Shown: positions 1 through 64,000 of the stretch, piece by piece
How the letters are laid out: the number at the start of each line of letters is the position of its first letter
Numbering within the stretch: the first letter of the stretch is position 1
From: Algimonas ampicilliniresistens
GTDB taxonomy: Bacteria; Pseudomonadota; Alphaproteobacteria; Caulobacterales; Maricaulaceae
Direction: 5' to 3'
Assembly: GCF_030159955.1 (NCBI RefSeq)
Contig: NZ_BSNK01000001.1
Span: forward strand, 248,001-312,000
DNA length: 64,000 nt
Notes under the pieces: generated by a model
What the model was told of the DNA's origin: nothing
Seen by the model: only the letters and a program-made list of their open reading frames with translations
Databases searched by the model: none
Translations under genes and position numbers: made by a program

Positions 1-102
1 AATTTTGGCGAGGCACCCCCCGCATCGAGCGCCGCCAATGACGAGATCAAGCGACGCTTGCTGACCGTCCTTTTTGACGAAGGATGCGAGAGCGACGCTC
101 AT
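1..102 (-). CDS. fixI: FixI/CcoI copper-transporting P-type ATPase, N-terminal fragment
   Basis: Only the first 34 codons are in the window and the gene continues past the left edge. The start ATG (102-100) overlaps the fixH stop in an ATGA arrangement, so the two are translationally coupled. The peptide ends in GGARCGGCLAKI, which reads as the CxxC metal-binding loop of an N-terminal heavy-metal-associated domain. FixI/CcoI ATPases supply copper for assembly of the cbb3 oxidase at the inner membrane, and the position directly after ccoNOQP-ccoG-fixH is the usual one. The call rests on context plus the CxxC loop, because no ATPase motif lies inside the window. Confidence 0.8.
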   Translation of the reverse strand, partial: MSVALASFVKKDGQQASLDLVIGGARCGGCLAKI

Positions 103-611
103 CTGAGATCGAGACTGCGCCGAAAGTGGAAGCGATCCTCGCCGCGGATCGCGTCGGCTTCCAACGTCCATTGGCCGAGCAGGCCAGTTAGATCAGCGCG
201 GGCTGTCCCGTCCTCAAAAGTTTCAAAGATCACAGGGCGGTCGAGGGTAGAATCGACCGGATGACGCAAGCCCCCAGAAAAGGTCACGCCTTGCAATCCG
301 GCTTCAGCTTGATCTGTGATTTTCACGACCAAGCTCCGCTCAGCCATGTTTCCGACGACGTTCACGGTGGCTGTCCAGCCAAGTTGTGATTGCGCTGCAC
401 GCGCTTCGAGAGTCGAATTATATTCGATCCCTTGGCGGTAAGATTGCTTGATATCTTCGCCGCGGAAGGACTTCACGGCGAGAGTCGTGAACACGATGCT
501 GACCGTGATGATGATACCAAAGAAAATGACCAGCATGGCCAGCACATGACGACCCGTCAGCTGCCAGCCGTCAGTGGTTTCTTCGACGGGTAGGGACATA
601 CTTTTGCTCAT
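99..611 (-). CDS. fixH: FixH family cbb3 oxidase assembly protein
   Basis: This 170-residue protein has one membrane segment (about residues 24-48) followed by a periplasmic domain of about 115 residues. The region after the helix (YRQGIEYNSTLEARAAQSQLGW) matches the FixH family pattern. FixH acts with FixI in copper delivery and maturation of cbb3-type cytochrome c oxidase. It lies 8 bp after ccoG and overlaps the start of fixI by four bases, so it is part of the same operon. Its length is normal for the family. Confidence 0.88.
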   Translation of the reverse strand: MSKSMSLPVEETTDGWQLTGRHVLAMLVIFFGIIITVSIVFTTLAVKSFRGEDIKQSYRQGIEYNSTLEARAAQSQLGWTATVNVVGNMAERSLVVKITDQAEAGLQGVTFSGGLRHPVDSTLDRPVIFETFEDGTARADLTGLLGQWTLEADAIRGEDRFHFRRSLDLR

Positions 612-619
612 GTCAGCCT

Positions 620-2116
620 CTATTTTGTGCCGCCAGCCACAAAGACGGCGCTGCGAGTTGCCTCTGTGTCTGATGCCGGGTCGGTCAGTCGGAACAGGAT
701 TTCAGCGCGTCCGCCAATCTGATCCAAATTATCTTCGACGATCGTGACCCGGAAGTCGACAGCCTCATCAGACGGTACGTTCAGTGTCAGGTCAGTCTGG
801 CCCGCTACTTTGATGACGGGGCTGGGCAGACCTTCGGCCGTGAGGGTAAGGGCGCGCGTTTGTGTCGCCTTGTTCAAGACCTTGACCGTATAGCCGTTTT
901 GTATGCTGCCATCTGACATGACGACGAAATTGGGCTGACGGTCACGCTGGACATTTAGATCAAGGGTGGTTCGCCCGATCAAGGCGCCGAGCATGATAAA
1001 GCCGACACCCGCAAACAGCACGGCGTAGATGATGGTTCGCGGACGGATAAGCCGGTAACGGGCTTTTTCCCCCTTGCTACGTCGCACGACATTCTCGTCC
1101 GTATCATAGGCGATCAGATTGCGAGGACGATCGACCTTGTCCATAATTTCGTTGCAAGCATCGATACACAGCGCGCAGCCAATACATTCCAGCTGTAGAC
1201 CGTCGCGAATATCGATCCCGACGGGACAGACGGCGACACATTGGCGGCAATCGATACAGTCGCCTCGACCGTCCCAAGTTGCACCTTTTTTATGTGGTCC
1301 GCGCGGTTCTCCCCGATCATAACGATAGGTGACGTTGAGCGCTTCTTCGTCGATCATAGCGGCCTGAATGCGGGGCCATGGGCACATATAGGTGCAGACC
1401 TGTTCGCGCATGAAACCGGCGAGCGAATAGGTGGTGAAAGTTAGCAGCGCGGCAAAGACGTAACTGGTCGTCGGCGCGTGCCCGGTAAAGAAGTCCCGCG
1501 CAATCGTCGGTGCGTCGTGGAAATAGAGGATCCAGACCCCGCCGGTAAATGCCGCGATGAACAGCCAAACGATATGTTTGGCGGTTTTCTTGTAGATTTT
1601 AGAGAGCGTCCATTTCGACTTATTGAGCTTGATCCGCGCATTGCGGTCACCCTCAAAGAAGCGCTCGACATAGATAAACAAGTCCGTCCAGATCGTCTGC
1701 GGACAAGCATAACCGCACCAGACACGTCCAAATAGCGATGTCACCAAGAACAGACCGAGCGCGGCGAGGATAAGTAAGCCTGTGATGTAATAGGCTTCTT
1801 GCGGCCAAATCTCGATGAAGAAGAAATAGAAGCGTGCATTCTCGAAGTCGATCAGAACCGCTTGGTCAGGTTGTCCCACGCCGCGGTCCCACCGCAACCA
1901 AGGGACGATATAGTAGATGCCCAGCAGTACGACGAGCGCGAGCCACTTCAGGTTCCGGAATGTACCATGCGCGAGCTTTGGATAGATCTGCTCGCGCTTT
2001 TTATAGAGGCTGGCGGGTGTCGACGGCGTCGGGTTCGGTGCCCGCGAGCGCTGGACGCCGGGCGCGGCTTGCTCGCGCTTGCCCGGCTCCTGCGTATTAT
2101 CGATCAGGGTCGTCAT
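620..2116 (-). CDS. ccoG: Cytochrome c oxidase accessory protein CcoG (FixG/RdxA)
   Basis: A 498-residue inner-membrane ferredoxin-like protein. Membrane segments are visible at about residues 58-74, 108-128, 182-200, 218-235 and 352-374. Two 4Fe-4S clusters are marked by C287-C290-C293-C297 and C311-C314-C317-C321. Conserved WCGYACPQTIW (about 133-143) and CTYMCPWPRIQ (about 241-251) are family signatures, and a C-terminal Ig-like domain follows the last helix. CcoG is known as a cupric reductase that aids copper insertion into cbb3 oxidase. It sits between ccoP (9 bp upstream) and fixH. Confidence 0.95.
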   Translation of the reverse strand: MTTLIDNTQEPGKREQAAPGVQRSRAPNPTPSTPASLYKKREQIYPKLAHGTFRNLKWLALVVLLGIYYIVPWLRWDRGVGQPDQAVLIDFENARFYFFFIEIWPQEAYYITGLLILAALGLFLVTSLFGRVWCGYACPQTIWTDLFIYVERFFEGDRNARIKLNKSKWTLSKIYKKTAKHIVWLFIAAFTGGVWILYFHDAPTIARDFFTGHAPTTSYVFAALLTFTTYSLAGFMREQVCTYMCPWPRIQAAMIDEEALNVTYRYDRGEPRGPHKKGATWDGRGDCIDCRQCVAVCPVGIDIRDGLQLECIGCALCIDACNEIMDKVDRPRNLIAYDTDENVVRRSKGEKARYRLIRPRTIIYAVLFAGVGFIMLGALIGRTTLDLNVQRDRQPNFVVMSDGSIQNGYTVKVLNKATQTRALTLTAEGLPSPVIKVAGQTDLTLNVPSDEAVDFRVTIVEDNLDQIGGRAEILFRLTDPASDTEATRSAVFVAGGTK

Positions 2117-2125
2117 GGGCGGGCG

Positions 2126-3118
2126 TTAGGGGGTCTCTGCCTCAACATTTGTGTCGTCTGTCACAATCTCACTCTCGGCACTGTCATCCATGCTGGCAGG
2201 AACGATAGCGGGCAAGGACGGTTCGCCGCCCCCCAGAGCGTGCACATAGACCGCGAGCGCTGTGATGATTTCCGGGTCTAACCGCTCATTCCAGTTCGGC
2301 ATAACGCCCTGTCGACCTGAATAGATCGATGTCTGAATATCCGCGCGTTCACCGCCATAGAGCCAGTCAGCGTCTGTCAGGTCCGGTGCGCCTTGGCTGC
2401 GGTCGCCTTTGGCGTCCTCACCATGGCAAGAAGCGCAATTATCAGCGAACAGGGTTTGACCGCGCTGTTGGACCTCTGCGTCGACCTCAAGTCCAGAGAA
2501 GGCCAGAATATAATCAGCCAAATCATTGATTTCATCGCGGGTTAAAAACCCGTCTTGGCCGAAGCCCTGCATGATATTAAACCGAGTGTCATCATGTGCA
2601 GCCCGAATGCCAACTTCCAATGTGTGGCGGATGTCTTCGAAGGTGCCGCCCCAGATCCAGACATCGTCATTGAGGTTGGGATACCCCTTAAAGCCCTGAC
2701 CACCCGTGCCGTGGCACGTCGCGCAATTATCGCCAAAGGCAGATTTACCAGCGGCCATAGAGAAGCGGAATAATTCCGGATCGGCTGTGATGTCGTCAAT
2801 GCCCGTACCAGATAGACGATCGGCAAAGACAGCTCTTTCAGAGCGCATTTCAACAAGATCTGCGGCGACTTCGCCGCGGTCGGAATGCCCAAGAAGGCCT
2901 TCGAAATGGCTGTTGATCAGCGGAATCGATGGCATCAGCACAGCATAACCAATGGCGAAGACGATCGAGGCGTAGAAAATACCCAGCCACCAGCGTGGCA
3001 TCGGCGTGTTTAGTTCCTCAATCCCGTCCCAACTATGGCCAGTTGTATACTGACCAGTAGGCTCGTCATAGCGCGGGGCGCCGTCGTCGGTTACGTCCGG
3101 GCGGTCGTCATTAGTCAT
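2126..3118 (-). CDS. ccoP: cbb3-type cytochrome c oxidase subunit III, dihaem CcoP
   Basis: A 330-residue membrane-anchored dihaem cytochrome c. One transmembrane helix (about residues 43-66) precedes two c-type haem sites, C132-A-T-C135-H136 and C228-A-S-C231-H232. In cbb3 oxidase it receives electrons and passes them to CcoO. The reading frame is open further upstream (to 3181), but that extension would lie inside ccoQ; the ATG at 3118 gives the normal acidic N-terminus (MTNDDRPDV) and overlaps the ccoQ stop by eight bases. Confidence 0.95.
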   Translation of the reverse strand: MTNDDRPDVTDDGAPRYDEPTGQYTTGHSWDGIEELNTPMPRWWLGIFYASIVFAIGYAVLMPSIPLINSHFEGLLGHSDRGEVAADLVEMRSERAVFADRLSGTGIDDITADPELFRFSMAAGKSAFGDNCATCHGTGGQGFKGYPNLNDDVWIWGGTFEDIRHTLEVGIRAAHDDTRFNIMQGFGQDGFLTRDEINDLADYILAFSGLEVDAEVQQRGQTLFADNCASCHGEDAKGDRSQGAPDLTDADWLYGGERADIQTSIYSGRQGVMPNWNERLDPEIITALAVYVHALGGGEPSLPAIVPASMDDSAESEIVTDDTNVEAETP

Positions 3119-3284
3119 GGTCGGTCTCCGGAGCGTCATGTGTCTCGAGAGGAAGATGGGCGGCCCGTTCGAACCGTTCACGGTTCTGGGGCCAGAGCGC
3201 GTAAATTATCGCGAGCACGAAGACGGAAGTGAAAGCCACCGTGCCGCCGATTTTAATGAAATGGGCGAGGAGGTCGTAGGTCAT
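3111..3284 (-). CDS. ccoQ: cbb3-type oxidase small subunit CcoQ
   Basis: A 57-codon frame found by reading the gap between ccoO and ccoP. The peptide starts [14 protein letters not shown], has one hydrophobic segment (about residues 15-31) and ends in an acidic tail after a [12 protein letters not shown] stretch, which is the family layout. Its ATG overlaps the ccoO stop (ATGA) and its TAA overlaps the ccoP start, so the whole ccoNOQP block is tightly coupled. CcoQ/FixQ stabilises the oxidase complex. It is short and easily missed, but order, size and topology all agree. Confidence 0.92.
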
Positions 3285-4018
3285 CGTAGATTCTCGTCGA
3301 GGTCGGCTTCATATTCAGAGAAGTCCACCAGAGTGCCCAGCATCTGTAGATAGGCGATAATGGCGTCCATTTCGGTGACCTTGTCTGGGTTGCCGTCAAA
3401 GTCACGAATGATTGCTTTGGGATAGCGCGCCATGAACCCGTCATAGTCGTCCGCCATCGGATCAAGCTGGGTCATCACATCGGACTGCGCCAACGCGACC
3501 ATCTCTTCCGTATATGGGACGCCTAGAGCCCGGTTAGCGGCGAGGTGGCCCGCAATATCGTCGATCTCAAGTTCGGCCTCGGCCAGAAAGACGTAGGGCG
3601 GCATGATCGATTCCGGCACGACGGCACGAGGGTCCTGCAAATGCGTATTGTGCCATTCGTCGGAATATTTACCGCCAACGCGAGCCAGATCTGGACCTGT
3701 CCGCTTAGAGCCCCACTGGAACGGCCGATCATACATCGACTCTGCGGCCAGCGAATAGTGACCATAGCGTTCGACTTCATCACGCAGCGGGCGCACCATC
3801 TGTGAGTGGCAGACATAGCAGCCTTCGCGGATATAAATATTGCGTCCGGCCAGCTCCAGCGGCGTATAAGGCCGCATGCCGTCCACTTCTTCAATCGTTG
3901 AGTCGATGTAGAAGAGCGGCGCGATCTCAACCAAGCCGCCGACAGAGACGACCCCGATAATGCCGAGCAGCAGCGCGAAGGATTTCTTCTCGAGATATTT
4001 GTGGATTCGCAAGAACAT
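3281..4018 (-). CDS. ccoO: cbb3-type cytochrome c oxidase subunit II, monohaem CcoO
   Basis: A 245-residue monohaem cytochrome c anchored by an N-terminal helix (about residues 13-35). The haem site is C67-Y-V-C70-H71 in the family context [18 protein letters not shown]. The chosen ATG at 4018 lies one base beyond the ccoN stop. A longer open frame reaching 4111 lies inside ccoN and is rejected. CcoO relays electrons from CcoP to the catalytic subunit CcoN in the inner membrane. Confidence 0.95.
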
Positions 4019-4019
4019 C

Positions 4020-5741
4020 TTATTCAGCCGGAGCAAGCGTGGGAGGGATGGTGTCGGTTTCTGGCAGGACGGGTTTTTTGGCCGCATCATCCGCCAGAGT
4101 GGACTCGGCATTGCCGCGGCCCATGATGGTCATGCGGATATTCCAAGCCATGATCAGTGTGCCGAGCAGGAAGAGCAGGCCGCCCAGTGTGCGGATCGCG
4201 TAGAAGACATGCAGCGGACTGACGGTTTCAATGAAGGAATATTCAAGGAAGCCGAGCTCTGTATAGGAGCGCCAGTTCAACCCTTGGCTAATTCCAGCGC
4301 CCCACATCGCGGTGATGTAGAAAACGATCCCAATCGTGGCGAGCCAGAAGTGCCACTCGACCAAGCGGGTCGAATAGAGATCCTTCTTCTTCCATAGCCA
4401 CGGAACAAGACAGTAGAGCGCGCCGAAGGTGACGAAGCCGTTCCAACCCAGCGCGCCGGAATGGACATGGCCAATCCCCCAGTCCGTATAGTGAGACAGA
4501 GCATTGACGTAGCGGATCGACAGAAGCGGGCCTTCGAAGGTCGCCATGCCGTAGAAGGCCACGGAGACGACAAGCATGCGCAGAACGGGGTCAGATCGTA
4601 GCTTATCCCAAGCGCCTTGCAGCGTCATCAACCCGTTGATCATGCCGCCCCAGCTGGGCATCCAAAGCATGATCGAGAACACCATACCAAGTGTCTGCGT
4701 CCATTGCGGCAGCGCCGTATAGTGCAGGTGGTGCGGACCAGCCCAAATATAGATGAAGATCACAGCCCAGAAGTGGACGATCGATAGTTTGTAGGACCAA
4801 ATCGGACGGTTCGCTCGCTTCGGGATGAAGTAGTACATGATGGCGAGGAAGCCGGCCGTCAGGAAGAAACCAACCGCATTATGGCCATACCACCACTGCG
4901 TCATGGCGTCCTGTACACCCGCATAAACGCCGTAAGACTTCGCGCTGGTCGCAGAGACAGGCAGGGCCAAATTATTGACGAGGTGCAGAATCGCGACTGT
5001 GACGATGAATGCGAGGTAGAACCAGTTCGCAACATAAATGTGCGGCTCTTTACGCTTGGCGAGCGTGCACAAGAAAACGAGGAGATAGGCGACCCAGACC
5101 ACGGTCAGCCAAATATCAACATACCATTCCGGCTCGGCATACTCTTTGCCGCCGGTCACGCCCATTAGATAGCCGGTCGCGGCTAAGACGATGAAAAGCT
5201 GATAGCCCCAAAACACGAACCACGGCCAAGACCCGCCGGCCAGTCGCGTGCGGCACGTCCGCTGCACCACATAGAAGGAGGTGGCGATCAGTGCGTTGCC
5301 GCCAAAGGCGAAGATGACAGCAGAGGTGTGGAGCGGACGAAGACGACCGAAGTTTGTCCAAGCGGCGCTCTCAAAATAGAAGATTTCTGGCCAAGCGAGC
5401 TGGGCGGCGATGATGACGCCAACGAGCATGCCGGCAATGCCCCAGAAGGTTGTGGCGATGACGCCAAACTTAATAACTTTGTCGGCGTATTGGGAATGGT
5501 CAACGGTGGGCGGTTCTGTGCCCATCTTGCCAACAATGTAGATGATCGCTCCAATGAGGGCGAACAGCATCGTGGCCGCTTGCGCCTTCATGGCGATGCC
5601 GTTGAAAGATCCAAAGCCAGACCCTGTCGCGGCGAATGTCGCCCAGATAACGCCGGGAATGAGGATGAACAGCATCGGGATGAGCGTGTCGTCACGCTTC
5701 AAATGCGGATTTGCCAGATTTAATGGGGTCTGGGTGCTCAT
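4020..5741 (-). CDS. ccoN: cbb3-type cytochrome c oxidase subunit I, catalytic CcoN
   Basis: A haem-copper oxidase catalytic subunit of about 573 residues with some twelve hydrophobic segments. The stretches [25 protein letters not shown] and [14 protein letters not shown] carry the histidines expected for haem and CuB binding. The enzyme reduces O2 at low oxygen tension and pumps protons. The ATG at 5741 has a GAG six bases upstream; an ATG at 5759 is an alternative without a clear ribosome site. It is the first gene of the ccoNOQP-ccoG-fixHI operon, with a Crp/Fnr-type palindrome about 100 bp upstream. Confidence 0.95.
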
Positions 5742-5842
5742 GGGCAACTCGTCGAACATGTTATGGCCCGGCGGATGCCGGATATGATGAGGCGCAATTC
5801 GGGCGCGACTCGCCCTTTCATGGACAGTCCGTCATGTCGGAA

Positions 5843-5858
5843 TGTGATCGGCGTCACA
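5843..5858. promoter_or_regulatory. Crp/Fnr-type palindrome upstream of ccoN
   Basis: The sequence TGTGATCGGCGTCACA is a TGTGA-N6-TCACA palindrome, the spacing of a Crp-type site; Fnr/FixK sites (TTGAT-N4-ATCAA) share the same geometry. It lies about 100 bp before ccoN and just beyond the hemN stop. A 14/16 identical copy precedes hemA at 8233-8248. Control by a Crp/Fnr-family oxygen regulator is inferred; no such regulator gene lies in the window. Confidence 0.6.
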
Positions 5859-5874
5859 GGAGTGGCGGACTGAG

Positions 5875-7233
5875 CTAGACCGCCGCTGAAAAACGACCCG
5901 TATTGCTCGGCAAATAGTCATCAAATCGCGAGGCGAGCGAGCGGACAAATGGTACACCCATATCTGTGACATGGAATCCTGTTGCATCGGCTTTGATCAA
6001 CCCGTCTTCGTCGCGGTGTACGATGAGAGCAGCTTTCGCGAGAACGCCGTCGGCAAGAGATCCGAAGCGTGACCGCAGACGATCGCTATCGATCCGGAAC
6101 TCGCACATGAGCTGCTCGATTGCGGCGGCGGTGACGCGGTCGCTATCTGAAATCTCAATGCCCCGTTCGGTCGATAGTGTCCGGGCGTCTGCGGCACGAC
6201 TATAAGCTTGGACGCTTTTTGTGTTCTGAGAATAGCCTTGGGCAAATTGGCTGATGGACGAGGTGCCGAGTCCGATCAGTGTTTGGCAGGGATCATCTGT
6301 ATAGCCTTGGAAATTGCGTCGCAATGTGCCGTTACGGGCCGCAACAGATAGCGTGTCATGAGGCTTAGCGAAGTGATCAATGCCGATCGGTTGATAACCC
6401 ATTCTGCGTAAGGCGGAGGCCGCAATGTTGGATTGGCGGAACCGATTGAGTGTGTCGGGTAGAGCGCTCTCCTCAATCATGCGCTGATGTTTCTTCATCC
6501 AAGGCACATGGGCGTAACCGAATAGGGCGACGCGGTCTGGATCAAGATCGATGACTTGGTCCAATGTCCGGCGTATGGTCGCATCAGTCTGAAAAGGGAG
6601 GCCATAAAGTGCGTCGATATTGACGGAGGCAACGCCGCCATTGCGCAGCGCCGTGACGATTTCCCGGGTCTTTTCGAAGCTCTGGGGTCGGTTGATCGCG
6701 GCCTGCACACGCGCATCGAAATCCTGCACGCCAAGGCTGGCCCGGGTGACGCCGAACGCGCAGAAACCTTCAACATCGTCTGCGCACATGTCTGTTGGAT
6801 CAAACTCCAGACTGATCTCAGTCTGCGCATCTAGAATAAACGCTTCGTCGAGACGCGCGCGGAGGCGGGACAGGTCATTGGCTTTGAGCAAGCTGGGCGA
6901 CCCCCCGCCGAGATGGAGTTGCGCGACTCGCTGCCGCTGGCCGATCGCATCGGCAACGATGTCGATCTCTTGATAGAGTGTTTCTAAGTAGCGTTTGATT
7001 GGGTCATAACGTTGCACATGCTGCGTATGGCAGCCGCAAAACCAACAGAGTCGATCGCAAAAGGGAATATGGATATATAGCGAGATCGCTTCGTCGCACG
7101 GGATCGCGCGCATCCACGCGGCGACCGTCTCCGCCCCGACGGTCTCTGTAAAATTCGGGGCCGTTGGATAGCTGGTGTAACGCGGGACAGGCTTGGAATA
7201 GTCTAGAATAAAATCGGCCGGAAAGGTCGTCAT
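5875..7233 (-). CDS. hemN: Oxygen-independent coproporphyrinogen III oxidase HemN
   Basis: A 452-residue radical-SAM enzyme that converts coproporphyrinogen III to protoporphyrinogen IX without O2. The cluster motif is C59-x3-C63-x2-C66-x-C68 in HIPFCDRLCWFCGC; the fourth cysteine separates true HemN from the HemW haem chaperone. It begins YSKPVPRYTSYPTAPNF, the HemN N-terminal signature, and contains LHLGGGSPS. It is 12 bp downstream of the JmjC-like gene on the same strand and probably shares its promoter. Its neighbours make haem (hemA) and a haem-rich oxidase. Confidence 0.95.
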   Translation of the reverse strand: MTTFPADFILDYSKPVPRYTSYPTAPNFTETVGAETVAAWMRAIPCDEAISLYIHIPFCDRLCWFCGCHTQHVQRYDPIKRYLETLYQEIDIVADAIGQRQRVAQLHLGGGSPSLLKANDLSRLRARLDEAFILDAQTEISLEFDPTDMCADDVEGFCAFGVTRASLGVQDFDARVQAAINRPQSFEKTREIVTALRNGGVASVNIDALYGLPFQTDATIRRTLDQVIDLDPDRVALFGYAHVPWMKKHQRMIEESALPDTLNRFRQSNIAASALRRMGYQPIGIDHFAKPHDTLSVAARNGTLRRNFQGYTDDPCQTLIGLGTSSISQFAQGYSQNTKSVQAYSRAADARTLSTERGIEISDSDRVTAAAIEQLMCEFRIDSDRLRSRFGSLADGVLAKAALIVHRDEDGLIKADATGFHVTDMGVPFVRSLASRFDDYLPSNTGRFSAAV

Positions 7234-7245
7234 GTTATGTCGCTT

Positions 7246-8181
7246 CTAGAAGTTTCGTATGTAGGCTGGGACGGGCGCCAGCACGGACGGTTTGCCGGGG
7301 TCGAGCCGGAACCGGACAAAATCCTCTCGGACGTGGGCGCGATGTGCGCCGAGTTTACGTAAAACATGTCCGGCGAGAGATTTGGCGAAGCGTTCAATGG
7401 GGCCGCTCTTGTCCCAAGACGGTGACGCGCCGAAATGTCGACGGATCAGGCCATTGAAATACAGCGTTCCGTTGCGCACCGCGCTGTTCCGTGTCGTGCA
7501 TTCCATAACCATCGAAACACAAAAGCCCTGATTTTCCACACGGTGCGGTGAGGTGTGGGGCCAGCAGACGAGTATATCGTCAGGCAGGTCGAAAACCTGA
7601 GCTGACTCGTCGAACTCCGCCCGATACGGCACATCTTGATCCCGTTCGCCGAGAACGATCGCCTCATAGGCCTCGTCTGGCAAAAACTCTTGCGTCGCGG
7701 GATAGACGAAAACCCGCTTACGTCCCCTGATGTGCCAGAGCAGTGTCTGGGTCGGGTCACAATGATAGGGGACTTTTGCTGCTGGCGATGAGATCAGAAT
7801 ACCGCCGCGGCGATTACGCTTACGCGCCCGTTCTCCGGTTTTATCTTCCAGCTCAGTATAAGCTTGTTCTAACCAAGGACGGTAAGCCGAATCACGGTTC
7901 ATAGCTTCGCGGATATTGATCCAAATGGCCCCGGATTTCGCAGCTTCGACCAACTCCGCTCCTGTCGCGCCCGCTGGATCAACCGTGCAATGTTTGCTCG
8001 GAAACTCTGGGTCATCGCTCATGGTGCAGACGTCAATCAAATGACTAGGATGACGGTCGAGCAGATCAGCCAGCGCCTCATCGGTGAATAATCCAGACCG
8101 CTGCAAACCATGTGAGAAAGTCTGAATTTCTGAGCCGTAATTGACGCGGTCTTTATTGGACCAATGGCTAAGGATCGTCAT
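7246..8181 (-). CDS. JmjC/cupin-like 2-oxoglutarate-oxygenase-type protein
   Basis: A 311-residue protein with a probable double-stranded beta-helix core at about residues 125-230. The segment VPYHCDPTQTLLWHIRGRKRVFVYP gives H140-x-D142, and SPHRVEN gives H213, which fits the HxD...H iron triad of JmjC/cupin-8 oxygenases. No substrate can be named. It is first in a two-gene unit with hemN and divergent from hemA, with a Crp/Fnr-type palindrome in the shared intergenic space. That suggests a role tied to haem supply or oxygen sensing. Such proteins are sometimes called transcriptional regulators, but no DNA-binding domain is visible. Confidence 0.65.
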   Translation of the reverse strand: MTILSHWSNKDRVNYGSEIQTFSHGLQRSGLFTDEALADLLDRHPSHLIDVCTMSDDPEFPSKHCTVDPAGATGAELVEAAKSGAIWINIREAMNRDSAYRPWLEQAYTELEDKTGERARKRNRRGGILISSPAAKVPYHCDPTQTLLWHIRGRKRVFVYPATQEFLPDEAYEAIVLGERDQDVPYRAEFDESAQVFDLPDDILVCWPHTSPHRVENQGFCVSMVMECTTRNSAVRNGTLYFNGLIRRHFGASPSWDKSGPIERFAKSLAGHVLRKLGAHRAHVREDFVRFRLDPGKPSVLAPVPAYIRNF

Positions 8182-8232
8182 ATCAGCCTCCTAAATGGCG
8201 ACTATCCCATGACGTAAAATGTGGAGCTCTGG

Positions 8233-8248
8233 GGTGATCGGGGTCACA
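8233..8248. promoter_or_regulatory. Crp/Fnr-type palindrome between hemA and the JmjC-like gene
   Basis: The sequence GGTGATCGGGGTCACA matches the site before ccoN at 14 of 16 positions and has the same centre. It lies 52 bp before the start of the JmjC-like gene and 59 bp before hemA, so it could serve both directions. Confidence 0.55.
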
Positions 8249-8306
8249 TTACAGGGTGTATGAGCGGTTAATGGACTGACGGGCACAGCCGACCCGGAGA
8301 CCGTTC

Positions 8307-9554
8307 ATGCACCCCAATTATCGCGGGCAATTCCAGACAGCCGTCGATCAAGTTCGCAGCGAAGGCCGCTACCGGGTCTTTCAGGATATTCGGCGCAAAC
8401 GTGGCGCGTTTCCGAAAGCGATTTGGTATCCGAATGAACAGACCCAGCGCGATATCGTCGTCTGGTGTTCGAACGATTATCTTGGGCAGGGTCAAAACCC
8501 TTGCGTGATGGAGGCCGTAAAGTCTGCTGTGGATGCAACGGGAACGGGATCGGGCGGCACGCGAAATATTTCGGGCACGACGCATTATCATGTTCAGCTT
8601 GAACGTGAACTCGCCAGTTTGCATCAGAAGGATCGCTCGCTGATCTTCACGTCTGGTTATGTCGCGAATGAGGCGACGCTTAGCGTCATGAGCCGCATTC
8701 TACCCGGACTGATTATCTTTTCCGATGCCTTAAACCACGCCTCCATGATTGCAGGCATTCGGGGTGCGCGGTGTGAGAAGCAGATCTTCCGCCACAATGA
8801 TGTCGCGCATTTACGCGAGCTTTTGGCGGCGGCGGATCCGTCTGCGCCCAAGCTGATCGCGTTTGAGAGTGTCTATTCGATGGATGCCGATATCGCGCCG
8901 ATTGAGGCGATCTGTGATCTGGCAGAGGAATTTGGGGCTATGACCTATTGCGATGAGGTCCATGCGGTCGGCATGTACGGTCCAGAGGGGTCCGGTCTGT
9001 GCGGCCAATTGGGTTTGATGGACCGGATCGATATCATTCAGGGCACGCTGGCTAAGGCCTACGGAATGATTGGCGGTTATATCGCTGCGGATTCCATTAT
9101 TGTGGATGCAGTGCGGAGCTTGGCGTCGGGTTTTATTTTCACGACCTCAATCCCGCCTTCAACCGCGGCGGGCGCGTTGCGCTCAGTTCGTTACCTGAAA
9201 CAATCGGGTGATGTTCGGACGCGACATCAAGATCGCGCGGCGGCGCTAAAAGCCCGGTTCCGGGCAGCCGATTTGCCCTTTATCGACGGGCCGACCCATA
9301 TTGTGCCTCTGCTGATCGGGGACCCGGTTCGCTGCAAAGCGATCTCGGACTATTTGATTGAAGTGCATGGTCTTTATGTTCAGCCGATCAATTATCCGAC
9401 CGTTCCCAAAGGGACCGAACGACTCCGCTTTACCCCAAGTCCCTTCCATACAGAGGCGATGATGGACGAGCTGCTTCAAGCTTTGCTGGACGCATGGTCG
9501 CATTTCGACATGGCGGACACATCGCAAGGTCAAACCACTAAACACGCCTCATGA
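8307..9554 (+). CDS. hemA: 5-aminolevulinate synthase HemA
   Basis: A 415-residue PLP enzyme that condenses glycine and succinyl-CoA to 5-aminolevulinate, the first step of haem synthesis by the Shemin route typical of alphaproteobacteria. Family marks include WCSNDYLG (about 53-60), [13 protein letters not shown] (about 79-91), the cofactor aspartate in CDEVHAVG (D216) and the PLP lysine K250 in [12 protein letters not shown]. Length is normal. It is divergent from the JmjC-like/hemN pair and not followed by a linked gene. Confidence 0.96.
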
Positions 9555-9662
9555 CCCCTTCCGACTGATTGATGCGAGGGCTGCGAGGACGATTCGTCTA
9601 AAGTGGATTAAGTGTGCTAGCGATATCCAATATAAGGCCAAAATGGCCAAAGGGGATGTCTG

Positions 9663-11252
9663 ATGGAACAAATGCAGGGCTTAGATGCCGTTTTTGCGGC
9701 AATGGAGAGTCCGGCCGCGCCGGTCCATGTGGGATCACTTTTGATCTATGATCCGAGTACGGCCCCGGGCGAGTTTGTTCGGTTCAAGGACATTATCAGC
9801 TTCTTCGATAATCGGTTGCAACTGTCCAAAACATTGCGTCAGAAAATGGTCAAAGTGCCGTTCGGCATCGACTATCCCTATTGGGTTCAAGATTCGAATT
9901 TCGATCTGGAATATCACGTTCGACATGTCGCCCTGCCAAAGCCAGGTGATTGGCGTCAGCTCTGCATTCTCGCTGCTCGTATTTATGCTCGTCCGCTCGA
10001 CCTATCACGCCCGCCGTGGGAAATGACTGTGATCGAGGGGCTCGATAATATCGAAGGTGTTCCTAAAGGCTCCTACGCGATTGTGTCCAAGGTCCACCAT
10101 GTCGCAATTGACGGCATGTCTGGCATTGAACTGATGCAGGCGACCCATTCATTGAAGCCAACGCGAGAGCCTTTGGAAACGCTTGATGAATGGAAACCAG
10201 AAGGCAATCCCAGCCAAATTGGTTTGTTCAGTCGTGGCCTGATGCGCGCATCCACGCTCCCCTTCCGCCAAGCAACTGCCATGGCGAAATCGACCAGTGG
10301 TCTGATGCGGGCGGCCAAAGGGTTTGTGCGCAAGGACTATGATCTCAAGGCCATCCTAAACACGCCAAAAACCCGGTTTGGTGGCTGTATTTCCTCGCAA
10401 CGTGTGTTCGGTGCGCAAACCTTCGCGATGAAAGATATTCAAGCGATGCGGGCGATCCGCCCCGGCGCGAAGATGAACGACATCATGCTGTCAATTACGG
10501 GCGGGGCGATGCGTCATTATCTGGCGGGTAAGAATGAACTGCCGGAAACCTCACTGACAGCGATGGCGCCAATTTCCGTTCGCACGGATGGGGAACGTAG
10601 CTCCATGGGGAACCAAGTTGCTGCGATGTATGTCCCGCTGGGGTCGGACATTAAATCTATCGAGGACCGGCTCGATTATGTTGTCGCGGAAACGACGAAA
10701 GCGAAAGCTATGACCAAGGCGCTTGGGGCGCGGCAGATGGCCGATATGGCCAAAGTGTCGCCGAACCCGGCCATGACGCTTGGGGCTGATCTTTATCACC
10801 GTTTAAAGCTGGCTGACCGCATGCCGACCATGGTCAATACTATTGTCACCAATGTGCCGGGACCGCCCGTGCCGCTTTACTCAGCTGGTGCGCGCATGGT
10901 CACGGTCTACGGCATGCTGTGCTTAGTCGATGGCGTGCGGCTCGGTCATGTGGTCCATACCTATTTGGATGACGTGACCTTGTCCTTCACTGCCTGCCGC
11001 GAAGCGATGCCGGACCCGGACTTCTACGATAGCTGCATCCGCAAGAGCTACGAAGAACACCTGCTGGCATTGCAAAACTTCCGCGAAAGCGCAGAGAGGA
11101 TCGAAACCGACTCACCTAAAGCGACAGCCTCAAAAGGTTCGGCAAAGGTCACGACCCGCAAGGTTCAACCAAAGCCCAAGCCTAAGACTAAGTCGAAAAC
11201 GACCAAGAGCGGTTCGGGGAAACAAAATGGAACGGCCAAGCATGACGCGTAA
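9663..11252 (+). CDS. WS/DGAT family wax ester synthase / diacylglycerol acyltransferase
   Basis: A 529-residue acyl-CoA acyltransferase-like protein. The catalytic HHxxxDG motif is H145-H146-V-A-I-D150-G151, preceded by PLDLSRPPWE (about 111-120) and followed by a NDIMLS motif near residue 280. The family makes wax esters or triacylglycerols from acyl-CoA. The last 45 or so residues are a Lys/Pro/Thr-rich low-complexity tail beyond the normal domain. The 3' end overlaps the next hydrolase gene by 26 bases, implying co-expression. An AGGGGATG stretch just upstream serves as ribosome site. Confidence 0.88.
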   Translation: MEQMQGLDAVFAAMESPAAPVHVGSLLIYDPSTAPGEFVRFKDIISFFDNRLQLSKTLRQKMVKVPFGIDYPYWVQDSNFDLEYHVRHVALPKPGDWRQLCILAARIYARPLDLSRPPWEMTVIEGLDNIEGVPKGSYAIVSKVHHVAIDGMSGIELMQATHSLKPTREPLETLDEWKPEGNPSQIGLFSRGLMRASTLPFRQATAMAKSTSGLMRAAKGFVRKDYDLKAILNTPKTRFGGCISSQRVFGAQTFAMKDIQAMRAIRPGAKMNDIMLSITGGAMRHYLAGKNELPETSLTAMAPISVRTDGERSSMGNQVAAMYVPLGSDIKSIEDRLDYVVAETTKAKAMTKALGARQMADMAKVSPNPAMTLGADLYHRLKLADRMPTMVNTIVTNVPGPPVPLYSAGARMVTVYGMLCLVDGVRLGHVVHTYLDDVTLSFTACREAMPDPDFYDSCIRKSYEEHLLALQNFRESAERIETDSPKATASKGSAKVTTRKVQPKPKPKTKSKTTKSGSGKQNGTAKHDA

Positions 11253-12033
11253 AATTCGCCACCGATCTCCCAATATCCTTCACACGGGACTTGAAGGTCG
11301 CTGGGTATGGGAATTGGGTGCGCATTACTCGCTTCGTCCTCTGCTCAAACGTCTGCCAAAGGGTGATGGTCACACGGTCATTGTCTTTCCGGGATTTCTC
11401 AGCAGTGGTCTGTCGACACGTCAACTTCGGCGGTTGTTGAAGGACCTTGGCTATGATGCGCGGGATTGGGGCATGGGCCGCAACCTTCGTTTTAATGCCG
11501 AAGTCGAGCAAAACATGCGCGATATGGTCAATGCCGTTTATGACGAAGTTGGCAGCAAAGTCTCGCTCGTCGGCTGGAGCCTCGGTGGTGTGTTTGCCCG
11601 CGAAATGGCCCGCGCCATGCCAGACAAGGTCCGCAGCGTCATCTCTCTCGGAAGCCCGATAACCGGCGCGCGTCACGCGGCTGTGGCGCGTCCGATTTTT
11701 GAGATGATCAACGGATCGCCTGAGCCGGAAACGGAAGCTCGCATCGATAAAATGCATGTCCCGCCACCTGTACCGACGACAGCGATTTACTCCAAAACCG
11801 ACGGCGTTGTCCATTGGCACGGGGCGATCCAGGATGAGGGTGATCAGGCTGAAAACATCCGCGTTCCGGCTAGCCATCTCGGCATGGGTAGCAATCCGAT
11901 TGTCATGTATGCGATTGCGGATCGCCTGGCTCAACGCGAAGGCGCATGGGCCCCATTCGAGATCAGTGGTCTACGAAAATTCGCATTCCAGAAACCCAAG
12001 CCGTTCAATCGACCACTTGGCGAGTTCTATTGA
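11227..12033 (+). CDS. Alpha/beta hydrolase
   Basis: A 268-residue hydrolase with the nucleophile elbow GWSLGG (S118) and an oxyanion-type HTVIVFPGFLSS stretch at about residues 49-60. A GGGGA ribosome site lies six bases before the ATG at 11227; another ATG at 11242 is possible. Overlap with the acyltransferase gene suggests a joint job, for example ester turnover, but the substrate cannot be read from sequence. It has no signal peptide. A terminator hairpin follows 48 bp downstream. Confidence 0.75.
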   Translation: MERPSMTRKIRHRSPNILHTGLEGRWVWELGAHYSLRPLLKRLPKGDGHTVIVFPGFLSSGLSTRQLRRLLKDLGYDARDWGMGRNLRFNAEVEQNMRDMVNAVYDEVGSKVSLVGWSLGGVFAREMARAMPDKVRSVISLGSPITGARHAAVARPIFEMINGSPEPETEARIDKMHVPPPVPTTAIYSKTDGVVHWHGAIQDEGDQAENIRVPASHLGMGSNPIVMYAIADRLAQREGAWAPFEISGLRKFAFQKPKPFNRPLGEFY

Positions 12034-12080
12034 CAGACGTCAGTGGGCTTGACGGCCCAGAATCATTTTCAGTCTTTTTG

Positions 12081-12114
12081 AAAACGCCTCTGCCTCGTGC
12101 AGGGGCGTTTTTCT
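12081..12114 (+). terminator. Rho-independent terminator after the acyltransferase-hydrolase pair
   Basis: The arms AAACGCCTCTGC and GCAGGGGCGTTT pair with one G-U and enclose a short CTCGT loop; a T-rich tract follows. This ends the 9663-12033 unit before the receptor gene. Confidence 0.8.
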
Positions 12115-12216
12115 TTGTGCTCGAGAAACCCACTTTTGCGCTGTTGCAAAGAGAGCACACTCAGCCACCGAAGTTAGCACAACCATTCGAGTCTGCTTGA
12201 CAAGCGCTAACGTTCG

Positions 12217-12250
12217 TTTCAACACCTGTTGAAATTCAACAAGCGTTGAA
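12217..12250. promoter_or_regulatory. Tandem palindromes upstream of the TonB receptor gene
   Basis: Two abutting inverted repeats lie 27-60 bp before the receptor start: TTTCAACACCTGTTGAAA (12217-12234, 8-bp arms) and TTCAACAAGCGTTGAA (12235-12250, 6-bp arms). A TTGACA hexamer sits at 12197-12202. Four TTCAAC/GTTGAA half-sites in 34 bp look like a repressor operator, perhaps for the TetR regulator encoded downstream of the receptor. The protein partner is inferred. Confidence 0.5.
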
Positions 12251-12276
12251 AAATAATATAACGGGGAAAATTTGTC

Positions 12277-14538
12277 ATGACCAAGACACTTATGCTGCGT
12301 GCGTCGATGATGGCGTTAATGGCGGCAGGTACCGCACCTTCGGCTTTTGCACAGGCGCAAGCAGACGATGAGATCATCGTCACAGCGCAACGCCGTGCAC
12401 AAAATATTCAAGAGGTTCCGATCTCTGTCACCGCCATTTCCGGCGATTTGTTGGCGCAGACCGGAGCGATCGACATCACGGATGTTCAGAAATTCACGCC
12501 CAATGCGACGATTGAAGTCGCACGCGGTTCGAACTCAACCTTGATCGCTTTTATACGCGGCGTTGGGCAGCAGGATCCGCTCTGGGGGTTTGAACCCGGT
12601 GTCGGTGTCTATGTTGATGATGTCTATGTCGCGCGTCCTCAAGGCGCGGTGCTCGACATTTTTGATGTCGACCGGATCGAAGTTTTGCGCGGCCCACAAG
12701 GCACGCTTTATGGCCGCAACACGATTGGCGGCGCGATCAAATATGTCACGAAGGGTCTGGATATGGACGACTCGACCTTGCGCGCACGGGTCAATGTCGG
12801 GACGTATAATCAGTTCGATCAAATCGTGTCTGGTTCAATCCCGATCGGAGACACATTTGCCCTCGGCGCTGCTGTGGCTCGCTATACGCGTGACGGTTTT
12901 GGCGAAAACCTGACCACAGGTGCGGATCACTATGACAAGGATATTCTGGCGGGTCGCGTGAGCGCGCGCTGGATGCCGACTGAGGCACTTGATTTCCGTC
13001 TCGCGGCCGACATCACTCAAGATGATAGCAATGCCAAACATGGCCGCCGCCTACTGCCGAGCGCGAATGGTCAGTTCCAAGTCGTTGACAGTGAATATGA
13101 TACGCTGGCCGGTATTGGTGACGAAAATGAGGTGAAAACCAAAGGTCTGTCTTTCACCGCAGCTTGGGACGTCAATGATTCCATGACGCTCAAGTCAATC
13201 ACGGCTTACCGTGAAGGTGATACAACGACGCCTATCGATTTTGATGCGCTGCCACAGCCCGACTTCGATGTTCCAGCTTTCTATAGTGATAGCCAGTTCA
13301 GTCAGGAGCTTCAGGTCTTGTTCGAATCTGATCGTCTCTCCGGTATCGCGGGTCTATACTATCTGGACGGTGAAGCGTCCGGTGCCTTTGACGTGGTCTT
13401 GGGCGGTCTTGGCCTGACGATTTTCCAATCAGGTGACCAAGAGAAAGAAAATCTCGCCGCCTATGCGGACTTCACTTACGCTGTCACGGATAAATTTGAT
13501 GTATCCGTTGGTGCGCGCTTCACGCGGGATAAAACTGTCGCCGATGTAACTCGCGAAGTTTGGCTGGGCTTAGGCTCTGGTTCATTCGACGCTGCAAACA
13601 ACACCTCACTCTTCTTGGCTACTCAAACAGGTTACACGGACATTGAGCGCGAAGATGAAGAGTTCACCCCACGCATTGCTTTGTCTTACGAACTGACACC
13701 AGAAACCAACGTTTACGCGTCCTTCTCACAGGGCTTCAAAGCCGGTGGTTTTGACCCGCGCGCGCGCGCGGACCTCGACCCAACGGGTGTAACCCGCGAG
13801 GGCTTCAGCCCGGAATTCGTCGATAGCTACGAGATTGGCATCAAAGGCAGCCTGCTTGATAACCGTCTGACCTACAGCCTCGCCGGTTTCATGGCAGACT
13901 ATACAGATCAGCAGATCACAGTTCAGGAAGGTGTCGACTCTGACAATGACGGGACCAATGACACATTCGTGTCGTCCGTCTTCAATGCTGGTAGCTCAGA
14001 ATATATGGGTGTCGAGTTTGAAGGCGCTTTGCGTCTGACCGATAATTTTACGCTCAGTACGGCGGTCGGTTATATTGACGCTGAAATTGAGGAAATCCTC
14101 TCTGGGGGCGTGAATATCGCCAACGCCTTTGTCACGCAGAACACACCAGAATGGACGTCGCGGTTCGGCTTCCTCTGGACGCATGATCTCAAAGATAGCG
14201 GCAACCTGACAGTGACAGGGTCCGCGAACTTCCGGGACGAGTATAATCTCTTCAATGCAGAGAATGGCGGGTTTGCGCCGGGCACGAGTGCAGCCTTCCC
14301 ACAAGGCGGCCCGTCTCTAGACCCCGACGCCTACACAACCTTTGATCTTGGAGCGAACTATGTGTCCGAGAGCGGTCGGTGGGAGTTCGGTATCTTCGGT
14401 CGCAACTTGACCGACGAGCGGGCTCAGGTCGCCGCCTATAACTTCGTGACGCCGTCCCAGCTGGGTGTGGATGGGGCTTACTCAGCTTTCTACCGTGCGC
14501 CGGCGACGGTCACGGCGACTTTGGGCTTTAACTACTAA
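12277..14538 (+). CDS. TonB-dependent outer-membrane receptor
   Basis: A 753-residue receptor with a signal peptide (cleavage near AFAQAQA, about residue 26). A TonB box-like DEIIVTAQR and a plug domain (about 45-160, with GPQGTLYGRNTIGGAI) follow, then a 22-strand-type barrel ending in an aromatic terminal strand (VTATLGFNY). It moves a substrate across the outer membrane using TonB energy. The loop near residue 547 (DSDNDGTND) resembles a calcium-binding DxDxDG motif. The lipid-type neighbours on both sides suggest a hydrophobic or ester substrate; the motif set does not fix it. Confidence 0.9.
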   Translation: MTKTLMLRASMMALMAAGTAPSAFAQAQADDEIIVTAQRRAQNIQEVPISVTAISGDLLAQTGAIDITDVQKFTPNATIEVARGSNSTLIAFIRGVGQQDPLWGFEPGVGVYVDDVYVARPQGAVLDIFDVDRIEVLRGPQGTLYGRNTIGGAIKYVTKGLDMDDSTLRARVNVGTYNQFDQIVSGSIPIGDTFALGAAVARYTRDGFGENLTTGADHYDKDILAGRVSARWMPTEALDFRLAADITQDDSNAKHGRRLLPSANGQFQVVDSEYDTLAGIGDENEVKTKGLSFTAAWDVNDSMTLKSITAYREGDTTTPIDFDALPQPDFDVPAFYSDSQFSQELQVLFESDRLSGIAGLYYLDGEASGAFDVVLGGLGLTIFQSGDQEKENLAAYADFTYAVTDKFDVSVGARFTRDKTVADVTREVWLGLGSGSFDAANNTSLFLATQTGYTDIEREDEEFTPRIALSYELTPETNVYASFSQGFKAGGFDPRARADLDPTGVTREGFSPEFVDSYEIGIKGSLLDNRLTYSLAGFMADYTDQQITVQEGVDSDNDGTNDTFVSSVFNAGSSEYMGVEFEGALRLTDNFTLSTAVGYIDAEIEEILSGGVNIANAFVTQNTPEWTSRFGFLWTHDLKDSGNLTVTGSANFRDEYNLFNAENGGFAPGTSAAFPQGGPSLDPDAYTTFDLGANYVSESGRWEFGIFGRNLTDERAQVAAYNFVTPSQLGVDGAYSAFYRAPATVTATLGFNY

Positions 14539-14545
14539 AGGCGGA

Positions 14546-15247
14546 TTAGTCTTGGGGCGGCGTGCCGCAAATGCGGCGGAACCCGGCGGATATGAACGGC
14601 ACCATGTGCGCATATCCGACTTGGGTCTCTGCTGAGGATGCGGCCCCGCCTGATAATTGGTCCATGCGCCGTGTGTCGGCGAAGGTCAGGGTCAACGCCC
14701 CGGACATGAATTGGTATCCCCAATGAAGCGCCTTTACGTCGGCGTCAGGCATCGCAGCCGTCAGGGCTTTGATGAACCGCTGGACATAAGGGTTAAAGAA
14801 TTCCGTCATCAGTTCGTTGCCCCACTCGGTCGAACTGTTCACCCACGCGACGAGGGAGAGATAATGCCGCCAGCCATCGTCAGCAGAACTTTGAACCTCC
14901 GCCATTGGGCGCAAATAGGCTTCGACCACCGCTTCCAAATCGGGCGCACCGGGTGCAGCCGCAGCCAGGCAGGCTTCGAGTGCCTCGGATCGCAAGTCAT
15001 TGAGAATGACAGCCCGACGTTCGAACACAGCTCTGAAGAGGCCTTTCTTGCTGCCGAAATGGTAGTTAGTGAGCGCGACGTCGACGTCAGCCATGGTCGC
15101 GATTTTCCGCAAGGTGACTCCGTCATAGCCATGTTCAGCGAACAATATCTCGGCGGCGTCAAGAATGCGCCGTTTGCGGGTGCCAGTTTCGACCACGATA
15201 GCGCACTCCTCCCGACCAAGATTGGCCATCCAGCCAAGATCGGCCAT
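14546..15247 (-). CDS. TetR family transcriptional regulator
   Basis: A 233-residue repressor. The N-terminal helix-turn-helix is clear at about residues 23-70 (KRRILDAAEILFAEHGYDGVT...VALTNYHFGSKKGLF). The C-terminal ligand domain is generic. It is convergent with the receptor gene (7 bp apart) and divergent from the acyl-CoA ligase (62 bp), so it probably controls this lipid locus. The start region holds an 18-bp tandem duplication that gives two in-frame ATGs, at 15247 and 15229; either could be used. Confidence 0.88.
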   Translation of the reverse strand: MADLGWMANLGREECAIVVETGTRKRRILDAAEILFAEHGYDGVTLRKIATMADVDVALTNYHFGSKKGLFRAVFERRAVILNDLRSEALEACLAAAAPGAPDLEAVVEAYLRPMAEVQSSADDGWRHYLSLVAWVNSSTEWGNELMTEFFNPYVQRFIKALTAAMPDADVKALHWGYQFMSGALTLTFADTRRMDQLSGGAASSAETQVGYAHMVPFISAGFRRICGTPPQD

Positions 15248-15309
15248 CCACTTATGCGGGCGGGCCTAGCAAGGGTCAAACGTCCAACCCAATCTAGCGT
15301 AAATTCTGC

Positions 15310-16857
15310 ATGAAAATCGAACCGACACAGCCGCTTCTGCCGGAATATTTCCGGCTGCACGCAAAATGGCGCGCGAATAAGCCTGCCTTAGTTGTAGGCG
15401 GTGAAAGTTTGAGCTGGCGAGTCTTCAATGCACGACTCAATCAAGTCGCCAACGGCCTGTCCAAAGCAGGTCTTGGATGTGGCAGCCGCGCCATCGTGTT
15501 TATGGAAAATGGCGGGTCGATGGCGGAAGTCTTGTTCGGGCTGATGAAGGCCGGTGTCGCGTCGGCGCCACTCAATCTCTCAGTGGGCGACGAAGCGATT
15601 GAGGCGATGATCCGGGACTGTGAGGCCGAAGCTATATTCGTGAGTGCGCCACATGCGGATCGGATCGGACATATTCTGTCGCATCTGGGAGATCGCGCGC
15701 CAATCGTTCGGATCAGTGACGGCGATGCGTCTGGATGGGAAAACTTCACGCCGTGGCAGGCCGCTCAATCAGACGCAGAACCCGACGTCAGAGTTGGTCC
15801 TGATGACATCCTAAATATCATTTATTCTTCGGGAACAACCGGTCAGCCAAAAGGCATCGTCCATACTCATAAAGGGCGCCTTGATTGGGCCTATGATATG
15901 GGCAGCGCGCTACGATATGACGGTCAGTCACGTTTCATGGCGACTATTGGACTTTACAGCAATATTACCTGGGTCGGCATGTTGTCCACGCTGCTTCCCG
16001 GTGGGTGTTTGATCATCGCGCCAAAGTTTGCGGCCGAGCAGTGCTGGCGCGATATTCGCGATCTGCGCGTCACCCATCTGGCTATGGTCCCGATCCTTTA
16101 TCAGCGACTGATGGACGACCCGACAGAGATCGACACGCATCATGTTCAGAATTTGATGAGTGCGGGATCGCCACTCCGGCCCGAACTACGCGAACATTTA
16201 TTTGATCGTTTCTCCTGCGGTGTCACTGAACTTTATGGTTTGACGGAAGGGGTCATCACGACGCTTGACCCGGAAGATGCGGACGGTCGCATGGCGTCTT
16301 GTGGTCTGCCTGTCCCGGGGTCGGACCTGATGATCCTCGACGAAGCGGATCATCCTTGCGCAATCGGGGAGAGCGGCGAAATCGTGATGACGAGTCGGTT
16401 TGTCATGCCGGGCTATTTAAACCGTCCAGATGCGACAGAGGCTGCACGATATGTCGATGCAAGTGGCCAGCACTGGCTCCGCACCGGGGATATCGGCAAG
16501 CTTGATACGGACGGTTATCTCTATGTGGTCGACCGTAAGAAGGACATGATCCTGTCTGGCGGGCAGAATATTTATCCGCAAGATTTGGAGGCCGTTTTGG
16601 CCGCCCATGAAGGTGTTGCAGATGTCGCGGTGATCGGTGTGAAGAGCCGTAAATGGGGGGAGACGCCGCTGGCGCTGGTCACACCACATAATTGCGGTCT
16701 TGACCCCGCCGCCTTGAAGGACTGGGCGAATAAGCGACTTGGAAAACAACAACGACTTGTCGATTTGAAGTTAATTGACGAAATTCCCCGTAATCCGAAC
16801 GGTAAGGTGCTCAAGCGCGACTTGCGCACCGAATTTGGCGGGCTTGAATATGACTAG
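15310..16857 (+). CDS. AMP-forming acyl-CoA ligase (fatty-acyl-CoA synthetase type)
   Basis: A 515-residue adenylating enzyme of the ANL superfamily, which activates a carboxylic acid to its CoA thioester with ATP. The P-loop IIYSSGTTGQPKG is at about residues 170-182, YGLTEG near 305, TGDIGKLDTDGYLYVVDRKKDMI near 396, and the catalytic C-terminal lysine lies in NPNGKVLKRDL (about 500). Substrate class is probably a fatty or aryl acid. It is the first gene of a four-gene run, and its stop overlaps the next gene by eight bases. Confidence 0.88.
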   Translation: MKIEPTQPLLPEYFRLHAKWRANKPALVVGGESLSWRVFNARLNQVANGLSKAGLGCGSRAIVFMENGGSMAEVLFGLMKAGVASAPLNLSVGDEAIEAMIRDCEAEAIFVSAPHADRIGHILSHLGDRAPIVRISDGDASGWENFTPWQAAQSDAEPDVRVGPDDILNIIYSSGTTGQPKGIVHTHKGRLDWAYDMGSALRYDGQSRFMATIGLYSNITWVGMLSTLLPGGCLIIAPKFAAEQCWRDIRDLRVTHLAMVPILYQRLMDDPTEIDTHHVQNLMSAGSPLRPELREHLFDRFSCGVTELYGLTEGVITTLDPEDADGRMASCGLPVPGSDLMILDEADHPCAIGESGEIVMTSRFVMPGYLNRPDATEAARYVDASGQHWLRTGDIGKLDTDGYLYVVDRKKDMILSGGQNIYPQDLEAVLAAHEGVADVAVIGVKSRKWGETPLALVTPHNCGLDPAALKDWANKRLGKQQRLVDLKLIDEIPRNPNGKVLKRDLRTEFGGLEYD

Positions 16858-17710
16858 AGCTTACGCAGAGCATCGGTACACATCGGCAGATGGGTTGGAG
16901 CTCTACGCTCGACTTTATCCCGGTGACCCAGACCGTATACCGCTACTATGTCTGCATGGGCTGACCCGAAACTCTGCTGACTTTCACGACATGCTGGAAT
17001 ATCTGCCCGATTGGCCAGCTATTAGTGTCGATCAACGCGGACGTGGGCACTCCGCCTATGATCCCGATCCCACAAATTACCGTCCGGACGTCTATTGCGC
17101 CGACATGTTTCGCCTACTCGATGGGCTCGGTCATAGCCAAGTGATCGCCGTCGGTACGTCCATGGGCGGGCTGATGACGCTGATGATGGCGAATATGCGG
17201 CCCGGCATCTTCAAGGCTGCGATGATCAACGATATTGGCCCTGAAATCGATCCGGCTGGTCTGGCCCGGCTTGGCACTTATGTCGGACAAGCGATGGAGT
17301 TTAAGAGTTGGGCTGACGCCGTTGAAGCGATCCGCGCGCAAGGCCCAGCGATTTTCCCAGATTTCACAACTGATGATTGGCAGGACTTTGCTGAGAATGT
17401 CTGCGAGCAATCCGAAGATGGCAAAGTTCGCTTCCGCTACGATCCGGTGATCAGCGATGGCCTGAAAGGCGACAAAGCTGCGACGGTGCCGCCTGACCTA
17501 TGGCCGCTCTATCAAGCGCCAGCCAATCTACCGATGCTGATCATACGGGGTGAGCGCTCGGATATTCTCTCGGCAGAGACGGCAGATCGCATGGCGCGAG
17601 AGCGACCCGATGCGCGGCTCATCACCGTTCCGAACCGGGGACATGCGCCAATGTTAACGGAGCCCGCTGCCGTTGCCGCGATCAAAGATTTTCTGAAAGA
17701 GCAGCTATGA
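16850..17710 (+). CDS. Alpha/beta hydrolase
   Basis: A 286-residue soluble hydrolase with LLCLHGLTRNS (about 33-42), nucleophile elbow GTSMGG (S104), and a late NRGHAPML histidine. The ATG at 16850 overlaps the ligase stop (ATGACTAG). An open frame further upstream lies inside the ligase and is rejected. The pairing with an acyl-CoA ligase suggests it frees the acid the ligase activates. Substrate unknown. Confidence 0.82.
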   Translation: MTRAYAEHRYTSADGLELYARLYPGDPDRIPLLCLHGLTRNSADFHDMLEYLPDWPAISVDQRGRGHSAYDPDPTNYRPDVYCADMFRLLDGLGHSQVIAVGTSMGGLMTLMMANMRPGIFKAAMINDIGPEIDPAGLARLGTYVGQAMEFKSWADAVEAIRAQGPAIFPDFTTDDWQDFAENVCEQSEDGKVRFRYDPVISDGLKGDKAATVPPDLWPLYQAPANLPMLIIRGERSDILSAETADRMARERPDARLITVPNRGHAPMLTEPAAVAAIKDFLKEQL

Positions 17711-18624
17711 CCCGACTCCGCATTCTTCCGTTGGTTTTCGCGCTTATTCTGGCTGCCTGTAGCGGGGATAATGCCGATCTAGATGGTCCAGAACAGAGCG
17801 TCTATTTTGCAGCTTCGGACCAAATTATCGATTTAGACGGACAGACGATCCGGTATCGCGAAAGCGGTCCCTCGGATGCGCCATCTATAGTCATGCTGCA
17901 CGGTTTTACAGACTCGCTGCATACATGGGACGCGCTCGTCGACGCGTTGGATGATGATTTTCATGTTCTACGTCCGGATCTTCCCGGTCATGGTTTGTCT
18001 GGTCCGAGCCCAGATGGTGATTATTCCAATGAGGCTCTGGTGGATTTTGTCGGCGCGCTTCTCGACGCGACCGGAACGCAAGACGCCATCCTTGTCGGTA
18101 ATTCGCTCGGTGGTCTCGCCGCGTGGCGTTATGCGGCAGGGTCTGACGCGGTCCGAGGTCTGGTCCTGCTGGCTCCTGGCGGGGTTCCTTACGCTGATAT
18201 TGGAGAAGAGCCGAGCCAAGTTCCGACACTAATGAAGCTCTTCCTGAAATCCCCGCCAGAGGTTGGCGTGCGCCAAATGCTCAATTCGCTACATGCCGAA
18301 CCATCCCTCGTCAGAGATGAAATGGTGACCCGGTATAGAGATTTGATGCGGGTCGAAGGGAATGGGGACGCCTTTGTTGAGCGGGCCGCCCAGTTCGCTT
18401 TTCCAGCGCCGGAATCAACGATGGCGCGCGTGAGCGCACCGACGATTGTCATTTGGGGCGCTCAGGACGTCATTCTAGCGCCTCAGCAAGCGGAAGTCTT
18501 TAGGACGAACATTCCGCAGATTGAGGTGAATATCCTCGAAAATGTCGGCCACATGCCGCAGGTGGAAGCGACAGATCGGGTCGCAGACGCAATCCGTCGC
18601 CTTGCGACCGCGACGGGCGAGTAA
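17707..18624 (+). CDS. Alpha/beta hydrolase lipoprotein
   Basis: A 305-residue hydrolase that starts with a lipoprotein signal peptide; the lipobox LAAC puts the lipidated cysteine at residue 18. The catalytic domain has VMLHGFTDS (about 62-70), nucleophile elbow GNSLGG (S133), an acid in WGAQDVI and a late NVGHMPQVE histidine. It is probably anchored in the periplasm and acts before uptake across the inner membrane. Its ATG overlaps the previous stop (ATGA), and it is followed one base later by the MFS gene. Confidence 0.85.
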   Translation: MTRLRILPLVFALILAACSGDNADLDGPEQSVYFAASDQIIDLDGQTIRYRESGPSDAPSIVMLHGFTDSLHTWDALVDALDDDFHVLRPDLPGHGLSGPSPDGDYSNEALVDFVGALLDATGTQDAILVGNSLGGLAAWRYAAGSDAVRGLVLLAPGGVPYADIGEEPSQVPTLMKLFLKSPPEVGVRQMLNSLHAEPSLVRDEMVTRYRDLMRVEGNGDAFVERAAQFAFPAPESTMARVSAPTIVIWGAQDVILAPQQAEVFRTNIPQIEVNILENVGHMPQVEATDRVADAIRRLATATGE

Positions 18625-18625
18625 G

Positions 18626-19897
18626 ATGAAACGCTCCGATAATCGATGGTATCTGCTGGCCGTCCTGACGCTGGTCTATGCCTTCAACCATGTCGACCGA
18701 CAGATTATGGTGATCTTGCAAGAGCCGATTAAACAGGAATTTGGCCTATCCGATACGCAGTTGGGAATGCTGACGGGGTTTTTGTTTGCGGCCTTCTACG
18801 CAACTCTGGGTATCCCATTTGCGGCTTGGGCAGACCGGGGTAATCGCCGCAACATCATCACGATTGCCCTGACCATCTGGTCTGGCATGACGGCGCTGAG
18901 CGGCTTCGCGCAGAATTTCTGGCAATTGGCATTTGCCCGTATGGGCGTCGGGATTGGTGAAGCTGGCGGAACGCCGCCCGCGACCTCAATGATTTCTGAC
19001 CGATTCCCCGCACATGAACGAGCCTTCGCCCTCGGCATTTACACGACCGGGATTAGCTTGGGTATTCTTGTCGGTTTCATGTTGGGTGGTTTGATTGCTG
19101 AGCGCTATGGGTGGCGGGTTGGCTTTTTCGTCGCGGGTGTGCCGGGGTTGCTTTTGGCGGCTACCTTGATGCTGACGGTTAAGGAGCCCAAACGCGGTGA
19201 GGCGGATGCGATTGTAGATGACGGCATTGCGCCCCCTTTATCGGAAACGCTGCGTTTCTTCTTTTCGCAAAAGGCGATGGTCTTCATGTTGCTAGGCGGT
19301 GTGCTGACATGCGTGTCGGCCAATGCATTTCTGGCGGGCGTGCCGCTCTATTTCATTCGGGTGCATAGTGTTCCGTTGGGAGAACTCGGCATCGCGCTCG
19401 GCCTGCTTCTGGGCGGTGTTGGTGGTGTTGGCGCTATCGTGATTGGGAAAATCTGTGACCGCCTTTCGGCTAAAGACCTGCGCTGGCGACCCTGGATTAT
19501 AGCGCTGACATCACTGCTCGCCCTGCCATTCGCAGCGGCGTTCCTGCTCGTCGAAACCAAGGCAGCGGCCTATGCCATCTATGCCATTCCGAGTTTCTTC
19601 GGACTGATTTATGCATCAATTTCCTATGCCGCGATGCAAGAGCTCGCCCCGCCGAGAATGCGAGCGATGGCTTCAGCCGTGATGCTGCTCTGCCTCACCT
19701 TAATCGGTATCGGCGTTGGGCCTGTTCTAGTGGGTGTCTTGTCGGATGCTTTCGCCGCGGAATTGGGCGCGCGGTCTATCGCACGAGCCTTGCTCTGGCT
19801 GTTGACGCTCAACGTGGCGAGTGCCGGTTTCTATCTTATCGCAGCGCGTAACTATCGCGGGGACGTGGCGCGGGCGATTTCACTGGGTGCGGCATAG
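18626..19897 (+). CDS. MFS transporter, spinster-like
   Basis: A 423-residue carrier with about twelve membrane segments. The first begins after MKRSDNRW (LLAVLTLVYAFNHVDRQIM), and the loop-2/3 signature GIPFAAWADRGNRRNII is present. NHVDRQIM and GIGEAGGTPPA are typical of the spinster-like MFS group found in sphingomonads and relatives. A longer frame from 18542 overlaps the upstream lipoprotein gene, so the ATG after the TAAG junction is chosen. Substrate is unknown but probably the acid released by the neighbouring hydrolases. The 3' end overlaps the convergent marR gene by 46 bases. Confidence 0.85.
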   Translation: MKRSDNRWYLLAVLTLVYAFNHVDRQIMVILQEPIKQEFGLSDTQLGMLTGFLFAAFYATLGIPFAAWADRGNRRNIITIALTIWSGMTALSGFAQNFWQLAFARMGVGIGEAGGTPPATSMISDRFPAHERAFALGIYTTGISLGILVGFMLGGLIAERYGWRVGFFVAGVPGLLLAATLMLTVKEPKRGEADAIVDDGIAPPLSETLRFFFSQKAMVFMLLGGVLTCVSANAFLAGVPLYFIRVHSVPLGELGIALGLLLGGVGGVGAIVIGKICDRLSAKDLRWRPWIIALTSLLALPFAAAFLLVETKAAAYAIYAIPSFFGLIYASISYAAMQELAPPRMRAMASAVMLLCLTLIGIGVGPVLVGVLSDAFAAELGARSIARALLWLLTLNVASAGFYLIAARNYRGDVARAISLGAA

Positions 19898-20394
19898 TCG
19901 CTGATAAGGCGGTCCAAGGTCGCGAGGAAGAGCGCGCGATCTTCTCCAATGAGGAGCGCGTCGCCATTGGCGCCAGTTGCGTCTAGCTCTGCGACAATGG
20001 CTTCGAAAATCTTGCGGCCACTCGCTGTCATATAGAGGTGCGAAAGGCGACCGTCCGTGTTGGACGCCTCGCGTTTGAGATATCCCTGCGCCACAAGGCT
20101 CGCCACGGCGCGGGAGACGATGCCCTTATCCATAGGGGTCAGCTCAACCACTTGGCTGGCAGTGCGGCCATCCTGATCTCCAATTGCGGCGAGCACGCGC
20201 CACTGGCTCAGATTTAAATCTCCAACCCGTGAGGCGATGTGGGCAATGCGGCGGGCGATGCGGTCCGCGATGACGCTGACCTTGTAGATCCAACTATCAT
20301 CAAGTTCGAAATGCGGATCGCTGGAGGCTCGAGACGAAAGTGCCTCATCGGATTTAAGACTATTCACAGAAGTCGGCACAATTGTCCTCAACAT
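19852..20394 (-). CDS. MarR family transcriptional regulator of the homogentisate locus
   Basis: A winged-helix protein of about 180 residues. The recognition region LSQWRVLAAIGDQDGRTASQVVELTPMDKGIVSRAVASL and wing (KREASNTDGRLSHLYMT) are classic MarR. It is divergent from hppD and so likely represses the tyrosine/homogentisate operon, as HmgR-type MarR proteins do in other bacteria. The start is uncertain: ATG at 20394 is used here, but a GAGG six bases before GTG at 20379 makes that start attractive. The gene tail overlaps the convergent MFS gene. Confidence 0.85.
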   Translation of the reverse strand: MLRTIVPTSVNSLKSDEALSSRASSDPHFELDDSWIYKVSVIADRIARRIAHIASRVGDLNLSQWRVLAAIGDQDGRTASQVVELTPMDKGIVSRAVASLVAQGYLKREASNTDGRLSHLYMTASGRKIFEAIVAELDATGANGDALLIGEDRALFLATLDRLISDYAAPSEIARATSPR

Positions 20395-20395
20395 A

Positions 20396-20409
20396 GTTGC
20401 AATAACAAC
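20396..20409. promoter_or_regulatory. Candidate MarR operator before hppD
   Basis: GTTGCAATAACAAC is a GTTG-N6-CAAC inverted repeat in the 72-bp space between the divergent marR and hppD genes. Placement fits an operator controlling both; the sequence alone is weak. Confidence 0.35.
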
Positions 20410-20465
20410 AATATGTGTATACAACTAAGATCAACGAACGCAACCCCACTTCAGAGGTAGAACTA

Positions 20466-21599
20466 ATGGCTGACCTTTTTGACAATCCAGTCGGACTTGA
20501 CGGCTTCGAGTTCATTGAATTCTCCGCGCCTGAAAAAGGCATGTTGGAGCCCGTCTTCCAGACGATGGGCTTTGTTGAGGTTGCTCGGCACCGATCCAAA
20601 GATGTGGCCTTGTGGCGTCAGGGCAATATCAACCTGGTCACAAATTATGAACCGAAGTCCGCGGCTTTCTATTTTGCGCGTGAACATGGCGCGTCCGCAT
20701 GCGGTATGGGGTTCCGTGTTCGCGATGCGAAAGCGGCCTATGAGTATCTGCTGGAACAAGGCGCAGAGCCCGTTGATGTGAATACAGGTCCGATGGAACT
20801 CCGCATTCCCGGCATTCGCGGGATCGGCAACTCGATCATTTATCTGATCGACCGCTACGCCGATGAGGGTGAGAACGGTCTATCGATTTACGACATTGAT
20901 TTTGAATATCTGCCTGGCGTGGAGCGCTTCCCAGAAGGCTGCGGCTTTGACCGCATCGATCACCTGACTCACAACGTGTATGGCGGCCGTATGGCCTATT
21001 GGGCTGATTACTATGAGAAGCTCTTCAATTTTCGTGAAATCCGCTATTTCGATATTAAGGGCGAGTATACCGGCTTGACGTCCAAAGCTCTGACGGCACC
21101 TGATGGCAAAATCCGCATTCCGCTGAACGAAGAAGGTGAGGGCGGTAAGGGCCAAATCGAAGAATTCCTGCGCGAATATAATGGCGAAGGCATCCAACAT
21201 ATCGCTCTGATCTGTGATGATCTTGTTGCCTGTTGGGATCGGCTCAAAAAGCAGGGTGTGCCGTTTATGACTGCGCCGCCTGAGACTTATTATTCGATGC
21301 TTGACGAACGGCTGCCGGGCCACGGTAGACCCGTCGATGAGCTGCAAAGACGCGGTATCCTACTCGACGGCACGACCGAGGATGGTCAGCCCCGCCTGTT
21401 GTTGCAGATCTTTGCGGAACCGCGCATCGGCCCCGTTTTCTTTGAGTTCATTCAACGCGTCGGTGACTACGCGGAAGGCTTCGGCGAAGGCAATTTCAAA
21501 GCGCTGTTTGAGTCGATTGAACGTGATCAGATTGAACGCGGTGCCCTTGATGTTAAAGGTATTTCCGTCGTTCCAGAAGTGAAACAGGAGCCTGCATAA
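20466..21599 (+). CDS. hppD: 4-hydroxyphenylpyruvate dioxygenase
   Basis: A 377-residue non-haem iron dioxygenase that makes homogentisate from 4-hydroxyphenylpyruvate in tyrosine breakdown. The two-domain VOC fold carries the iron triad H166 (RIDHLTHNV), H245 (GIQHIAL) and E327 (FFEFIQR), and the C-terminal QIFAEP...FFEFIQR block is diagnostic. The ATG at 20466 follows a GAGGTAG ribosome site; an upstream in-frame ATG at 20415 lies in the promoter region. Its last base is shared with the next gene (TAATG). Confidence 0.96.
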
Positions 21600-22180
21600 T
21601 GGCAGTTCCGTCACCCGCGCCCTTTAAACTCGGCGGCGTCCACCACGTCGCTTATCGCTGCCGCGATGCCAAAGAGACCATGGAGTTTTACCGCGATGCG
21701 CTCGGCATGAAATTTAGTAAAGCGTTTGCTGAAGATCATGTCCCATCGACCGGGGCCTATGATCCCTACATGCATATCTTCCTAGAAGCCGGGAACGGGA
21801 ACGTGCTGGCTTTCTTCGAACTGCCTGAGCAACCCGCCATGGACCGCGATCGCAATACTCCCGAATGGGTGCAGCATCTGGCCCTGAGGGTCGATAGCGA
21901 GGCGGATTTGCTGACGGCGAAAGCACATTTGGAAGCGATGGACCTCGATGTGCTGGGGCCGACCCATCACGGTATTTTCAAGTCGATCTACTTCTTCGAC
22001 CCGAATGGTCACCGCGTTGAGCTGGCCGCAGATATCGGGACGCAGGAACAGTATGACGAGTTGCTTCGTGTCTCTCAGCCCATGCTTGACGAATGGTCAC
22101 AGACGAAAAAGGCGCCGCGCCATGCAGCTTGGCTGCACGAAATCGCCAATGCAGCAAACGCGAAGACACATCCAGGTTAG
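21599..22180 (+). CDS. VOC superfamily protein, extradiol-dioxygenase-like
   Basis: A 193-residue vicinal-oxygen-chelate protein. The likely metal ligands are H16 (GGVHHVAYR), H93 (EWVQHLALRV) and E141 (GHRVELA), so it should bind a divalent metal. The family includes glyoxalases and ring-cleaving dioxygenases. It is coupled to hppD by a TAATG overlap, and the operon lacks the usual cupin-type homogentisate dioxygenase. It could therefore act on homogentisate or a related intermediate, but such VOC genes also accompany hmgA in other genomes, so an accessory role is as likely. Confidence 0.72.
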   Translation: MAVPSPAPFKLGGVHHVAYRCRDAKETMEFYRDALGMKFSKAFAEDHVPSTGAYDPYMHIFLEAGNGNVLAFFELPEQPAMDRDRNTPEWVQHLALRVDSEADLLTAKAHLEAMDLDVLGPTHHGIFKSIYFFDPNGHRVELAADIGTQEQYDELLRVSQPMLDEWSQTKKAPRHAAWLHEIANAANAKTHPG

Positions 22181-22194
22181 GGTTAGTTCGAAGC

Positions 22195-22650
22195 TTGTCT
22201 GAAAGTGCGGATAAATATGACTCTCAGTCTGCTGAGGCAATGTTTAGAGCTGTCGCGGACGACTTTGGTCTGCGTATTAACAAACGCCATGACAGTCCTA
22301 TCGAAGTGATGATGGATATCCCAAAGCAAAATGGTTTAGGATTTACCATCACTTTAGGGCTACAGAATGGAGACGAATTGAACATCGGTGTCGAAGGTTT
22401 TTGGAGTTACTTCTTTCCTTACTGCGATTGCCGCGATTTTTTTCACGAAGTTTTACAAGGCCTGATCCGAGGTGATGCCTATCTTCTTTACTCAAAACAA
22501 TTTGGAAGACTGGTGAAAACGGAATTAATTGGCGACGTCGGGAATGGAGTTGAGTGCCTGTATTCAGAGTATAGTCGCGTCCGGATTCCACTTCTGCCCT
22601 ATCGCGAAGAAGTCCTTTGCAATCGAACATTCCGAGGTCATCAAGCATGA
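22195..22650 (+). CDS. Uncharacterised protein, coupled to maiA
   Basis: A frame of about 151 codons with no family I recognise. The frame is open from 22093, but the first part lies over the VOC gene; a TTG at 22195 or the ATG at 22240 are the likely starts. The peptide has no signal or membrane segment and is rich in Phe/Tyr and acidic residues (GVEGFWSYFFPYCDCRDFF). Base composition looks more A/T-rich than the flanking catabolic genes. Its TGA overlaps the maiA ATG (ATGA), so it is transcribed with the operon. Confidence 0.6.
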   Translation: MSESADKYDSQSAEAMFRAVADDFGLRINKRHDSPIEVMMDIPKQNGLGFTITLGLQNGDELNIGVEGFWSYFFPYCDCRDFFHEVLQGLIRGDAYLLYSKQFGRLVKTELIGDVGNGVECLYSEYSRVRIPLLPYREEVLCNRTFRGHQA

Positions 22651-23315
22651 GAGCCATTGAAGTCGAAGATGGAGAATCCCGACCTAAACTCTACGGCTAC
22701 TGGCGATCATCGACCAGCTATCGCATCCGCATTGCGCTCAATCTCAAGGGTCTCACCTACGACTATGTTCCGGTGAACCTCAAAGAGGGTGAGCAGATGG
22801 GGGAGGCTTACCGCGCGATTAATCCGCACGGCACTGTGCCGCTACTGGATACCGAAGAGGGTCAGTTCACACAGTCACTCGCCATTCTTGATTGGCTTGA
22901 GGTTCATTATCCAACGCCGTCTTTCCTACCCAAGACGAATGCCGCTCTGTGCCGAGATCTCTATTACGCCGTCGCGACTGAAATTCACGCGCCCAATAAT
23001 TTACCGATCTTGAAATATCTCAAGAGCGAGTTCGGCGCTGATCAGGCTGCTCTCGAAGCTTGGTACCAAACATGGATCCATAAAACTTTTGCCCCGGTTG
23101 AGGCGCGCTTAGCTGCGCATAATTGGTCGGGCGAGGATTTGCCTTTCGGGCAACCAACTCTGCTTGAGATCGTTCTGATCCCACAGGTTTATAATGCCCG
23201 CCGCTGGAACACTGATCTTTCGATGTTCCCTTATATTGAAAAGATCGATGCAGCCTGCATTGATCTTGACGCCTTTGACAAGGCGCGCCCCGAAAACCAG
23301 ATAGACGCTTCCTAA
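22647..23315 (+). CDS. maiA: Maleylacetoacetate isomerase (zeta-class GST)
   Basis: A 222-residue glutathione-S-transferase-fold enzyme that isomerises maleylacetoacetate to fumarylacetoacetate. The zeta-class signature is SSTSYRIRIALNLKGL (about residues 19-34), here with Thr where SSCS is usual; NPHGTVPLL and the QSLAI motif for glutathione binding follow. The ATG at 22647 shares bases with the previous stop; a longer start at 22617 lies inside the previous gene. It is followed by fahA after 11 bp with an AAGGAGA ribosome site. Confidence 0.93.
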   Translation: MRAIEVEDGESRPKLYGYWRSSTSYRIRIALNLKGLTYDYVPVNLKEGEQMGEAYRAINPHGTVPLLDTEEGQFTQSLAILDWLEVHYPTPSFLPKTNAALCRDLYYAVATEIHAPNNLPILKYLKSEFGADQAALEAWYQTWIHKTFAPVEARLAAHNWSGEDLPFGQPTLLEIVLIPQVYNARRWNTDLSMFPYIEKIDAACIDLDAFDKARPENQIDAS

Positions 23316-23326
23316 GGAGACGCCCC

Positions 23327-24337
23327 ATGAAACTCGCCACGCTCAAAGATGGAAGCCGCGATGGTCGGCTGATCGTCGTCTCCCCGGATCTCTCCAAATA
23401 CACTGACGCCACCGACATTGCACCGACGCTGCAGGCGGCACTGGACGACTGGGCCAACATGGCACCGAAGCTTAAAGCGCGCTGCGACGATCTCTGTGGC
23501 GGCAAGGTGGACTCTAAGCCGTTCGATCAGACCGCTGTCGAGAGCCCGCTTCCACGCGCCTTTCAGTGGGCTGATGGCTCCGCCTATATCAACCATGTCG
23601 AACTGGTCCGCAAAGCGCGCGGCGCTGAAGTGCCAGCCAGCTTTTATGATGACCCGCTTATGTATCAGGGCGTGTCAGGTCCAAACCTCGCCCCCCATGA
23701 TCCGATCCCATTCACCGACATGTCTTGGGGCTATGATATGGAGGGTGAAATCTGTGTCATTACCGATGATGTTCCGCTCGGCGTGAGTGAAGCAGACGCA
23801 TTGGGTCACATTAAACTGATCCTGCTGTGCAATGACGTCTCTCTGCGCGGGCTAATCCCGGCCGAACTTGGCAAAGGCTTTGGCTTCCTACAGTCTAAGC
23901 CGCCCTGCGCATTCAGCCCTGTGGCGATCACGCCGGATGAACTGGGCGACCATTGGAAAGATGGTCTCGTCCATCACGCTTTGCGCGTCGATTATAACGG
24001 CGCGCCATTTGGCCGACCGCTCGCGCATAAAGATGCGACATTCTCGCTCGCTCGCCTTGTTTCCCATGCCGCAAAAACGCGCCCTCTAACTGCGGGTACA
24101 ATTATCGGGTCGGGTACTGTGTCGAATATGGGCGCAGATGGTAGCCCCGGCAAACCTGTGTCAGAAGGCGGTCTTGGCTATAGCTGTATCGCCGAAATCC
24201 GAATGATCGAGAAAATTGCGAGCGGTGAGTTCAAGACCCCCTTCATGAAGCCCGGCGACACGGTGAAGATCGAAATGTTGGACGATAATGGGCAGTCCAT
24301 TTTTGGATCGATCGAAAATGAAGTGAAAGCGGTCTGA
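23327..24337 (+). CDS. fahA: Fumarylacetoacetate hydrolase
   Basis: A 336-residue FAH-superfamily enzyme that splits fumarylacetoacetate to fumarate and acetoacetate. The metal-binding block is visible as [15 protein letters not shown] (about 138-152); [13 protein letters not shown] and [13 protein letters not shown] are family segments. It keeps the N-terminal part typical of the bacterial long form. It ends in a TGATG overlap with scoA, so acetoacetate release and activation are made together. Confidence 0.93.
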
Positions 24338-25038
24338 TGAAGAACAAGGTTTTCGACACTGCCGCTGCCGCGTTGGACGGTGTGCTGTTTGACGGGATGA
24401 CCATAGCGGCAGGCGGATTTGGCTTGTGCGGTATTCCTGAGCTATCGATCGCGGCCATCCGGGAAGCGGGAACCAAAGACCTGACGGTCTTTTCCAACAA
24501 TGCGGGCGTTGACGAATTCGGGCTCGGCCTGTTGTTACAGACACGGCAGATCAAGAAGATGGCTTCATCCTATGTTGGCGAGAACGCCGAGTTTATGCGC
24601 CAATACCTTTCAGGTGAGTTGGAGCTGGAATTTAATCCGCAAGGTACATTGGCTGAGCGCATGCGGGCGGGCGGCGCCGGCATTCCGGGCTTCTATACCA
24701 AGACAGGTGTTGGGACCGTGATTGCCGAGGGCAAAGAACATAAGGACTTTGACGGCGACACATATATTCTCGAACGGGGCATCGTGGCTGATCTCGCCAT
24801 CGTCAAAGCGTGGAAAGCCGACACGACCGGGAACGCCGTGTTTCGGAAGACCGCGCGTAATTTCAATCAACCCGCCGCCACGTGCGGCAAGATTTGCGTG
24901 ATGGAAGTCGAAGAGATTGTCGAGCCCGGCGAACTCGATTCAGATGCCATCCACCTGCCGGGCATTTATGTGCACCGCTTAGTTCAAGGCGATCACGAAA
25001 AACGGATCGAACAACGGACTGTCAGGGAGCGTGCATAA
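24337..25038 (+). CDS. scoA: 3-oxoacid CoA-transferase subunit A
   Basis: A 233-residue subunit of a succinyl-CoA:3-oxoacid CoA-transferase. It has the [16 protein letters not shown] loop (about 20-35), [14 protein letters not shown] and [22 protein letters not shown], all typical of SCOT alpha subunits. With ScoB it moves CoA from succinyl-CoA to the acetoacetate formed by FahA. Its stop overlaps the scoB start (TAATG). Confidence 0.93.
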
Positions 25039-25670
25039 TGGCTTGGGACAGAAATCAGATGGCAGCACGGGCTGCGCAGGAACTTGAAGACGGCATGTAT
25101 GTCAATCTTGGCATTGGTATTCCGACATTGGTGGCCAACCACATTCCTGACGGGATGAGCGTCACGCTACAATCTGAAAATGGTATGCTCGGAATGGGGC
25201 CGTTCCCCTATGCGGGCGATGAGGATGCGGATCTGATCAATGCGGGCAAGCAGACCATCACCGAGCTGCCCCATACGGCCTTCTTCGATAGCGCAACCAG
25301 CTTTGGCATGATTCGGGGCGGGAAGATCGCTATGGCGATTTTGGGTGCGATGGAGGTCGCAGAAAATGGCGATCTCGCTAATTGGATGATTCCCGGGAAG
25401 CTGGTCAAAGGTATGGGCGGGGCGATGGACCTCGTCGCGGGTGTTGGGCGTGTCGTGGTTGTCACGGATCACACTAATAAGCGCGGCGAGAGCAAGATCC
25501 TTAAAGCCTGCACATTACCCCTGACTGGGACGGGTGTCGTAGACCGGATTATTACTGATCTTGGCGTGTTTGATGTGGCGGAAGATGGTCTCAAGCTTGT
25601 CGAGCTTGCCCCGGGCGTGACGTGGGATGAAGTTGCTGAAAAAACTGAAGCAAGCCTGACACAATCCTAG
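25038..25670 (+). CDS. scoB: 3-oxoacid CoA-transferase subunit B
   Basis: A 210-residue subunit starting [16 protein letters not shown]. The catalytic glutamate lies in [12 protein letters not shown] (about residues 43-54) and [12 protein letters not shown]-type motif [16 protein letters not shown] is present. The frame is open upstream to 24882 but that part lies inside scoA. It closes the homogentisate operon, whose end products fumarate and acetoacetyl-CoA enter central metabolism. No clear terminator follows. Confidence 0.93.
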
Positions 25671-25935
25671 ATTTAATTATTCGCGAATATGTAAAGTTGT
25701 TCTCGTAATGTTTCGGCAATCCAGTGCGTAGAAAATAGACTTGATTAACCTCTTTCGCGTTAGGGTGGCTCACTACGGCTTGGGCCGAAACTTTATCCCT
25801 AGTTCGCCAATAGGCGATGCCCATTGGGTTATAGTTTTTGTTGAGGCTGAAGACCCGTCATCTTGTGTGGGCGTTGCGTAGGGGCGTATCGCGAGACTTG
25901 CAGATCGGCGAAAGAACGCAGTTGGAGATTGCAAA
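25671..25935. other. Intergenic stretch with no recognised feature
   Basis: This 265-bp gap between scoB and the receiver-domain gene holds no convincing frame, hairpin terminator or operator. It probably carries the promoter of the downstream gene. Confidence 0.5.
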
Positions 25936-26382
25936 ATGAGTGCAACGCTAAAGCCAACCTTATTGATCATTGATGACGTCCCCATGGTCAGAGAGTTTTA
26001 TCGTGATCTTGCACAAGAAGAGGGTTGGAATGTTCTAGAGGCATATGATGCGGAAACCTTCGAGGCTGTTTTAGGTAAGCATTACGACGCCATCATTCTT
26101 GATTTGGCGATGCCATCAATCACAGGGATCGAAGTGATGGAGGCGTTGGCAGCGCGAAAAGACCAATCTCCAATCGTTATTTCGAGCGGGCAGGGCGAAA
26201 AATTTATCGACATGTCCATGCGTCTTGGGCGTGACCTTGGGCTCAACATGGCGACACGGTTGACGAAACCAGTCGATGTCTCAAGGCTGGAGCAGACACT
26301 ATCTTTTCTAGAGAAAACGATCACAGCGTCGGCGTCACAAACGGCCTCACCCTCAAAGGGTGACGCGACTGCAGCGGCCTAA
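25936..26382 (+). CDS. Stand-alone response regulator receiver protein
   Basis: A 148-residue CheY-like protein. Acidic pocket residues D13/D14 (LIIDDVP), phospho-acceptor D56 (IILDLAMP), S83/S84 (IVISSGQ) and K111 (RLTKPVD) are all present. After the receiver domain there is only a Ser/Thr/Ala-rich tail of about 20 residues and no output domain. No histidine kinase lies next to it, so its partner is not known. It may act by protein contact, as DivK/CheY-type proteins do. Confidence 0.88.
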
Positions 26383-26609
26383 TCGGATATTTTGGCAGGA
26401 CGTTGAGAGCCGCTTATAACCCGCCACCCCAAATCGAAGAACTGAACGCGAGATCCGGGTCCGAAGCTTCGACCCGGAAACATCCGCGGCATCGTTTCCC
26501 GGTTCTCTAGCCCATAAGAGATGCCGGACGGCGTGCTGGCATTATCTTCCAACACGAAGAATCCGTCGGACTGTGTGCTTATTGTCGTCAGACTTTGCCG
26601 CAGCGATGC
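26379..26609 (-). pseudogene. Stop-to-stop frame, possible gene remnant
   Basis: The minus strand is open for 76 codons with no ATG near the upstream end, directly after a TAA. The peptide (for example [20 protein letters not shown] and [20 protein letters not shown]) has a protein-like composition but matches no family I know. It could be a decayed gene or a chance frame. It shares the 295-bp gap 26383-26677 with a near-perfect inverted repeat at 26455-26477. Confidence 0.25.
26455..26477. repeat. Near-perfect inverted repeat
   Basis: The arms CCGGGTC and GACCCGG (the latter lacking its first G) flank a CGAAGCTTCG core that is itself palindromic. It has no T tract, so it is not a standard terminator. 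Confidence 0.45.
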
Positions 26610-26677
26610 TTAAATTTTCTAAAAAATGCTAGTCCAAACCTTTGCAACAGGGCAAAATGATCAAAGGGGAATGTATC

Positions 26678-26959
26678 ATGTCTAAGTCCGAGCAAAGAGC
26701 CGAGCCGAGTGAGGCCGACAAACAAGCCTATTGGCGCGCAACGAAACGATTGACCATTAGCCTCTTGGTTGTGTGGTTCGCTGTCTCATTCGGCGCGGGG
26801 ATATTGTTTCGGCCGTGGCTCGACAATTTCTCAATCGGCGGTGCGCCGATGGGATTCTGGTTTGCACAGAACGGGGCGATCTATGTCTTTCTGGTCCTAA
26901 TTGTCATTTATTGTGTCCGAATGACCCGACTGGAGGCCCGCTACGGGTTAAAGGGCTAA
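26678..26959 (+). CDS. DUF4212 small subunit of a sodium/solute symporter
   Basis: A 93-residue membrane protein with two hydrophobic segments (about residues 26-48 and 58-80). YWRATKRLTISLLVVWF and FWFAQNGAIYVFL are the family's conserved stretches. Such proteins always sit before a VC_2705-type sodium:solute symporter, as here (4 bp). The ATG at 26678 follows an AAGGGGA ribosome site; an upstream in-frame ATG at 26642 is less likely. Confidence 0.92.
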   Translation: MSKSEQRAEPSEADKQAYWRATKRLTISLLVVWFAVSFGAGILFRPWLDNFSIGGAPMGFWFAQNGAIYVFLVLIVIYCVRMTRLEARYGLKG

Positions 26960-26963
26960 GGTC

Positions 26964-28778
26964 GTGGAAATTGTATTCGGGGATCAAACCTTCTGGACCT
27001 ATTTCTTCGTCGTCCTGACGTTTAGCGCCTACATCGGCATTGCGATTTGGTCCCGGGCGGGATCGACCGAAGAGTTCTATGTCGCCGGACATAATGTGCC
27101 GCCGACGATCAATGGCATGGCGACTGCCGCCGATTGGATGAGCGCGGCCTCCTTCCTCTCGATGGCCGGACTAATCGCCTTTCTGGGTTATGGTGGCTCG
27201 GTCTATCTTATGGGTTGGACGGGCGGCTATGTGCTGCTCGCGCTGCTACTCGCGCCGTTCCTGCGTGAGTTTGGCAAGTTCACGGTCCCGGATTTTGTCG
27301 GCGATCGGTATTATTCCAAGGTCGCGCGCGTCATTGCCGTCATCTGCGCACTATTCGTATCGTTTACCTATATCGCCGGACAGATGAAGGGCGTCGGCGT
27401 GGCCTTTTCTGGCTTCCTCGGCGTACCGTTTAATGTCGGTATTCTGATCGGCATGGGGATTGTGTTTTTCTATGCTGTGCTCGGCGGCATGAAGGGCATC
27501 ACCTATACGCAAGTCGCGCAATATGTGGTGCTGATCTTCGCCTATACGGTTCCGGCGATTTTTATCAGCCTGACCATTACTGGCAATCCAATCCCGCAAC
27601 TGGGCTTTATTGGCAATGCGGCGGGAACTGACATCTCAATGCTTGAAAAACTCAATACAGTCGTCACTGATCTTGGCTTTCGCGAATATACGTCGACTGA
27701 CAAATCGATGATGGACATATTCTGCATCACGGCCGCCTTGATGTTCGGCACTGCCGGTTTGCCGCATGTCATCATCCGCTTCTTCACGGTGGAAAGCGCG
27801 CGGGCGGCGCGTAAGTCAGCCGGTTGGGCGTTGCTGTTCATCGCGGCGCTCTACACGGTGGCCCCTGCGGTTGGAGCCTTCGCCCGCTTCAACTTCATTG
27901 ATACGGTCAATGAAGCGACCTACATCGCCGATGGTGAGGATTATGATGCCCGTGCTGCTGAGATCATAGCGGAGGGCGGCAAGCCCGTGCCTGAATGGTA
28001 TAAAGATTGGGAAGCCACAGGGTTGCTGAAATATGATGACCTGAACGGCGACGGGGTGATGCAATATCGCGGCCCGAACACCCCAGACGGAATTGCCAAT
28101 GAGGTTGACCCCAATCGCGATATCTTCGTGCTCGCCAATCCGCAGATCGCACAGCTTCCAGCTTGGGTCATTGGTTTGGTCGTGGCTGGCGGTCTTGCCG
28201 CCGCATTGTCCACCGCGGCGGGGCTATTAATGGTCATCAGTTCGGCCGTCTCTCACGATCTGCTGAAGCGAACCTTCACGCCAGGTATGAGCGAGAAACA
28301 GGAAATGTTGGCGGCACGATTAGCGGCGGCAGCAGCCGTCGTCGCAGCAGGGTTGCTTGGTATTTTCGCGACGTCTTTGCCGTTCGTGGCGCAAGTTGTG
28401 GCGTTTGCATTTGGCTTGGCGGCGGCGTCGCTCTTCCCCGTCATCTTCTTGGGCATCTTCTGGAAACGGATGAATAAGGAAGGAGCGATTAGCGCGATGC
28501 TGACCGGTCTGATTACGACCTTCAGCTACATCTACTATTTCAAGTTCGTGAACGAAAACTCGGACCTGTGGCTGTTTGGCATCTCACCGGAAGGGATTGG
28601 CTTTGTCTTCATGTGGGTGGCTGTTGTCGTCGGTGTCGTCGTGTCTCTCATGACCCCGGCTCCGCCGCAGGATGTGCAAGACCTTGTCGAAGACATCCGC
28701 ATTCCCGGCACACGCAGACCGCATGGTACGGTCGATGCTTCGATGGCCCCAGTTTCGCCTCACGCGCGGGACAGCTAA
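26964..28778 (+). CDS. Sodium:solute symporter, VC_2705 subfamily (acetate/organic-acid type)
   Basis: A 604-residue carrier with about 13 membrane segments, beginning at GTG. FAYTVPAIF, GTAGLPHVIIRFFTV and the SSF-type GGLAAALSTAAGLLMVISSAVSHDLLKR motif are present. A large loop at about residues 310-395 carries D359-L-N-G-D363-G, an EF-hand-like motif typical of this subfamily. Together with the DUF4212 protein it probably takes up a short carboxylate with sodium. Exact substrate is unknown. Confidence 0.9.
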   Translation: MEIVFGDQTFWTYFFVVLTFSAYIGIAIWSRAGSTEEFYVAGHNVPPTINGMATAADWMSAASFLSMAGLIAFLGYGGSVYLMGWTGGYVLLALLLAPFLREFGKFTVPDFVGDRYYSKVARVIAVICALFVSFTYIAGQMKGVGVAFSGFLGVPFNVGILIGMGIVFFYAVLGGMKGITYTQVAQYVVLIFAYTVPAIFISLTITGNPIPQLGFIGNAAGTDISMLEKLNTVVTDLGFREYTSTDKSMMDIFCITAALMFGTAGLPHVIIRFFTVESARAARKSAGWALLFIAALYTVAPAVGAFARFNFIDTVNEATYIADGEDYDARAAEIIAEGGKPVPEWYKDWEATGLLKYDDLNGDGVMQYRGPNTPDGIANEVDPNRDIFVLANPQIAQLPAWVIGLVVAGGLAAALSTAAGLLMVISSAVSHDLLKRTFTPGMSEKQEMLAARLAAAAAVVAAGLLGIFATSLPFVAQVVAFAFGLAAASLFPVIFLGIFWKRMNKEGAISAMLTGLITTFSYIYYFKFVNENSDLWLFGISPEGIGFVFMWVAVVVGVVVSLMTPAPPQDVQDLVEDIRIPGTRRPHGTVDASMAPVSPHARDS

Positions 28779-28802
28779 CTTAGTCAGCACAGCCTTGGAT
28801 CG

Positions 28803-28826
28803 GGCGGCCTTCAGGTCGCCTGTTTT
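28803..28826 (+). terminator. Probable terminator after the symporter gene
   Basis: The arms GGCGGCC and GGTCGCC pair over seven bases (one G-U) around a TTCA loop, followed by TGTTTT. Confidence 0.6.
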
Positions 28827-28903
28827 CGTTCGTGACAATGATCACGGCAACGCTGGAGCAGCCCGTGCATGAGGCGGCTGCGCTGAGCCGAGAGGAATGT
28901 CCC

Positions 28904-29740
28904 ATGCGTCCACACATCGAATTTATCCAAGCGCAACTTCTGCCTTGGCGGCGGATTGGACAAGGGGCCGCACGCCCCGATGCCGAATATAAGTTTCTGA
29001 GCCGTGACCCTGAGACCGGCGCTTGCAGCGCGCTGATCCGTTATCCGGCAGGATGGCGGCGAGAAGGCGATCACAGGATTGTCGCCGATGAGGAGTTTTA
29101 TGTTTTGGACGGGCGGCTCACCGTGGATGGCGACGATTACGAGCATGATCATTACGGCTTCATCCCTGCGCGCCACGGCGGCAATGATATGGCCGCGCCG
29201 AACGGCGCGGTCGTGTTGACCTTCTTCAATCGTGAGCCCGAACTCTATCGTGGCGAGGAACCGCCCCAAACAGAGTCGATCCATATTGATGCTTTGCATA
29301 TGCCCTGGGACATGACGCTGAACGACCCGAAACTTGCTCATCTGGGTATTTCGCGGAAGGATTTACGTACTGATGCAGAGACGGGTGAGCGGACTTTCCT
29401 ATCGATGATTTTGCCGCACTCAGAACCACCTGGAAAAGAAGGCCCACAAGAACATCACCCTATTGTCGAAGAGGCGTATACGATCTCGGGCTCTCTGACG
29501 GGACCACATGGCACGATGGAACCCGGCTCTTATTTCTGGCGACCGCCGGGCATGCCACATGGTCCATTTGGAACACGTTGGGGCTGCGTCTGTCTGATCC
29601 GTTTCGTCGGCGGGCGGCATGTCAATGTATGGAGTGAGGGTAAGGCGCCATTTGACTTTGAAGCGCCATTTGATCCTGTCCTACCGGACGAGCTCTCAGC
29701 GTTCGCCTATGCGCCGTGGCAGCCACCGCCGCGTTACTGA
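28904..29740 (+). CDS. Cupin domain protein, DUF4437-like
   Basis: A protein of about 278 residues with two cupin-like halves. The first has EEFYVLDGRLTVDGDDYEHDHYGFIPARHG and the second EHHPIVEEAYTISGSLTG...GSYFWRPPGMPHGPFGTRWG; the histidines and glutamates could bind metal. No reaction can be assigned. The ATG at 28904 gives the family-like start MRPHIEFIQAQ; an in-frame ATG at 28832 would add 24 residues. It is alone on this strand between the symporter and the TPR gene. Confidence 0.65.
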   Translation: MRPHIEFIQAQLLPWRRIGQGAARPDAEYKFLSRDPETGACSALIRYPAGWRREGDHRIVADEEFYVLDGRLTVDGDDYEHDHYGFIPARHGGNDMAAPNGAVVLTFFNREPELYRGEEPPQTESIHIDALHMPWDMTLNDPKLAHLGISRKDLRTDAETGERTFLSMILPHSEPPGKEGPQEHHPIVEEAYTISGSLTGPHGTMEPGSYFWRPPGMPHGPFGTRWGCVCLIRFVGGRHVNVWSEGKAPFDFEAPFDPVLPDELSAFAYAPWQPPPRY

Positions 29741-29880
29741 TTGTTGACCTTATCATCGATCCCGTCACGCGACACTATATCCGCCATACAAAATTGGATT
29801 CTTCTGGCTCACCCGGAATATTTGCTTAGAACCAAATTAAAGTTTCACTCTCTCCGGAAGAGACGGCGTGAGAGGACGGT

Positions 29881-31677
29881 ATGCAGAAAATATTCGATGA
29901 ACTCCGTCGACGGAACATCTTCCGCGTTGCTGGGGTCTATGGGGCGTCCAGCTGGCTGATTATTCAGCTTGGCATTGCTTTCGAAACATCGTTGAACTTG
30001 CCGGGCTGGTTCGACCGATTGCTGACCACTTTGGTTTTGCTCGGTTTTCCAATCGCGCTCATCTTAGCTTGGGCGTTTGAGCTTACGCCAGAGGGCCTGA
30101 AACGCACTGAGATCGGAGGTCCATCGGAAGACGGATCACGCCGCGCCGGTCGTAAACTCGGCATTGCCCTGATTGCCCTGATCAGCGTGGTCATCGGCTT
30201 GATTACATGGCGCATCATCACCTCCGAAGTTCAACGACAGAATGATATGTCTTCAGCCGCTTCATCTGATGGATCGACTGCCACGTCAGTAACAGAGCAG
30301 TCTGCCATGGACGCGCTGCGAACGATCGCTGTGATGCCGTTTGAGAATCTGGCTGATGATGAGAGGTACGATTACATTTCAAGTGGTCTTTCATCGTCCA
30401 TCCGTGATGACTTGGCAGGTAACAGGTTACTACGTGTCGTGGCGCGGTCGTCATCTCAGGCTGTCGCCAATGAATCTCTGGGCGCACTGGAAATCGCGGA
30501 GCGTCTTAATGTTGCCAATGTCCTTGAAGGCCGTGTTGAAAAACGAGGTGAAAAGCTGCTGATTACCGTCAGCCTTGTCGACGCTCGTACTGGGTTCACC
30601 AGATGGGTCGAAACCCTGACGTATGACCCTGAAGCTCTGATCGACATTCGTAATAAGATTACGAGTGTCTGCGCCCAGACTTTGTCAGTGGATCAACGAT
30701 CGCAGGGTCGTGAGCCAGGTGATGCGACTGTCCCAGAGGCTTTCACGGAATACTTCAGGGGAACAACTCTCTTATATCAAGAAGCGACTCTAGAATCGCT
30801 TGAAAGCGCACGGCGTCACCTTGAAACAGCTGTTCAACTGGACCCTGGCTTTGCGGATGCTCATTCTTCGCTCGCCGGGGTCTATCTGATCCTCGGTGCG
30901 GTCAGTGCCGACAAGGGGCTTGCAGACGCCATGATCGATAAGTCTGAAGCCATGGCGCGAGAGGCGATTGCCTTGGCGCCCAGCGATGCAGACACACATG
31001 CGGTTTTAGGCGAAATTCTTATGAGTGGGCGGGTCGATATGGTCGCTGCAGCCGGCCCTTTCGACCGGGCTCAGGCGTTGGGGCTGTCATCGGGAGACGG
31101 ATTGTCGAGGCACGCCGTCTTCCTGTCAGCAACCGGGCGCCATGACGAGGCGATCGAGCAAGCCTATCGCGCTAAGACGCTCGATCCGTTGAGCGCCTCT
31201 GCATCTGAGACGCTAGGCTTGGCCTATTATGCAGATCGTCAGTTTGGTTCAGCCATCACAGCCTATCGTCTTGCTCTGTCGCAAAACCCTGAACGCTACA
31301 CGACACGGGCGCGTTTAGGACTGGCGCATATTTACTCAGGGTCCGTTGAGGACGGGTTGGACTGGTGTTCGAAAGAAGAAAACCTGATGGAACGTCTGCC
31401 CTGCGAGGCCGCAGCGGCCGTCAGGAAGGGAGAATCTGAGAGCGCTGAAAAGGCTTTAGGCGAACTCATTGAGGTGTTCGGCGACGCTGGCGCTTATCAG
31501 CAAGCTGAAATGCTGGCTGAAATGGGGCAAACAGAGGTAGCCATCGCCACTCTGCTAAAGGCGGAAAGCCTAGGTGACACAGGCCTAGCAATGGCCGGAT
31601 ATGATCCCGCGCTGGATAATTTGCGTGACGATGAGAGGTTTCAAGCATTGCTTGTGCGCCTCGGCCTATCGGATTAG
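29881..31677 (+). CDS. Membrane-anchored TPR protein with adenylate-cyclase-type N-terminus
   Basis: A 598-residue protein. The N-terminus FDELRRRNIFRVAGVYGASSWL plus two hydrophobic segments (about 20-38 and 43-66) and ELTPEGLKRTE is the module often found on class III cyclase-like and winged-helix TPR proteins. A further helix lies at about 93-110. A TolB-like domain follows (about 140-270, TIAVMPFENLADDERYDYISSGLSSSIRDDLA), then TPR repeats to the end. No cyclase catalytic residues are present, so it is probably a scaffold or sensor. Partners are unknown. Confidence 0.78.
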   Translation: MQKIFDELRRRNIFRVAGVYGASSWLIIQLGIAFETSLNLPGWFDRLLTTLVLLGFPIALILAWAFELTPEGLKRTEIGGPSEDGSRRAGRKLGIALIALISVVIGLITWRIITSEVQRQNDMSSAASSDGSTATSVTEQSAMDALRTIAVMPFENLADDERYDYISSGLSSSIRDDLAGNRLLRVVARSSSQAVANESLGALEIAERLNVANVLEGRVEKRGEKLLITVSLVDARTGFTRWVETLTYDPEALIDIRNKITSVCAQTLSVDQRSQGREPGDATVPEAFTEYFRGTTLLYQEATLESLESARRHLETAVQLDPGFADAHSSLAGVYLILGAVSADKGLADAMIDKSEAMAREAIALAPSDADTHAVLGEILMSGRVDMVAAAGPFDRAQALGLSSGDGLSRHAVFLSATGRHDEAIEQAYRAKTLDPLSASASETLGLAYYADRQFGSAITAYRLALSQNPERYTTRARLGLAHIYSGSVEDGLDWCSKEENLMERLPCEAAAAVRKGESESAEKALGELIEVFGDAGAYQQAEMLAEMGQTEVAIATLLKAESLGDTGLAMAGYDPALDNLRDDERFQALLVRLGLSD

Positions 31678-31704
31678 GTCTGTTCTAAATGGGGAGAGAA
31701 TATC

Positions 31705-31908
31705 ATGAAAAAGCTGATTATAGTGTCCGTGTTTGCCGTCGCTTTGAGCGCCTGCGTCACGACCAAGTCCAAAACGCCGCCCCCGGATGCTGACGCGGTC
31801 TGCGCCGTTAAGAATGAGGATGGTAGCTGTGCGTGTAAGAAGCTGGACGAAAATGGTCAGTGTATTGAAGGTGGCGGCCCCATCATTATCCGTGGCGGAA
31901 ATGGCTGA
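31705..31908 (+). CDS. Small cysteine-rich lipoprotein
   Basis: A 67-residue protein with a lipoprotein signal (LSAC, lipid cysteine at residue 17) and five further features of note: cysteines in VCAVKNEDGSCACKKLDENGQC and a Gly-rich end. A GGGGAGAG ribosome site lies seven bases before the ATG. It follows the TPR gene by 27 bp and may be co-transcribed. Function unknown. Confidence 0.72.
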   Translation: MKKLIIVSVFAVALSACVTTKSKTPPPDADAVCAVKNEDGSCACKKLDENGQCIEGGGPIIIRGGNG

Positions 31909-31932
31909 TCAGTCTCCAATCGCTGACGCGAA

Positions 31933-34422
31933 TTAAAACTCATTCGAAAAGCACAGGCTGGGGACATTATTTCCGGCCTGACCGCTGCCTATGATGATCG
32001 TGCCGTTCGGGCACACATGTTTTCGAATCCAATCGCGGTAATGAGCGACAGCGACGAATGTGCTTGGCTCGCCGTCATCTCGACATACGCCTGAGCCTCT
32101 GCTGACGATCCCAACGAGTTCGTACTGGTCGATGACCGGGCCGCCACTGTCCCCGCGGCAGGTCTTCCGCGACGGAGCAAAGGTGCAGAAGGCTTTCGGG
32201 TCAATGGCGCCGCTCTGCAGCACGGCGGACCGTGCGATGCAATCCTCCCAACTCGTAGGATAGAGCGACAAAGTGCGAAGCCGCGCGGAAGTCGGAGCAT
32301 CCGTCATTGACTGGATCTTGCCCCATCCAAAGGCTGCAACTTGCGTTGGAAAATCTGGATCTTCCGGTTTGTAAGACGACAGATTGATCACGCCAATGCG
32401 TGCGAGAGATAAGCTATCTGAATTCAGCGCGCTGCTAATATCTGAGTCTAATCCTAGCAAATGATGATAGATAGATTTGCCACCTGGAACTGACCAAAGG
32501 CGGATGCGTCCATCGCCTGACCATGTGAGTAGACGGTCGCCTTGAAGATCGGCACCATCGACTTTTTCACCATGATAGACCCGTGCAAGCGGATTTCCGG
32601 TCTCGACATCCCAGACTTCAGCTGTTCCAAAATCTGTCGTTACAACGATCCGTTCTGACGGCGTTGTTTGAACGCCTGAGATCGGAAGACTGTGGTTGAG
32701 TGTGTGTTTGAGCGCGCCTGACTTGGCGTTTCTGATCTCGCTGATCCCGTCTGAATTCCAAATGAGAAAGGCTCGGTCCTCGTCAATCAGTTGAACCTCT
32801 GAATCATAAAAGCCTGGTTTCGTCTTGAACGTCTTGCCGACCCGCTGACGACGGACATCCCGGATTTCGCCACGACCGTCGGAGCCAAGGGCGATCAATC
32901 TCCGACCCTTTTCATCCAAGGCCAGTTTCGGTCTATCGAGCTCAGTCAGTCCAGCATCGCGCGGTGACGTATCACCGAGTTGTTGAACGGACAGGCGGCC
33001 GGCTTCTTCGATCAGCGTTGCGCCGGAGTTCCGAAATACGGTTCTAATAGAAGTTGGCGAGACCATCATTTCGGTCCCGTTGGGTGCCGTGCGTAAAATG
33101 CGTTGATTTCGGTTCGATAAAGGAGGTGCCGACAGGGCGAGGTCGCGTTGCCTACGCTTAATGTTCCAGCGCTCCTGACGCCCATTTTTACCCGTGATTA
33201 GAACCTCTTTCCGATTGATGATTTTGATCTTTGCAGGATGGAAGCCAACTTTAAACTGGATTGGTTGAGAGCGTGTATTGATTTGATGGGCCGCGATTTT
33301 GCCACTGCCGTCGGCAATGACAAGCATGCCGGCTTGAGCGTCAAAATCTGCCGCAATGACAGGACCAGAATGTGTGACATCAAGGTTAGGCGCATTTGCG
33401 CGGCGAATGAGCCGCGCAGAGTTTTGCTTAGGTAGGATCAGCCAGCCCGGACCCGACCACGCAGAAAGCGAGTCCTCAATTTTACTGTCGGCCGCTACAA
33501 GCGATCGCGCACCCGTTTTAATATCAATGAACTCGACGCTACCGTCGGTTCTCAGCAGGCGGAGTGTCGACCCATCATGGATTGACGCGTCTTTTAAAGG
33601 AAGGCCGTTAGTGTCTCGCCAGCCTGATGGCGTTCGTGATCCAAAGGGGGCTGATAAGTCAAACTCCACACCGCTCAGGTCAAGCTGGAGTAGGGCGATA
33701 TCGTTCACACTTGTCCGCGTGCTGTAATCTTCGTGCAGGATCATTCGTTTTATCGGAATGACCGGAGCGTTGTCGGACGCGATATTGCCGACATCCAAGC
33801 GCAGACCATAATGTGCGGGATCGTCGGTTTGAAAGCAGTGTGCTGCCGTCAAAACCCAATCGCGTGCGATCAATGACCCGCCGCAAATGTGACGTTTCTC
33901 CCATAGATCGAGATGAGACAATTGTTGAGAAAACTCGCGCGTTCCGGTGATCAGATTGGAAAAGACGAGCTGGACTTGGAACGGGGCAGCGTGACGCGGA
34001 ATTTCGACCGCGTTGAATGAATACTCCGAACTCCTTCCAAAGCATATGTCGTGATAATAGGAGTCGTATTCCTCTTCGGACGGGTTTGGATTGTCGCATT
34101 TTCCATCTTCGATAGCTTGAGCCTTCAGGGCTTCTCGTGCCTCGAACTGGCGCTGCTGAAACTCAGCGTCTCTATCGGCCCGGGCTTGCGTTCTAAATGC
34201 GGGATCCGCGATGGGCGTGATATCTTCTCTAGATTCTAGAGCGGCCCGAATAGCGGAGGGAAGATTCCCTTGATCTTGGGCGAAAGCGGAAATCGGTCCG
34301 ACTAGGGAAATTGCGACTGTTACGACCGTGACTGCAGCCATGCGGCCTGTCTTGCCGGGTGGACGCGATTTCTTTTGCGCAGTGAATATGTTGAAGACTG
34401 TCGGCACTCGAAAATAATGCAT
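31933..34422 (-). CDS. Secreted trypsin-like serine protease interrupted by a WD40-like propeller
   Basis: An 829-residue protein with a signal sequence (hydrophobic core about 28-48, cleavage near AFAQ). The first half of a chymotrypsin fold gives HICGGSLIARDWVLTAAHC (H195) and VNDIALLQL (D241). Beta-propeller-like repeats then run from about residue 275 to 660, clearest at AEVWDVETGNPLA and TWSGDGRIRLWSVPGG. The second half of the protease follows: VAAFGWGKIQ (about 695), FCTFAPSRKTCRGDSGGPV (S759) and YRDWIRKHVC. D241 and S759 are 518 residues apart; in a normal trypsin the gap is near 90. The whole triad is intact, so this looks like an insertion in the interdomain linker. It is probably periplasmic or exported. 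Confidence 0.85.
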   Translation of the reverse strand: MHYFRVPTVFNIFTAQKKSRPPGKTGRMAAVTVVTVAISLVGPISAFAQDQGNLPSAIRAALESREDITPIADPAFRTQARADRDAEFQQRQFEAREALKAQAIEDGKCDNPNPSEEEYDSYYHDICFGRSSEYSFNAVEIPRHAAPFQVQLVFSNLITGTREFSQQLSHLDLWEKRHICGGSLIARDWVLTAAHCFQTDDPAHYGLRLDVGNIASDNAPVIPIKRMILHEDYSTRTSVNDIALLQLDLSGVEFDLSAPFGSRTPSGWRDTNGLPLKDASIHDGSTLRLLRTDGSVEFIDIKTGARSLVAADSKIEDSLSAWSGPGWLILPKQNSARLIRRANAPNLDVTHSGPVIAADFDAQAGMLVIADGSGKIAAHQINTRSQPIQFKVGFHPAKIKIINRKEVLITGKNGRQERWNIKRRQRDLALSAPPLSNRNQRILRTAPNGTEMMVSPTSIRTVFRNSGATLIEEAGRLSVQQLGDTSPRDAGLTELDRPKLALDEKGRRLIALGSDGRGEIRDVRRQRVGKTFKTKPGFYDSEVQLIDEDRAFLIWNSDGISEIRNAKSGALKHTLNHSLPISGVQTTPSERIVVTTDFGTAEVWDVETGNPLARVYHGEKVDGADLQGDRLLTWSGDGRIRLWSVPGGKSIYHHLLGLDSDISSALNSDSLSLARIGVINLSSYKPEDPDFPTQVAAFGWGKIQSMTDAPTSARLRTLSLYPTSWEDCIARSAVLQSGAIDPKAFCTFAPSRKTCRGDSGGPVIDQYELVGIVSRGSGVCRDDGEPSTFVAVAHYRDWIRKHVCPNGTIIIGSGQAGNNVPSLCFSNEF

Positions 34423-34567
34423 CCTAGTCTCCCCATTGTGCGGCTCTGTTAGCGCCGCCTAGCAACTTATGCGGATCATATATGGGGGACGGTGTCGCAG
34501 AAGGATAGCGGCTCTGGGATGACTCATCCTATGGGCTGACCTGTCTTAGAAACACGCCATTAGAGCG

Positions 34568-35161
34568 TTAGCTCGAATCTTTAGGTCCCAACGTCGACAC
34601 ATAGACGGGGCCGAACTCGACGATCTGAGCTGCACGGCCGAGTTGGTACTCGACCTTTAGTGAGCCGGCCGGATAATCCGCGTCCGCAACGCCGGTGACA
34701 TTCATCAGCTTCCATTCCGTTTCAGGCAGGATGTCTTCGGACAGGATGTAGTCGTAGGGTTCTTCATTTCGCCCGACAAACATGCCTACATTTGCGGTGT
34801 CTTTACCCGCGGCAGCCTTCTTGGTCCGAGCCCAGAAAAAAACCTGAATTTCCTCACCTTTGGAAACAGGGTTGGCAATCTCAACACCCAGACTTGAATC
34901 CCACGCACGCTGCTGCTTCTTTTTGATACGAGCGCTGATGGCTTTGCCAGATGTGAGGGCTTCAGCGTCGACGACTTTCGTGCGGATGTCATTGCCTTTG
35001 GCTTCCCATTCTAGATCAAACGGGTTGTGTAAGAGCTCACCGGGTAAGGCCGCGTCGAGCGCCTGTAGTGCGGCGTCGGCGTCTTGTGCGCTGGCTGGGA
35101 GGCTTGCAAAAAAAGCTGTGCCAACCAGAAGGCTCATTAGAGCGGATCGCGTGTTTCTCAT
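34568..35161 (-). CDS. Secreted jelly-roll (carbohydrate-binding-like) protein
   Basis: A 197-residue protein with a signal peptide (MRNTRSALMSLLVGTAFFASLPASAQ). The mature part is beta-rich; ISARIKKKQQRAWDSSLGVEIANPVSKGEEIQVFFWAR and the late AQIVEFGPVYVSTLG resemble CBM4/9-type galactose-binding folds seen attached to glycosidases. It has no enzyme domain. The ATG at 35161 is used; an upstream in-frame ATG at 35200 lacks a signal-peptide context. It probably binds a glycan or acts as a cell-surface partner of the neighbouring GH3 locus; that role is inference. Confidence 0.6.
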   Translation of the reverse strand: MRNTRSALMSLLVGTAFFASLPASAQDADAALQALDAALPGELLHNPFDLEWEAKGNDIRTKVVDAEALTSGKAISARIKKKQQRAWDSSLGVEIANPVSKGEEIQVFFWARTKKAAAGKDTANVGMFVGRNEEPYDYILSEDILPETEWKLMNVTGVADADYPAGSLKVEYQLGRAAQIVEFGPVYVSTLGPKDSS

Positions 35162-35248
35162 GTCATCTTTCTCCCCAGAAGATTTTGTTATTAAGAGCAA
35201 GTTCTATTTCTCACCTGAACCGTCGCTGAAAGCGGGGCTCATGGTTAG

Positions 35249-36028
35249 CTAGTTGGATTGAGCTAAGCTGGTGATTTGCTGCGCTAATGTGAGGGTTGCT
35301 TCCCGAATGTCTGCTGCGTCTTTGCAGGAGCGTTTTTCACATTTTCGACGGAGCTTATTGAGTTTTTCGAGGTGATCGGCGGCCTTCTCAAAATCTCGCT
35401 CTTTTAGATAGAGTAAGCCCAGACGCATGCGGGCGTCATAGTTTTTTTCGTCATGATGAAGGGATGTTTTGAGAGAGTCTTTTGCCTCGTCATATTTGCC
35501 GAGCTGTATCTCGGACAGTCCCGTCATATAGCTCGCAAAAGCAAAATCTTCATAGGTCACTTTGCCATCTGTGAGAACAGTGCGGCCTTCGGAGCGCCGA
35601 TTGATGAAGTTGGACGTTAGTCCGGGGTTGGTGGAAAGAGCGCTGCCAGACGATAGGACGGGAGCCCCACCGCTTCGCGAATTCACACTTGAACTTAGAT
35701 TAGCACCCGCATCTGCTGTCTGTGCGGCGCGGTCGATGCTGATTTCTGCATCCCGTGCGGAGTTCTCTTTCGCGCTTTCAAACCGTCTCAGACTTTTGAA
35801 CTCGTTTTCGAATTCGATTTCCGCTGTCTCGAAGTCACCGCGGAAGAACGCGTCCATGCCTTCATGTTCGCCCAATATCTGGGTGCCGAAAGCGATCACT
35901 TCATCCTCATTAGTGGTCTCGGTCTCTGGAGCTGGATCGGCCGTTTGTGCAAAGACGGATCCGACCGTCAGTAAGGCGACCAAGCTGGATATTAAAAAGA
36001 TCCGACAGCGCGATACGATAATTTGCAT
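35249..36028 (-). CDS. Secreted TPR protein
   Basis: A 259-residue protein with an N-terminal signal (hydrophobic stretch LISSLVALLTVGSVFAQ). Two or three TPR-like repeats lie at about residues 160-235 (FAFASYMTGLSEIQLGKYDEAKDSL, YDARMRLGLLYLKERDFEKAADHLEKL). The start ATG at 36028 is preferred to an upstream one at 36064. It is divergent from the GH3 gene, with a LacI-type operator in between, and in line with the jelly-roll gene, so a periplasmic adaptor for the glycan locus is possible. Function unknown. Confidence 0.72.
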   Translation of the reverse strand: MQIIVSRCRIFLISSLVALLTVGSVFAQTADPAPETETTNEDEVIAFGTQILGEHEGMDAFFRGDFETAEIEFENEFKSLRRFESAKENSARDAEISIDRAAQTADAGANLSSSVNSRSGGAPVLSSGSALSTNPGLTSNFINRRSEGRTVLTDGKVTYEDFAFASYMTGLSEIQLGKYDEAKDSLKTSLHHDEKNYDARMRLGLLYLKERDFEKAADHLEKLNKLRRKCEKRSCKDAADIREATLTLAQQITSLAQSN

Positions 36029-36078
36029 ATTCTGATGCTTCCAAATTGACGTGGCCAAAATCATTACTTACGCATAGT

Positions 36079-36090
36079 GTTACCGCTACC
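36079..36090. promoter_or_regulatory. LacI-type operator before the GH3 gene
   Basis: GTTACCGCTACC reads GGTAGCGGTAAC on the other strand and matches the GTTAGCGGTAAC repeats before the receptor gene at 11 of 12 positions. It lies 49 bp before the GH3 start and 51 bp before the divergent TPR gene. Confidence 0.55.
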
Positions 36091-36138
36091 ATCCTAAAGA
36101 ATGATGGCGATAAAAGTCAAATAGGGGACGTCCGGACG

Positions 36139-38652
36139 ATGAAATATACAGAGAATTTCCGCCAAATCGCTTTAGTCACAGCTTCGGTTTTCATCCTGAC
36201 AGCGTGTGCGCCGGCGCAATCGGATGTGGTCACGACAGAAATTGACGTCTCATCATCGGACGTTAGCGTCATCCATCCTGAGAAGTGGCCAGAGATTATA
36301 ACGGCCGCATTGGACCCTGCTGTGGAGGCGAGAGTCGACACTATTCTTACCAAAATGACCCTAGAGCAAAAAGTTGGTCAGGTTATCCAAGGTGATACAA
36401 ACTCTTTGACGCCGGAAGACGTCAAAAACTATCGACTGGGCTCTGTTCTCAGTGGCGGGAATTCCGCGCCGGGTGACAAGCCTTATGCTGGAACACAGGC
36501 GTGGCTGGATGCGGCAGATTCATATTTCGAGGCCTCTCTCGATCCTGAAGGGGTTGAGATCGCTATTCCTATTATCTGGGGTATTGATGCCGTGCACGGC
36601 CACACAAATCTGATCGGCGGGATTGTCTTCCCACATAATATTGGTCTGGGCGCAGCAAATGATCCCGACCTGATCCGGCGAATTTCGGAAGTCACAGCGA
36701 CTGAACTCAATATATCTGGGCATGATTGGACCTTCGCGCCAACATTGGCTGTCCCGCAAAATGATCGTTGGGGACGAGGTTATGAGGGCTTTTCCGAAGA
36801 TCCAGAAATCGTGAAATCTTATGGCGGCATGATTGTTGAGGGTTTGCAGGGTGAGCTCGGATCAGACGGCTTTATGGGGCCGGGTAAGGTGATCTCGACG
36901 GCCAAACATTTCTTAGGCGATGGCGGCACTGAGAACGGTGTGGATCAGGGTGATGCCCGTATCAGCGAAGAAGAGCTGCGGGATATCCATCTGCCTGGTT
37001 ATGAGACCGCGATTGCTGCGGGTGCCCAATCCGTCATGGCGAGTTTTTCGTCTTGGCAGGGTCAGCCCATGCATGGACAAAAAGCACTCATGACAGACGT
37101 CCTCAAAGGGCGGATGAATTTTCAGGGCTTTGTTGTCGGGGATTGGAATGGCCACGCGCTCATTCCCGATTGCACGGCGACCGATTGTCCGCAGTCTCTG
37201 AATGCGGGGCTAGACATGTATATGGCGCCGGACAGCTGGAAAGGCCTTTACGAGTCGACCCTGACCCATGTGAAGTCGGGACGTATTCCGATGGAGCGTT
37301 TAGATGATGCTGTGCGACGCATTCTGCGCGCGAAAGTTAACTCTGGCATTTTTGATAAGCCAAAACCTAGCTTGCGGCCGCTCGCTGGCAATGAGGCGCT
37401 GCTCGGGTCGGATGAGCACCGGAATATCGCACGTGAAGCTGTGCGGAAGTCGATGGTCCTGCTTAAGAATAATGACGGGACATTACCCCTGTCACCGAGC
37501 GCCAATATTCATGTCGTTGGTGCAGGCGCAGACAGTATTACGAAACTGGCCGGTGGGTGGACGCTCTCTTGGCAGGGACGGGATCACGTCAATAGTGACT
37601 TCCCGAATGGTGAGTCGTTTCTGAGCGCCCTGAAACGAGAAGCTGAAAAAGCCGGAGGTCGGGTAACGTTCGACGCATCAGGCGAAACGACTCCTGACGG
37701 TACAGACGTCATCGTCGCTGTTTATGGTGAAGATCCCTATGCGGAATTCCAAGGCGACCGGGAAAATGTAGATTTCGTCCCAAATGACTTCGATACGGAC
37801 CTGCTAGGTACTTACAAGGATGCAGGCTTATCGGTTGTCTCAGTGTTCATTTCGGGCCGGCCTTTATGGGCTAACCCTGAGATCAACGATTCAGATGCAT
37901 TCGTGGCAGCTTGGTTGCCCGGGAGCGAGCCCGCAGGGATCACCGATCTATTGTTCCAGACGGAAGCGGATTACGATTTCACTGGCCGTCTGTCATTCTC
38001 ATGGCCGAAGCTTGCCACTCAGGTGCATCTGAATCCGCACCATGAAGGTTACGATCCTCTCTTTGAGTTAGGTTACGGCCTGTCTCTCAATGACACCGTC
38101 AGTATTGCTTCTTTATCCGAAGAGAGCGGTGTCAGCGCAGATATTGGTGAGAAGGGCGTCTTCTTTGAAAAGGGCATGACGACACAACCATGGCGCTTGG
38201 CGGTCAACGGCTCGACAGTTGATCTGCCGTTCCGTGAAGGCGGCGTTGAAGTGATGGCTTATGATAAATCCGCTCAGGAAGATTCGCTCAGATTGACATT
38301 CTCCGATGCCGAATCGACCTTCTCGATCGCGTCGGGCTATCCGCTCGATTATGCGCGCGAAGCGAATGGCGCGATGGAGCTGTCTTTCATGTCAAAATCT
38401 CTGTCCGGACCAACGACCGTACAGATTGGCGCTGGGTGTATTGACCTGAATGGCTGCGATAACTTCCACGCTGTTGCTCTGGAATCCGACTGGTCCGAGA
38501 CGCGAATTTCCCTGCGTTGCGCGACCAAAAAGGGTGTTGATCTTCAGTATATGAAGAACGCCTTCACGGTTCTGGGCGAGCCGGGACTCGAGATGGCTGT
38601 TGCTGATGTGAAGCTCAAGCAGGAAAGCTCAGACTCGATCCGTTGCGACTAA
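36139..38652 (+). CDS. Glycoside hydrolase family 3 lipoprotein (exo-beta-glucosidase type)
   Basis: An 837-residue lipoprotein (LTAC, lipid cysteine at residue 23). The GH3 N-terminal domain has MTLEQKVGQ, the substrate motif KHF (K256-H257) and the nucleophile D335 in GFVVGDWNGH; the C-terminal GH3 domain follows. An extra beta-rich module of about 170 residues after residue 660 resembles the ExoP-type C-terminal domain. It probably removes beta-linked glucose from oligosaccharides at the periplasmic or outer face. It heads a glycan-uptake locus with the receptor gene and has an operator upstream. Confidence 0.92.
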   Translation: MKYTENFRQIALVTASVFILTACAPAQSDVVTTEIDVSSSDVSVIHPEKWPEIITAALDPAVEARVDTILTKMTLEQKVGQVIQGDTNSLTPEDVKNYRLGSVLSGGNSAPGDKPYAGTQAWLDAADSYFEASLDPEGVEIAIPIIWGIDAVHGHTNLIGGIVFPHNIGLGAANDPDLIRRISEVTATELNISGHDWTFAPTLAVPQNDRWGRGYEGFSEDPEIVKSYGGMIVEGLQGELGSDGFMGPGKVISTAKHFLGDGGTENGVDQGDARISEEELRDIHLPGYETAIAAGAQSVMASFSSWQGQPMHGQKALMTDVLKGRMNFQGFVVGDWNGHALIPDCTATDCPQSLNAGLDMYMAPDSWKGLYESTLTHVKSGRIPMERLDDAVRRILRAKVNSGIFDKPKPSLRPLAGNEALLGSDEHRNIAREAVRKSMVLLKNNDGTLPLSPSANIHVVGAGADSITKLAGGWTLSWQGRDHVNSDFPNGESFLSALKREAEKAGGRVTFDASGETTPDGTDVIVAVYGEDPYAEFQGDRENVDFVPNDFDTDLLGTYKDAGLSVVSVFISGRPLWANPEINDSDAFVAAWLPGSEPAGITDLLFQTEADYDFTGRLSFSWPKLATQVHLNPHHEGYDPLFELGYGLSLNDTVSIASLSEESGVSADIGEKGVFFEKGMTTQPWRLAVNGSTVDLPFREGGVEVMAYDKSAQEDSLRLTFSDAESTFSIASGYPLDYAREANGAMELSFMSKSLSGPTTVQIGAGCIDLNGCDNFHAVALESDWSETRISLRCATKKGVDLQYMKNAFTVLGEPGLEMAVADVKLKQESSDSIRCD

Positions 38653-38670
38653 ACAGCGCGAAAATGGACA

Positions 38671-38696
38671 GGAATGTGACAAATACGTCACATTCC
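38671..38696. terminator. Perfect hairpin after the GH3 gene
   Basis: Arms GGAATGTGAC and GTCACATTCC pair perfectly over 10 bp around an AAATAC loop, 18 bp after the GH3 stop. There is no T tract, so it may be a weak terminator, an mRNA-stabilising stem or an operator. The TGTGA/TCACA halves are eight bases apart, not the six of a Crp site. Confidence 0.45.
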
Positions 38697-38759
38697 ACAG
38701 TCGAGTTGCAAGTTTTTGTTGAATATCAATTGACATCAAAACGGTCATGTGGCGGTAAG

Positions 38760-38811
38760 AATGTTAGCGGTAACTTTTTTACCGTTTGAGGGTAAATGTT
38801 AGCGGTAACTT
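38760..38811. promoter_or_regulatory. Two identical LacI-type operators before the TonB receptor gene
   Basis: The 17-bp sequence AATGTTAGCGGTAACTT occurs at 38760-38776 and again at 38795-38811, 35 bp apart centre to centre. Its core GTTA-GCGG-TAAC is a palindrome with TAAC/GTTA arms, the pattern of LacI-family operators. A TTGACA hexamer lies upstream at 38730-38735. Two helically spaced sites fit repression by looping or cooperative binding. Confidence 0.65.
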
Positions 38812-38891
38812 AACTGCCGCAGAAGACGAAAACTACATCGGCACATCCGGACTCACAGAATAGTCGGAGTGTCATCCTAGGGGAGGTTTCT

Positions 38892-41800
38892 TTGAAAGAC
38901 GCTGTCAATAATCGTGCGAGTTTGCCTAATCAGCTACTCATGTCTGGCGCTACGGCGCTCGCAATGGTGTTCATGGCACCGCAAGCCTTCGCGCAAGATG
39001 CACCGGGTGCAGACACAACTAGTGTCGCCGACGATGAAGATCTCGACGAAGTTGTAGCCACCGGTATCCGCCAAGCCCTGAAAGCGGCTCGGGACCTAAA
39101 GCGCGACGCCGATACAGCTGTCGATTCAATTACGGCATCGGATGTCTCAACATTGCCTGACTTGTCCGTCGCAGAAGCCTTGGCCCGTATTCCGGGCGTG
39201 GTTGTTCAGCGCTTTAGCCTAGGCGGCAGTGAAGGCGACTTCCCGTCCCCAGAGGGTGGCGGCAACCTGATCCGAGGTCTGACACTGGTTCGCTCCGAAT
39301 TTAATAGCCGAGACACATTTTCTGCGAATGGTGGTCGTTCACTCGACTTTGGTACTGTGCCTCCGGAACTGATCGGTGCGGTTGATGTCTATAAGAACAC
39401 GTCGGCTGACCTGATCGAAGGCGGTATTGGCGGTTCGATCAATCTACGGACACTTGAGCCATTTGACAAAAGTGGTCCGTTGGCCGTGGTTACGCTCGAC
39501 GGGACCTACACCGATCTGCGCGATGAGGTCAGTCCTGACTTCAGTGTCATTGTCGGCAATCGCTGGGACGTCAATGGTGGTGAATTCGGCTTGCTAGGGT
39601 CTTTCTCCTCATCCGAACTGAAATCTGACCTTCATGGTTTCCAAGTCGGTCAACTGACACCGATTCCCAACGGAGCAGAGACAATTGCGGTTCCGGGTGG
39701 CTTCCAACTTCGGACGAACGAAGTCGATCGAAAGCGTGACAGCTATTATGTGGCCAGCCAATTCCGTAACGATAGTGGTGATTTTCAGCTAACGGCTAAA
39801 GCTGCCCGCATTGAAAATGATACATCCAGTGATGAGCGCACTTTAGAGTGGTTCACAGATGGTGAGATGTGGTTTCAGACGTCAGTGACAGGGCTTACGA
39901 CGACACCATTCACATCGCCAGGCCTCCCACAATGTAACGGCAACAATGACCCGACACCGGCCAACCCGACTTGTGAACAGACTCAAGCGGTAACAGGCCT
40001 TTATGAATCAGGGTTGATATCGAACAGTCTACGCGACTGGACAGGGGCCCGCGGTGCGAACTTCACCAATCTGGGTATTCACCAAGAGGATCGGTCTACA
40101 ACAGACGATATGAGCGTCAATATTAAGTGGCGTCCAGCTGATCAGTGGTATGTCAATCTTGATGCACACCGCACGACAGCGACGTTTAATCGTGAGCGCC
40201 TTTGGGTGGGGTCTAGGTTCTTCTCAGATTTCTCGATCGTTCCAGATCTCGATAATCCACGTGTCGAGCTGACTTTAGATCCAACAAACAATCCGAGCAA
40301 TCGGGCCGGGACAGGGGCACCATCGAGTAGTTCCCTTGCGGATCCGTCAAACGCGTTTCTATTGTTCTCAGCCGACGAGTTTCAAGATAATGAAGGCGAA
40401 ATGGTCGCCATCGCTGGTGATGTTGAATATGAATTCGACAATGATGGCTGGTTCGACTCGATTAAATTCGGCGCCCGATTTGCTGATCGGGATCAGATCA
40501 ATCGGTCGGCCGGTTTGAACTGGGCTGCAGTCGCGCCGCCATGGGCGGGCGGGGGCTATTTGCCATTCTCTGAGTTGGCCACACCAACTTTTGAAACAGT
40601 TGATTTCTCGGACTTCTTCCGTGGCGATGTTGTACAAGGCAATAATACGTCGGTGATTTTCGCGGACCGCGCCCTGATCTCGAACTATGATGCTTGGGTT
40701 AACGTCGTGCAGAGCGATCCGCTCATCACTAACCCTACGACGGGACTAAATCCTGACTGGCGTCCGCTTCGTGAAAATGGCGTTGTCGATTATAATGGAC
40801 GTGGTTCAATCGGTGATGTGACCGAAAAGACTTATAATCTCTATGGTCGTCTGGATTTCGGCAACGAGTTCGATAATGGGATGTCGATCGATGGTAATAT
40901 CGGGCTCCGTTATACAAAAGCCGATGTTTCGGGACAGGGCGGTCTCGATTATATCAATAACGATGATTCTGGTGTTCCGGGACAGCGCCCTTCTGACTTT
41001 AGTCCAGAAGCTGTCGCCTTCCTAGCGCAAGAATCGATTGAGCGAACTGGAACGTTCAGTTCTGATGAACGCTGGCTCCCATCGCTGAACGTCAAATGGA
41101 ATCTCAATGATGAGTCATTGATCCGGTTCGCGGTCAGTAAAAATATTACGCGGCCGAGAATCGATCAGCTTCGAGGTGATCAGTCTGCGAATGGAGCCTT
41201 CCGCTTCGTGAGTAATAATGATCCAGCGATCCCCCCGGATCAGCGGATTACGGATATTATTCTCAACCAGATCAATATCTTTGGTGGTAATCCGGATCTT
41301 AAGCCAATTCTGGCGACAAATTATGACTTGTCGTACGAATATTACTTCGGTGATGAGAACTCTCTGACGTTCTCGGCTTTCCGGAAAGACATTAAAAACA
41401 ACATTATCTACGGGTCACAAACTCTAGATACTGTAACGCTTGATGGCCGCGAAGTCGCGATCGTGTTCAATGGCGACATCAACCAAGATGAGGCTGAGTT
41501 GCAGGGTATCGAGATTGCTTACCAGCAGTTCTACGATAACCTTCCGGGCTTGCTTTCTAATCTGGGTCTTCAGGCCAACTATACCTATGTCGATGCTGAG
41601 ACGAATGCCCCAGCACCGGTTGCGGATGCAGATGGCGATGGCACCCCGGATAGTTTCGAGCGGATCTTCCGTTACGGTGTGAACAACTTCTTGGGTCTGT
41701 CAGAACATTCCGCCAATATTATCGGTATTTATCAAGACGATAAGTTGGAAATGCGTCTCGCCTATAACTGGCGTTCAGAGTATCTGAGTTCCTATCGGGA

Positions 41801-42023
41801 CTTCGTGACTGGGAACCCGATCTTCCAAGAGGATCGCGGCTATTTGGATGGCTCGTTGAAGTATGACTTCAACGATAACCTCCAGTTCCGGCTTCAGGTC
41901 GCAAACATTCTGGATACGAAAGCGAAAGCGACGCAGCAGATTGATGAGACGGGACAGAGATTTGCTCGGACCAGCTTTGTCGGCGATCGCCGGATCCGGT
42001 TCGGTCTTCGCTACCAGTTCTAG
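38892..42023 (+). CDS. TonB-dependent receptor of the Caulobacter/Xanthomonas glycan type
   Basis: A 1043-residue outer-membrane receptor that starts at TTG behind a strong GGGGAGG ribosome site. A signal peptide ends near QAFAQDA (about 35). Then come an acidic TonB-box region (DEDLDEVVATGIRQALKAARDLKRDADTAVDS typical of the TIGR01782 group), a plug domain and a large barrel ending IRFGLRYQF. Its DADGDGTPDSF loop (about 920) looks like a calcium-binding turn. Position between GH3 and halogenase-like genes, under LacI-type operators, indicates uptake of an oligosaccharide. A strong terminator follows. Confidence 0.93.
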   Translation: MKDAVNNRASLPNQLLMSGATALAMVFMAPQAFAQDAPGADTTSVADDEDLDEVVATGIRQALKAARDLKRDADTAVDSITASDVSTLPDLSVAEALARIPGVVVQRFSLGGSEGDFPSPEGGGNLIRGLTLVRSEFNSRDTFSANGGRSLDFGTVPPELIGAVDVYKNTSADLIEGGIGGSINLRTLEPFDKSGPLAVVTLDGTYTDLRDEVSPDFSVIVGNRWDVNGGEFGLLGSFSSSELKSDLHGFQVGQLTPIPNGAETIAVPGGFQLRTNEVDRKRDSYYVASQFRNDSGDFQLTAKAARIENDTSSDERTLEWFTDGEMWFQTSVTGLTTTPFTSPGLPQCNGNNDPTPANPTCEQTQAVTGLYESGLISNSLRDWTGARGANFTNLGIHQEDRSTTDDMSVNIKWRPADQWYVNLDAHRTTATFNRERLWVGSRFFSDFSIVPDLDNPRVELTLDPTNNPSNRAGTGAPSSSSLADPSNAFLLFSADEFQDNEGEMVAIAGDVEYEFDNDGWFDSIKFGARFADRDQINRSAGLNWAAVAPPWAGGGYLPFSELATPTFETVDFSDFFRGDVVQGNNTSVIFADRALISNYDAWVNVVQSDPLITNPTTGLNPDWRPLRENGVVDYNGRGSIGDVTEKTYNLYGRLDFGNEFDNGMSIDGNIGLRYTKADVSGQGGLDYINNDDSGVPGQRPSDFSPEAVAFLAQESIERTGTFSSDERWLPSLNVKWNLNDESLIRFAVSKNITRPRIDQLRGDQSANGAFRFVSNNDPAIPPDQRITDIILNQINIFGGNPDLKPILATNYDLSYEYYFGDENSLTFSAFRKDIKNNIIYGSQTLDTVTLDGREVAIVFNGDINQDEAELQGIEIAYQQFYDNLPGLLSNLGLQANYTYVDAETNAPAPVADADGDGTPDSFERIFRYGVNNFLGLSEHSANIIGIYQDDKLEMRLAYNWRSEYLSSYRDFVTGNPIFQEDRGYLDGSLKYDFNDNLQFRLQVANILDTKAKATQQIDETGQRFARTSFVGDRRIRFGLRYQF

Positions 42024-42044
42024 CGAAGGCTCATGAAATGAATG

Positions 42045-42071
42045 AAGGAGGGGTTCGCCCCTCCTTTTTTT
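42045..42071 (+). terminator. Strong Rho-independent terminator after the receptor gene
   Basis: GGAGGGG and CCCCTCC form a perfect seven-base stem with a stable TTCG loop, followed by seven T. It separates the receptor from the convergent halogenase-like operon. Confidence 0.92.
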
Positions 42072-42106
42072 ATGACGAAAAGACTGAGTTTATGGCTGGA
42101 GAACCG

Positions 42107-43612
42107 TTAGGCGCGGCAGTTCCCGTCAATAAAATCCTGATGGCTCGGCATCGACTCGAGGCATTTTGCCCACGTATTGCGGATCTGCGACATACGTTGG
42201 TTCAGCTCGTCATCGGGCATCATGTTAGCCAACGGATGATAGCGTTTCGGCACAAGTCCTTGCCCATGCATGACAGCGAGCCAGCTCATCTCTCCGAAAA
42301 TCTCATTGTCATGCCGGTATAGACGCGCATTCTCTTTGTAGATGGCGATCCGTTCTTTCAGAGAGTCTGGCAGCTCCATAGTCCGGCAATAGTTCCAGAA
42401 GGGACTGTCATCCCGGTCTGTCACGCAATAATGTAAAATGAGGAAGTCACGCACTTGCTCATATTCAAGCTGGGTTCGTCGATTATAATAATCAATATCC
42501 GCTTGGTTGAAGTGCTTATCCGGAAAGTTTGTCATCAGGCGAGCAATCGCCGTCTGGATCAGGTGGATAGAGGTGGATTCAAGCGGCTCAAGAAAACCTG
42601 CGGCCAAACCGAGGGAGATGACGTTCTTGTTCCAAGTCTGACGTCGCATACCTGTCTTGAAACGCAGGAAATTCGGTTCACCAATGGGCGTGCCCTCCAT
42701 GCCTTGATGCAGAATACCCAGCGCTACCTCGTCCGCCATATAATCGCTGCAATAGACATGACCATTGCCGGTTCGGGATTGAAGCGGAATGCGCCATTGC
42801 CAGCCCGCGGATTTAGCCGTGGCTTGCGTGTAAGGACGTGGCTCTCCGACATTTTCGCTGCCATGCGCGACGGCCCGGTTGCATGGTAGGAAACTCGACC
42901 AATCTTGATAGCCCGTTTTTAAGGTCTGCTCGATCAGCAATCCTCTAAAGCCTGAGCAGTCAATGAAGAGCTCCCCATCATATGTCTCGCCGGTCTCAGT
43001 CGTGACGCTTTCGACGAAGCCTGTCTCTGAATTCTGCTGAACCGTTTCGATTTTTCCTTCCGTCCGAATAACGCCTAGGCTTTCGGCGAAATCCCGCATG
43101 AACTTCGCATAGAGGCTAGCATCAAATTGAAAGGCGTAAGTGATGGTGCTGAGCGGCGAGTTCGCAAGATTGATCGGACGTTGGAACTTCCCAGCATTGG
43201 CTGCGAGAATTTGTAGATTGTAATCATCGATAGGCGGGACGTGCCCGTTGCGGGCATGGCGGAGCCAGAAATGATGGAAGTGAAGGCCTTCCATGCTTAG
43301 CCCATAGGGTCCGAAAGAGTGGATATACCGTTCGCCGAGATGGCCCCAATCGTTGAATTCAATGCCGAGCTTGAAGGTGGCATTTGTCTTGCGGACGAAA
43401 TCGTCTTCCTTCAATCCAAGGAGGCGGTTGAAATAGAGAATATGAGGGATAGTCGCTTCACCGACCCCGACTGTTCCAATTTTCTCGGATTCGATCAGCT
43501 GGATCTGAATCTCATTGCTTTTGAGTAAACGCGATAGTGCTGCGGCAACCATCCAGCCTGCAGTCCCACCGCCGACAATGACGATTTTTCTGATATCCGT
43601 ATCTGCCAGCAT
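42107..43612 (-). CDS. Tryptophan-halogenase-like flavoprotein (paralogue 4 in operon order)
   Basis: A 501-residue FAD-dependent protein of the tryptophan-halogenase family. It has the FAD motif IVGGGTAGWM near the N-terminus, the catalytic-type lysine in NATFKLGIEF, the WxWxIP halogenase motif in GWQWRIP and the PLEST motif near FLEPLESTSIHLIQ. The ATG at 43612 shares a base with the preceding stop. A flavin reductase is not encoded nearby. In glycan loci of this kind the true substrate is not known, so halogenation is not certain. Confidence 0.88.
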   Translation of the reverse strand: MLADTDIRKIVIVGGGTAGWMVAAALSRLLKSNEIQIQLIESEKIGTVGVGEATIPHILYFNRLLGLKEDDFVRKTNATFKLGIEFNDWGHLGERYIHSFGPYGLSMEGLHFHHFWLRHARNGHVPPIDDYNLQILAANAGKFQRPINLANSPLSTITYAFQFDASLYAKFMRDFAESLGVIRTEGKIETVQQNSETGFVESVTTETGETYDGELFIDCSGFRGLLIEQTLKTGYQDWSSFLPCNRAVAHGSENVGEPRPYTQATAKSAGWQWRIPLQSRTGNGHVYCSDYMADEVALGILHQGMEGTPIGEPNFLRFKTGMRRQTWNKNVISLGLAAGFLEPLESTSIHLIQTAIARLMTNFPDKHFNQADIDYYNRRTQLEYEQVRDFLILHYCVTDRDDSPFWNYCRTMELPDSLKERIAIYKENARLYRHDNEIFGEMSWLAVMHGQGLVPKRYHPLANMMPDDELNQRMSQIRNTWAKCLESMPSHQDFIDGNCRA

Positions 43613-45123
43613 TACGCATTCGCCGCTTTGCAATATTGATCAATAAAGGCTGAATGAGTCGGCATTTTTGCTGCCGCGTCAACCATCGCCCTGTTCATGG
43701 AGTTCAAGCTGTGACTAATCTGCTCGTCTCGCAAGGTTGAAACAATCGGATCGCAGATCTCAGGGATAATATTTTGTCCCAGCATTACAGCAACCCAGCT
43801 TGGGCGAGAGAAAAGCTCGTCCTCGTATCGGAAAACGCGTCCGGCTTTCTGAAAGAGCTCGATCTTATGTTGCAAACTATCGGGAATACTCATGGTCCGA
43901 CAGTAATTCCAGAACGGACTGTCGTCGCGTTCCGTGGCGCAATAATGCAGTATGATAAAATCGCGCACTTGATCGAATTGCTGTCGCATCTGGCGATTAT
44001 ATTCATTCACCACAACAGGTGGAAAAGACCCATCTGGGAAGAGGGTTATAAACTTGCTGATGCCCATCTGGATCAGATAGAGCGATGTCGATTCCAATGG
44101 CTCCAGAAAGCCAGAGGACAGCCCGATCCCAACACAGTTTTTGTGCCAAAACTCTTCCAAGCGACCTGTTGTAAATCGCAAGGTACGGGCGTCACTTATT
44201 GGTTTGCCGTCAAGACCGCCCATGAGAATATCATGCGCCGCATCGTCAGCCATGAAATCCGAGCTATAAATGTGACCATTTCCGGTTCGGGTTTGGGTTG
44301 GGATGCGCCATTGCCAGCCAGCGGACTTAGCGGTTGAGACGGTGTAAGGCGGTGGTGGGCCGACATGCTCGCACGCGACTGTCTGGGCGGAATTGCAAGG
44401 GAGCCAATGACTCCAATCCTGGAAGCCCACGTCGAGAGTCTGGCGCATCAACAGGGCGCGGAATCCACTGCAATCAAAGAAGAAATCCCCTTCGATTGTC
44501 TGGCCATTCTCCAAAATCAACGTTTGAATGTGGCCAGTTTCGGGGGTCAAGTTTACAGACTCAACTTTCCCTTCAGTGCGGATAACGCCGCGCGTTTCCG
44601 CATATTGCCTGAGGAATTGCGCATATCGAGTTGCGTTGAAATGATAGGCGTAGCGGATGTGCGACAGCACTGATTTCGGGTTCTCATGTGGATGACAAAA
44701 CTTGCCTGCCTTCCCTGCGATGGCACAGAGGCTATAATCCTGAATGGGATGATTGCTGCCACCTTGATGAGCGCGCAGCCAATATTGATGGAAGTCGATA
44801 CCCTGCATATCGGCGCCGTGTTCGCCAAAGGGATGAAAATATCGGTCCCCTTTGCGACCCCAATCAGCAAACTCGATGCCCAATTTGAACGTGGCTTGGG
44901 TCGCTTTCATGAAGTCTGCTTCGCGGATACCCAGCATCCGGTTGAAATTCATCATGTCGGGAATGGTGGCTTCGCCGACACCGACGGTTCCGATCTGCTC
45001 AGACTCGACCAGTGTGATTTGAGTGTTCTCGGAATCCAGCATGCTGGATAGAGCGGCGGCCGTCATCCAGCCCGCCGACCCACCGCCGACAATGACGAGG
45101 CGTTTCAGTCGGGCATCAGCCAT
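43612..45123 (-). CDS. Tryptophan-halogenase-like flavoprotein (paralogue 3)
   Basis: A 503-residue paralogue of its neighbours. It keeps IVGGGSAGWM, the lysine in QATFKLGIEF, GWQWRIP and FLEPLESTSLYLIQ, so the active-site frame looks complete. It overlaps the previous gene by eight bases and the next by one, in a tightly packed operon. The family uses FADH2, O2 and halide to make hypohalous acid that a lysine directs to an aromatic ring. The actual substrate in this sugar-uptake locus is unknown. Confidence 0.88.
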   Translation of the reverse strand: MADARLKRLVIVGGGSAGWMTAAALSSMLDSENTQITLVESEQIGTVGVGEATIPDMMNFNRMLGIREADFMKATQATFKLGIEFADWGRKGDRYFHPFGEHGADMQGIDFHQYWLRAHQGGSNHPIQDYSLCAIAGKAGKFCHPHENPKSVLSHIRYAYHFNATRYAQFLRQYAETRGVIRTEGKVESVNLTPETGHIQTLILENGQTIEGDFFFDCSGFRALLMRQTLDVGFQDWSHWLPCNSAQTVACEHVGPPPPYTVSTAKSAGWQWRIPTQTRTGNGHIYSSDFMADDAAHDILMGGLDGKPISDARTLRFTTGRLEEFWHKNCVGIGLSSGFLEPLESTSLYLIQMGISKFITLFPDGSFPPVVVNEYNRQMRQQFDQVRDFIILHYCATERDDSPFWNYCRTMSIPDSLQHKIELFQKAGRVFRYEDELFSRPSWVAVMLGQNIIPEICDPIVSTLRDEQISHSLNSMNRAMVDAAAKMPTHSAFIDQYCKAANA

Positions 45124-46594
45124 TTTGCGAATGTTTTCTGTGTAGGTAGGACAGGAATTTGCTCACATATATCGAGTGCGGAGGCATTTTACTGAGAACC
45201 GATTGAATTGACTTCTGCCGTTGTTCCAATCTTGCAGCGACCTTCGCAGGTTCCGCCAAGCTTGCCAACGGGTCCCGGCGTCGCGGTTGTCGTCCCATCC
45301 CGTCATGCAGGATCGCCCAATCCACATCATCAAATGGCTCATTATCATATGCGACCAGATGGCCTCTGCTTTCATATTGTGTCAGCTTTCGAGTGAGCTT
45401 CGAGGTCTGCTTCTGAGCCGATGCAGCTTGCCAATAGGGGCCGTTAGGTAGCGTAGTCATAACGAAATGCGCCTGATTGAATATCTCCGCGTGGCAGACA
45501 TCATCTTGAAAGACGCGGTTATATTCCCGTGCTTCAATCCGCATGTCAGTCGAAACTGGGAATAGATCCATGAGACGCTGAATATCGCGGAGCAGAAGCT
45601 TCATCGGCGCCGTGGTGAGCGGCTCTACAACGCAGGCGGCTTGGCCAATCGCGACACAATTCCCGGCCCAAGCATTCTCTCGGCATCCGAGGCTCAGCGT
45701 TATGGATGCATCTGGGTCAGTACCGTGAGCGGCCGCAGCAATCTGTCTGCTGTCTTCATGAAAAACGGTCATTCGGCGAGCGCCCGACCGAAGAGTGATC
45801 TCGGACTGCCATCCATAGTCGCCACTTTTAATCGTCTGTGCAGCTTTACCAACTGGCGTGTCGGTAATCCGACTAATCAGCGCCTGCATTGTGCTGGAGC
45901 CTTTAGCCTCAATTTTTGACGGGCTCAGTAATATTGCTGACGAACCAGAACAATCGATGAAGAGATCAGCGGAGAGTCGTTGGCCGTCTGACAGTGTTAC
46001 TGATGTAATGTCGGTGCTGTTACGCTCGACATGATCAATCCGCGCCTCAATCAACTGGATTGAGCGTGTCAAAGACACCGCCTTGTAAAGCGCCGTCAAT
46101 TCTTTGGGGTCAAAGGCATAGCCATATTCAGCGCGCGATAGAGGATGTTTGTGGTCTTCAGGGGGGTGCGCGAACACGCCGCCCACCGCAGCCTGCGCCG
46201 AGATTAATGTGTCTTGCAGAGATAAAGACGGGTCTAGCTGGATCAGCTTTGCTAGCGGAACACCTTCTAAAACGAGAAGCGGTTGGTGAAACGCCTGAAC
46301 CCAGGAGCGGTCAGTGCCAGCCCAATTATGTAAATAGGTTCCGTACGCAAAGGTCGACCCAGTATTGAGCAGAAGCTCAGGTTCGGACAGTCCGATCGAT
46401 AAGTGAAAACGGTAGGCAGCCGGTGGCAGGATGTGTCCGTAGAATGCATCTTCAGCCGGTTTAGACTCGCTCTCGACAACTTTGAGGGCGATTGTTTTTG
46501 GTAAGCTCCGGCTCATGGCTGCCGCCGTCATCCAGAGCGATAAACCGCTGCCGCAAAGCATGAGCGTTCGTATGGGATTGGAGGCTGACGTCAC
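45116..46594 (-). CDS. Divergent halogenase-like flavoprotein lacking catalytic residues (paralogue 2)
   Basis: A 492-residue paralogue that keeps the FAD fold outline (LMLCGSGLSLWMTAAAMS, LFIDCSG, GQAACVVEPL) but not the reactive residues. The lysine of FKLGIEF is replaced (STFAYGTYL), GWQWRIP reads GWQSEIT, and PLEST reads PLTTA. The FAD motif also loses one glycine. The frame is intact at full length and in phase with its neighbours, so it is not an obvious pseudogene. It may be a non-catalytic partner or have a different reaction. Confidence 0.8.
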   Translation of the reverse strand: MTSASNPIRTLMLCGSGLSLWMTAAAMSRSLPKTIALKVVESESKPAEDAFYGHILPPAAYRFHLSIGLSEPELLLNTGSTFAYGTYLHNWAGTDRSWVQAFHQPLLVLEGVPLAKLIQLDPSLSLQDTLISAQAAVGGVFAHPPEDHKHPLSRAEYGYAFDPKELTALYKAVSLTRSIQLIEARIDHVERNSTDITSVTLSDGQRLSADLFIDCSGSSAILLSPSKIEAKGSSTMQALISRITDTPVGKAAQTIKSGDYGWQSEITLRSGARRMTVFHEDSRQIAAAAHGTDPDASITLSLGCRENAWAGNCVAIGQAACVVEPLTTAPMKLLLRDIQRLMDLFPVSTDMRIEAREYNRVFQDDVCHAEIFNQAHFVMTTLPNGPYWQAASAQKQTSKLTRKLTQYESRGHLVAYDNEPFDDVDWAILHDGMGRQPRRRDPLASLAEPAKVAARLEQRQKSIQSVLSKMPPHSIYVSKFLSYLHRKHSQNG

Positions 46595-46596
46595 AG

Positions 46597-48129
46597 TTAG
46601 AGGGACTCAGGAACGGTTTTTGATGACGATCCCGTGCCTTGAATGAAGGTTAGGTGGTCTGGCGCCCGGTCCACACTGTTCCGGATCGAGCTGTGCAAAT
46701 TCTCCGCATATTGGCGAATGTCGTCGAGCGGGATACGGCCCATTCGGGGGTCTCCCGCTAAGGGCAGTTTGCGCTGGCCCATGAACACGGCGATCCAGCT
46801 GGGGGGCAGAAAAACACTGAACTCATAAGATGGAACGAGACCTCGGTGCATCCATGCCTCAATTTTTGACTGAAGGCTTTCTGGAAGTGTCAGATTACGA
46901 AAGTGCCGCCACATCTCGCTATCGTCTCGCTCTGTGGCGACATAGTGCAGTAACAGGAAATCGCGCACGCGCTCAAAATTCAGGCCCATCCGTTCATTAT
47001 ATTCCTCTTGATCCGATGTAGCGAATGCGGTGTCCGGAAAGAGTTCAAGCAGGGCAGTGATGCCTTCTTGGATGAAGTGGATCGATGTCGATTCCAGCGG
47101 TTCGAGAAAGCCGGCTGACAGGCCTATTGCGACAACATTTTTTTTCCAGAATTGGTTGCGTCGCCCGGTCATGAAGTAGAGCTGTTTTGGATCCGTCGTG
47201 AGCGCGCCTTCGATCCCGTCTAGCAGTTGCGATCTGGCTTCATCGTCAGAGATGAAGTGGCTGCAATAGACATGCCCATTTCCCGTTCGGTGCTGCAGTG
47301 GAATACGCCACTGCCACCCTGCCGTGCGCGCCGTAGACCGCGTGTAGGGAAGCAGCGTGCCGACATTTTCACTTTGGACCGCGACAGCGCGGTTGCAGGG
47401 CAACCATTCGCTCCAATCCTGATATCCCGTTTTCAGCGATTGCTCGATCAGCAATCCCCGGAAGCCCGAGCAATCGATAAAGAGTTCGCCGCCGATGGTC
47501 TGTCCCGACTCAAGGCGTAGCGTTTCGACGTGGCCTGTTTCGGCATTCTGATCGACCTCGACAATTTTCCCTTCGATACGCGTGACCCCATGCTTCTCCG
47601 CAAAGGTTCGGAGGAACTTCGCATAGAGGCTGGAATCGAATTGATAGGCGTAGCCGAACGTGGACTCGATCTTAGACAGGTCGGGATCCGGATGGTGGAA
47701 CCGCGCACTTTTCGCGGCGACAATGGGATAAGAATACTCGTCCAAGGGTGTCTTTAGACCTAACTGTCTGAGTTGGTTCCATAGGTGATGAAAGTCGACC
47801 CCTTGAAGCGGTTCGCCGAAGTCTCCGAATGGGTGGACGTAACGATCGCCGATCTGCCCCCAGTCGCAAAATTCGATCCCCAACTTAAACGTGGCATTCG
47901 TCGCGCGCATGAATGTAACTTCATCTATGCCAAGAGCCTGGTTGAAAAAACGAATATGCGGAAGTGTCGCTTCTCCCACGCCAACCGTGCCGATCTGTTC
48001 CGACTCGACAAGAGTGATCGAGGTTTTGGTTCGGTGAAATTTGTAGGCAAGCGCTGCTGCGGTCATCCATCCAGCCGTACCTCCGCCCACAATACAAATT
48101 GATGATATTGGCTTGGGCTGATCAGTCAT
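46597..48129 (-). CDS. Tryptophan-halogenase-like flavoprotein (paralogue 1, first in operon)
   Basis: A 510-residue paralogue with IVGGGTAGWM, the lysine in NATFKLGIEF, GWQWRIP and FLEPLESTSIHFIQ, so it looks complete. It is the first gene of the four-gene operon; the next starts two bases after its stop. Its promoter must lie in 48130-48424, shared with the divergent lacI gene and a LacI-type operator. Substrate unknown. Confidence 0.88.
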   Translation of the reverse strand: MTDQPKPISSICIVGGGTAGWMTAAALAYKFHRTKTSITLVESEQIGTVGVGEATLPHIRFFNQALGIDEVTFMRATNATFKLGIEFCDWGQIGDRYVHPFGDFGEPLQGVDFHHLWNQLRQLGLKTPLDEYSYPIVAAKSARFHHPDPDLSKIESTFGYAYQFDSSLYAKFLRTFAEKHGVTRIEGKIVEVDQNAETGHVETLRLESGQTIGGELFIDCSGFRGLLIEQSLKTGYQDWSEWLPCNRAVAVQSENVGTLLPYTRSTARTAGWQWRIPLQHRTGNGHVYCSHFISDDEARSQLLDGIEGALTTDPKQLYFMTGRRNQFWKKNVVAIGLSAGFLEPLESTSIHFIQEGITALLELFPDTAFATSDQEEYNERMGLNFERVRDFLLLHYVATERDDSEMWRHFRNLTLPESLQSKIEAWMHRGLVPSYEFSVFLPPSWIAVFMGQRKLPLAGDPRMGRIPLDDIRQYAENLHSSIRNSVDRAPDHLTFIQGTGSSSKTVPESL

Positions 48130-48284
48130 GATGTATGGTTGATATAGAGTTCAGCGGTCCATTCCTATCGCGACTAAATGGCCAGGTAGCCCCATTCGCG
48201 TCGAAGCAAAAACATTGATGGAAAGTCTATCGTATGTGCAGATTGATTAGAATTTGATCAACTTTCCCGACAAGTCTTACTTTT

Positions 48285-48301
48285 CATGTTAACGCTCACT
48301 T
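48285..48301. promoter_or_regulatory. LacI-type operator between the halogenase-like operon and lacI
   Basis: CATGTTAACGCTCACTT matches the receptor operator at 13 of 17 positions, with core GTTAACGCTCAC. It is in the 295-bp divergent region, so one site could serve both the halogenase-like operon and lacI itself. It is less symmetric than the receptor copies. Confidence 0.45.
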
Positions 48302-48424
48302 TCATAGACATTCCCTGTTCTGTCAAATACCAGAGAAGAGATCGATTTTATATGAAATGGGACGTGTCATGACACCGAAGGCCATCTACGGTGGAGCTGA
48401 TTTAAAGATAAGGTTCGCGTAATC

Positions 48425-49459
48425 ATGCATGATACCCGTCAGAGCGTGACTATAAAACAAGTGGCTGAGCGCGCTGGCGTTTCGCTCATGACGGTCTCAC
48501 GCGTGATGAATAATACGGGGTTGGTCAAAGCGACGACGCGGCAAAAGGTCGAAGCGGCGATTGACGAACTCAATTACCGGCCCAACATCAGCGCCAGACG
48601 ATTGGCTGGTGGTAAGTCGCTGTTTCTGGGTCTTATCTATCACAACCCTTCGCCCGGTTACCTTACTAAGATTTTGCTAGGCAGCCTTGATGCGTGTCGT
48701 CGTAATGGTCACCATTTGGTTCTGGAAGATCTCGGGCATCAAACACCCTATAGCCATCCTGAAGAAACCGCTCGATCCTTGAAAAGGGCGGGTCTTGACG
48801 GCGTTATCATCACGCCGCCTCTCTCCAACCACCACCTCTTCGTCGACGCGATAGAGGCTTCCGGCATACCGGTTGTTCGGATCGCGCCTGAGAATATTCA
48901 TACGGACAAGTTGCGCGTGGCTATGGACGATGTGGCGGCAGGACAGGCTATGCTGCAGCATCTTGTCTCTCAGGGACATCGCCGCATTGCGTTCGTAAAA
49001 GGAAATGGTGACCATCCCTCTGCCCACCATCGATTTGAGGGATTTGCCAAAGGCATGGCTGACAACAATCTCGATTTACCTGACCAGCTTATCTATCAGG
49101 GCGACTTTACTTACCGTTCCGGCCTTGATGCAGGGCGCAAACTTTTATCGCTTCCAGAGCCTCCGACGGCCATCTTCTCCAGTAATGATGATATGGCCGC
49201 AGGTATTGTCGCGTCAGCGCAAATGCTCGGCCTGAAAGTGCCTGATGATGTATCGGTCGCGGGATTTGATGATACGGAAATCGCGACAAACATCTGGCCT
49301 GAACTAACAACGGTTAAACAGCCTATCGCTGAGATGGCGCGTCGCGCTGTGGATTTGCTGACGGCGTCCATTCGGCGCGACACTGAAGCGGAAGATGTAT
49401 GTCGAGCACTACTCGATTTCGAACTTGTCATCCGCGATTCTGTCCAGCCCCCCGCATAG
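48425..49459 (+). CDS. LacI family regulator of the receptor/halogenase locus
   Basis: A 344-residue LacI/GalR protein. The helix-turn-helix is at about residues 9-30 (TIKQVAERAGVSLMTVSRVM), the hinge helix near NISARRLA, and a periplasmic-binding-like sugar domain follows. It is divergent from the halogenase-like operon and convergent with the second lacI, 8 bp away. It is the best candidate to bind the GTTAGCGGTAAC-type sites of the receptor, GH3 and halogenase-like genes; that is inferred from position. Confidence 0.9.
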   Translation: MHDTRQSVTIKQVAERAGVSLMTVSRVMNNTGLVKATTRQKVEAAIDELNYRPNISARRLAGGKSLFLGLIYHNPSPGYLTKILLGSLDACRRNGHHLVLEDLGHQTPYSHPEETARSLKRAGLDGVIITPPLSNHHLFVDAIEASGIPVVRIAPENIHTDKLRVAMDDVAAGQAMLQHLVSQGHRRIAFVKGNGDHPSAHHRFEGFAKGMADNNLDLPDQLIYQGDFTYRSGLDAGRKLLSLPEPPTAIFSSNDDMAAGIVASAQMLGLKVPDDVSVAGFDDTEIATNIWPELTTVKQPIAEMARRAVDLLTASIRRDTEAEDVCRALLDFELVIRDSVQPPA

Positions 49460-49467
49460 TAGGCCGC

Positions 49468-50466
49468 TTACGACTTCGGTGGGGGCGCAGTTGAGTCTCG
49501 TTGAACCAAGATGTGCGGGCTAATATGCTCGCGCGTATGTGGCACCTGACCGCGGCGAATTTGATCCAACAGCTTCACACCCATTTCTGTCATCTCTGTT
49601 GTGGACTGGCGTATGGTCGTCAGCGACGGATAGACAACAGTTGCAATGGGGGAGTCATCAAAGCCGACGACAGACAGATCGTCAGGAACACGGATGTCTA
49701 GCTTGTATGCGGCCGCCAGGCAGCCGGAGGCCATATCATCATTGGCAGCAAATATGGCCGTTGGCCGTTTGTCAGCGGTCAAATATCGTTCGGCAATCTG
49801 CATGCCCGATGCAAAATCGAACCCGCCAGTTTCTGTAAATCGATCATCATACATGAGGCCGCGGTCTGAAAATGCATCTTGAAAACCTTGGAATCGCAAG
49901 GTCGCCATATGCTGATTGGAAGGTCCATTGATAATGCCGATATTGGTATGGCCTAGGTCTAGCAAATGCTCTGTGGCGTCTCGCGCGGCAGCTCGCTCAT
50001 CGACAGAAATATGGTGAGTTTCGCCAATGGGTAGTTGCGTTGCGATCCTGACAAGCGGGATCCCGTGTGCTTCCAACCGTTGTACTAGCGGCAGGCTGTC
50101 AGCCTGTGGCGCGCCGATGATGATGCCAACCAAACCATTTCGTTTCGCGATGGCGTCAATCGCATCATTGCTCACACCGCTTTGGACAACGAGGCTAAAT
50201 CCAGCGCCTTGGCATCCGGTGAGTGCGCCGAGTTGCAAATCATGTGTGTAGGAGCGTGATGGATTGTCGAACAAAAGCCCCACAAGCGTTGGCGACCGGG
50301 ACCGGAGTGAGCGAGCCGAATGGTTGACTTTATAGTCGAGTAATTGCGCCGCATCGAGCACCTTCTTGCGTGTACGTTCACGTACACCCGGTTCACCATT
50401 GAGGACGCGAGAGACTGTTTTGAAGGATACTCCGGCCTTTTGAGCAACGTCGATAATGGTTGTCAT
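49468..50466 (-). CDS. LacI family regulator of the xyloside locus
   Basis: A 332-residue LacI/GalR protein. The helix-turn-helix is IIDVAQKAGVSFKTVSRVLN (about residues 3-22), with hinge NHSARSLR and a sugar-binding domain. It is divergent from the GH3-xylB-xylA operon, with a perfect 14-bp palindrome in the 92-bp gap. It therefore probably represses that operon and itself, with xylose or a xyloside as inducer. Confidence 0.9.
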   Translation of the reverse strand: MTTIIDVAQKAGVSFKTVSRVLNGEPGVRERTRKKVLDAAQLLDYKVNHSARSLRSRSPTLVGLLFDNPSRSYTHDLQLGALTGCQGAGFSLVVQSGVSNDAIDAIAKRNGLVGIIIGAPQADSLPLVQRLEAHGIPLVRIATQLPIGETHHISVDERAAARDATEHLLDLGHTNIGIINGPSNQHMATLRFQGFQDAFSDRGLMYDDRFTETGGFDFASGMQIAERYLTADKRPTAIFAANDDMASGCLAAAYKLDIRVPDDLSVVGFDDSPIATVVYPSLTTIRQSTTEMTEMGVKLLDQIRRGQVPHTREHISPHILVQRDSTAPPPKS

Positions 50467-50506
50467 GCTTTCACCTTTAACGATGAAATAGACAAATTGC
50501 TCCTGT

Positions 50507-50535
50507 TTGACAATGTTGTCATTTCTAGTTTAACG
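50507..50535 (+). promoter_or_regulatory. Promoter and LacI operator of the GH3-xylB-xylA operon
   Basis: A TTGACA hexamer (50507-50512) is followed after 16 bases by TTTAAC (50529-50534). The perfect palindrome TGACAATGTTGTCA (50508-50521) covers the -35 region, so a bound LacI protein would block RNA polymerase. The coding start is 24 bp downstream. Confidence 0.65.
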
Positions 50536-50558
50536 TCTTTCAGAAAAGGGGAAACAAC

Positions 50559-53006
50559 ATGATCCGCAGAAAGATTTGCCAGCTGGCAACAGTCGGTTTG
50601 GGTGCATTGGCGCTTTATGGTTGTCAGGCGCAGGCCAGTGAACATGCGAATGTTGCTGAGAGCGTTCGATATAATTTGGATGCGTTGAACGCGCCTTTGC
50701 TGACGTCTCCTAAAACAGATCGAGTTGAAGCGCTGATCGCGAAAATGACCCTTGAGGAGAAACTTGCACAGATTTCTTGTGTCTGGTTCGGCAAAGCGGA
50801 CATCTATAATGCGGACGGCAGCTTCAATGCTGAGAAGATGGCGGAAAAATTCCCTCACGGAGTCGGCTGTTTTGCTCGTCCGCAGGATACGATCGGGATG
50901 GAGGGGCCAAGTGACCGTAAAGACGTCAACGACGCAACGGTTGTGCGGCGTATGTCTGCCCGAAGCCCGGCTCAAACAGTTGCTCTGGTCAATGATATTC
51001 AAACGTGGATGATGGAAGAAACCCGACTGGGTATTCCGACACTCTTCCACGAAGAAGGTCTGCACGGATTTCAAGCGAAGGATGCGACCAGTTTTCCACA
51101 AGCGATTGCTTTGGCCGCCTCATTCGATACGGATTTGTCAGAGCGGATTTATAGTATCGTGGCACGCGAAATCCGGTTCCGAGGTGTCCATCACGTCCTC
51201 TCTCCCGTGGTTGATGTCGCGCTTGATCCGCGCTGGGGCCGGATCGAGGAAACCTTTGGTGAAGATCCCTACCTCGTCTCGCGCATGGGTGTTGCGGCTG
51301 TGCGGGGCTTTCAGGGCACAGATGGCAATGATGACGATTTCCCAATCGCTGATGACAAAGTGCTGTCGACGCTCAAACATATGACCGGACATGGTCAGCC
51401 CGAAGCGGGGATGAATATTGGTCCGGCACAAATTTCTGAACGCGTGCTGCGCGAGATTTTCTTCCCGCCCTTTGAAGCGGCAATCCTAGAAGGCAATGCG
51501 GCGTCTATTATGGCGTCTTACAATGAAATTGACGGTGTTCCGTCTCATGCCAATGGCTGGTTATTGAACGAAATTCTTCGCAATGAATGGGGCTTTAGCG
51601 GCGCTGTTGTGGCCGATTATTTTGCCATTAATGAACTGAATGTGCGTCACAAGATTGTCGACTCTCTACCCGCCGCAGGGGAGATTTCGCTGAAATCTGG
51701 TGTCGATCTTGAGCTACCGGACGGCGTGGCGTTTTATGCCCTCCAGGACCGAATTGAGGCGGGTGAATTGGATGTCGCCTATGTCGATGAAGCTGTTCGC
51801 CGCGTCTTGATGATGAAGGAGCGCGGCAATGTGTTTGCGACGCCTTTTGCCGACGCAGAGGCTGCCGAAGCCATCACCGGGAATGATGCTGCTCGTGCTG
51901 TCGCTTTGGAAGCGGCGCATAAGGGTGCCGTTTTGCTTAAAAACGAAAACAACATTCTACCGCTCTCGGCTGCGACTTACGGCACTATCGCCGTGATCGG
52001 ACCGAATACAGATGTGACTGTCTTGGGCGGTTATTCGGACGAGCCGAAACAAACGATCAGTATTCTGGATGGTCTTCGGGCTCGACTCGGCGACGATGTT
52101 GAAATCATCCATGAACGAGGCGTCGACCTTACCAATAACCGCTCTTGGTGGGATGATGACGTTACCTTAGCGGATCGTGAGGCGAATCTTCGCGGTATTG
52201 GACGGGCTGTCTCGGCCGCCAAAGCTGCGGATTTGGTCATCTTGGCGATTGGCGGTGACGAAAGCACGTCCCGTGAAGCTTGGTCTGAAACGCATATGGG
52301 AGATCGTAACGACATCACTCTGATCGGTGAGCAGACCGAACTAGTGAAAGCCATCGCTGCAACTGGAAAACCTGTCGTGAGCGTCATCATCTCCGGTCGT
52401 CCGCTGAGCCTTGAGCCCGTCGAAGGTGATATGGACGCCATTCTTTACGGTTGGTTGCTGGGCCAGGAAACAGGTACAGCGGTCGCTGACCTCTTGTTTG
52501 GAGATCAAGTTCCGTCGGGTAAAATGCCAGTTACCGTGCCTCGCACAGTGGGTCAGATCCCGGCCGTTTATAACCATAAGCCGACAGCGCGTCGCGGTTA
52601 CGCGTTCGGCGATGCGGGTCCACTTTATCCATTTGGCTTTGGCATGTCTTACACAACGTTTGAGTTGTCCGAGCCAAGCTTGGCAGATGCAACGATTGGG
52701 GTAGATGGTCAGACAACCGTCTCCGTCAATGTAACGAATACGGGTGACTATGCGGCTGACGAAGTCATTCAGCTCTATATTCGCGACAGCGTCAGTTCCG
52801 TTACGCGGCCTGTGAAAGAGCTGAAAGGGTTCGAACGTGTGTCGCTTGCGCCGGGTGAGACGAAAACCGTGACGCTGCCGATCCGGCCAGAACATCTTCG
52901 TTTCTTTGACCGCAATATGAAACGGGTTGTTGAGCCGGGCGAGTTCGAGATCATGGTCGGGAACAGCTCGGACGCCGTCAAAACCACGACACTGACGGTT
53001 CGCTAA
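50559..53006 (+). CDS. Glycoside hydrolase family 3 (beta-xylosidase/beta-glucosidase)
   Basis: An 815-residue exported GH3 enzyme, probably a lipoprotein (ALYGC, cysteine at residue 22). MTLEEKLAQ opens the catalytic domain; the KH pair in TLKHMTGHG (about 272-274) and nucleophile D353 in GAVVADYFAI are visible. The second GH3 domain and a C-terminal fibronectin-III-like domain (VSVNVTNTGDYAADEVIQLYI) complete the BglX-type layout. Since xylB and xylA follow directly, xylosides are the likely substrates. Confidence 0.92.
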   Translation: MIRRKICQLATVGLGALALYGCQAQASEHANVAESVRYNLDALNAPLLTSPKTDRVEALIAKMTLEEKLAQISCVWFGKADIYNADGSFNAEKMAEKFPHGVGCFARPQDTIGMEGPSDRKDVNDATVVRRMSARSPAQTVALVNDIQTWMMEETRLGIPTLFHEEGLHGFQAKDATSFPQAIALAASFDTDLSERIYSIVAREIRFRGVHHVLSPVVDVALDPRWGRIEETFGEDPYLVSRMGVAAVRGFQGTDGNDDDFPIADDKVLSTLKHMTGHGQPEAGMNIGPAQISERVLREIFFPPFEAAILEGNAASIMASYNEIDGVPSHANGWLLNEILRNEWGFSGAVVADYFAINELNVRHKIVDSLPAAGEISLKSGVDLELPDGVAFYALQDRIEAGELDVAYVDEAVRRVLMMKERGNVFATPFADAEAAEAITGNDAARAVALEAAHKGAVLLKNENNILPLSAATYGTIAVIGPNTDVTVLGGYSDEPKQTISILDGLRARLGDDVEIIHERGVDLTNNRSWWDDDVTLADREANLRGIGRAVSAAKAADLVILAIGGDESTSREAWSETHMGDRNDITLIGEQTELVKAIAATGKPVVSVIISGRPLSLEPVEGDMDAILYGWLLGQETGTAVADLLFGDQVPSGKMPVTVPRTVGQIPAVYNHKPTARRGYAFGDAGPLYPFGFGMSYTTFELSEPSLADATIGVDGQTTVSVNVTNTGDYAADEVIQLYIRDSVSSVTRPVKELKGFERVSLAPGETKTVTLPIRPEHLRFFDRNMKRVVEPGEFEIMVGNSSDAVKTTTLTVR

Positions 53007-53014
53007 GGTCAAGT

Positions 53015-54463
53015 ATGTATCTTGGACTCGATATCGGGACGTCTGGCGTCAAGGCTGTTTTGGTCGATGATGCGCAGATGATTGTCGATCAGGCCACAGC
53101 GCCATTGTCGGTCTCTCGTCCTCAACCGCTTTGGTCTGAACAAGACCCGAAAGATTGGTGGCGTGCGACGAACGAAGCTGTGCTGAAACTAGACACGCGC
53201 GCCCGGCGTGCCGTTCGAGCTATCGGCCTGTCTGGTCAGATGCATGGGGCGACCTTGTTAGATGTGCATGGCGATGTGATCCGTCCGGCAATCCTGTGGA
53301 ATGACGGTCGGTCTGCGGCGTCTTGCCAAGCCATGACAGAGGCCTGCCCTGAGTTACATGAAATCACAGGCAATCTGGCCATGCCGGGATTTACAGCGCC
53401 CAAACTCTATTGGCTGAGAGAGAATGAGCCCGAAAACTTTAAGAAGGTCGCCCGTGTCTTGCTTCCGAAGGATTATGTCAGGTGGTTGATGAGCGGCGAT
53501 GCCGCGTCCGACATGTCCGATAGTGCTGGGACGCTCTGGATGGATGTGGGCGCGCGGGATTGGTCAGATACGATGCTGGGTCTGACAGGTCTCGACCGCT
53601 CGCATATGCCGGACCTTTATGAGGGCACGCAGGCGACCGGCGTGCTGAAGCAATCTATTGCCGATCAATGGAGTATGGCCCGTGTGCCGATTGCCGCTGG
53701 TGGCGGCGATAATGCCGCGGGCGCCGTTGGGTCCGGCATCATCGAACCCGGAGAAGGGTTTGTCAGTCTCGGAACATCGGGTGTTGTCTTCATGGCTGAT
53801 GATGCATTTCGCCCAAATGTGGCCGGAGCCGTGCATACGTTCTGCCATGCCGTACCCGACACATGGCACCGGATGAGCGTCATCCTGTCGGCAGCTAGCG
53901 CAGTGGATTTTGTCGCCCGAATCGCAGGGTTCGCGTCGGAAGCTGACCTTTATGATCAAACAGCGGATGCCAAACGGCCAGGTCGCGGCGCGGTTTACTT
54001 ACCTTATCTATCTGGCGAACGGACGCCTCATAATGACCCGAATGCCAAAGGTGCGTTCTTCGGGCTGACCCATGAAGACACGCCGCTGACGATGGCACAA
54101 GCAGCGCTAGAAGGTGTCGCATTCGCTCTGGCTGACGGGGTTGATGGTTTGCGCGCAGCCGGAACATCAATTGATGGCCTTTCAGTTATTGGCGGCGGGT
54201 CTCGTTCAATTTGGTGGGGGCGTGTAATCGCCTCGGCGATGAACTTACCGCTGACCTACCGCGAAAGCTCTGCTGTCGGTCCTGCGTTTGGTGCAGCCCG
54301 TCTCGCGCGTCTCTGTCTGGATGAAGACGCGATCTCTGACATTTGTACGCCGCCCGCAATTGACCATGTCGTTGAACCCGATCCTTTGCTCGTTTCGCTT
54401 TATGCTGAGCGCCGTCCAATTTTCACCCAACTCTATCAAGCCACGAAGGGACTTCTCTCATGA
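53015..54463 (+). CDS. xylB: Xylulokinase
   Basis: A 482-residue FGGY-family sugar kinase that phosphorylates D-xylulose. The N-terminal phosphate motif [25 protein letters not shown] (about residues 70-78), the [13 protein letters not shown] stretch and the C-terminal GGGSRS adenosine motif are present. It follows the GH3 gene by 8 bp and overlaps xylA by four bases. The product xylulose 5-phosphate feeds the pentose phosphate route. Confidence 0.94.
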
Positions 54464-55776
54464 GCGGTTATTTCGACCATATCGATCCTATTAAATATGA
54501 AGGCCCGGACAGCGAAAACCCGCTGGCATTTAAATATTATAATCCTGATCAAATTTTGCTTGGCAAACGGATGGAAGATCATTTGCGCGTCGCCGCCTGT
54601 TACTGGCACACTTTCTGTTGGGATGGGTTTGATGTGTTTGGCGGTGGTACGTTCAACCGACCCTGGCATGGACCCGTCAATGATCAAGCCGCCGCAGAGG
54701 GCAAATTGAATGCGGCGTTCGAGTTTTTTGATCGGCTTGGGCAACCTTTCTTCTGTTTCCACGATACAGACGTCATGGCTGCGGCGGAAACGCCCAAGGA
54801 GCATGTCGAAAATTTTGCTGCGATTGTCGATGTGATTGAAGCGAAGATGGCAACATCCCGTACCAAATTGCTGTGGGGAACAGCGAACATGTTCTCGCAC
54901 CCGCGCTATATGGCTGGGGCCTCGACGAACCCGAACCCGGACGTCGTCGCGTTCTCGGCGCTGCAAGTGAAGCATGCAATGGAGGCAACGCATCGACTAG
55001 GCGGCGCGGGCTATGTGCTGTGGGGTGGCCGCGAAGGGTATGACACGCTGCTGAATACGAATGTTGGACAAGAAATGGAACAGCTTGGCCGCTTCGTGTC
55101 GATGGTGGTCGAGCACAAACACAAGATCGGGTTTAAGGGTGATATATGGATAGAGCCCAAGCCGCATGAACCAACAAAGCATCAATATGATCGCGATGTG
55201 GCGACCGTCTACGGTTTTCTGAAAACCTACGGATTAGAAAATGAAGTCGGCGTGAATATCGAACCAAACCATGCCACGCTGGCAGGTCATAGTTTCGAAC
55301 ATGAAGTCGAAATGGCCAATGCTCTCGGGGTTTTTGGATCAATCGACTTCAATCGCGGCGATCCACAAAATGGCTGGGATACAGACCAATTCCCCTTTGA
55401 TCTGCGTGAGAACACGCTGGCACTTTACTACATCTTGAAAGGGGGCGGTTTCAAGAATGGCGGCTCCAATTTCGATGCCAAAGTGCGTCGCCAAAGCTCC
55501 GATTTGGAAGATCTGTTCTATGGTCACATCGGCGGCATGGACCTGCTCGCGCGTGCTTTGACGAATGCAGTGGCGATGATCGAGTCAGATCAACTTCAAG
55601 CGTTCAAGGACCAACGGTATGCCGGATGGTCATCGGGAATAGGTCGGAAAATGTTAAACGGCGAGGCGAGTCTCGACGATATGGCGGCACAATGCGCGGA
55701 CCAGAATGTTTCGCCAACGCCTGTTTCCGGGCGTCAGGAACATCTCGAAAATATTGTGACGTTGGCTGTGAAGTAA
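54460..55776 (+). CDS. xylA: Xylose isomerase
   Basis: A 438-residue class II (long-form) xylose isomerase. Family marks include [20 protein letters not shown], the catalytic histidine region FCFHDTDVM and metal residues in [21 protein letters not shown] and [12 protein letters not shown]. It converts D-xylose to D-xylulose. The ATG is coupled to the xylB stop (ATGA). Use of isomerase plus kinase contrasts with the oxidative xylose route of Caulobacter. Confidence 0.96.
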
Positions 55777-55805
55777 AATGCAAATTCCGCAGCCTTAATG
55801 AGTGA

Positions 55806-55827
55806 GCAAGCGCGAAACCGCGCTTGC
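55806..55827. terminator. Hairpin between xylA and the convergent secreted-protein gene
   Basis: GCAAGCGCG and CGCGCTTGC form a perfect nine-base stem with an AAAC loop, 30 bp after xylA. T-richness is modest, but its position between convergent genes fits a terminator. Confidence 0.65.
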
Positions 55828-55838
55828 CCTTATCTGAT

Positions 55839-56288
55839 CTACTTCACCGTAATTTGGTGCATCAAATATTCACCGGTAATGGTTCTGATGCCGGGATATG
55901 TCTTGGCGATGGCGCGGCCTTCTTTTTCACGCTCAGATCCCCATTCTTCCATGAACTCGTCATACTTCGCTTTAGATGGGCCTATATCTGCTGTTGATTT
56001 GAAGCTGACCACAAGGATCATGTTGAACTCACCGCTATTTGGAAAAGCGCTTCCATAAATCGCATAATCTTCAATGTGACCAAGTTTTTTGGCCAATTCA
56101 TTCGATTCAATCCAGCCGCCTTTCAGGCCTTCAAGATAATAATCGCCCATGTTGGAGTCGACTTTGACTGTGGTGACAACTGAGACTTCATCGCTGACGT
56201 CATAGTCTTGATACACGCTTAATTGCGCGAGGCTGGGTTGCGCAAAGGCGATGATGCCGAATGCAGCAAATGTAGATAAAGCTTTCAT
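55839..56288 (-). CDS. Secreted protein of unknown function
   Basis: A 149-residue protein with a signal peptide (MKALSTFAAFGIIAFAQPSLAQ). The mature part has no cysteine pair or catalytic motif I recognise; a pattern of short beta strands (SVVTTVKVDS, FNMILVVSFKS) suggests a dimeric alpha-beta barrel or similar small fold. It stands alone between the xyl operon and the next sugar locus and may respond to its own promoter in 56289-56612. Confidence 0.65.
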   Translation of the reverse strand: MKALSTFAAFGIIAFAQPSLAQLSVYQDYDVSDEVSVVTTVKVDSNMGDYYLEGLKGGWIESNELAKKLGHIEDYAIYGSAFPNSGEFNMILVVSFKSTADIGPSKAKYDEFMEEWGSEREKEGRAIAKTYPGIRTITGEYLMHQITVK

Positions 56289-56612
56289 GAGTGACCTTTT
56301 TAAACGAGCAAAATAGCTCTGACGCGAGCCGGAAAAATTTCAGAAATGCGCGCCTTTGCACAATTGTGCGGTCAGAAAATGTTCAAGATTATATAACTTG
56401 AGCGCCAAGGGTCGTACCGAAGCTCATTCATTTTCTTCGTTTGCATCAATCAGTTATATTACGAAAAGTCAATGTAATTGAATGTCCGGTTTCGACTGAT
56501 CGTGTGATCTTGATGATAATCTCAGGATTCAAAGCCGTAACTTGACACCCCTCTGACTCCTAGTGATAACGTTAACATTGTAAGTGGATCAATTTGAGCG
56601 GGGAGACTCAGA
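56289..56612. other. Intergenic control region, 324 bp
   Basis: This is the longest gap in the window without a gene. It is A/T-rich in the middle and holds promoters for two divergent units. Only the right end (56542-56577) has readable sites: a TTGACA/GATAAC promoter and a palindrome. Confidence 0.6.
56542..56577 (+). promoter_or_regulatory. Promoter with LacI-type operator before the sugar-oxidation operon
   Basis: TTGACA (56542-56547) and GATAAC (56565-56570) are 17 bases apart. The near-palindrome TGATAACGTTAACA (56564-56577), centred on AACGTT as in many LacI-family sites, covers the -10 element. The GTG start of the first gene is 36 bp downstream. Confidence 0.65.
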
Positions 56613-57737
56613 GTGACTCAAAACCCACTGAGAATGGGTATGGTCGGCGGGGGCTCCGGCGCGTTCATTGGCGAAATTCATCGTTTGGCCGCGCGGTTGG
56701 ACGGTCAGATTGATCTCGTCTGCGGGGCGTTCTCCCGCGATCCGGATAATTGTCGAAAAACGGGTCAAGAGCTCGGTTTGGACCCAGCTCGGTGTTATAA
56801 CAGTTACGCCGACATGATGGATGCTGAAGCGGGTCTACCCGCTGAGACACGGATGAATTTTGTCGTCATCGTTACGCCTAACCATGTTCATTTCCCCGTT
56901 GCAAAAGCGGCGCTTGAAGCTGGGTTTCATGTCCTGTCAGACAAGCCTGCGACCCTCAATTTGCAAGAAGCTCGCGAACTGGCGGATATTGTTTTGAAAT
57001 CAGGCCGCGCTTACGGCCTGACTCATACCTATCTCGGCTATCCGCTCGTGACCGTCGCGCGAGAGATTATCGCAAATGGCGGCATTGGCAAAGTCCGCAA
57101 AGTCTTCGCCGAATATATCCAAGGTTGGTTGGCCGGAGAGGTCGACAATAAACAGGCGGATTGGCGCACTGATCCAGCTCGATCTGGCGCGTCTGGCTGC
57201 ATGGGCGATATCGGAACGCATGCCCATAATTTGGTCGAATATGTAACCGATCGAAAGATGACCCATGTCGCCGCAGATTTGACGGTTTTTGTCGAAGGTC
57301 GACGTCTGGATGATGACGGGTCTACTTTGTTTCGTATGGAAGACGGCATCAAAGGGACGCTCTCTGCGTCTCAAGTTTGTGTCGGGCGAGAGAATAGCCT
57401 GTCCATTCGGGTTTACGGCGAAACGGGCGGTCTTGAATGGCATCAGGAAGAGCCGAATACGCTGATCCGAACCTATGCTGACAGGCCAGCGGAAATCATT
57501 CGCGCGGGCCAGGGCTATCTATCGGAGCCAGCTAAATCCCAGTTCCGAACGCCGCCGGGACACCCTGAGGGCTATATTGAGGCCTTTGCAAATATCTATC
57601 TAGAATTTGCTGACGCCTTACGAACTGAGGGCGGTGTGAAAGCGGGTATGAACGCCGCCTTGAGAGGCATGGCGTTCGTCGAAGCGCTTGTCGAAAGCAG
57701 TGAAAATAACTCGGTCTGGACGGAGATCCGCATATGA
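56613..57737 (+). CDS. Gfo/Idh/MocA family oxidoreductase
   Basis: A 374-residue NAD(P)-dependent sugar dehydrogenase. The Rossmann motif is MVGGGSGAFIGEIHR (about 9-23), SDKPATLNLQEA (about 111-122) holds the catalytic-type lysine and GCMGDIGTHAHNLVEYV (about 194-210) the His/Asp pair. The GTG start has a GGGGAGA ribosome site. Its end overlaps the next gene (ATGA). In this setting it may reduce or oxidise a keto-sugar; substrate not determined. Confidence 0.88.
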   Translation: MTQNPLRMGMVGGGSGAFIGEIHRLAARLDGQIDLVCGAFSRDPDNCRKTGQELGLDPARCYNSYADMMDAEAGLPAETRMNFVVIVTPNHVHFPVAKAALEAGFHVLSDKPATLNLQEARELADIVLKSGRAYGLTHTYLGYPLVTVAREIIANGGIGKVRKVFAEYIQGWLAGEVDNKQADWRTDPARSGASGCMGDIGTHAHNLVEYVTDRKMTHVAADLTVFVEGRRLDDDGSTLFRMEDGIKGTLSASQVCVGRENSLSIRVYGETGGLEWHQEEPNTLIRTYADRPAEIIRAGQGYLSEPAKSQFRTPPGHPEGYIEAFANIYLEFADALRTEGGVKAGMNAALRGMAFVEALVESSENNSVWTEIRI

Positions 57738-58786
57738 AAACAATGAAGGGTCCGGCGATATTTTTGGCCCAATTCATGGGCGAAAAACCGTTTGATACGA
57801 TGGAAAATGCCTGCCGCTGGATGGCTGAGGCAGGCTATAAAGGCGTACAGATCCCGTCTGATAATCCTGTCTGCATTGACTTGAAACTTGCGGCCGAAAG
57901 CAAAGATTATTGCGACGAATTCAAAGGGCAATGTGCTGAATGGGGCGTTGAGATCACAGAACTCTCAACTCACATTCAAGGACAACTGGTCGCGGTTCAC
58001 CCGGCTTATGATACGGCGTTTGACGCCTTTGCTCCGGCGCAACTGCACGGAAAGCCCAATGCGCGGCAGGAGTGGGCGGTTGAACAGGTGATGTATGCAG
58101 CCAAGGCGTCGCAAAACCTTGGCCTCGACCGTTCCGTCTCTTTTCCTGGAGCCTTGGTCTGGCCGTTTATGTATCCGTGGCCGCAGCGCCCGGCTGGCCT
58201 TGTCGAAGAAGGTTTCAAAGAACTGGCGAAACGCTGGCGTCCGATCCTTGACTACTATGACGAGTGCGGCGTCGATATTTGTTATGAAATCCATCCGGGT
58301 GAAGACCTGCATGACGGGGTGACGTTTGAACGCTTCCTCAAAGAAGTGGATAATCACCCGCGCTGCAATATCCTATACGACCCCAGTCACTTCATCCTGC
58401 AACAACTCGATTACCTGTCCTTCATCGACCATTATCACGAACGCATCCGCATGTTCCACGTCAAGGATGCTGAGTTCAGACCCAACGGGAAAAGCGGCAT
58501 TTACGGTGGCTATCAAGGCTGGGTCGACCGACCCGGACGGTTCCGGTCGCTGGGTGACGGGCAGATCGATTTTGGCGGTATTTTCTCGAAATTGGCCGGA
58601 TATGGATTTGACGGCTGGGCCGTTGTTGAATGGGAATGCGCGCTCAAACATCCCGAAGACGGTGCCCGTGAAGGGGCTAAATTCGTCTCTGATCATATCA
58701 TCCGCGTGACCGATAAAGCCTTTGATGATTTTGCCGGCGGTAACGTCAGCGTCGAAGCCAACAGAAAAATGCTCGGCCTCACCTGA
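57734..58786 (+). CDS. Sugar phosphate isomerase/epimerase family protein (TIM barrel)
   Basis: A 350-residue xylose-isomerase-like TIM barrel. Likely metal ligands lie in CYEIHPGEDLHDG, LYDPSHF, MFHVKDAEF and VVEWECALKH. Such proteins isomerise or cleave keto-sugars. It is coupled to the Gfo/Idh/MocA gene and followed by the transporter gene. A second, exported TIM-barrel protein sits at the end of the cluster. Confidence 0.88.
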   Translation: MKTMKGPAIFLAQFMGEKPFDTMENACRWMAEAGYKGVQIPSDNPVCIDLKLAAESKDYCDEFKGQCAEWGVEITELSTHIQGQLVAVHPAYDTAFDAFAPAQLHGKPNARQEWAVEQVMYAAKASQNLGLDRSVSFPGALVWPFMYPWPQRPAGLVEEGFKELAKRWRPILDYYDECGVDICYEIHPGEDLHDGVTFERFLKEVDNHPRCNILYDPSHFILQQLDYLSFIDHYHERIRMFHVKDAEFRPNGKSGIYGGYQGWVDRPGRFRSLGDGQIDFGGIFSKLAGYGFDGWAVVEWECALKHPEDGAREGAKFVSDHIIRVTDKAFDDFAGGNVSVEANRKMLGLT

Positions 58787-58809
58787 GGACCAGCGCAAAG
58801 GGGAAAGAC

Positions 58810-60216
58810 ATGGTGACAACCACAGCCACTGCAGGCGTTCCTGCAGGTATCAACCGGAACAGATTGTTCTGGCTCAGTTGCTTATCGCTGATTGTGACGG
58901 CCATGACCTTTGCGATCCGGGCGGGGATTTTGACGCAGCTTTCCGATCAGTTTGCACTGACGGATACAGAACTGGGCTGGGTCAACGGCATGGCCTTTCT
59001 CGGCTTTCCATTGGCGATGGTGGTGTTCGGATTTCTCTATAATGTGCTGGGTCCGAAACTCATCATGATCCTAGCGTTTTTGGGCCATGTGCTCGGCCTT
59101 GTTTTGACAATTTATGCGGGCGGGTTTCTTGGACTGTTGATCTCTACCTTCTTTATCGGCTTTGCCAACGGATCGGTCGAAGCGGCATGTAATCCGATGG
59201 TGGCAGACCTCTACAAGGATGACAAAACCAAGTGGCTGAACCGTTTCCATGTCTGGTTCCCGGGCGGGATCGTGATTGGTGCGGTCGTCTCTTATATCAT
59301 GACTAATATGGGGATTGGCTGGCAGCCGCAGATTGCGATCATGCTCGTGCCGACAGCGATTTATGGTTTCCTAATTTTCACGACGGTCTTCCCAGATGTT
59401 GATCCAGACAGCAAATCGCTACGGCTCGATGGCAAGTCGATCCTGCTGATCAGCGCGGTGTTTGGTCTGCTAGTTCTGATTGGAACGCCCAACACTTTGC
59501 TAACTAGCGTCCCAGGCGGGATCATGTTGCCGCTTATTCTGGTGCTTGCGCTCGTTTACCTGCTGACCTTCGTTCTGACGGGACGTCACCGCGACGCAGT
59601 TTTGCTGGTTGCGCTGATGGGCATCATGTCGATGACGGCGACGTCAGAGCTTGGCACCCAACAATGGGTCGAACGCATTCTTGGGAGTTCCGGGGCGCAG
59701 CCTATGTTGATCCTCGCCATGGTGACCGGGATCATGGCGGTTGGACGCTTCTTTGCTGGGCCTTTGATCCATGCACTTAATCCGCTGGGCGTTCTACTCG
59801 CTAGCGCTGTCGTGACAACTCTGGGTCTGTTCATGATGGCGACTATGTCCGGGGGAATGGTTTATGTCGCGGCGATCGTGTTCGCGATCGGTGTCTGTTA
59901 TTTCTGGCCAACGATGATCGGTGTGACGGCGCAATATGTGCCGCGTAGCGGCGCGCTCGGTATGAGCCTTGTTGGCGCTGCTGGGATGTTCGCGCTCACG
60001 ATCTGGAACCCTGTCATTGGCGGTTGGATCGATGCAGCCCGTAAGACCGCTGAGGATACGGGGTTGACCGGTGACGCGATCGAAGTCGCCGCTGGTCAAG
60101 GAGCCTTATCCAAACTTCTCCTGTTTCCGATCGTGCTGATCGCTGCCTTCGCTGTTCTCTACTTTCTGCGCAAGCGGATCATCGCGACGGCTAATCCGAT
60201 CGCTGAGGAGGTGTAG
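58810..60216 (+). CDS. MFS sugar transporter
   Basis: A 468-residue carrier with about twelve membrane segments (LSCLSLIVTAMTFAIRAGIL, LGWVNGMAFLGFPLAMVVFGF and so on). The STFFIGFANGSVEAACNPMVADLY stretch is found in the NNP/FGHS-like sugar MFS proteins of such clusters. A GGGGAAAG ribosome site precedes the ATG. It probably imports the sugar or oxidised sugar handled by its neighbours. The next gene begins two bases after its stop. Confidence 0.85.
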   Translation: MVTTTATAGVPAGINRNRLFWLSCLSLIVTAMTFAIRAGILTQLSDQFALTDTELGWVNGMAFLGFPLAMVVFGFLYNVLGPKLIMILAFLGHVLGLVLTIYAGGFLGLLISTFFIGFANGSVEAACNPMVADLYKDDKTKWLNRFHVWFPGGIVIGAVVSYIMTNMGIGWQPQIAIMLVPTAIYGFLIFTTVFPDVDPDSKSLRLDGKSILLISAVFGLLVLIGTPNTLLTSVPGGIMLPLILVLALVYLLTFVLTGRHRDAVLLVALMGIMSMTATSELGTQQWVERILGSSGAQPMLILAMVTGIMAVGRFFAGPLIHALNPLGVLLASAVVTTLGLFMMATMSGGMVYVAAIVFAIGVCYFWPTMIGVTAQYVPRSGALGMSLVGAAGMFALTIWNPVIGGWIDAARKTAEDTGLTGDAIEVAAGQGALSKLLLFPIVLIAAFAVLYFLRKRIIATANPIAEEV

Positions 60217-60218
60217 AC

Positions 60219-60794
60219 ATGTCTCAGCTTCAGATGAATAGGCGGGGCGCGATAGCGTCCTTACTCGCGATTTCAGCGGCCGGAGCTTTATCGGCTTGTG
60301 GCAAGATTGAGCAGACTCCAGCCTTAGTGTCGGGTCTGGCCTATGCTGAGCCTATGCAGTTCTTCCGCGCCGATGAGATGGCGCTGATTGCTGCAATCGC
60401 TGACAGGATTATACCGACCACAGACACGCCGGGCGCGGTCGTGGCGGGTGTGCCGGAAAAACTGCAAGCTCTCGCGTCAGAATGGGCGGATGACGGTTTC
60501 CGTCTCTTTTGGCGTGACGGTCTTGCGGAGTTGAATAATGCCCTGATGACAGAGGGAACAGCGTTTGCTGATTTGTCTGTTGCGCAGCAGACGGCTGTTC
60601 TGTCCGCCTATGACGCCAGTGTTTATTCGAACGCTGTCGAGAACGATCTCTACAAAAACCTCAAATCGACGGTCGCCACAGCCTACTACATGAGCGAGCC
60701 CGGCGCGACGCAAGAGCTCGCCTATGAGGCTGTACCGGGCGCATGGATCGGTGACGCTCCGCTGTCTGATTATCCAAAAACATGGGCGACCTGA
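60219..60794 (+). CDS. Gluconate 2-dehydrogenase subunit 3 family protein (GMC small subunit)
   Basis: A 191-residue exported protein. NRRGAIASLLAISAAGALSAC combines a Tat-like twin-arginine start with a lipobox (cysteine near residue 27). The family domain (MALIAAIADRIIPTTDTPGAVVAGVPE) is the small subunit of membrane FAD-dependent sugar dehydrogenases such as glucoside 3-dehydrogenase LacC. The partner GMC gene begins at its stop. It would carry the folded FAD subunit through the Tat system. Confidence 0.88.
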   Translation: MSQLQMNRRGAIASLLAISAAGALSACGKIEQTPALVSGLAYAEPMQFFRADEMALIAAIADRIIPTTDTPGAVVAGVPEKLQALASEWADDGFRLFWRDGLAELNNALMTEGTAFADLSVAQQTAVLSAYDASVYSNAVENDLYKNLKSTVATAYYMSEPGATQELAYEAVPGAWIGDAPLSDYPKTWAT

Positions 60795-60796
60795 TT

Positions 60797-62506
60797 ATGG
60801 CGGATTTTGATTTTGTTGTTGTTGGCTCTGGCATGTCCGGTGGCTGGGTGGCGAAGGAGCTATGCGAACGCGGCTTCAAAGTTGCCGTTGTTGAGCGTGG
60901 GCGCGACCTCGTTCCTGAAGAAGATTACACAGATTTTCTGAACCCGTGGGAGATGGAACATCTCAACTGGAAATCATCGCAGGACCGTGAGGACTACCCG
61001 ATCCAGTCCGAAGTGTACGCGTTTCACAGCTATACCAAACAGTTCTGGGTCAAAGATGGTGAGCACCCTTATGAAACAGCTCCGGGCACGCGCTATAAGT
61101 GGCGTCGGGGCCATCATGTCGGCGGGCGCTCTATTATGTGGGCGCGGCAATCTTACCGCATGTCGGAAATCGATTTTCAAGCGAACGCAAAAGACGGGTA
61201 CGGCGTCGATTGGCCCGTTCGGTATGACGATTTGAAAGAGTGGTACGATTATGCGGAAACCTTCGCCGGGATCAGCGGGAACGATGATGGAATTGAAGTT
61301 CTGCCAAGTGGAGGGACCTTCCAGCCGCCGCATGAGATGACACATCTCGAAAAGGAATGGAAAAAAGTCATCGAGGCGAAGTGGCCAACACGGAAGATGA
61401 TCATTGGGCGGGCGGCCAATCTGACCCAGCCGACTGAAGAACAACTCTCTCTGGGTCGTGGACAGTGCCAAGCACGGGACCATTGTTTCCGCGGCTGTAG
61501 CTTTGGGGCCTATTTCAGCTCTAAACACGCGACCCTTCCAGCGGCTGAACGCACCGGAAACATGACGTTGATTGCGGATATGGCGATCCACGAAGTCATT
61601 TATGATGCGGACACCAACCGTGCCACGGGCGTTCGGGGCGTGAATACGAAAACGATGGAAGCGACGGAAATCACGGCACGGGCTGTCTTCTTAAACGCAT
61701 CGACAATTCCGACCGCGATGATCCTGCTAAATTCCAAATCAGAGTCTATGCCTAACGGACTGGCGAATAGTTCGGGTCATGTCGGGCATAATTTGATCGG
61801 CCATGTCGGCGGGGCTTGGGCCCGCGGGACTCACACGGGCTTTCAGGATTCTCATCACTTCGGGCGCCGCCCGAATGGAATCTACATTCCGCGCTATCGC
61901 AATCACACTGAAACTGGCGAAGGCTATCTACGTGGTTTCGGCTTTCAGGGCGGAGCAACCCGCATGACTTGGGGCGGGCGTGCGAATGAGGCAGGTATCG
62001 GCGCGGATATGAAGGACCGGATCCGCACACCAGGCCCTTGGCGCATGTGGTTGGGCGCATTTGGTGAAACTATGCCGAGATTTGAGAACAAAGTGACGCT
62101 GCATTCGAGCAAGACTGACAAATGGGGTCTACCCATTCCGGTCATGGACTGTCGCTATACGGACAATGAGGTGAACGCGGTTAGCCAAGCGGCTGAAGAC
62201 GCCAAGGAGATGATGGAAGCCATGGGGGCAGTCGACGTCATATCCAGCGCCGGTAGCATTACTAAGGATACGCTGGGCGCACCGGGCAATGGCATTCATG
62301 AAATGGGAACCTGCCGGATGGGACAGGACCCTGCCACGTCAGTACTGAACAAGTGGAACCAGAGCCATGATGTCCCAAACCTGTTTGTTTCGGACGGTAG
62401 TTTCATGACCAGCGCGGCCTGTCAGAACCCGTCTCTGACTTACATGGCCTTCTCGGCACGGGCCGCCAATCATGCCGCAGACCTCATGGAGAGCGGCGCG
62501 ATATAG
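60797..62506 (+). CDS. GMC family FAD-dependent sugar oxidoreductase
   Basis: A protein of about 569 residues. The FAD motif VVVGSGMSGGWVAKEL is at the N-terminus with no signal of its own. RRGHHVGGRSIMWARQSYRM is the substrate/FAD region, CQARDHCFRGCSFGAYFSSKH a cysteine-rich patch, and the active-site histidine and asparagine lie in GIHEMGTCRMG and QNPSLTYMAFSARAANH. This is the pattern of glucoside 3-dehydrogenase (LacA) and related enzymes. An in-frame ATG at 60782 is an alternative start. Electrons would pass to a cytochrome c not encoded here. Confidence 0.9.
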   Translation: MADFDFVVVGSGMSGGWVAKELCERGFKVAVVERGRDLVPEEDYTDFLNPWEMEHLNWKSSQDREDYPIQSEVYAFHSYTKQFWVKDGEHPYETAPGTRYKWRRGHHVGGRSIMWARQSYRMSEIDFQANAKDGYGVDWPVRYDDLKEWYDYAETFAGISGNDDGIEVLPSGGTFQPPHEMTHLEKEWKKVIEAKWPTRKMIIGRAANLTQPTEEQLSLGRGQCQARDHCFRGCSFGAYFSSKHATLPAAERTGNMTLIADMAIHEVIYDADTNRATGVRGVNTKTMEATEITARAVFLNASTIPTAMILLNSKSESMPNGLANSSGHVGHNLIGHVGGAWARGTHTGFQDSHHFGRRPNGIYIPRYRNHTETGEGYLRGFGFQGGATRMTWGGRANEAGIGADMKDRIRTPGPWRMWLGAFGETMPRFENKVTLHSSKTDKWGLPIPVMDCRYTDNEVNAVSQAAEDAKEMMEAMGAVDVISSAGSITKDTLGAPGNGIHEMGTCRMGQDPATSVLNKWNQSHDVPNLFVSDGSFMTSAACQNPSLTYMAFSARAANHAADLMESGAI

Positions 62507-62513
62507 CGCCGCT
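62492..62513 (+). other. Hairpin spanning the GMC stop codon
   Basis: AGCGGCGC and GCGCCGCT form a perfect eight-base stem around a six-base loop that includes part of the stop TAG. There is no T tract; it may protect or attenuate the transcript before the last gene. Confidence 0.4.
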
Positions 62514-62560
62514 TCGTCAGGACCTAATCGGGCCTCAGATTTGTTGGAGACAGGATTGTG

Positions 62561-63466
62561 ATGAAATCTTCTGGCCATATGGACCGTCGACATTTTCTAT
62601 CAACGACAAGTGCGCTGTTACTTGCGGCGTCGTGTCAATCCGCGCCGACTCCAATCCCTGCTAAGCGACAGATATCAAAGGTTGGACTTCAGACCTACAC
62701 ATTGCGTGATGCGATGGCTGAGGACTTTGTCGGGACCTTTCAGATGATCAAGGATGTCGGCTATGATTTCGTTGAATTGAATGGTCGGAACTTCGCAGAC
62801 CGATCTCCCGAAGATTTGCGCAAAATTTTGGACGATGTTGGTTTGCCAGCGCCCGCGACCCATGTCGATTATGACAGCCTAGCGAAAGAGCCTGCGAAAC
62901 TTGCGGACACTGCCTCTATTCTCGGCTGCAAGTTCGCAATTTTGCCCTATCTGAGCGATGATCAGCGCAGTTTGGATGATTATAAACAGCATGCGGAGAT
63001 GCTGAACCGCTCAGCAGAAGTCATGAAATCGACAGGCGTGAGCGTGGCTTATCACAATCACCAATTCGAATTTCTGGATCTGAGTGACGGTCAGACCGGG
63101 ATGAACATTTTATTGTCGGAGACGGAGCCGGACCTTGTCGCATTTGAACTCGACATGTTTTGGGCTGCCTTGGCGCGGATTGATATCCCAGCTTTGCTCA
63201 CAGCGAACGCTGGGCGGTTCCGGCTCTGCCATATTAAAGATATGTCTGGTGATCCGACGGCGCTCATGGCGAGTGGTGATTATGGCAAAATCGTCAGTGA
63301 GCTTATGGTCAATGTTGGCGAAGGTTCACTGCCGTTTGAATCCTATTTCGCTCTGAACGATGTGTCGGGCATGGAGTATTTCATCGCTGAGCATGACGGA
63401 CCGGCTAAACCGTACAGAAAGTCGATCCAGACAAGCTATGACGCGATCAAAGCTATGCGCTTCTGA
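62561..63466 (+). CDS. Exported TIM-barrel sugar isomerase/epimerase-like lipoprotein
   Basis: A protein of about 301 residues with a Tat-type signal (DRRHFLSTTSALLLAASC) that ends in a lipobox. The mature part is a xylose-isomerase-like TIM barrel: VGLQTYTLRDAM, YDFVELNGR, VAYHNHQFEF, AFELDMFWA and CHIKDMSGDP carry the likely metal residues. A periplasmic location fits action on the 3-keto-glycoside made by the exported GMC enzyme. Either GTG 62558 or ATG 62561 could be the start. Confidence 0.85.
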   Translation: MKSSGHMDRRHFLSTTSALLLAASCQSAPTPIPAKRQISKVGLQTYTLRDAMAEDFVGTFQMIKDVGYDFVELNGRNFADRSPEDLRKILDDVGLPAPATHVDYDSLAKEPAKLADTASILGCKFAILPYLSDDQRSLDDYKQHAEMLNRSAEVMKSTGVSVAYHNHQFEFLDLSDGQTGMNILLSETEPDLVAFELDMFWAALARIDIPALLTANAGRFRLCHIKDMSGDPTALMASGDYGKIVSELMVNVGEGSLPFESYFALNDVSGMEYFIAEHDGPAKPYRKSIQTSYDAIKAMRF

Positions 63467-63470
63467 TAGT

Positions 63471-64000
63471 TCAGTCCGTCAACATGCCGAGCGACTGATA
63501 GACGGCTTTCCTGATCTTCGCATGGGCAGCACCGTCAAACGGCATGACCTGCGTGAGGAACACGACCGTCAGATCATTTTCAGGGTCGACCCAAAAGAGT
63601 GTGCTTGCCGCGCCGTCCCAGAAAAACTCCCCCGTCACACCAAACGGCTCGGTCTCATCCTTTGGCGGATCCACACGGACAGCCATACCGAGGCCGTAGC
63701 CTATCTGCCCCTTGAATGGCAGAAAGTCTTTTGCGGTTAAATCGTCCGGAAGATGGTCGCGCGACATTAAGGCTAGCGTTTCAGGTTTGAGTATCTGCAC
63801 GCCGTCTAGAGTACCCTCATTTTGAAGCATCTGGGCAAAGCGCATATAGTCGTCGGCTGTTCCGATCAGGCCATGACCCCCATTAATTTGCACGGGTTTG
63901 GCAGGCCAGAGACCATAGACGGCTTGGTCTGGTTGGCGGGTTAACTCGTTAGCTTCATTTCGAGCATAGCCGGCGGCGACTCGGGCTTTTTCATTGGCTG
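63471..64000 (-). CDS. Beta-lactamase-family serine hydrolase, C-terminal part
   Basis: The minus-strand frame is open from the stop at 63471 to the right edge (176 codons) and the start lies outside. GHGLIGTADDYMRFAQMLQNEGTLDGVQILKPETLALM is typical of class C beta-lactamase-related esterases and peptidases, and GYGLGMAVRVDPP...FWDGAASTLFWVDPENDLTVVFLTQ closes the domain. The catalytic SxxK motif would be outside the window. It is convergent with the TIM-barrel gene, with a gap of four bases. Confidence 0.9.
   Translation of the reverse strand, partial: ANEKARVAAGYARNEANELTRQPDQAVYGLWPAKPVQINGGHGLIGTADDYMRFAQMLQNEGTLDGVQILKPETLALMSRDHLPDDLTAKDFLPFKGQIGYGLGMAVRVDPPKDETEPFGVTGEFFWDGAASTLFWVDPENDLTVVFLTQVMPFDGAAHAKIRKAVYQSLGMLTD

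Follow-up and report, generated by a model that had tools for sequence, protein, structure and literature searches.

Prolyl oligopeptidase and tricorn are propeller-gated peptidases, in which the propeller and the peptidase occupy one chain. In animal Toll pathways, a protease cascade operates on the outside and TIR on the inside. Excerpts of one paper describe trypsin, TIR, SLATT and propeller domains as recurring in predicted conflict systems, and predict that SLATT proteins are nucleotide-responsive pores (PMC7159879). Here, we describe a locus in a 64,000-nucleotide stretch of Algimonas ampicilliniresistens DNA (the whole stretch analysed is called the window). A trypsin-like protease gene in this region has a propeller inside the catalytic domain, and is convergent with a gene for a membrane protein. 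Among open-licence PMC papers, we found no account of a trypsin domain that contains a propeller, of a gene set combining a propeller-protease with TIR/TPR proteins or, in bacteria, of a topology with the protease outside and TIR inside.

Results

The window protease contains two complementary halves of a trypsin domain

The protease gene and its parts are listed below, by position in the window.

31933-34422, minus strand: 829-amino-acid S1 trypsin-like protease containing a WD40 propeller (single open frame; Pfam and phmmer)
34279-34341, minus strand: probable signal peptide (residues 28-48, ending AFA), with Met28 as the likely true start (predicted from sequence)
33673-34032, minus strand: first trypsin barrel, residues 131-250, with His195 and Asp241 (Pfam and PDB alignments)
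32458-33600, minus strand: inserted WD40 propeller, residues ~275-655, eight modelled blades around ~70 poorly modelled residues (model and Foldseek)
32008-32355, minus strand: second trypsin barrel, residues 690-805, with GWG at 699-701, Lys753 (c189) and Ser759 (c195) (Pfam and PDB alignments)

The Pfam Trypsin family (PF00089) matches the protein in two stretches (full-sequence E 6e-34), the best of which aligns residues 143-250 with model positions 9-97. In a genome-wide PF00089 search, model positions 23-97 and 103-220 were both found in this one frame. Hence, the two halves are complementary. Similarly, phmmer against PDB trypsins paired residues 176-248 with trypsin 21-91, and residues 692-805 with trypsin 113-222. 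About 420 residues separate the halves. A PF00089 search of ten genomes gave 68 matches; a distant pair of half-matches in one frame was confined to the propeller-protease family. The remaining matches were contiguous, apart from one G246 gene, which a gap of about 70 bases interrupts (genomes and loci are given by our G and L numbers).

The earlier note on this DNA placed the catalytic residues at His195, Asp241 and Ser759, and our counted positions agree; a recount from Asp to Ser again gave 518 residues. The triad, the GWG strand and the disulfide-type cysteines, which the note had described as retained, were all located. The cysteines, with positions taken from the alignments, are 180/196, 728/746 and 755/780. 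These correspond to the disulfide pairs c42-58, c168-182 and c191-220 of trypsin. The first barrel is 52% identical to its G046 counterpart. Hydropathy marks a hydrophobic segment at residues 29-47, and the protein is probably exported.

A WD40 propeller occupies the interdomain linker

By itself, the insert of the window protease has a weak WD40 signal (best Pfam E 3e-4). The same region of the G033 relative is strongly WD40 (THOC3, E 1.4e-20; WDR5, E 7.8e-20). In a model of the window protein (pLDDT 52.6, pTM 0.38), the middle region has 32 strands, which can be grouped, in the model, as eight four-strand blades. Foldseek returned the eight-bladed WD40 design Tako8 first (TM-score by target ~0.7), and WD40 propellers lead the PDB matches. 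A model of the G033 protein (pLDDT 49.4, pTM 0.40) likewise matches WD40 proteins. The blades have four strands, lie ~40 residues apart and carry WD40 sequence, this last being weak in the window copy alone. Together, the modelled blades, the Tako8 and other WD40 structure matches and the strong G033 match uphold the proposal, made in the earlier note, of a WD40-like propeller between the barrels.

A blade profile trained on the inserts picks up ordinary WD40 proteins of other Alphaproteobacteria, one of them with 15 regular blades. Note that the seeds were taken from the inserts, whose own scores are therefore circular. Because the profile recovers ordinary WD40 proteins, we rejected the idea of a propeller by resemblance only. 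An unstructured or unrelated linker was likewise ruled out, by the WD40 model matches and the blade profile.

Alignment against trypsin leaves residues 92-112 of the trypsin chain unaligned, and places the insertion in the interdomain linker, by eye near c112-117. This site is a flank near thrombin exosite I, a docking area for cofactors and substrates, and is not known to lie above the cleft. Across nine proteins, the insert is 272 to 523 residues long. Mean pairwise identity is 21% for the insert versus 37 and 43% for the barrels; hence, the insert diverges faster. In the models of both the window and G033 proteins, for which each alignment had only 5 sequences, the second barrel block has pLDDT 25-62, mostly ~30. 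That the two halves make one trypsin fold is suggested by their sequences.

Layout and catalytic residues are kept among relatives

The inserted form is present in eleven genomes: that of the window, G046, G044, G033, G041, G165, G246, G406, G258, G1093 and G1091. Hence, we rejected assembly artefact or chance as its origin. Spacing between the catalytic Asp and GWG is 308-559 residues in nine inserted proteins; it is 397 in G1093 and 560 in G1091, these two being counted one residue further than the other nine. A twelfth genome, G145, encodes a 371-amino-acid uninserted relative (G145a), without a propeller, where the spacing is 63 and the same type of partner gene lies alongside. The layout in eleven genomes, and the natural uninserted form, agree with the earlier view that an S1 protease, complete in other respects, carries an insertion in its linker. 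The homologue search and blade count that the earlier note had proposed thus gave eleven genomes with the layout, and eight modelled blades in the window insert.

Directly after G145a is a second trypsin-like gene (G145b; L037:9518-10630), in which Asn replaces the catalytic Asp and which has GDSGAP. Hence, in G145, an intact and a degenerate protease are adjacent, next to one TIR-TPR gene.

Both GDSGGP and the His-Asp-Ser triad are invariant in an alignment of nine inserted members, as are the residues numbered Gly193, Asp194 and Ser214. The triad and Lys189 are kept in ten proteins (the nine inserted and G145a, leaving out the degenerate G145b) and in two further inserted proteins, from G1093 and G1091. 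In wild-type bovine trypsin, position 189 is Asp. Here, c189 is Lys and not Asp in 10/10 proteins with GDSGGP (G145b, without GDSGGP, is left out) and in 2/2 later ones. The best PDB match of the window protease, cationic trypsin chain 4niv, likewise has Lys at the aligned residue. With Lys at position 189, cleavage after Arg or Lys would be unlikely; an acidic P1 residue is possible. No [IV][VI]GG motif occurs within the first 200 residues of 11/11 proteins (nine inserted and two from G145). Hence, there is no clear sign of the classical zymogen switch. IVGG is also absent from some S1 members, HtrA among them, so its lack is compatible with S1 membership.

In a tree of the barrels, the G145 pair clusters with the inserted forms, apart from five plain trypsins (support 89/93). 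The window protease clusters with that of G046 (86/83). Note that rows G406_C62a and G406_C62b are one protein entered twice, so the plain trypsins number five distinct proteins, and that three long branches are unreliable. A single gain of the insert would be allowed by this tree, the alternative being loss in G145 (p-AU 0.49).

The protease is patchily distributed. Matches were found in 5/138 genomes of the window's family (own genome included where searched) and in 9/399 of the order, the uninserted G145 among them. In the family of G246, 7/105 genomes match, G402 and G349 in the repeats only; in that of G165, 2/62 match, one being the uninserted G145. At E 1e-30, genomes of the class (385) and phylum (299) gave the window's own genome only (1/385 and 1/299). 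A single-protein search of genome contigs found no relative of the window protease. With a nine-row profile at class level, 23 genomes besides the window's matched. In the 11 of these read further, trypsin halves and blades were combined in 0/11; L106 has both halves without blades, and ten have blades without halves.

Pieces of a second inserted-protease copy in G033 lie at two contig ends (L016 and L017, contigs C159 and C15), and are perhaps one orphan gene. No partner is visible beside the pieces of this contig-broken copy; a MurA-like gene is next to the C-terminal piece. In G406 (L035:6711-8267) and G1093 (L133:10463-12019), a plain trypsin-like gene is divergent beside the inserted protease.

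Searches of phage and plasmid records with the window protein gave no match, and viral contigs yielded no confirmed relative. With the G033 protein, 69 plasmid records matched, and in none did the match extend over 80% of the protein in one place; WD40, TIR, NACHT, trypsin and caspase proteins are among the listed plasmid matches. With no phage or plasmid match for the window protein, and partial plasmid matches for that of G033, spread by plasmid or phage was rejected.

A membrane protein gene is paired with the protease

The partner gene is convergent with the protease gene.

29881-31677, plus strand: convergent partner, a 598-amino-acid membrane protein, TolB_N-like and TPR in residues 147-598 (homology)
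29881-30090, plus strand: N-terminal membrane module of the partner, where relatives carry TIR (hydropathy; no TIR Glu motif)
30163-30219, plus strand: transmembrane anchor of the partner, residues 95-113, with Arg/Lys before it (hydropathy; topology by the positive-inside rule)

A homologue of the partner (residues 147-598, 33-53% identity) lies beside the protease in 9/10 loci searched with the window neighbours. The sole miss is L016, the contig-cut G033 paralogue. Two of two later loci (G1093 and G1091) also have the partner, making 11/11 full-length loci outside the window. For example, the window partner is 53% identical, over 453 amino acids, to the TIR-TPR partner of G046. In G1093, transposase-like ORFs lie between the TIR partner and the protease (L133:7084-8071). 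Convergent pairs of two partner-type genes, side by side, occur in G165 (L049:6340-10547) and G145 (L057:7584-11812).

All 10/10 relatives of the partner with the N-terminus present carry TIR with the motif SHWVxDEA; the G406 gene is cut by a contig end. The conserved Glu of this motif is presumably the NADase Glu. The window partner has no TIR domain, and its first 146 residues contain hydrophobic membrane segments. Within the N-terminal module, segment 47-65 exceeds the hydropathy threshold, and a helix near 17-36 is apparent by eye only. The change from TIR to membrane module most likely arose on the window's line, since TIR is present in both of its congeners, G044 and G046, and the window protease clusters with that of G046.

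In 9/10 partners, the anchor is over the hydropathy threshold with Arg/Lys before it, which would put the TPR part outside the inner membrane. An N-terminal segment exceeds the threshold in 5/10 proteases (G145b left out), and the other five have export signals by eye. From the export-type N-terminal segment, the cysteines at disulfide positions and the partner anchor after basic residues, we infer that the protease and the TolB_N/TPR region are periplasmic.

Barrels and partner diverge together (Mantel r 0.73, ten pairs, a value reached by 0/5000 shuffles). For the four nearest relatives, barrel/partner identities to the window pair are 54/54, 43/42, 37/38 and 39/36%. Vertical inheritance of neighbours could equally produce this. 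In a reverse control, 8 of the 60 TIR matches in ten genomes lay beside the protease. For 23 of the other 52, the surrounding DNA, in twenty stretches, contained the propeller-protease in 0/20 cases and a SLATT-like neighbour in 3/20. One control stretch, L064, has a distant trypsin-type gene near the TIR gene, without a match to the half-domain profiles of the family. Many TIR proteins that do not have the protease as a neighbour also contain the TolB_N/TPR region.

SLATT-like and other neighbouring genes

In G044, G046, G033, G258 and G041 (contig-cut), the protease or its TIR partner has as a neighbour a gene for a conserved SLATT-like membrane protein. Matches of this family to SLATT/DUF4231 are weak, below the Pfam and NCBIfam cut-offs. 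In the window genome, nothing matched the SLATT-like family. Genes for SLATT-like and TIR-TPR proteins also occur head to head without the protease (L060:6352-9398 in G406, L062:6564-9454 in G246 and L063:6872-9611 in G258). In G045, a genome of the window's genus without a protease match, C2:597477-597701 holds a short SLATT-like match with two stop codons, perhaps a relic of the gene set.

Upstream of the window protease, on the same strand, are genes for a CBM_4_9-like protein and a TPR protein (34568-36064). No relatives of this pair were found in ten other loci searched; hence, we rejected it as probably not part of the module. Pfam identified no defence gene among seven window neighbours. 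PADLOC, run on four window proteins, gave weak matches to the protease alone (best E 0.0012). For the TIR partner of G046, PADLOC defence models matched in their TIR parts, with E down to 1e-8.

Discussion

A proposed role for the propeller-protease and its partner

The domain layout, its conservation, the gene-order pairing, the co-divergence and the difference in output are observed. We propose that they reflect a periplasmic protease and receptor module with an exchangeable cytoplasmic output, in which the propeller serves recognition or docking; we give this explanation an even chance of being right. Compartment, complex formation, signalling direction and ligand are the parts of it that we infer. 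An exported S1 protease, its catalytic domain interrupted at the linker by a WD40 propeller, would act with the convergent membrane protein, whose TolB_N/TPR region would share the periplasmic space. The propeller would be the recognition part, docking the protease on a substrate, the TPR partner or an envelope ligand and, via the linker, could shift the set of the two barrels. The partner would then relay periplasmic recognition, or cleavage, through the inner membrane. For most relatives, the output would be cytosolic TIR bearing the conserved Glu, in some cases accompanied by a SLATT-like membrane protein; in the window, a small membrane module would have been swapped in.

Other explanations must be considered. 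The propeller might instead be a gate over the active site, in the style of prolyl oligopeptidase or tricorn, restricting substrates to small or unfolded peptides. Gating is known from peptidases in which a propeller joins the catalytic domain in mid-chain, and with IVGG missing from 11/11 proteins other means of control may be needed. However, the linker site is a flank near thrombin exosite I and is not known to face the active site, the insert ranges from 272 to 523 residues in nine proteins, and the uninserted relative G145a exists. Gating is thus improbable; the site near the exosite-I flank, and fast divergence of the insert, lead us to favour recognition or docking. That the gene encodes a pseudo-protease, or is a chance fusion or assembly artefact, would fit the unusual primary pocket (Lys189) and the poorly resolved barrels of the models, but not the open frame, the intact triad and the same layout in eleven genomes. 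We consider this highly improbable. The protease could also be an ordinary housekeeping enzyme of the envelope, with the adjacent TIR/TPR gene an accident of vertical inheritance. Co-divergence by itself cannot tell function from shared ancestry, and G033 has an orphan paralogue. Yet the two genes stay together across three families of the order, where flanking genes differ by eye, and do so despite the transposase-like ORFs between them in G1093; furthermore, the window partner is retained despite having no TIR. We consider a housekeeping role improbable.

A narrower account is abortive infection against phage, where the periplasmic propeller-protease senses phage entry and the TIR and SLATT outputs kill or arrest the cell. 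Note that this is one use of the protease-receptor module favoured above, so the probabilities of the two overlap. TIR_2 and SLATT-like neighbours are as such a system would have, SHWVxDEA with the presumed NADase Glu is present in 10/10 TIR partners with the N-terminus present, and the TIR partner of G046 resembles PADLOC models in their TIR parts, with E as low as 1e-8. The propeller diverges rapidly, and presence is patchy: 5/138, 9/399 (one uninserted), 7/105 (two repeats-only) and 2/62 (one uninserted). According to excerpts of PMC7159879, the same domains recur in predicted conflict systems. Conversely, a Pfam scan of seven window neighbours gave no defence gene, the best PADLOC match of four window proteins has E 0.0012, and the window protein matches no phage or plasmid record. 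Moreover, the protease is kept though the window genome has no SLATT match and the partner no TIR. Taken as a whole, the anti-phage account is possible, though on the unlikely side. A defence role more broadly is plausible, given the domain stock and the match of the G046 TIR partner to PADLOC TIR parts.

Significance

A whole propeller within a trypsin domain, and a natural uninserted relative with the same partner type, provide a ready comparison. This bears on how S1 proteases might acquire recognition or control through an insertion, as opposed to domains added at the ends. If paired with a membrane-spanning TIR/TPR protein, the protease would lie outside and the TIR signal inside, a topology like that of animal Toll pathways. 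The propeller-protease and membrane receptor pair suggests sensing outside the inner membrane and, in the window, the output part differs while the sensing pair remains. More speculatively, the locus could be a transmembrane immune relay. An exported protease, with a fast-evolving and antigen-sensor-like propeller in its catalytic domain, would sense a periplasmic invader and cleave or bind the TPR receptor, switching on, across the inner membrane, the cytosolic TIR NADase and, where present, a SLATT pore. We regard this as unlikely, if worth stating; exchangeable outputs of the relay, as in the window, form part of the reading and are equally tentative.

Comparison with known systems

Compared with S1 trypsins (PF00089), the window protease has the same triad, Gly-Asp-Ser-Gly-Gly-Pro, GWG strand and cysteines at three disulfide positions. 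It differs in that ~420 residues separate the barrels, c189 is Lys where trypsin has Asp, and IVGG is absent. The Streptomyces coeruleorubidus plasmid protein WP_317928306.1 similarly has an annotated trypsin-like domain and WD40 blades in one chain. However, those blades are C-terminal (~787-1354 of a 1393-residue frame), and its trypsin domain is known by annotation, the half-domain profiles of the propeller-protease family giving no match. Alphaproteobacterial TIR-TPR membrane proteins share the TIR, anchor, TolB_N-like and TPR regions of the partner family, but only a subset are beside the propeller-protease, and the window partner has no TIR.

Predicted trypsin/TIR/SLATT conflict systems, as described in excerpts of PMC7159879, PMC8195603 and PMC10907252, draw on the same domain stock: trypsin-like peptidase, TIR, 2TM SLATT, propeller and TPR. 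In contrast to the systems in those excerpts, Pfam found no NTPase, vWA or adaptor core among seven window neighbours, and here the protease looks exported and the partner membrane-spanning. Finally, prolyl oligopeptidase and tricorn have a different catalytic fold from the S1 protease described here but, like it, link a propeller and a peptidase in a single chain.
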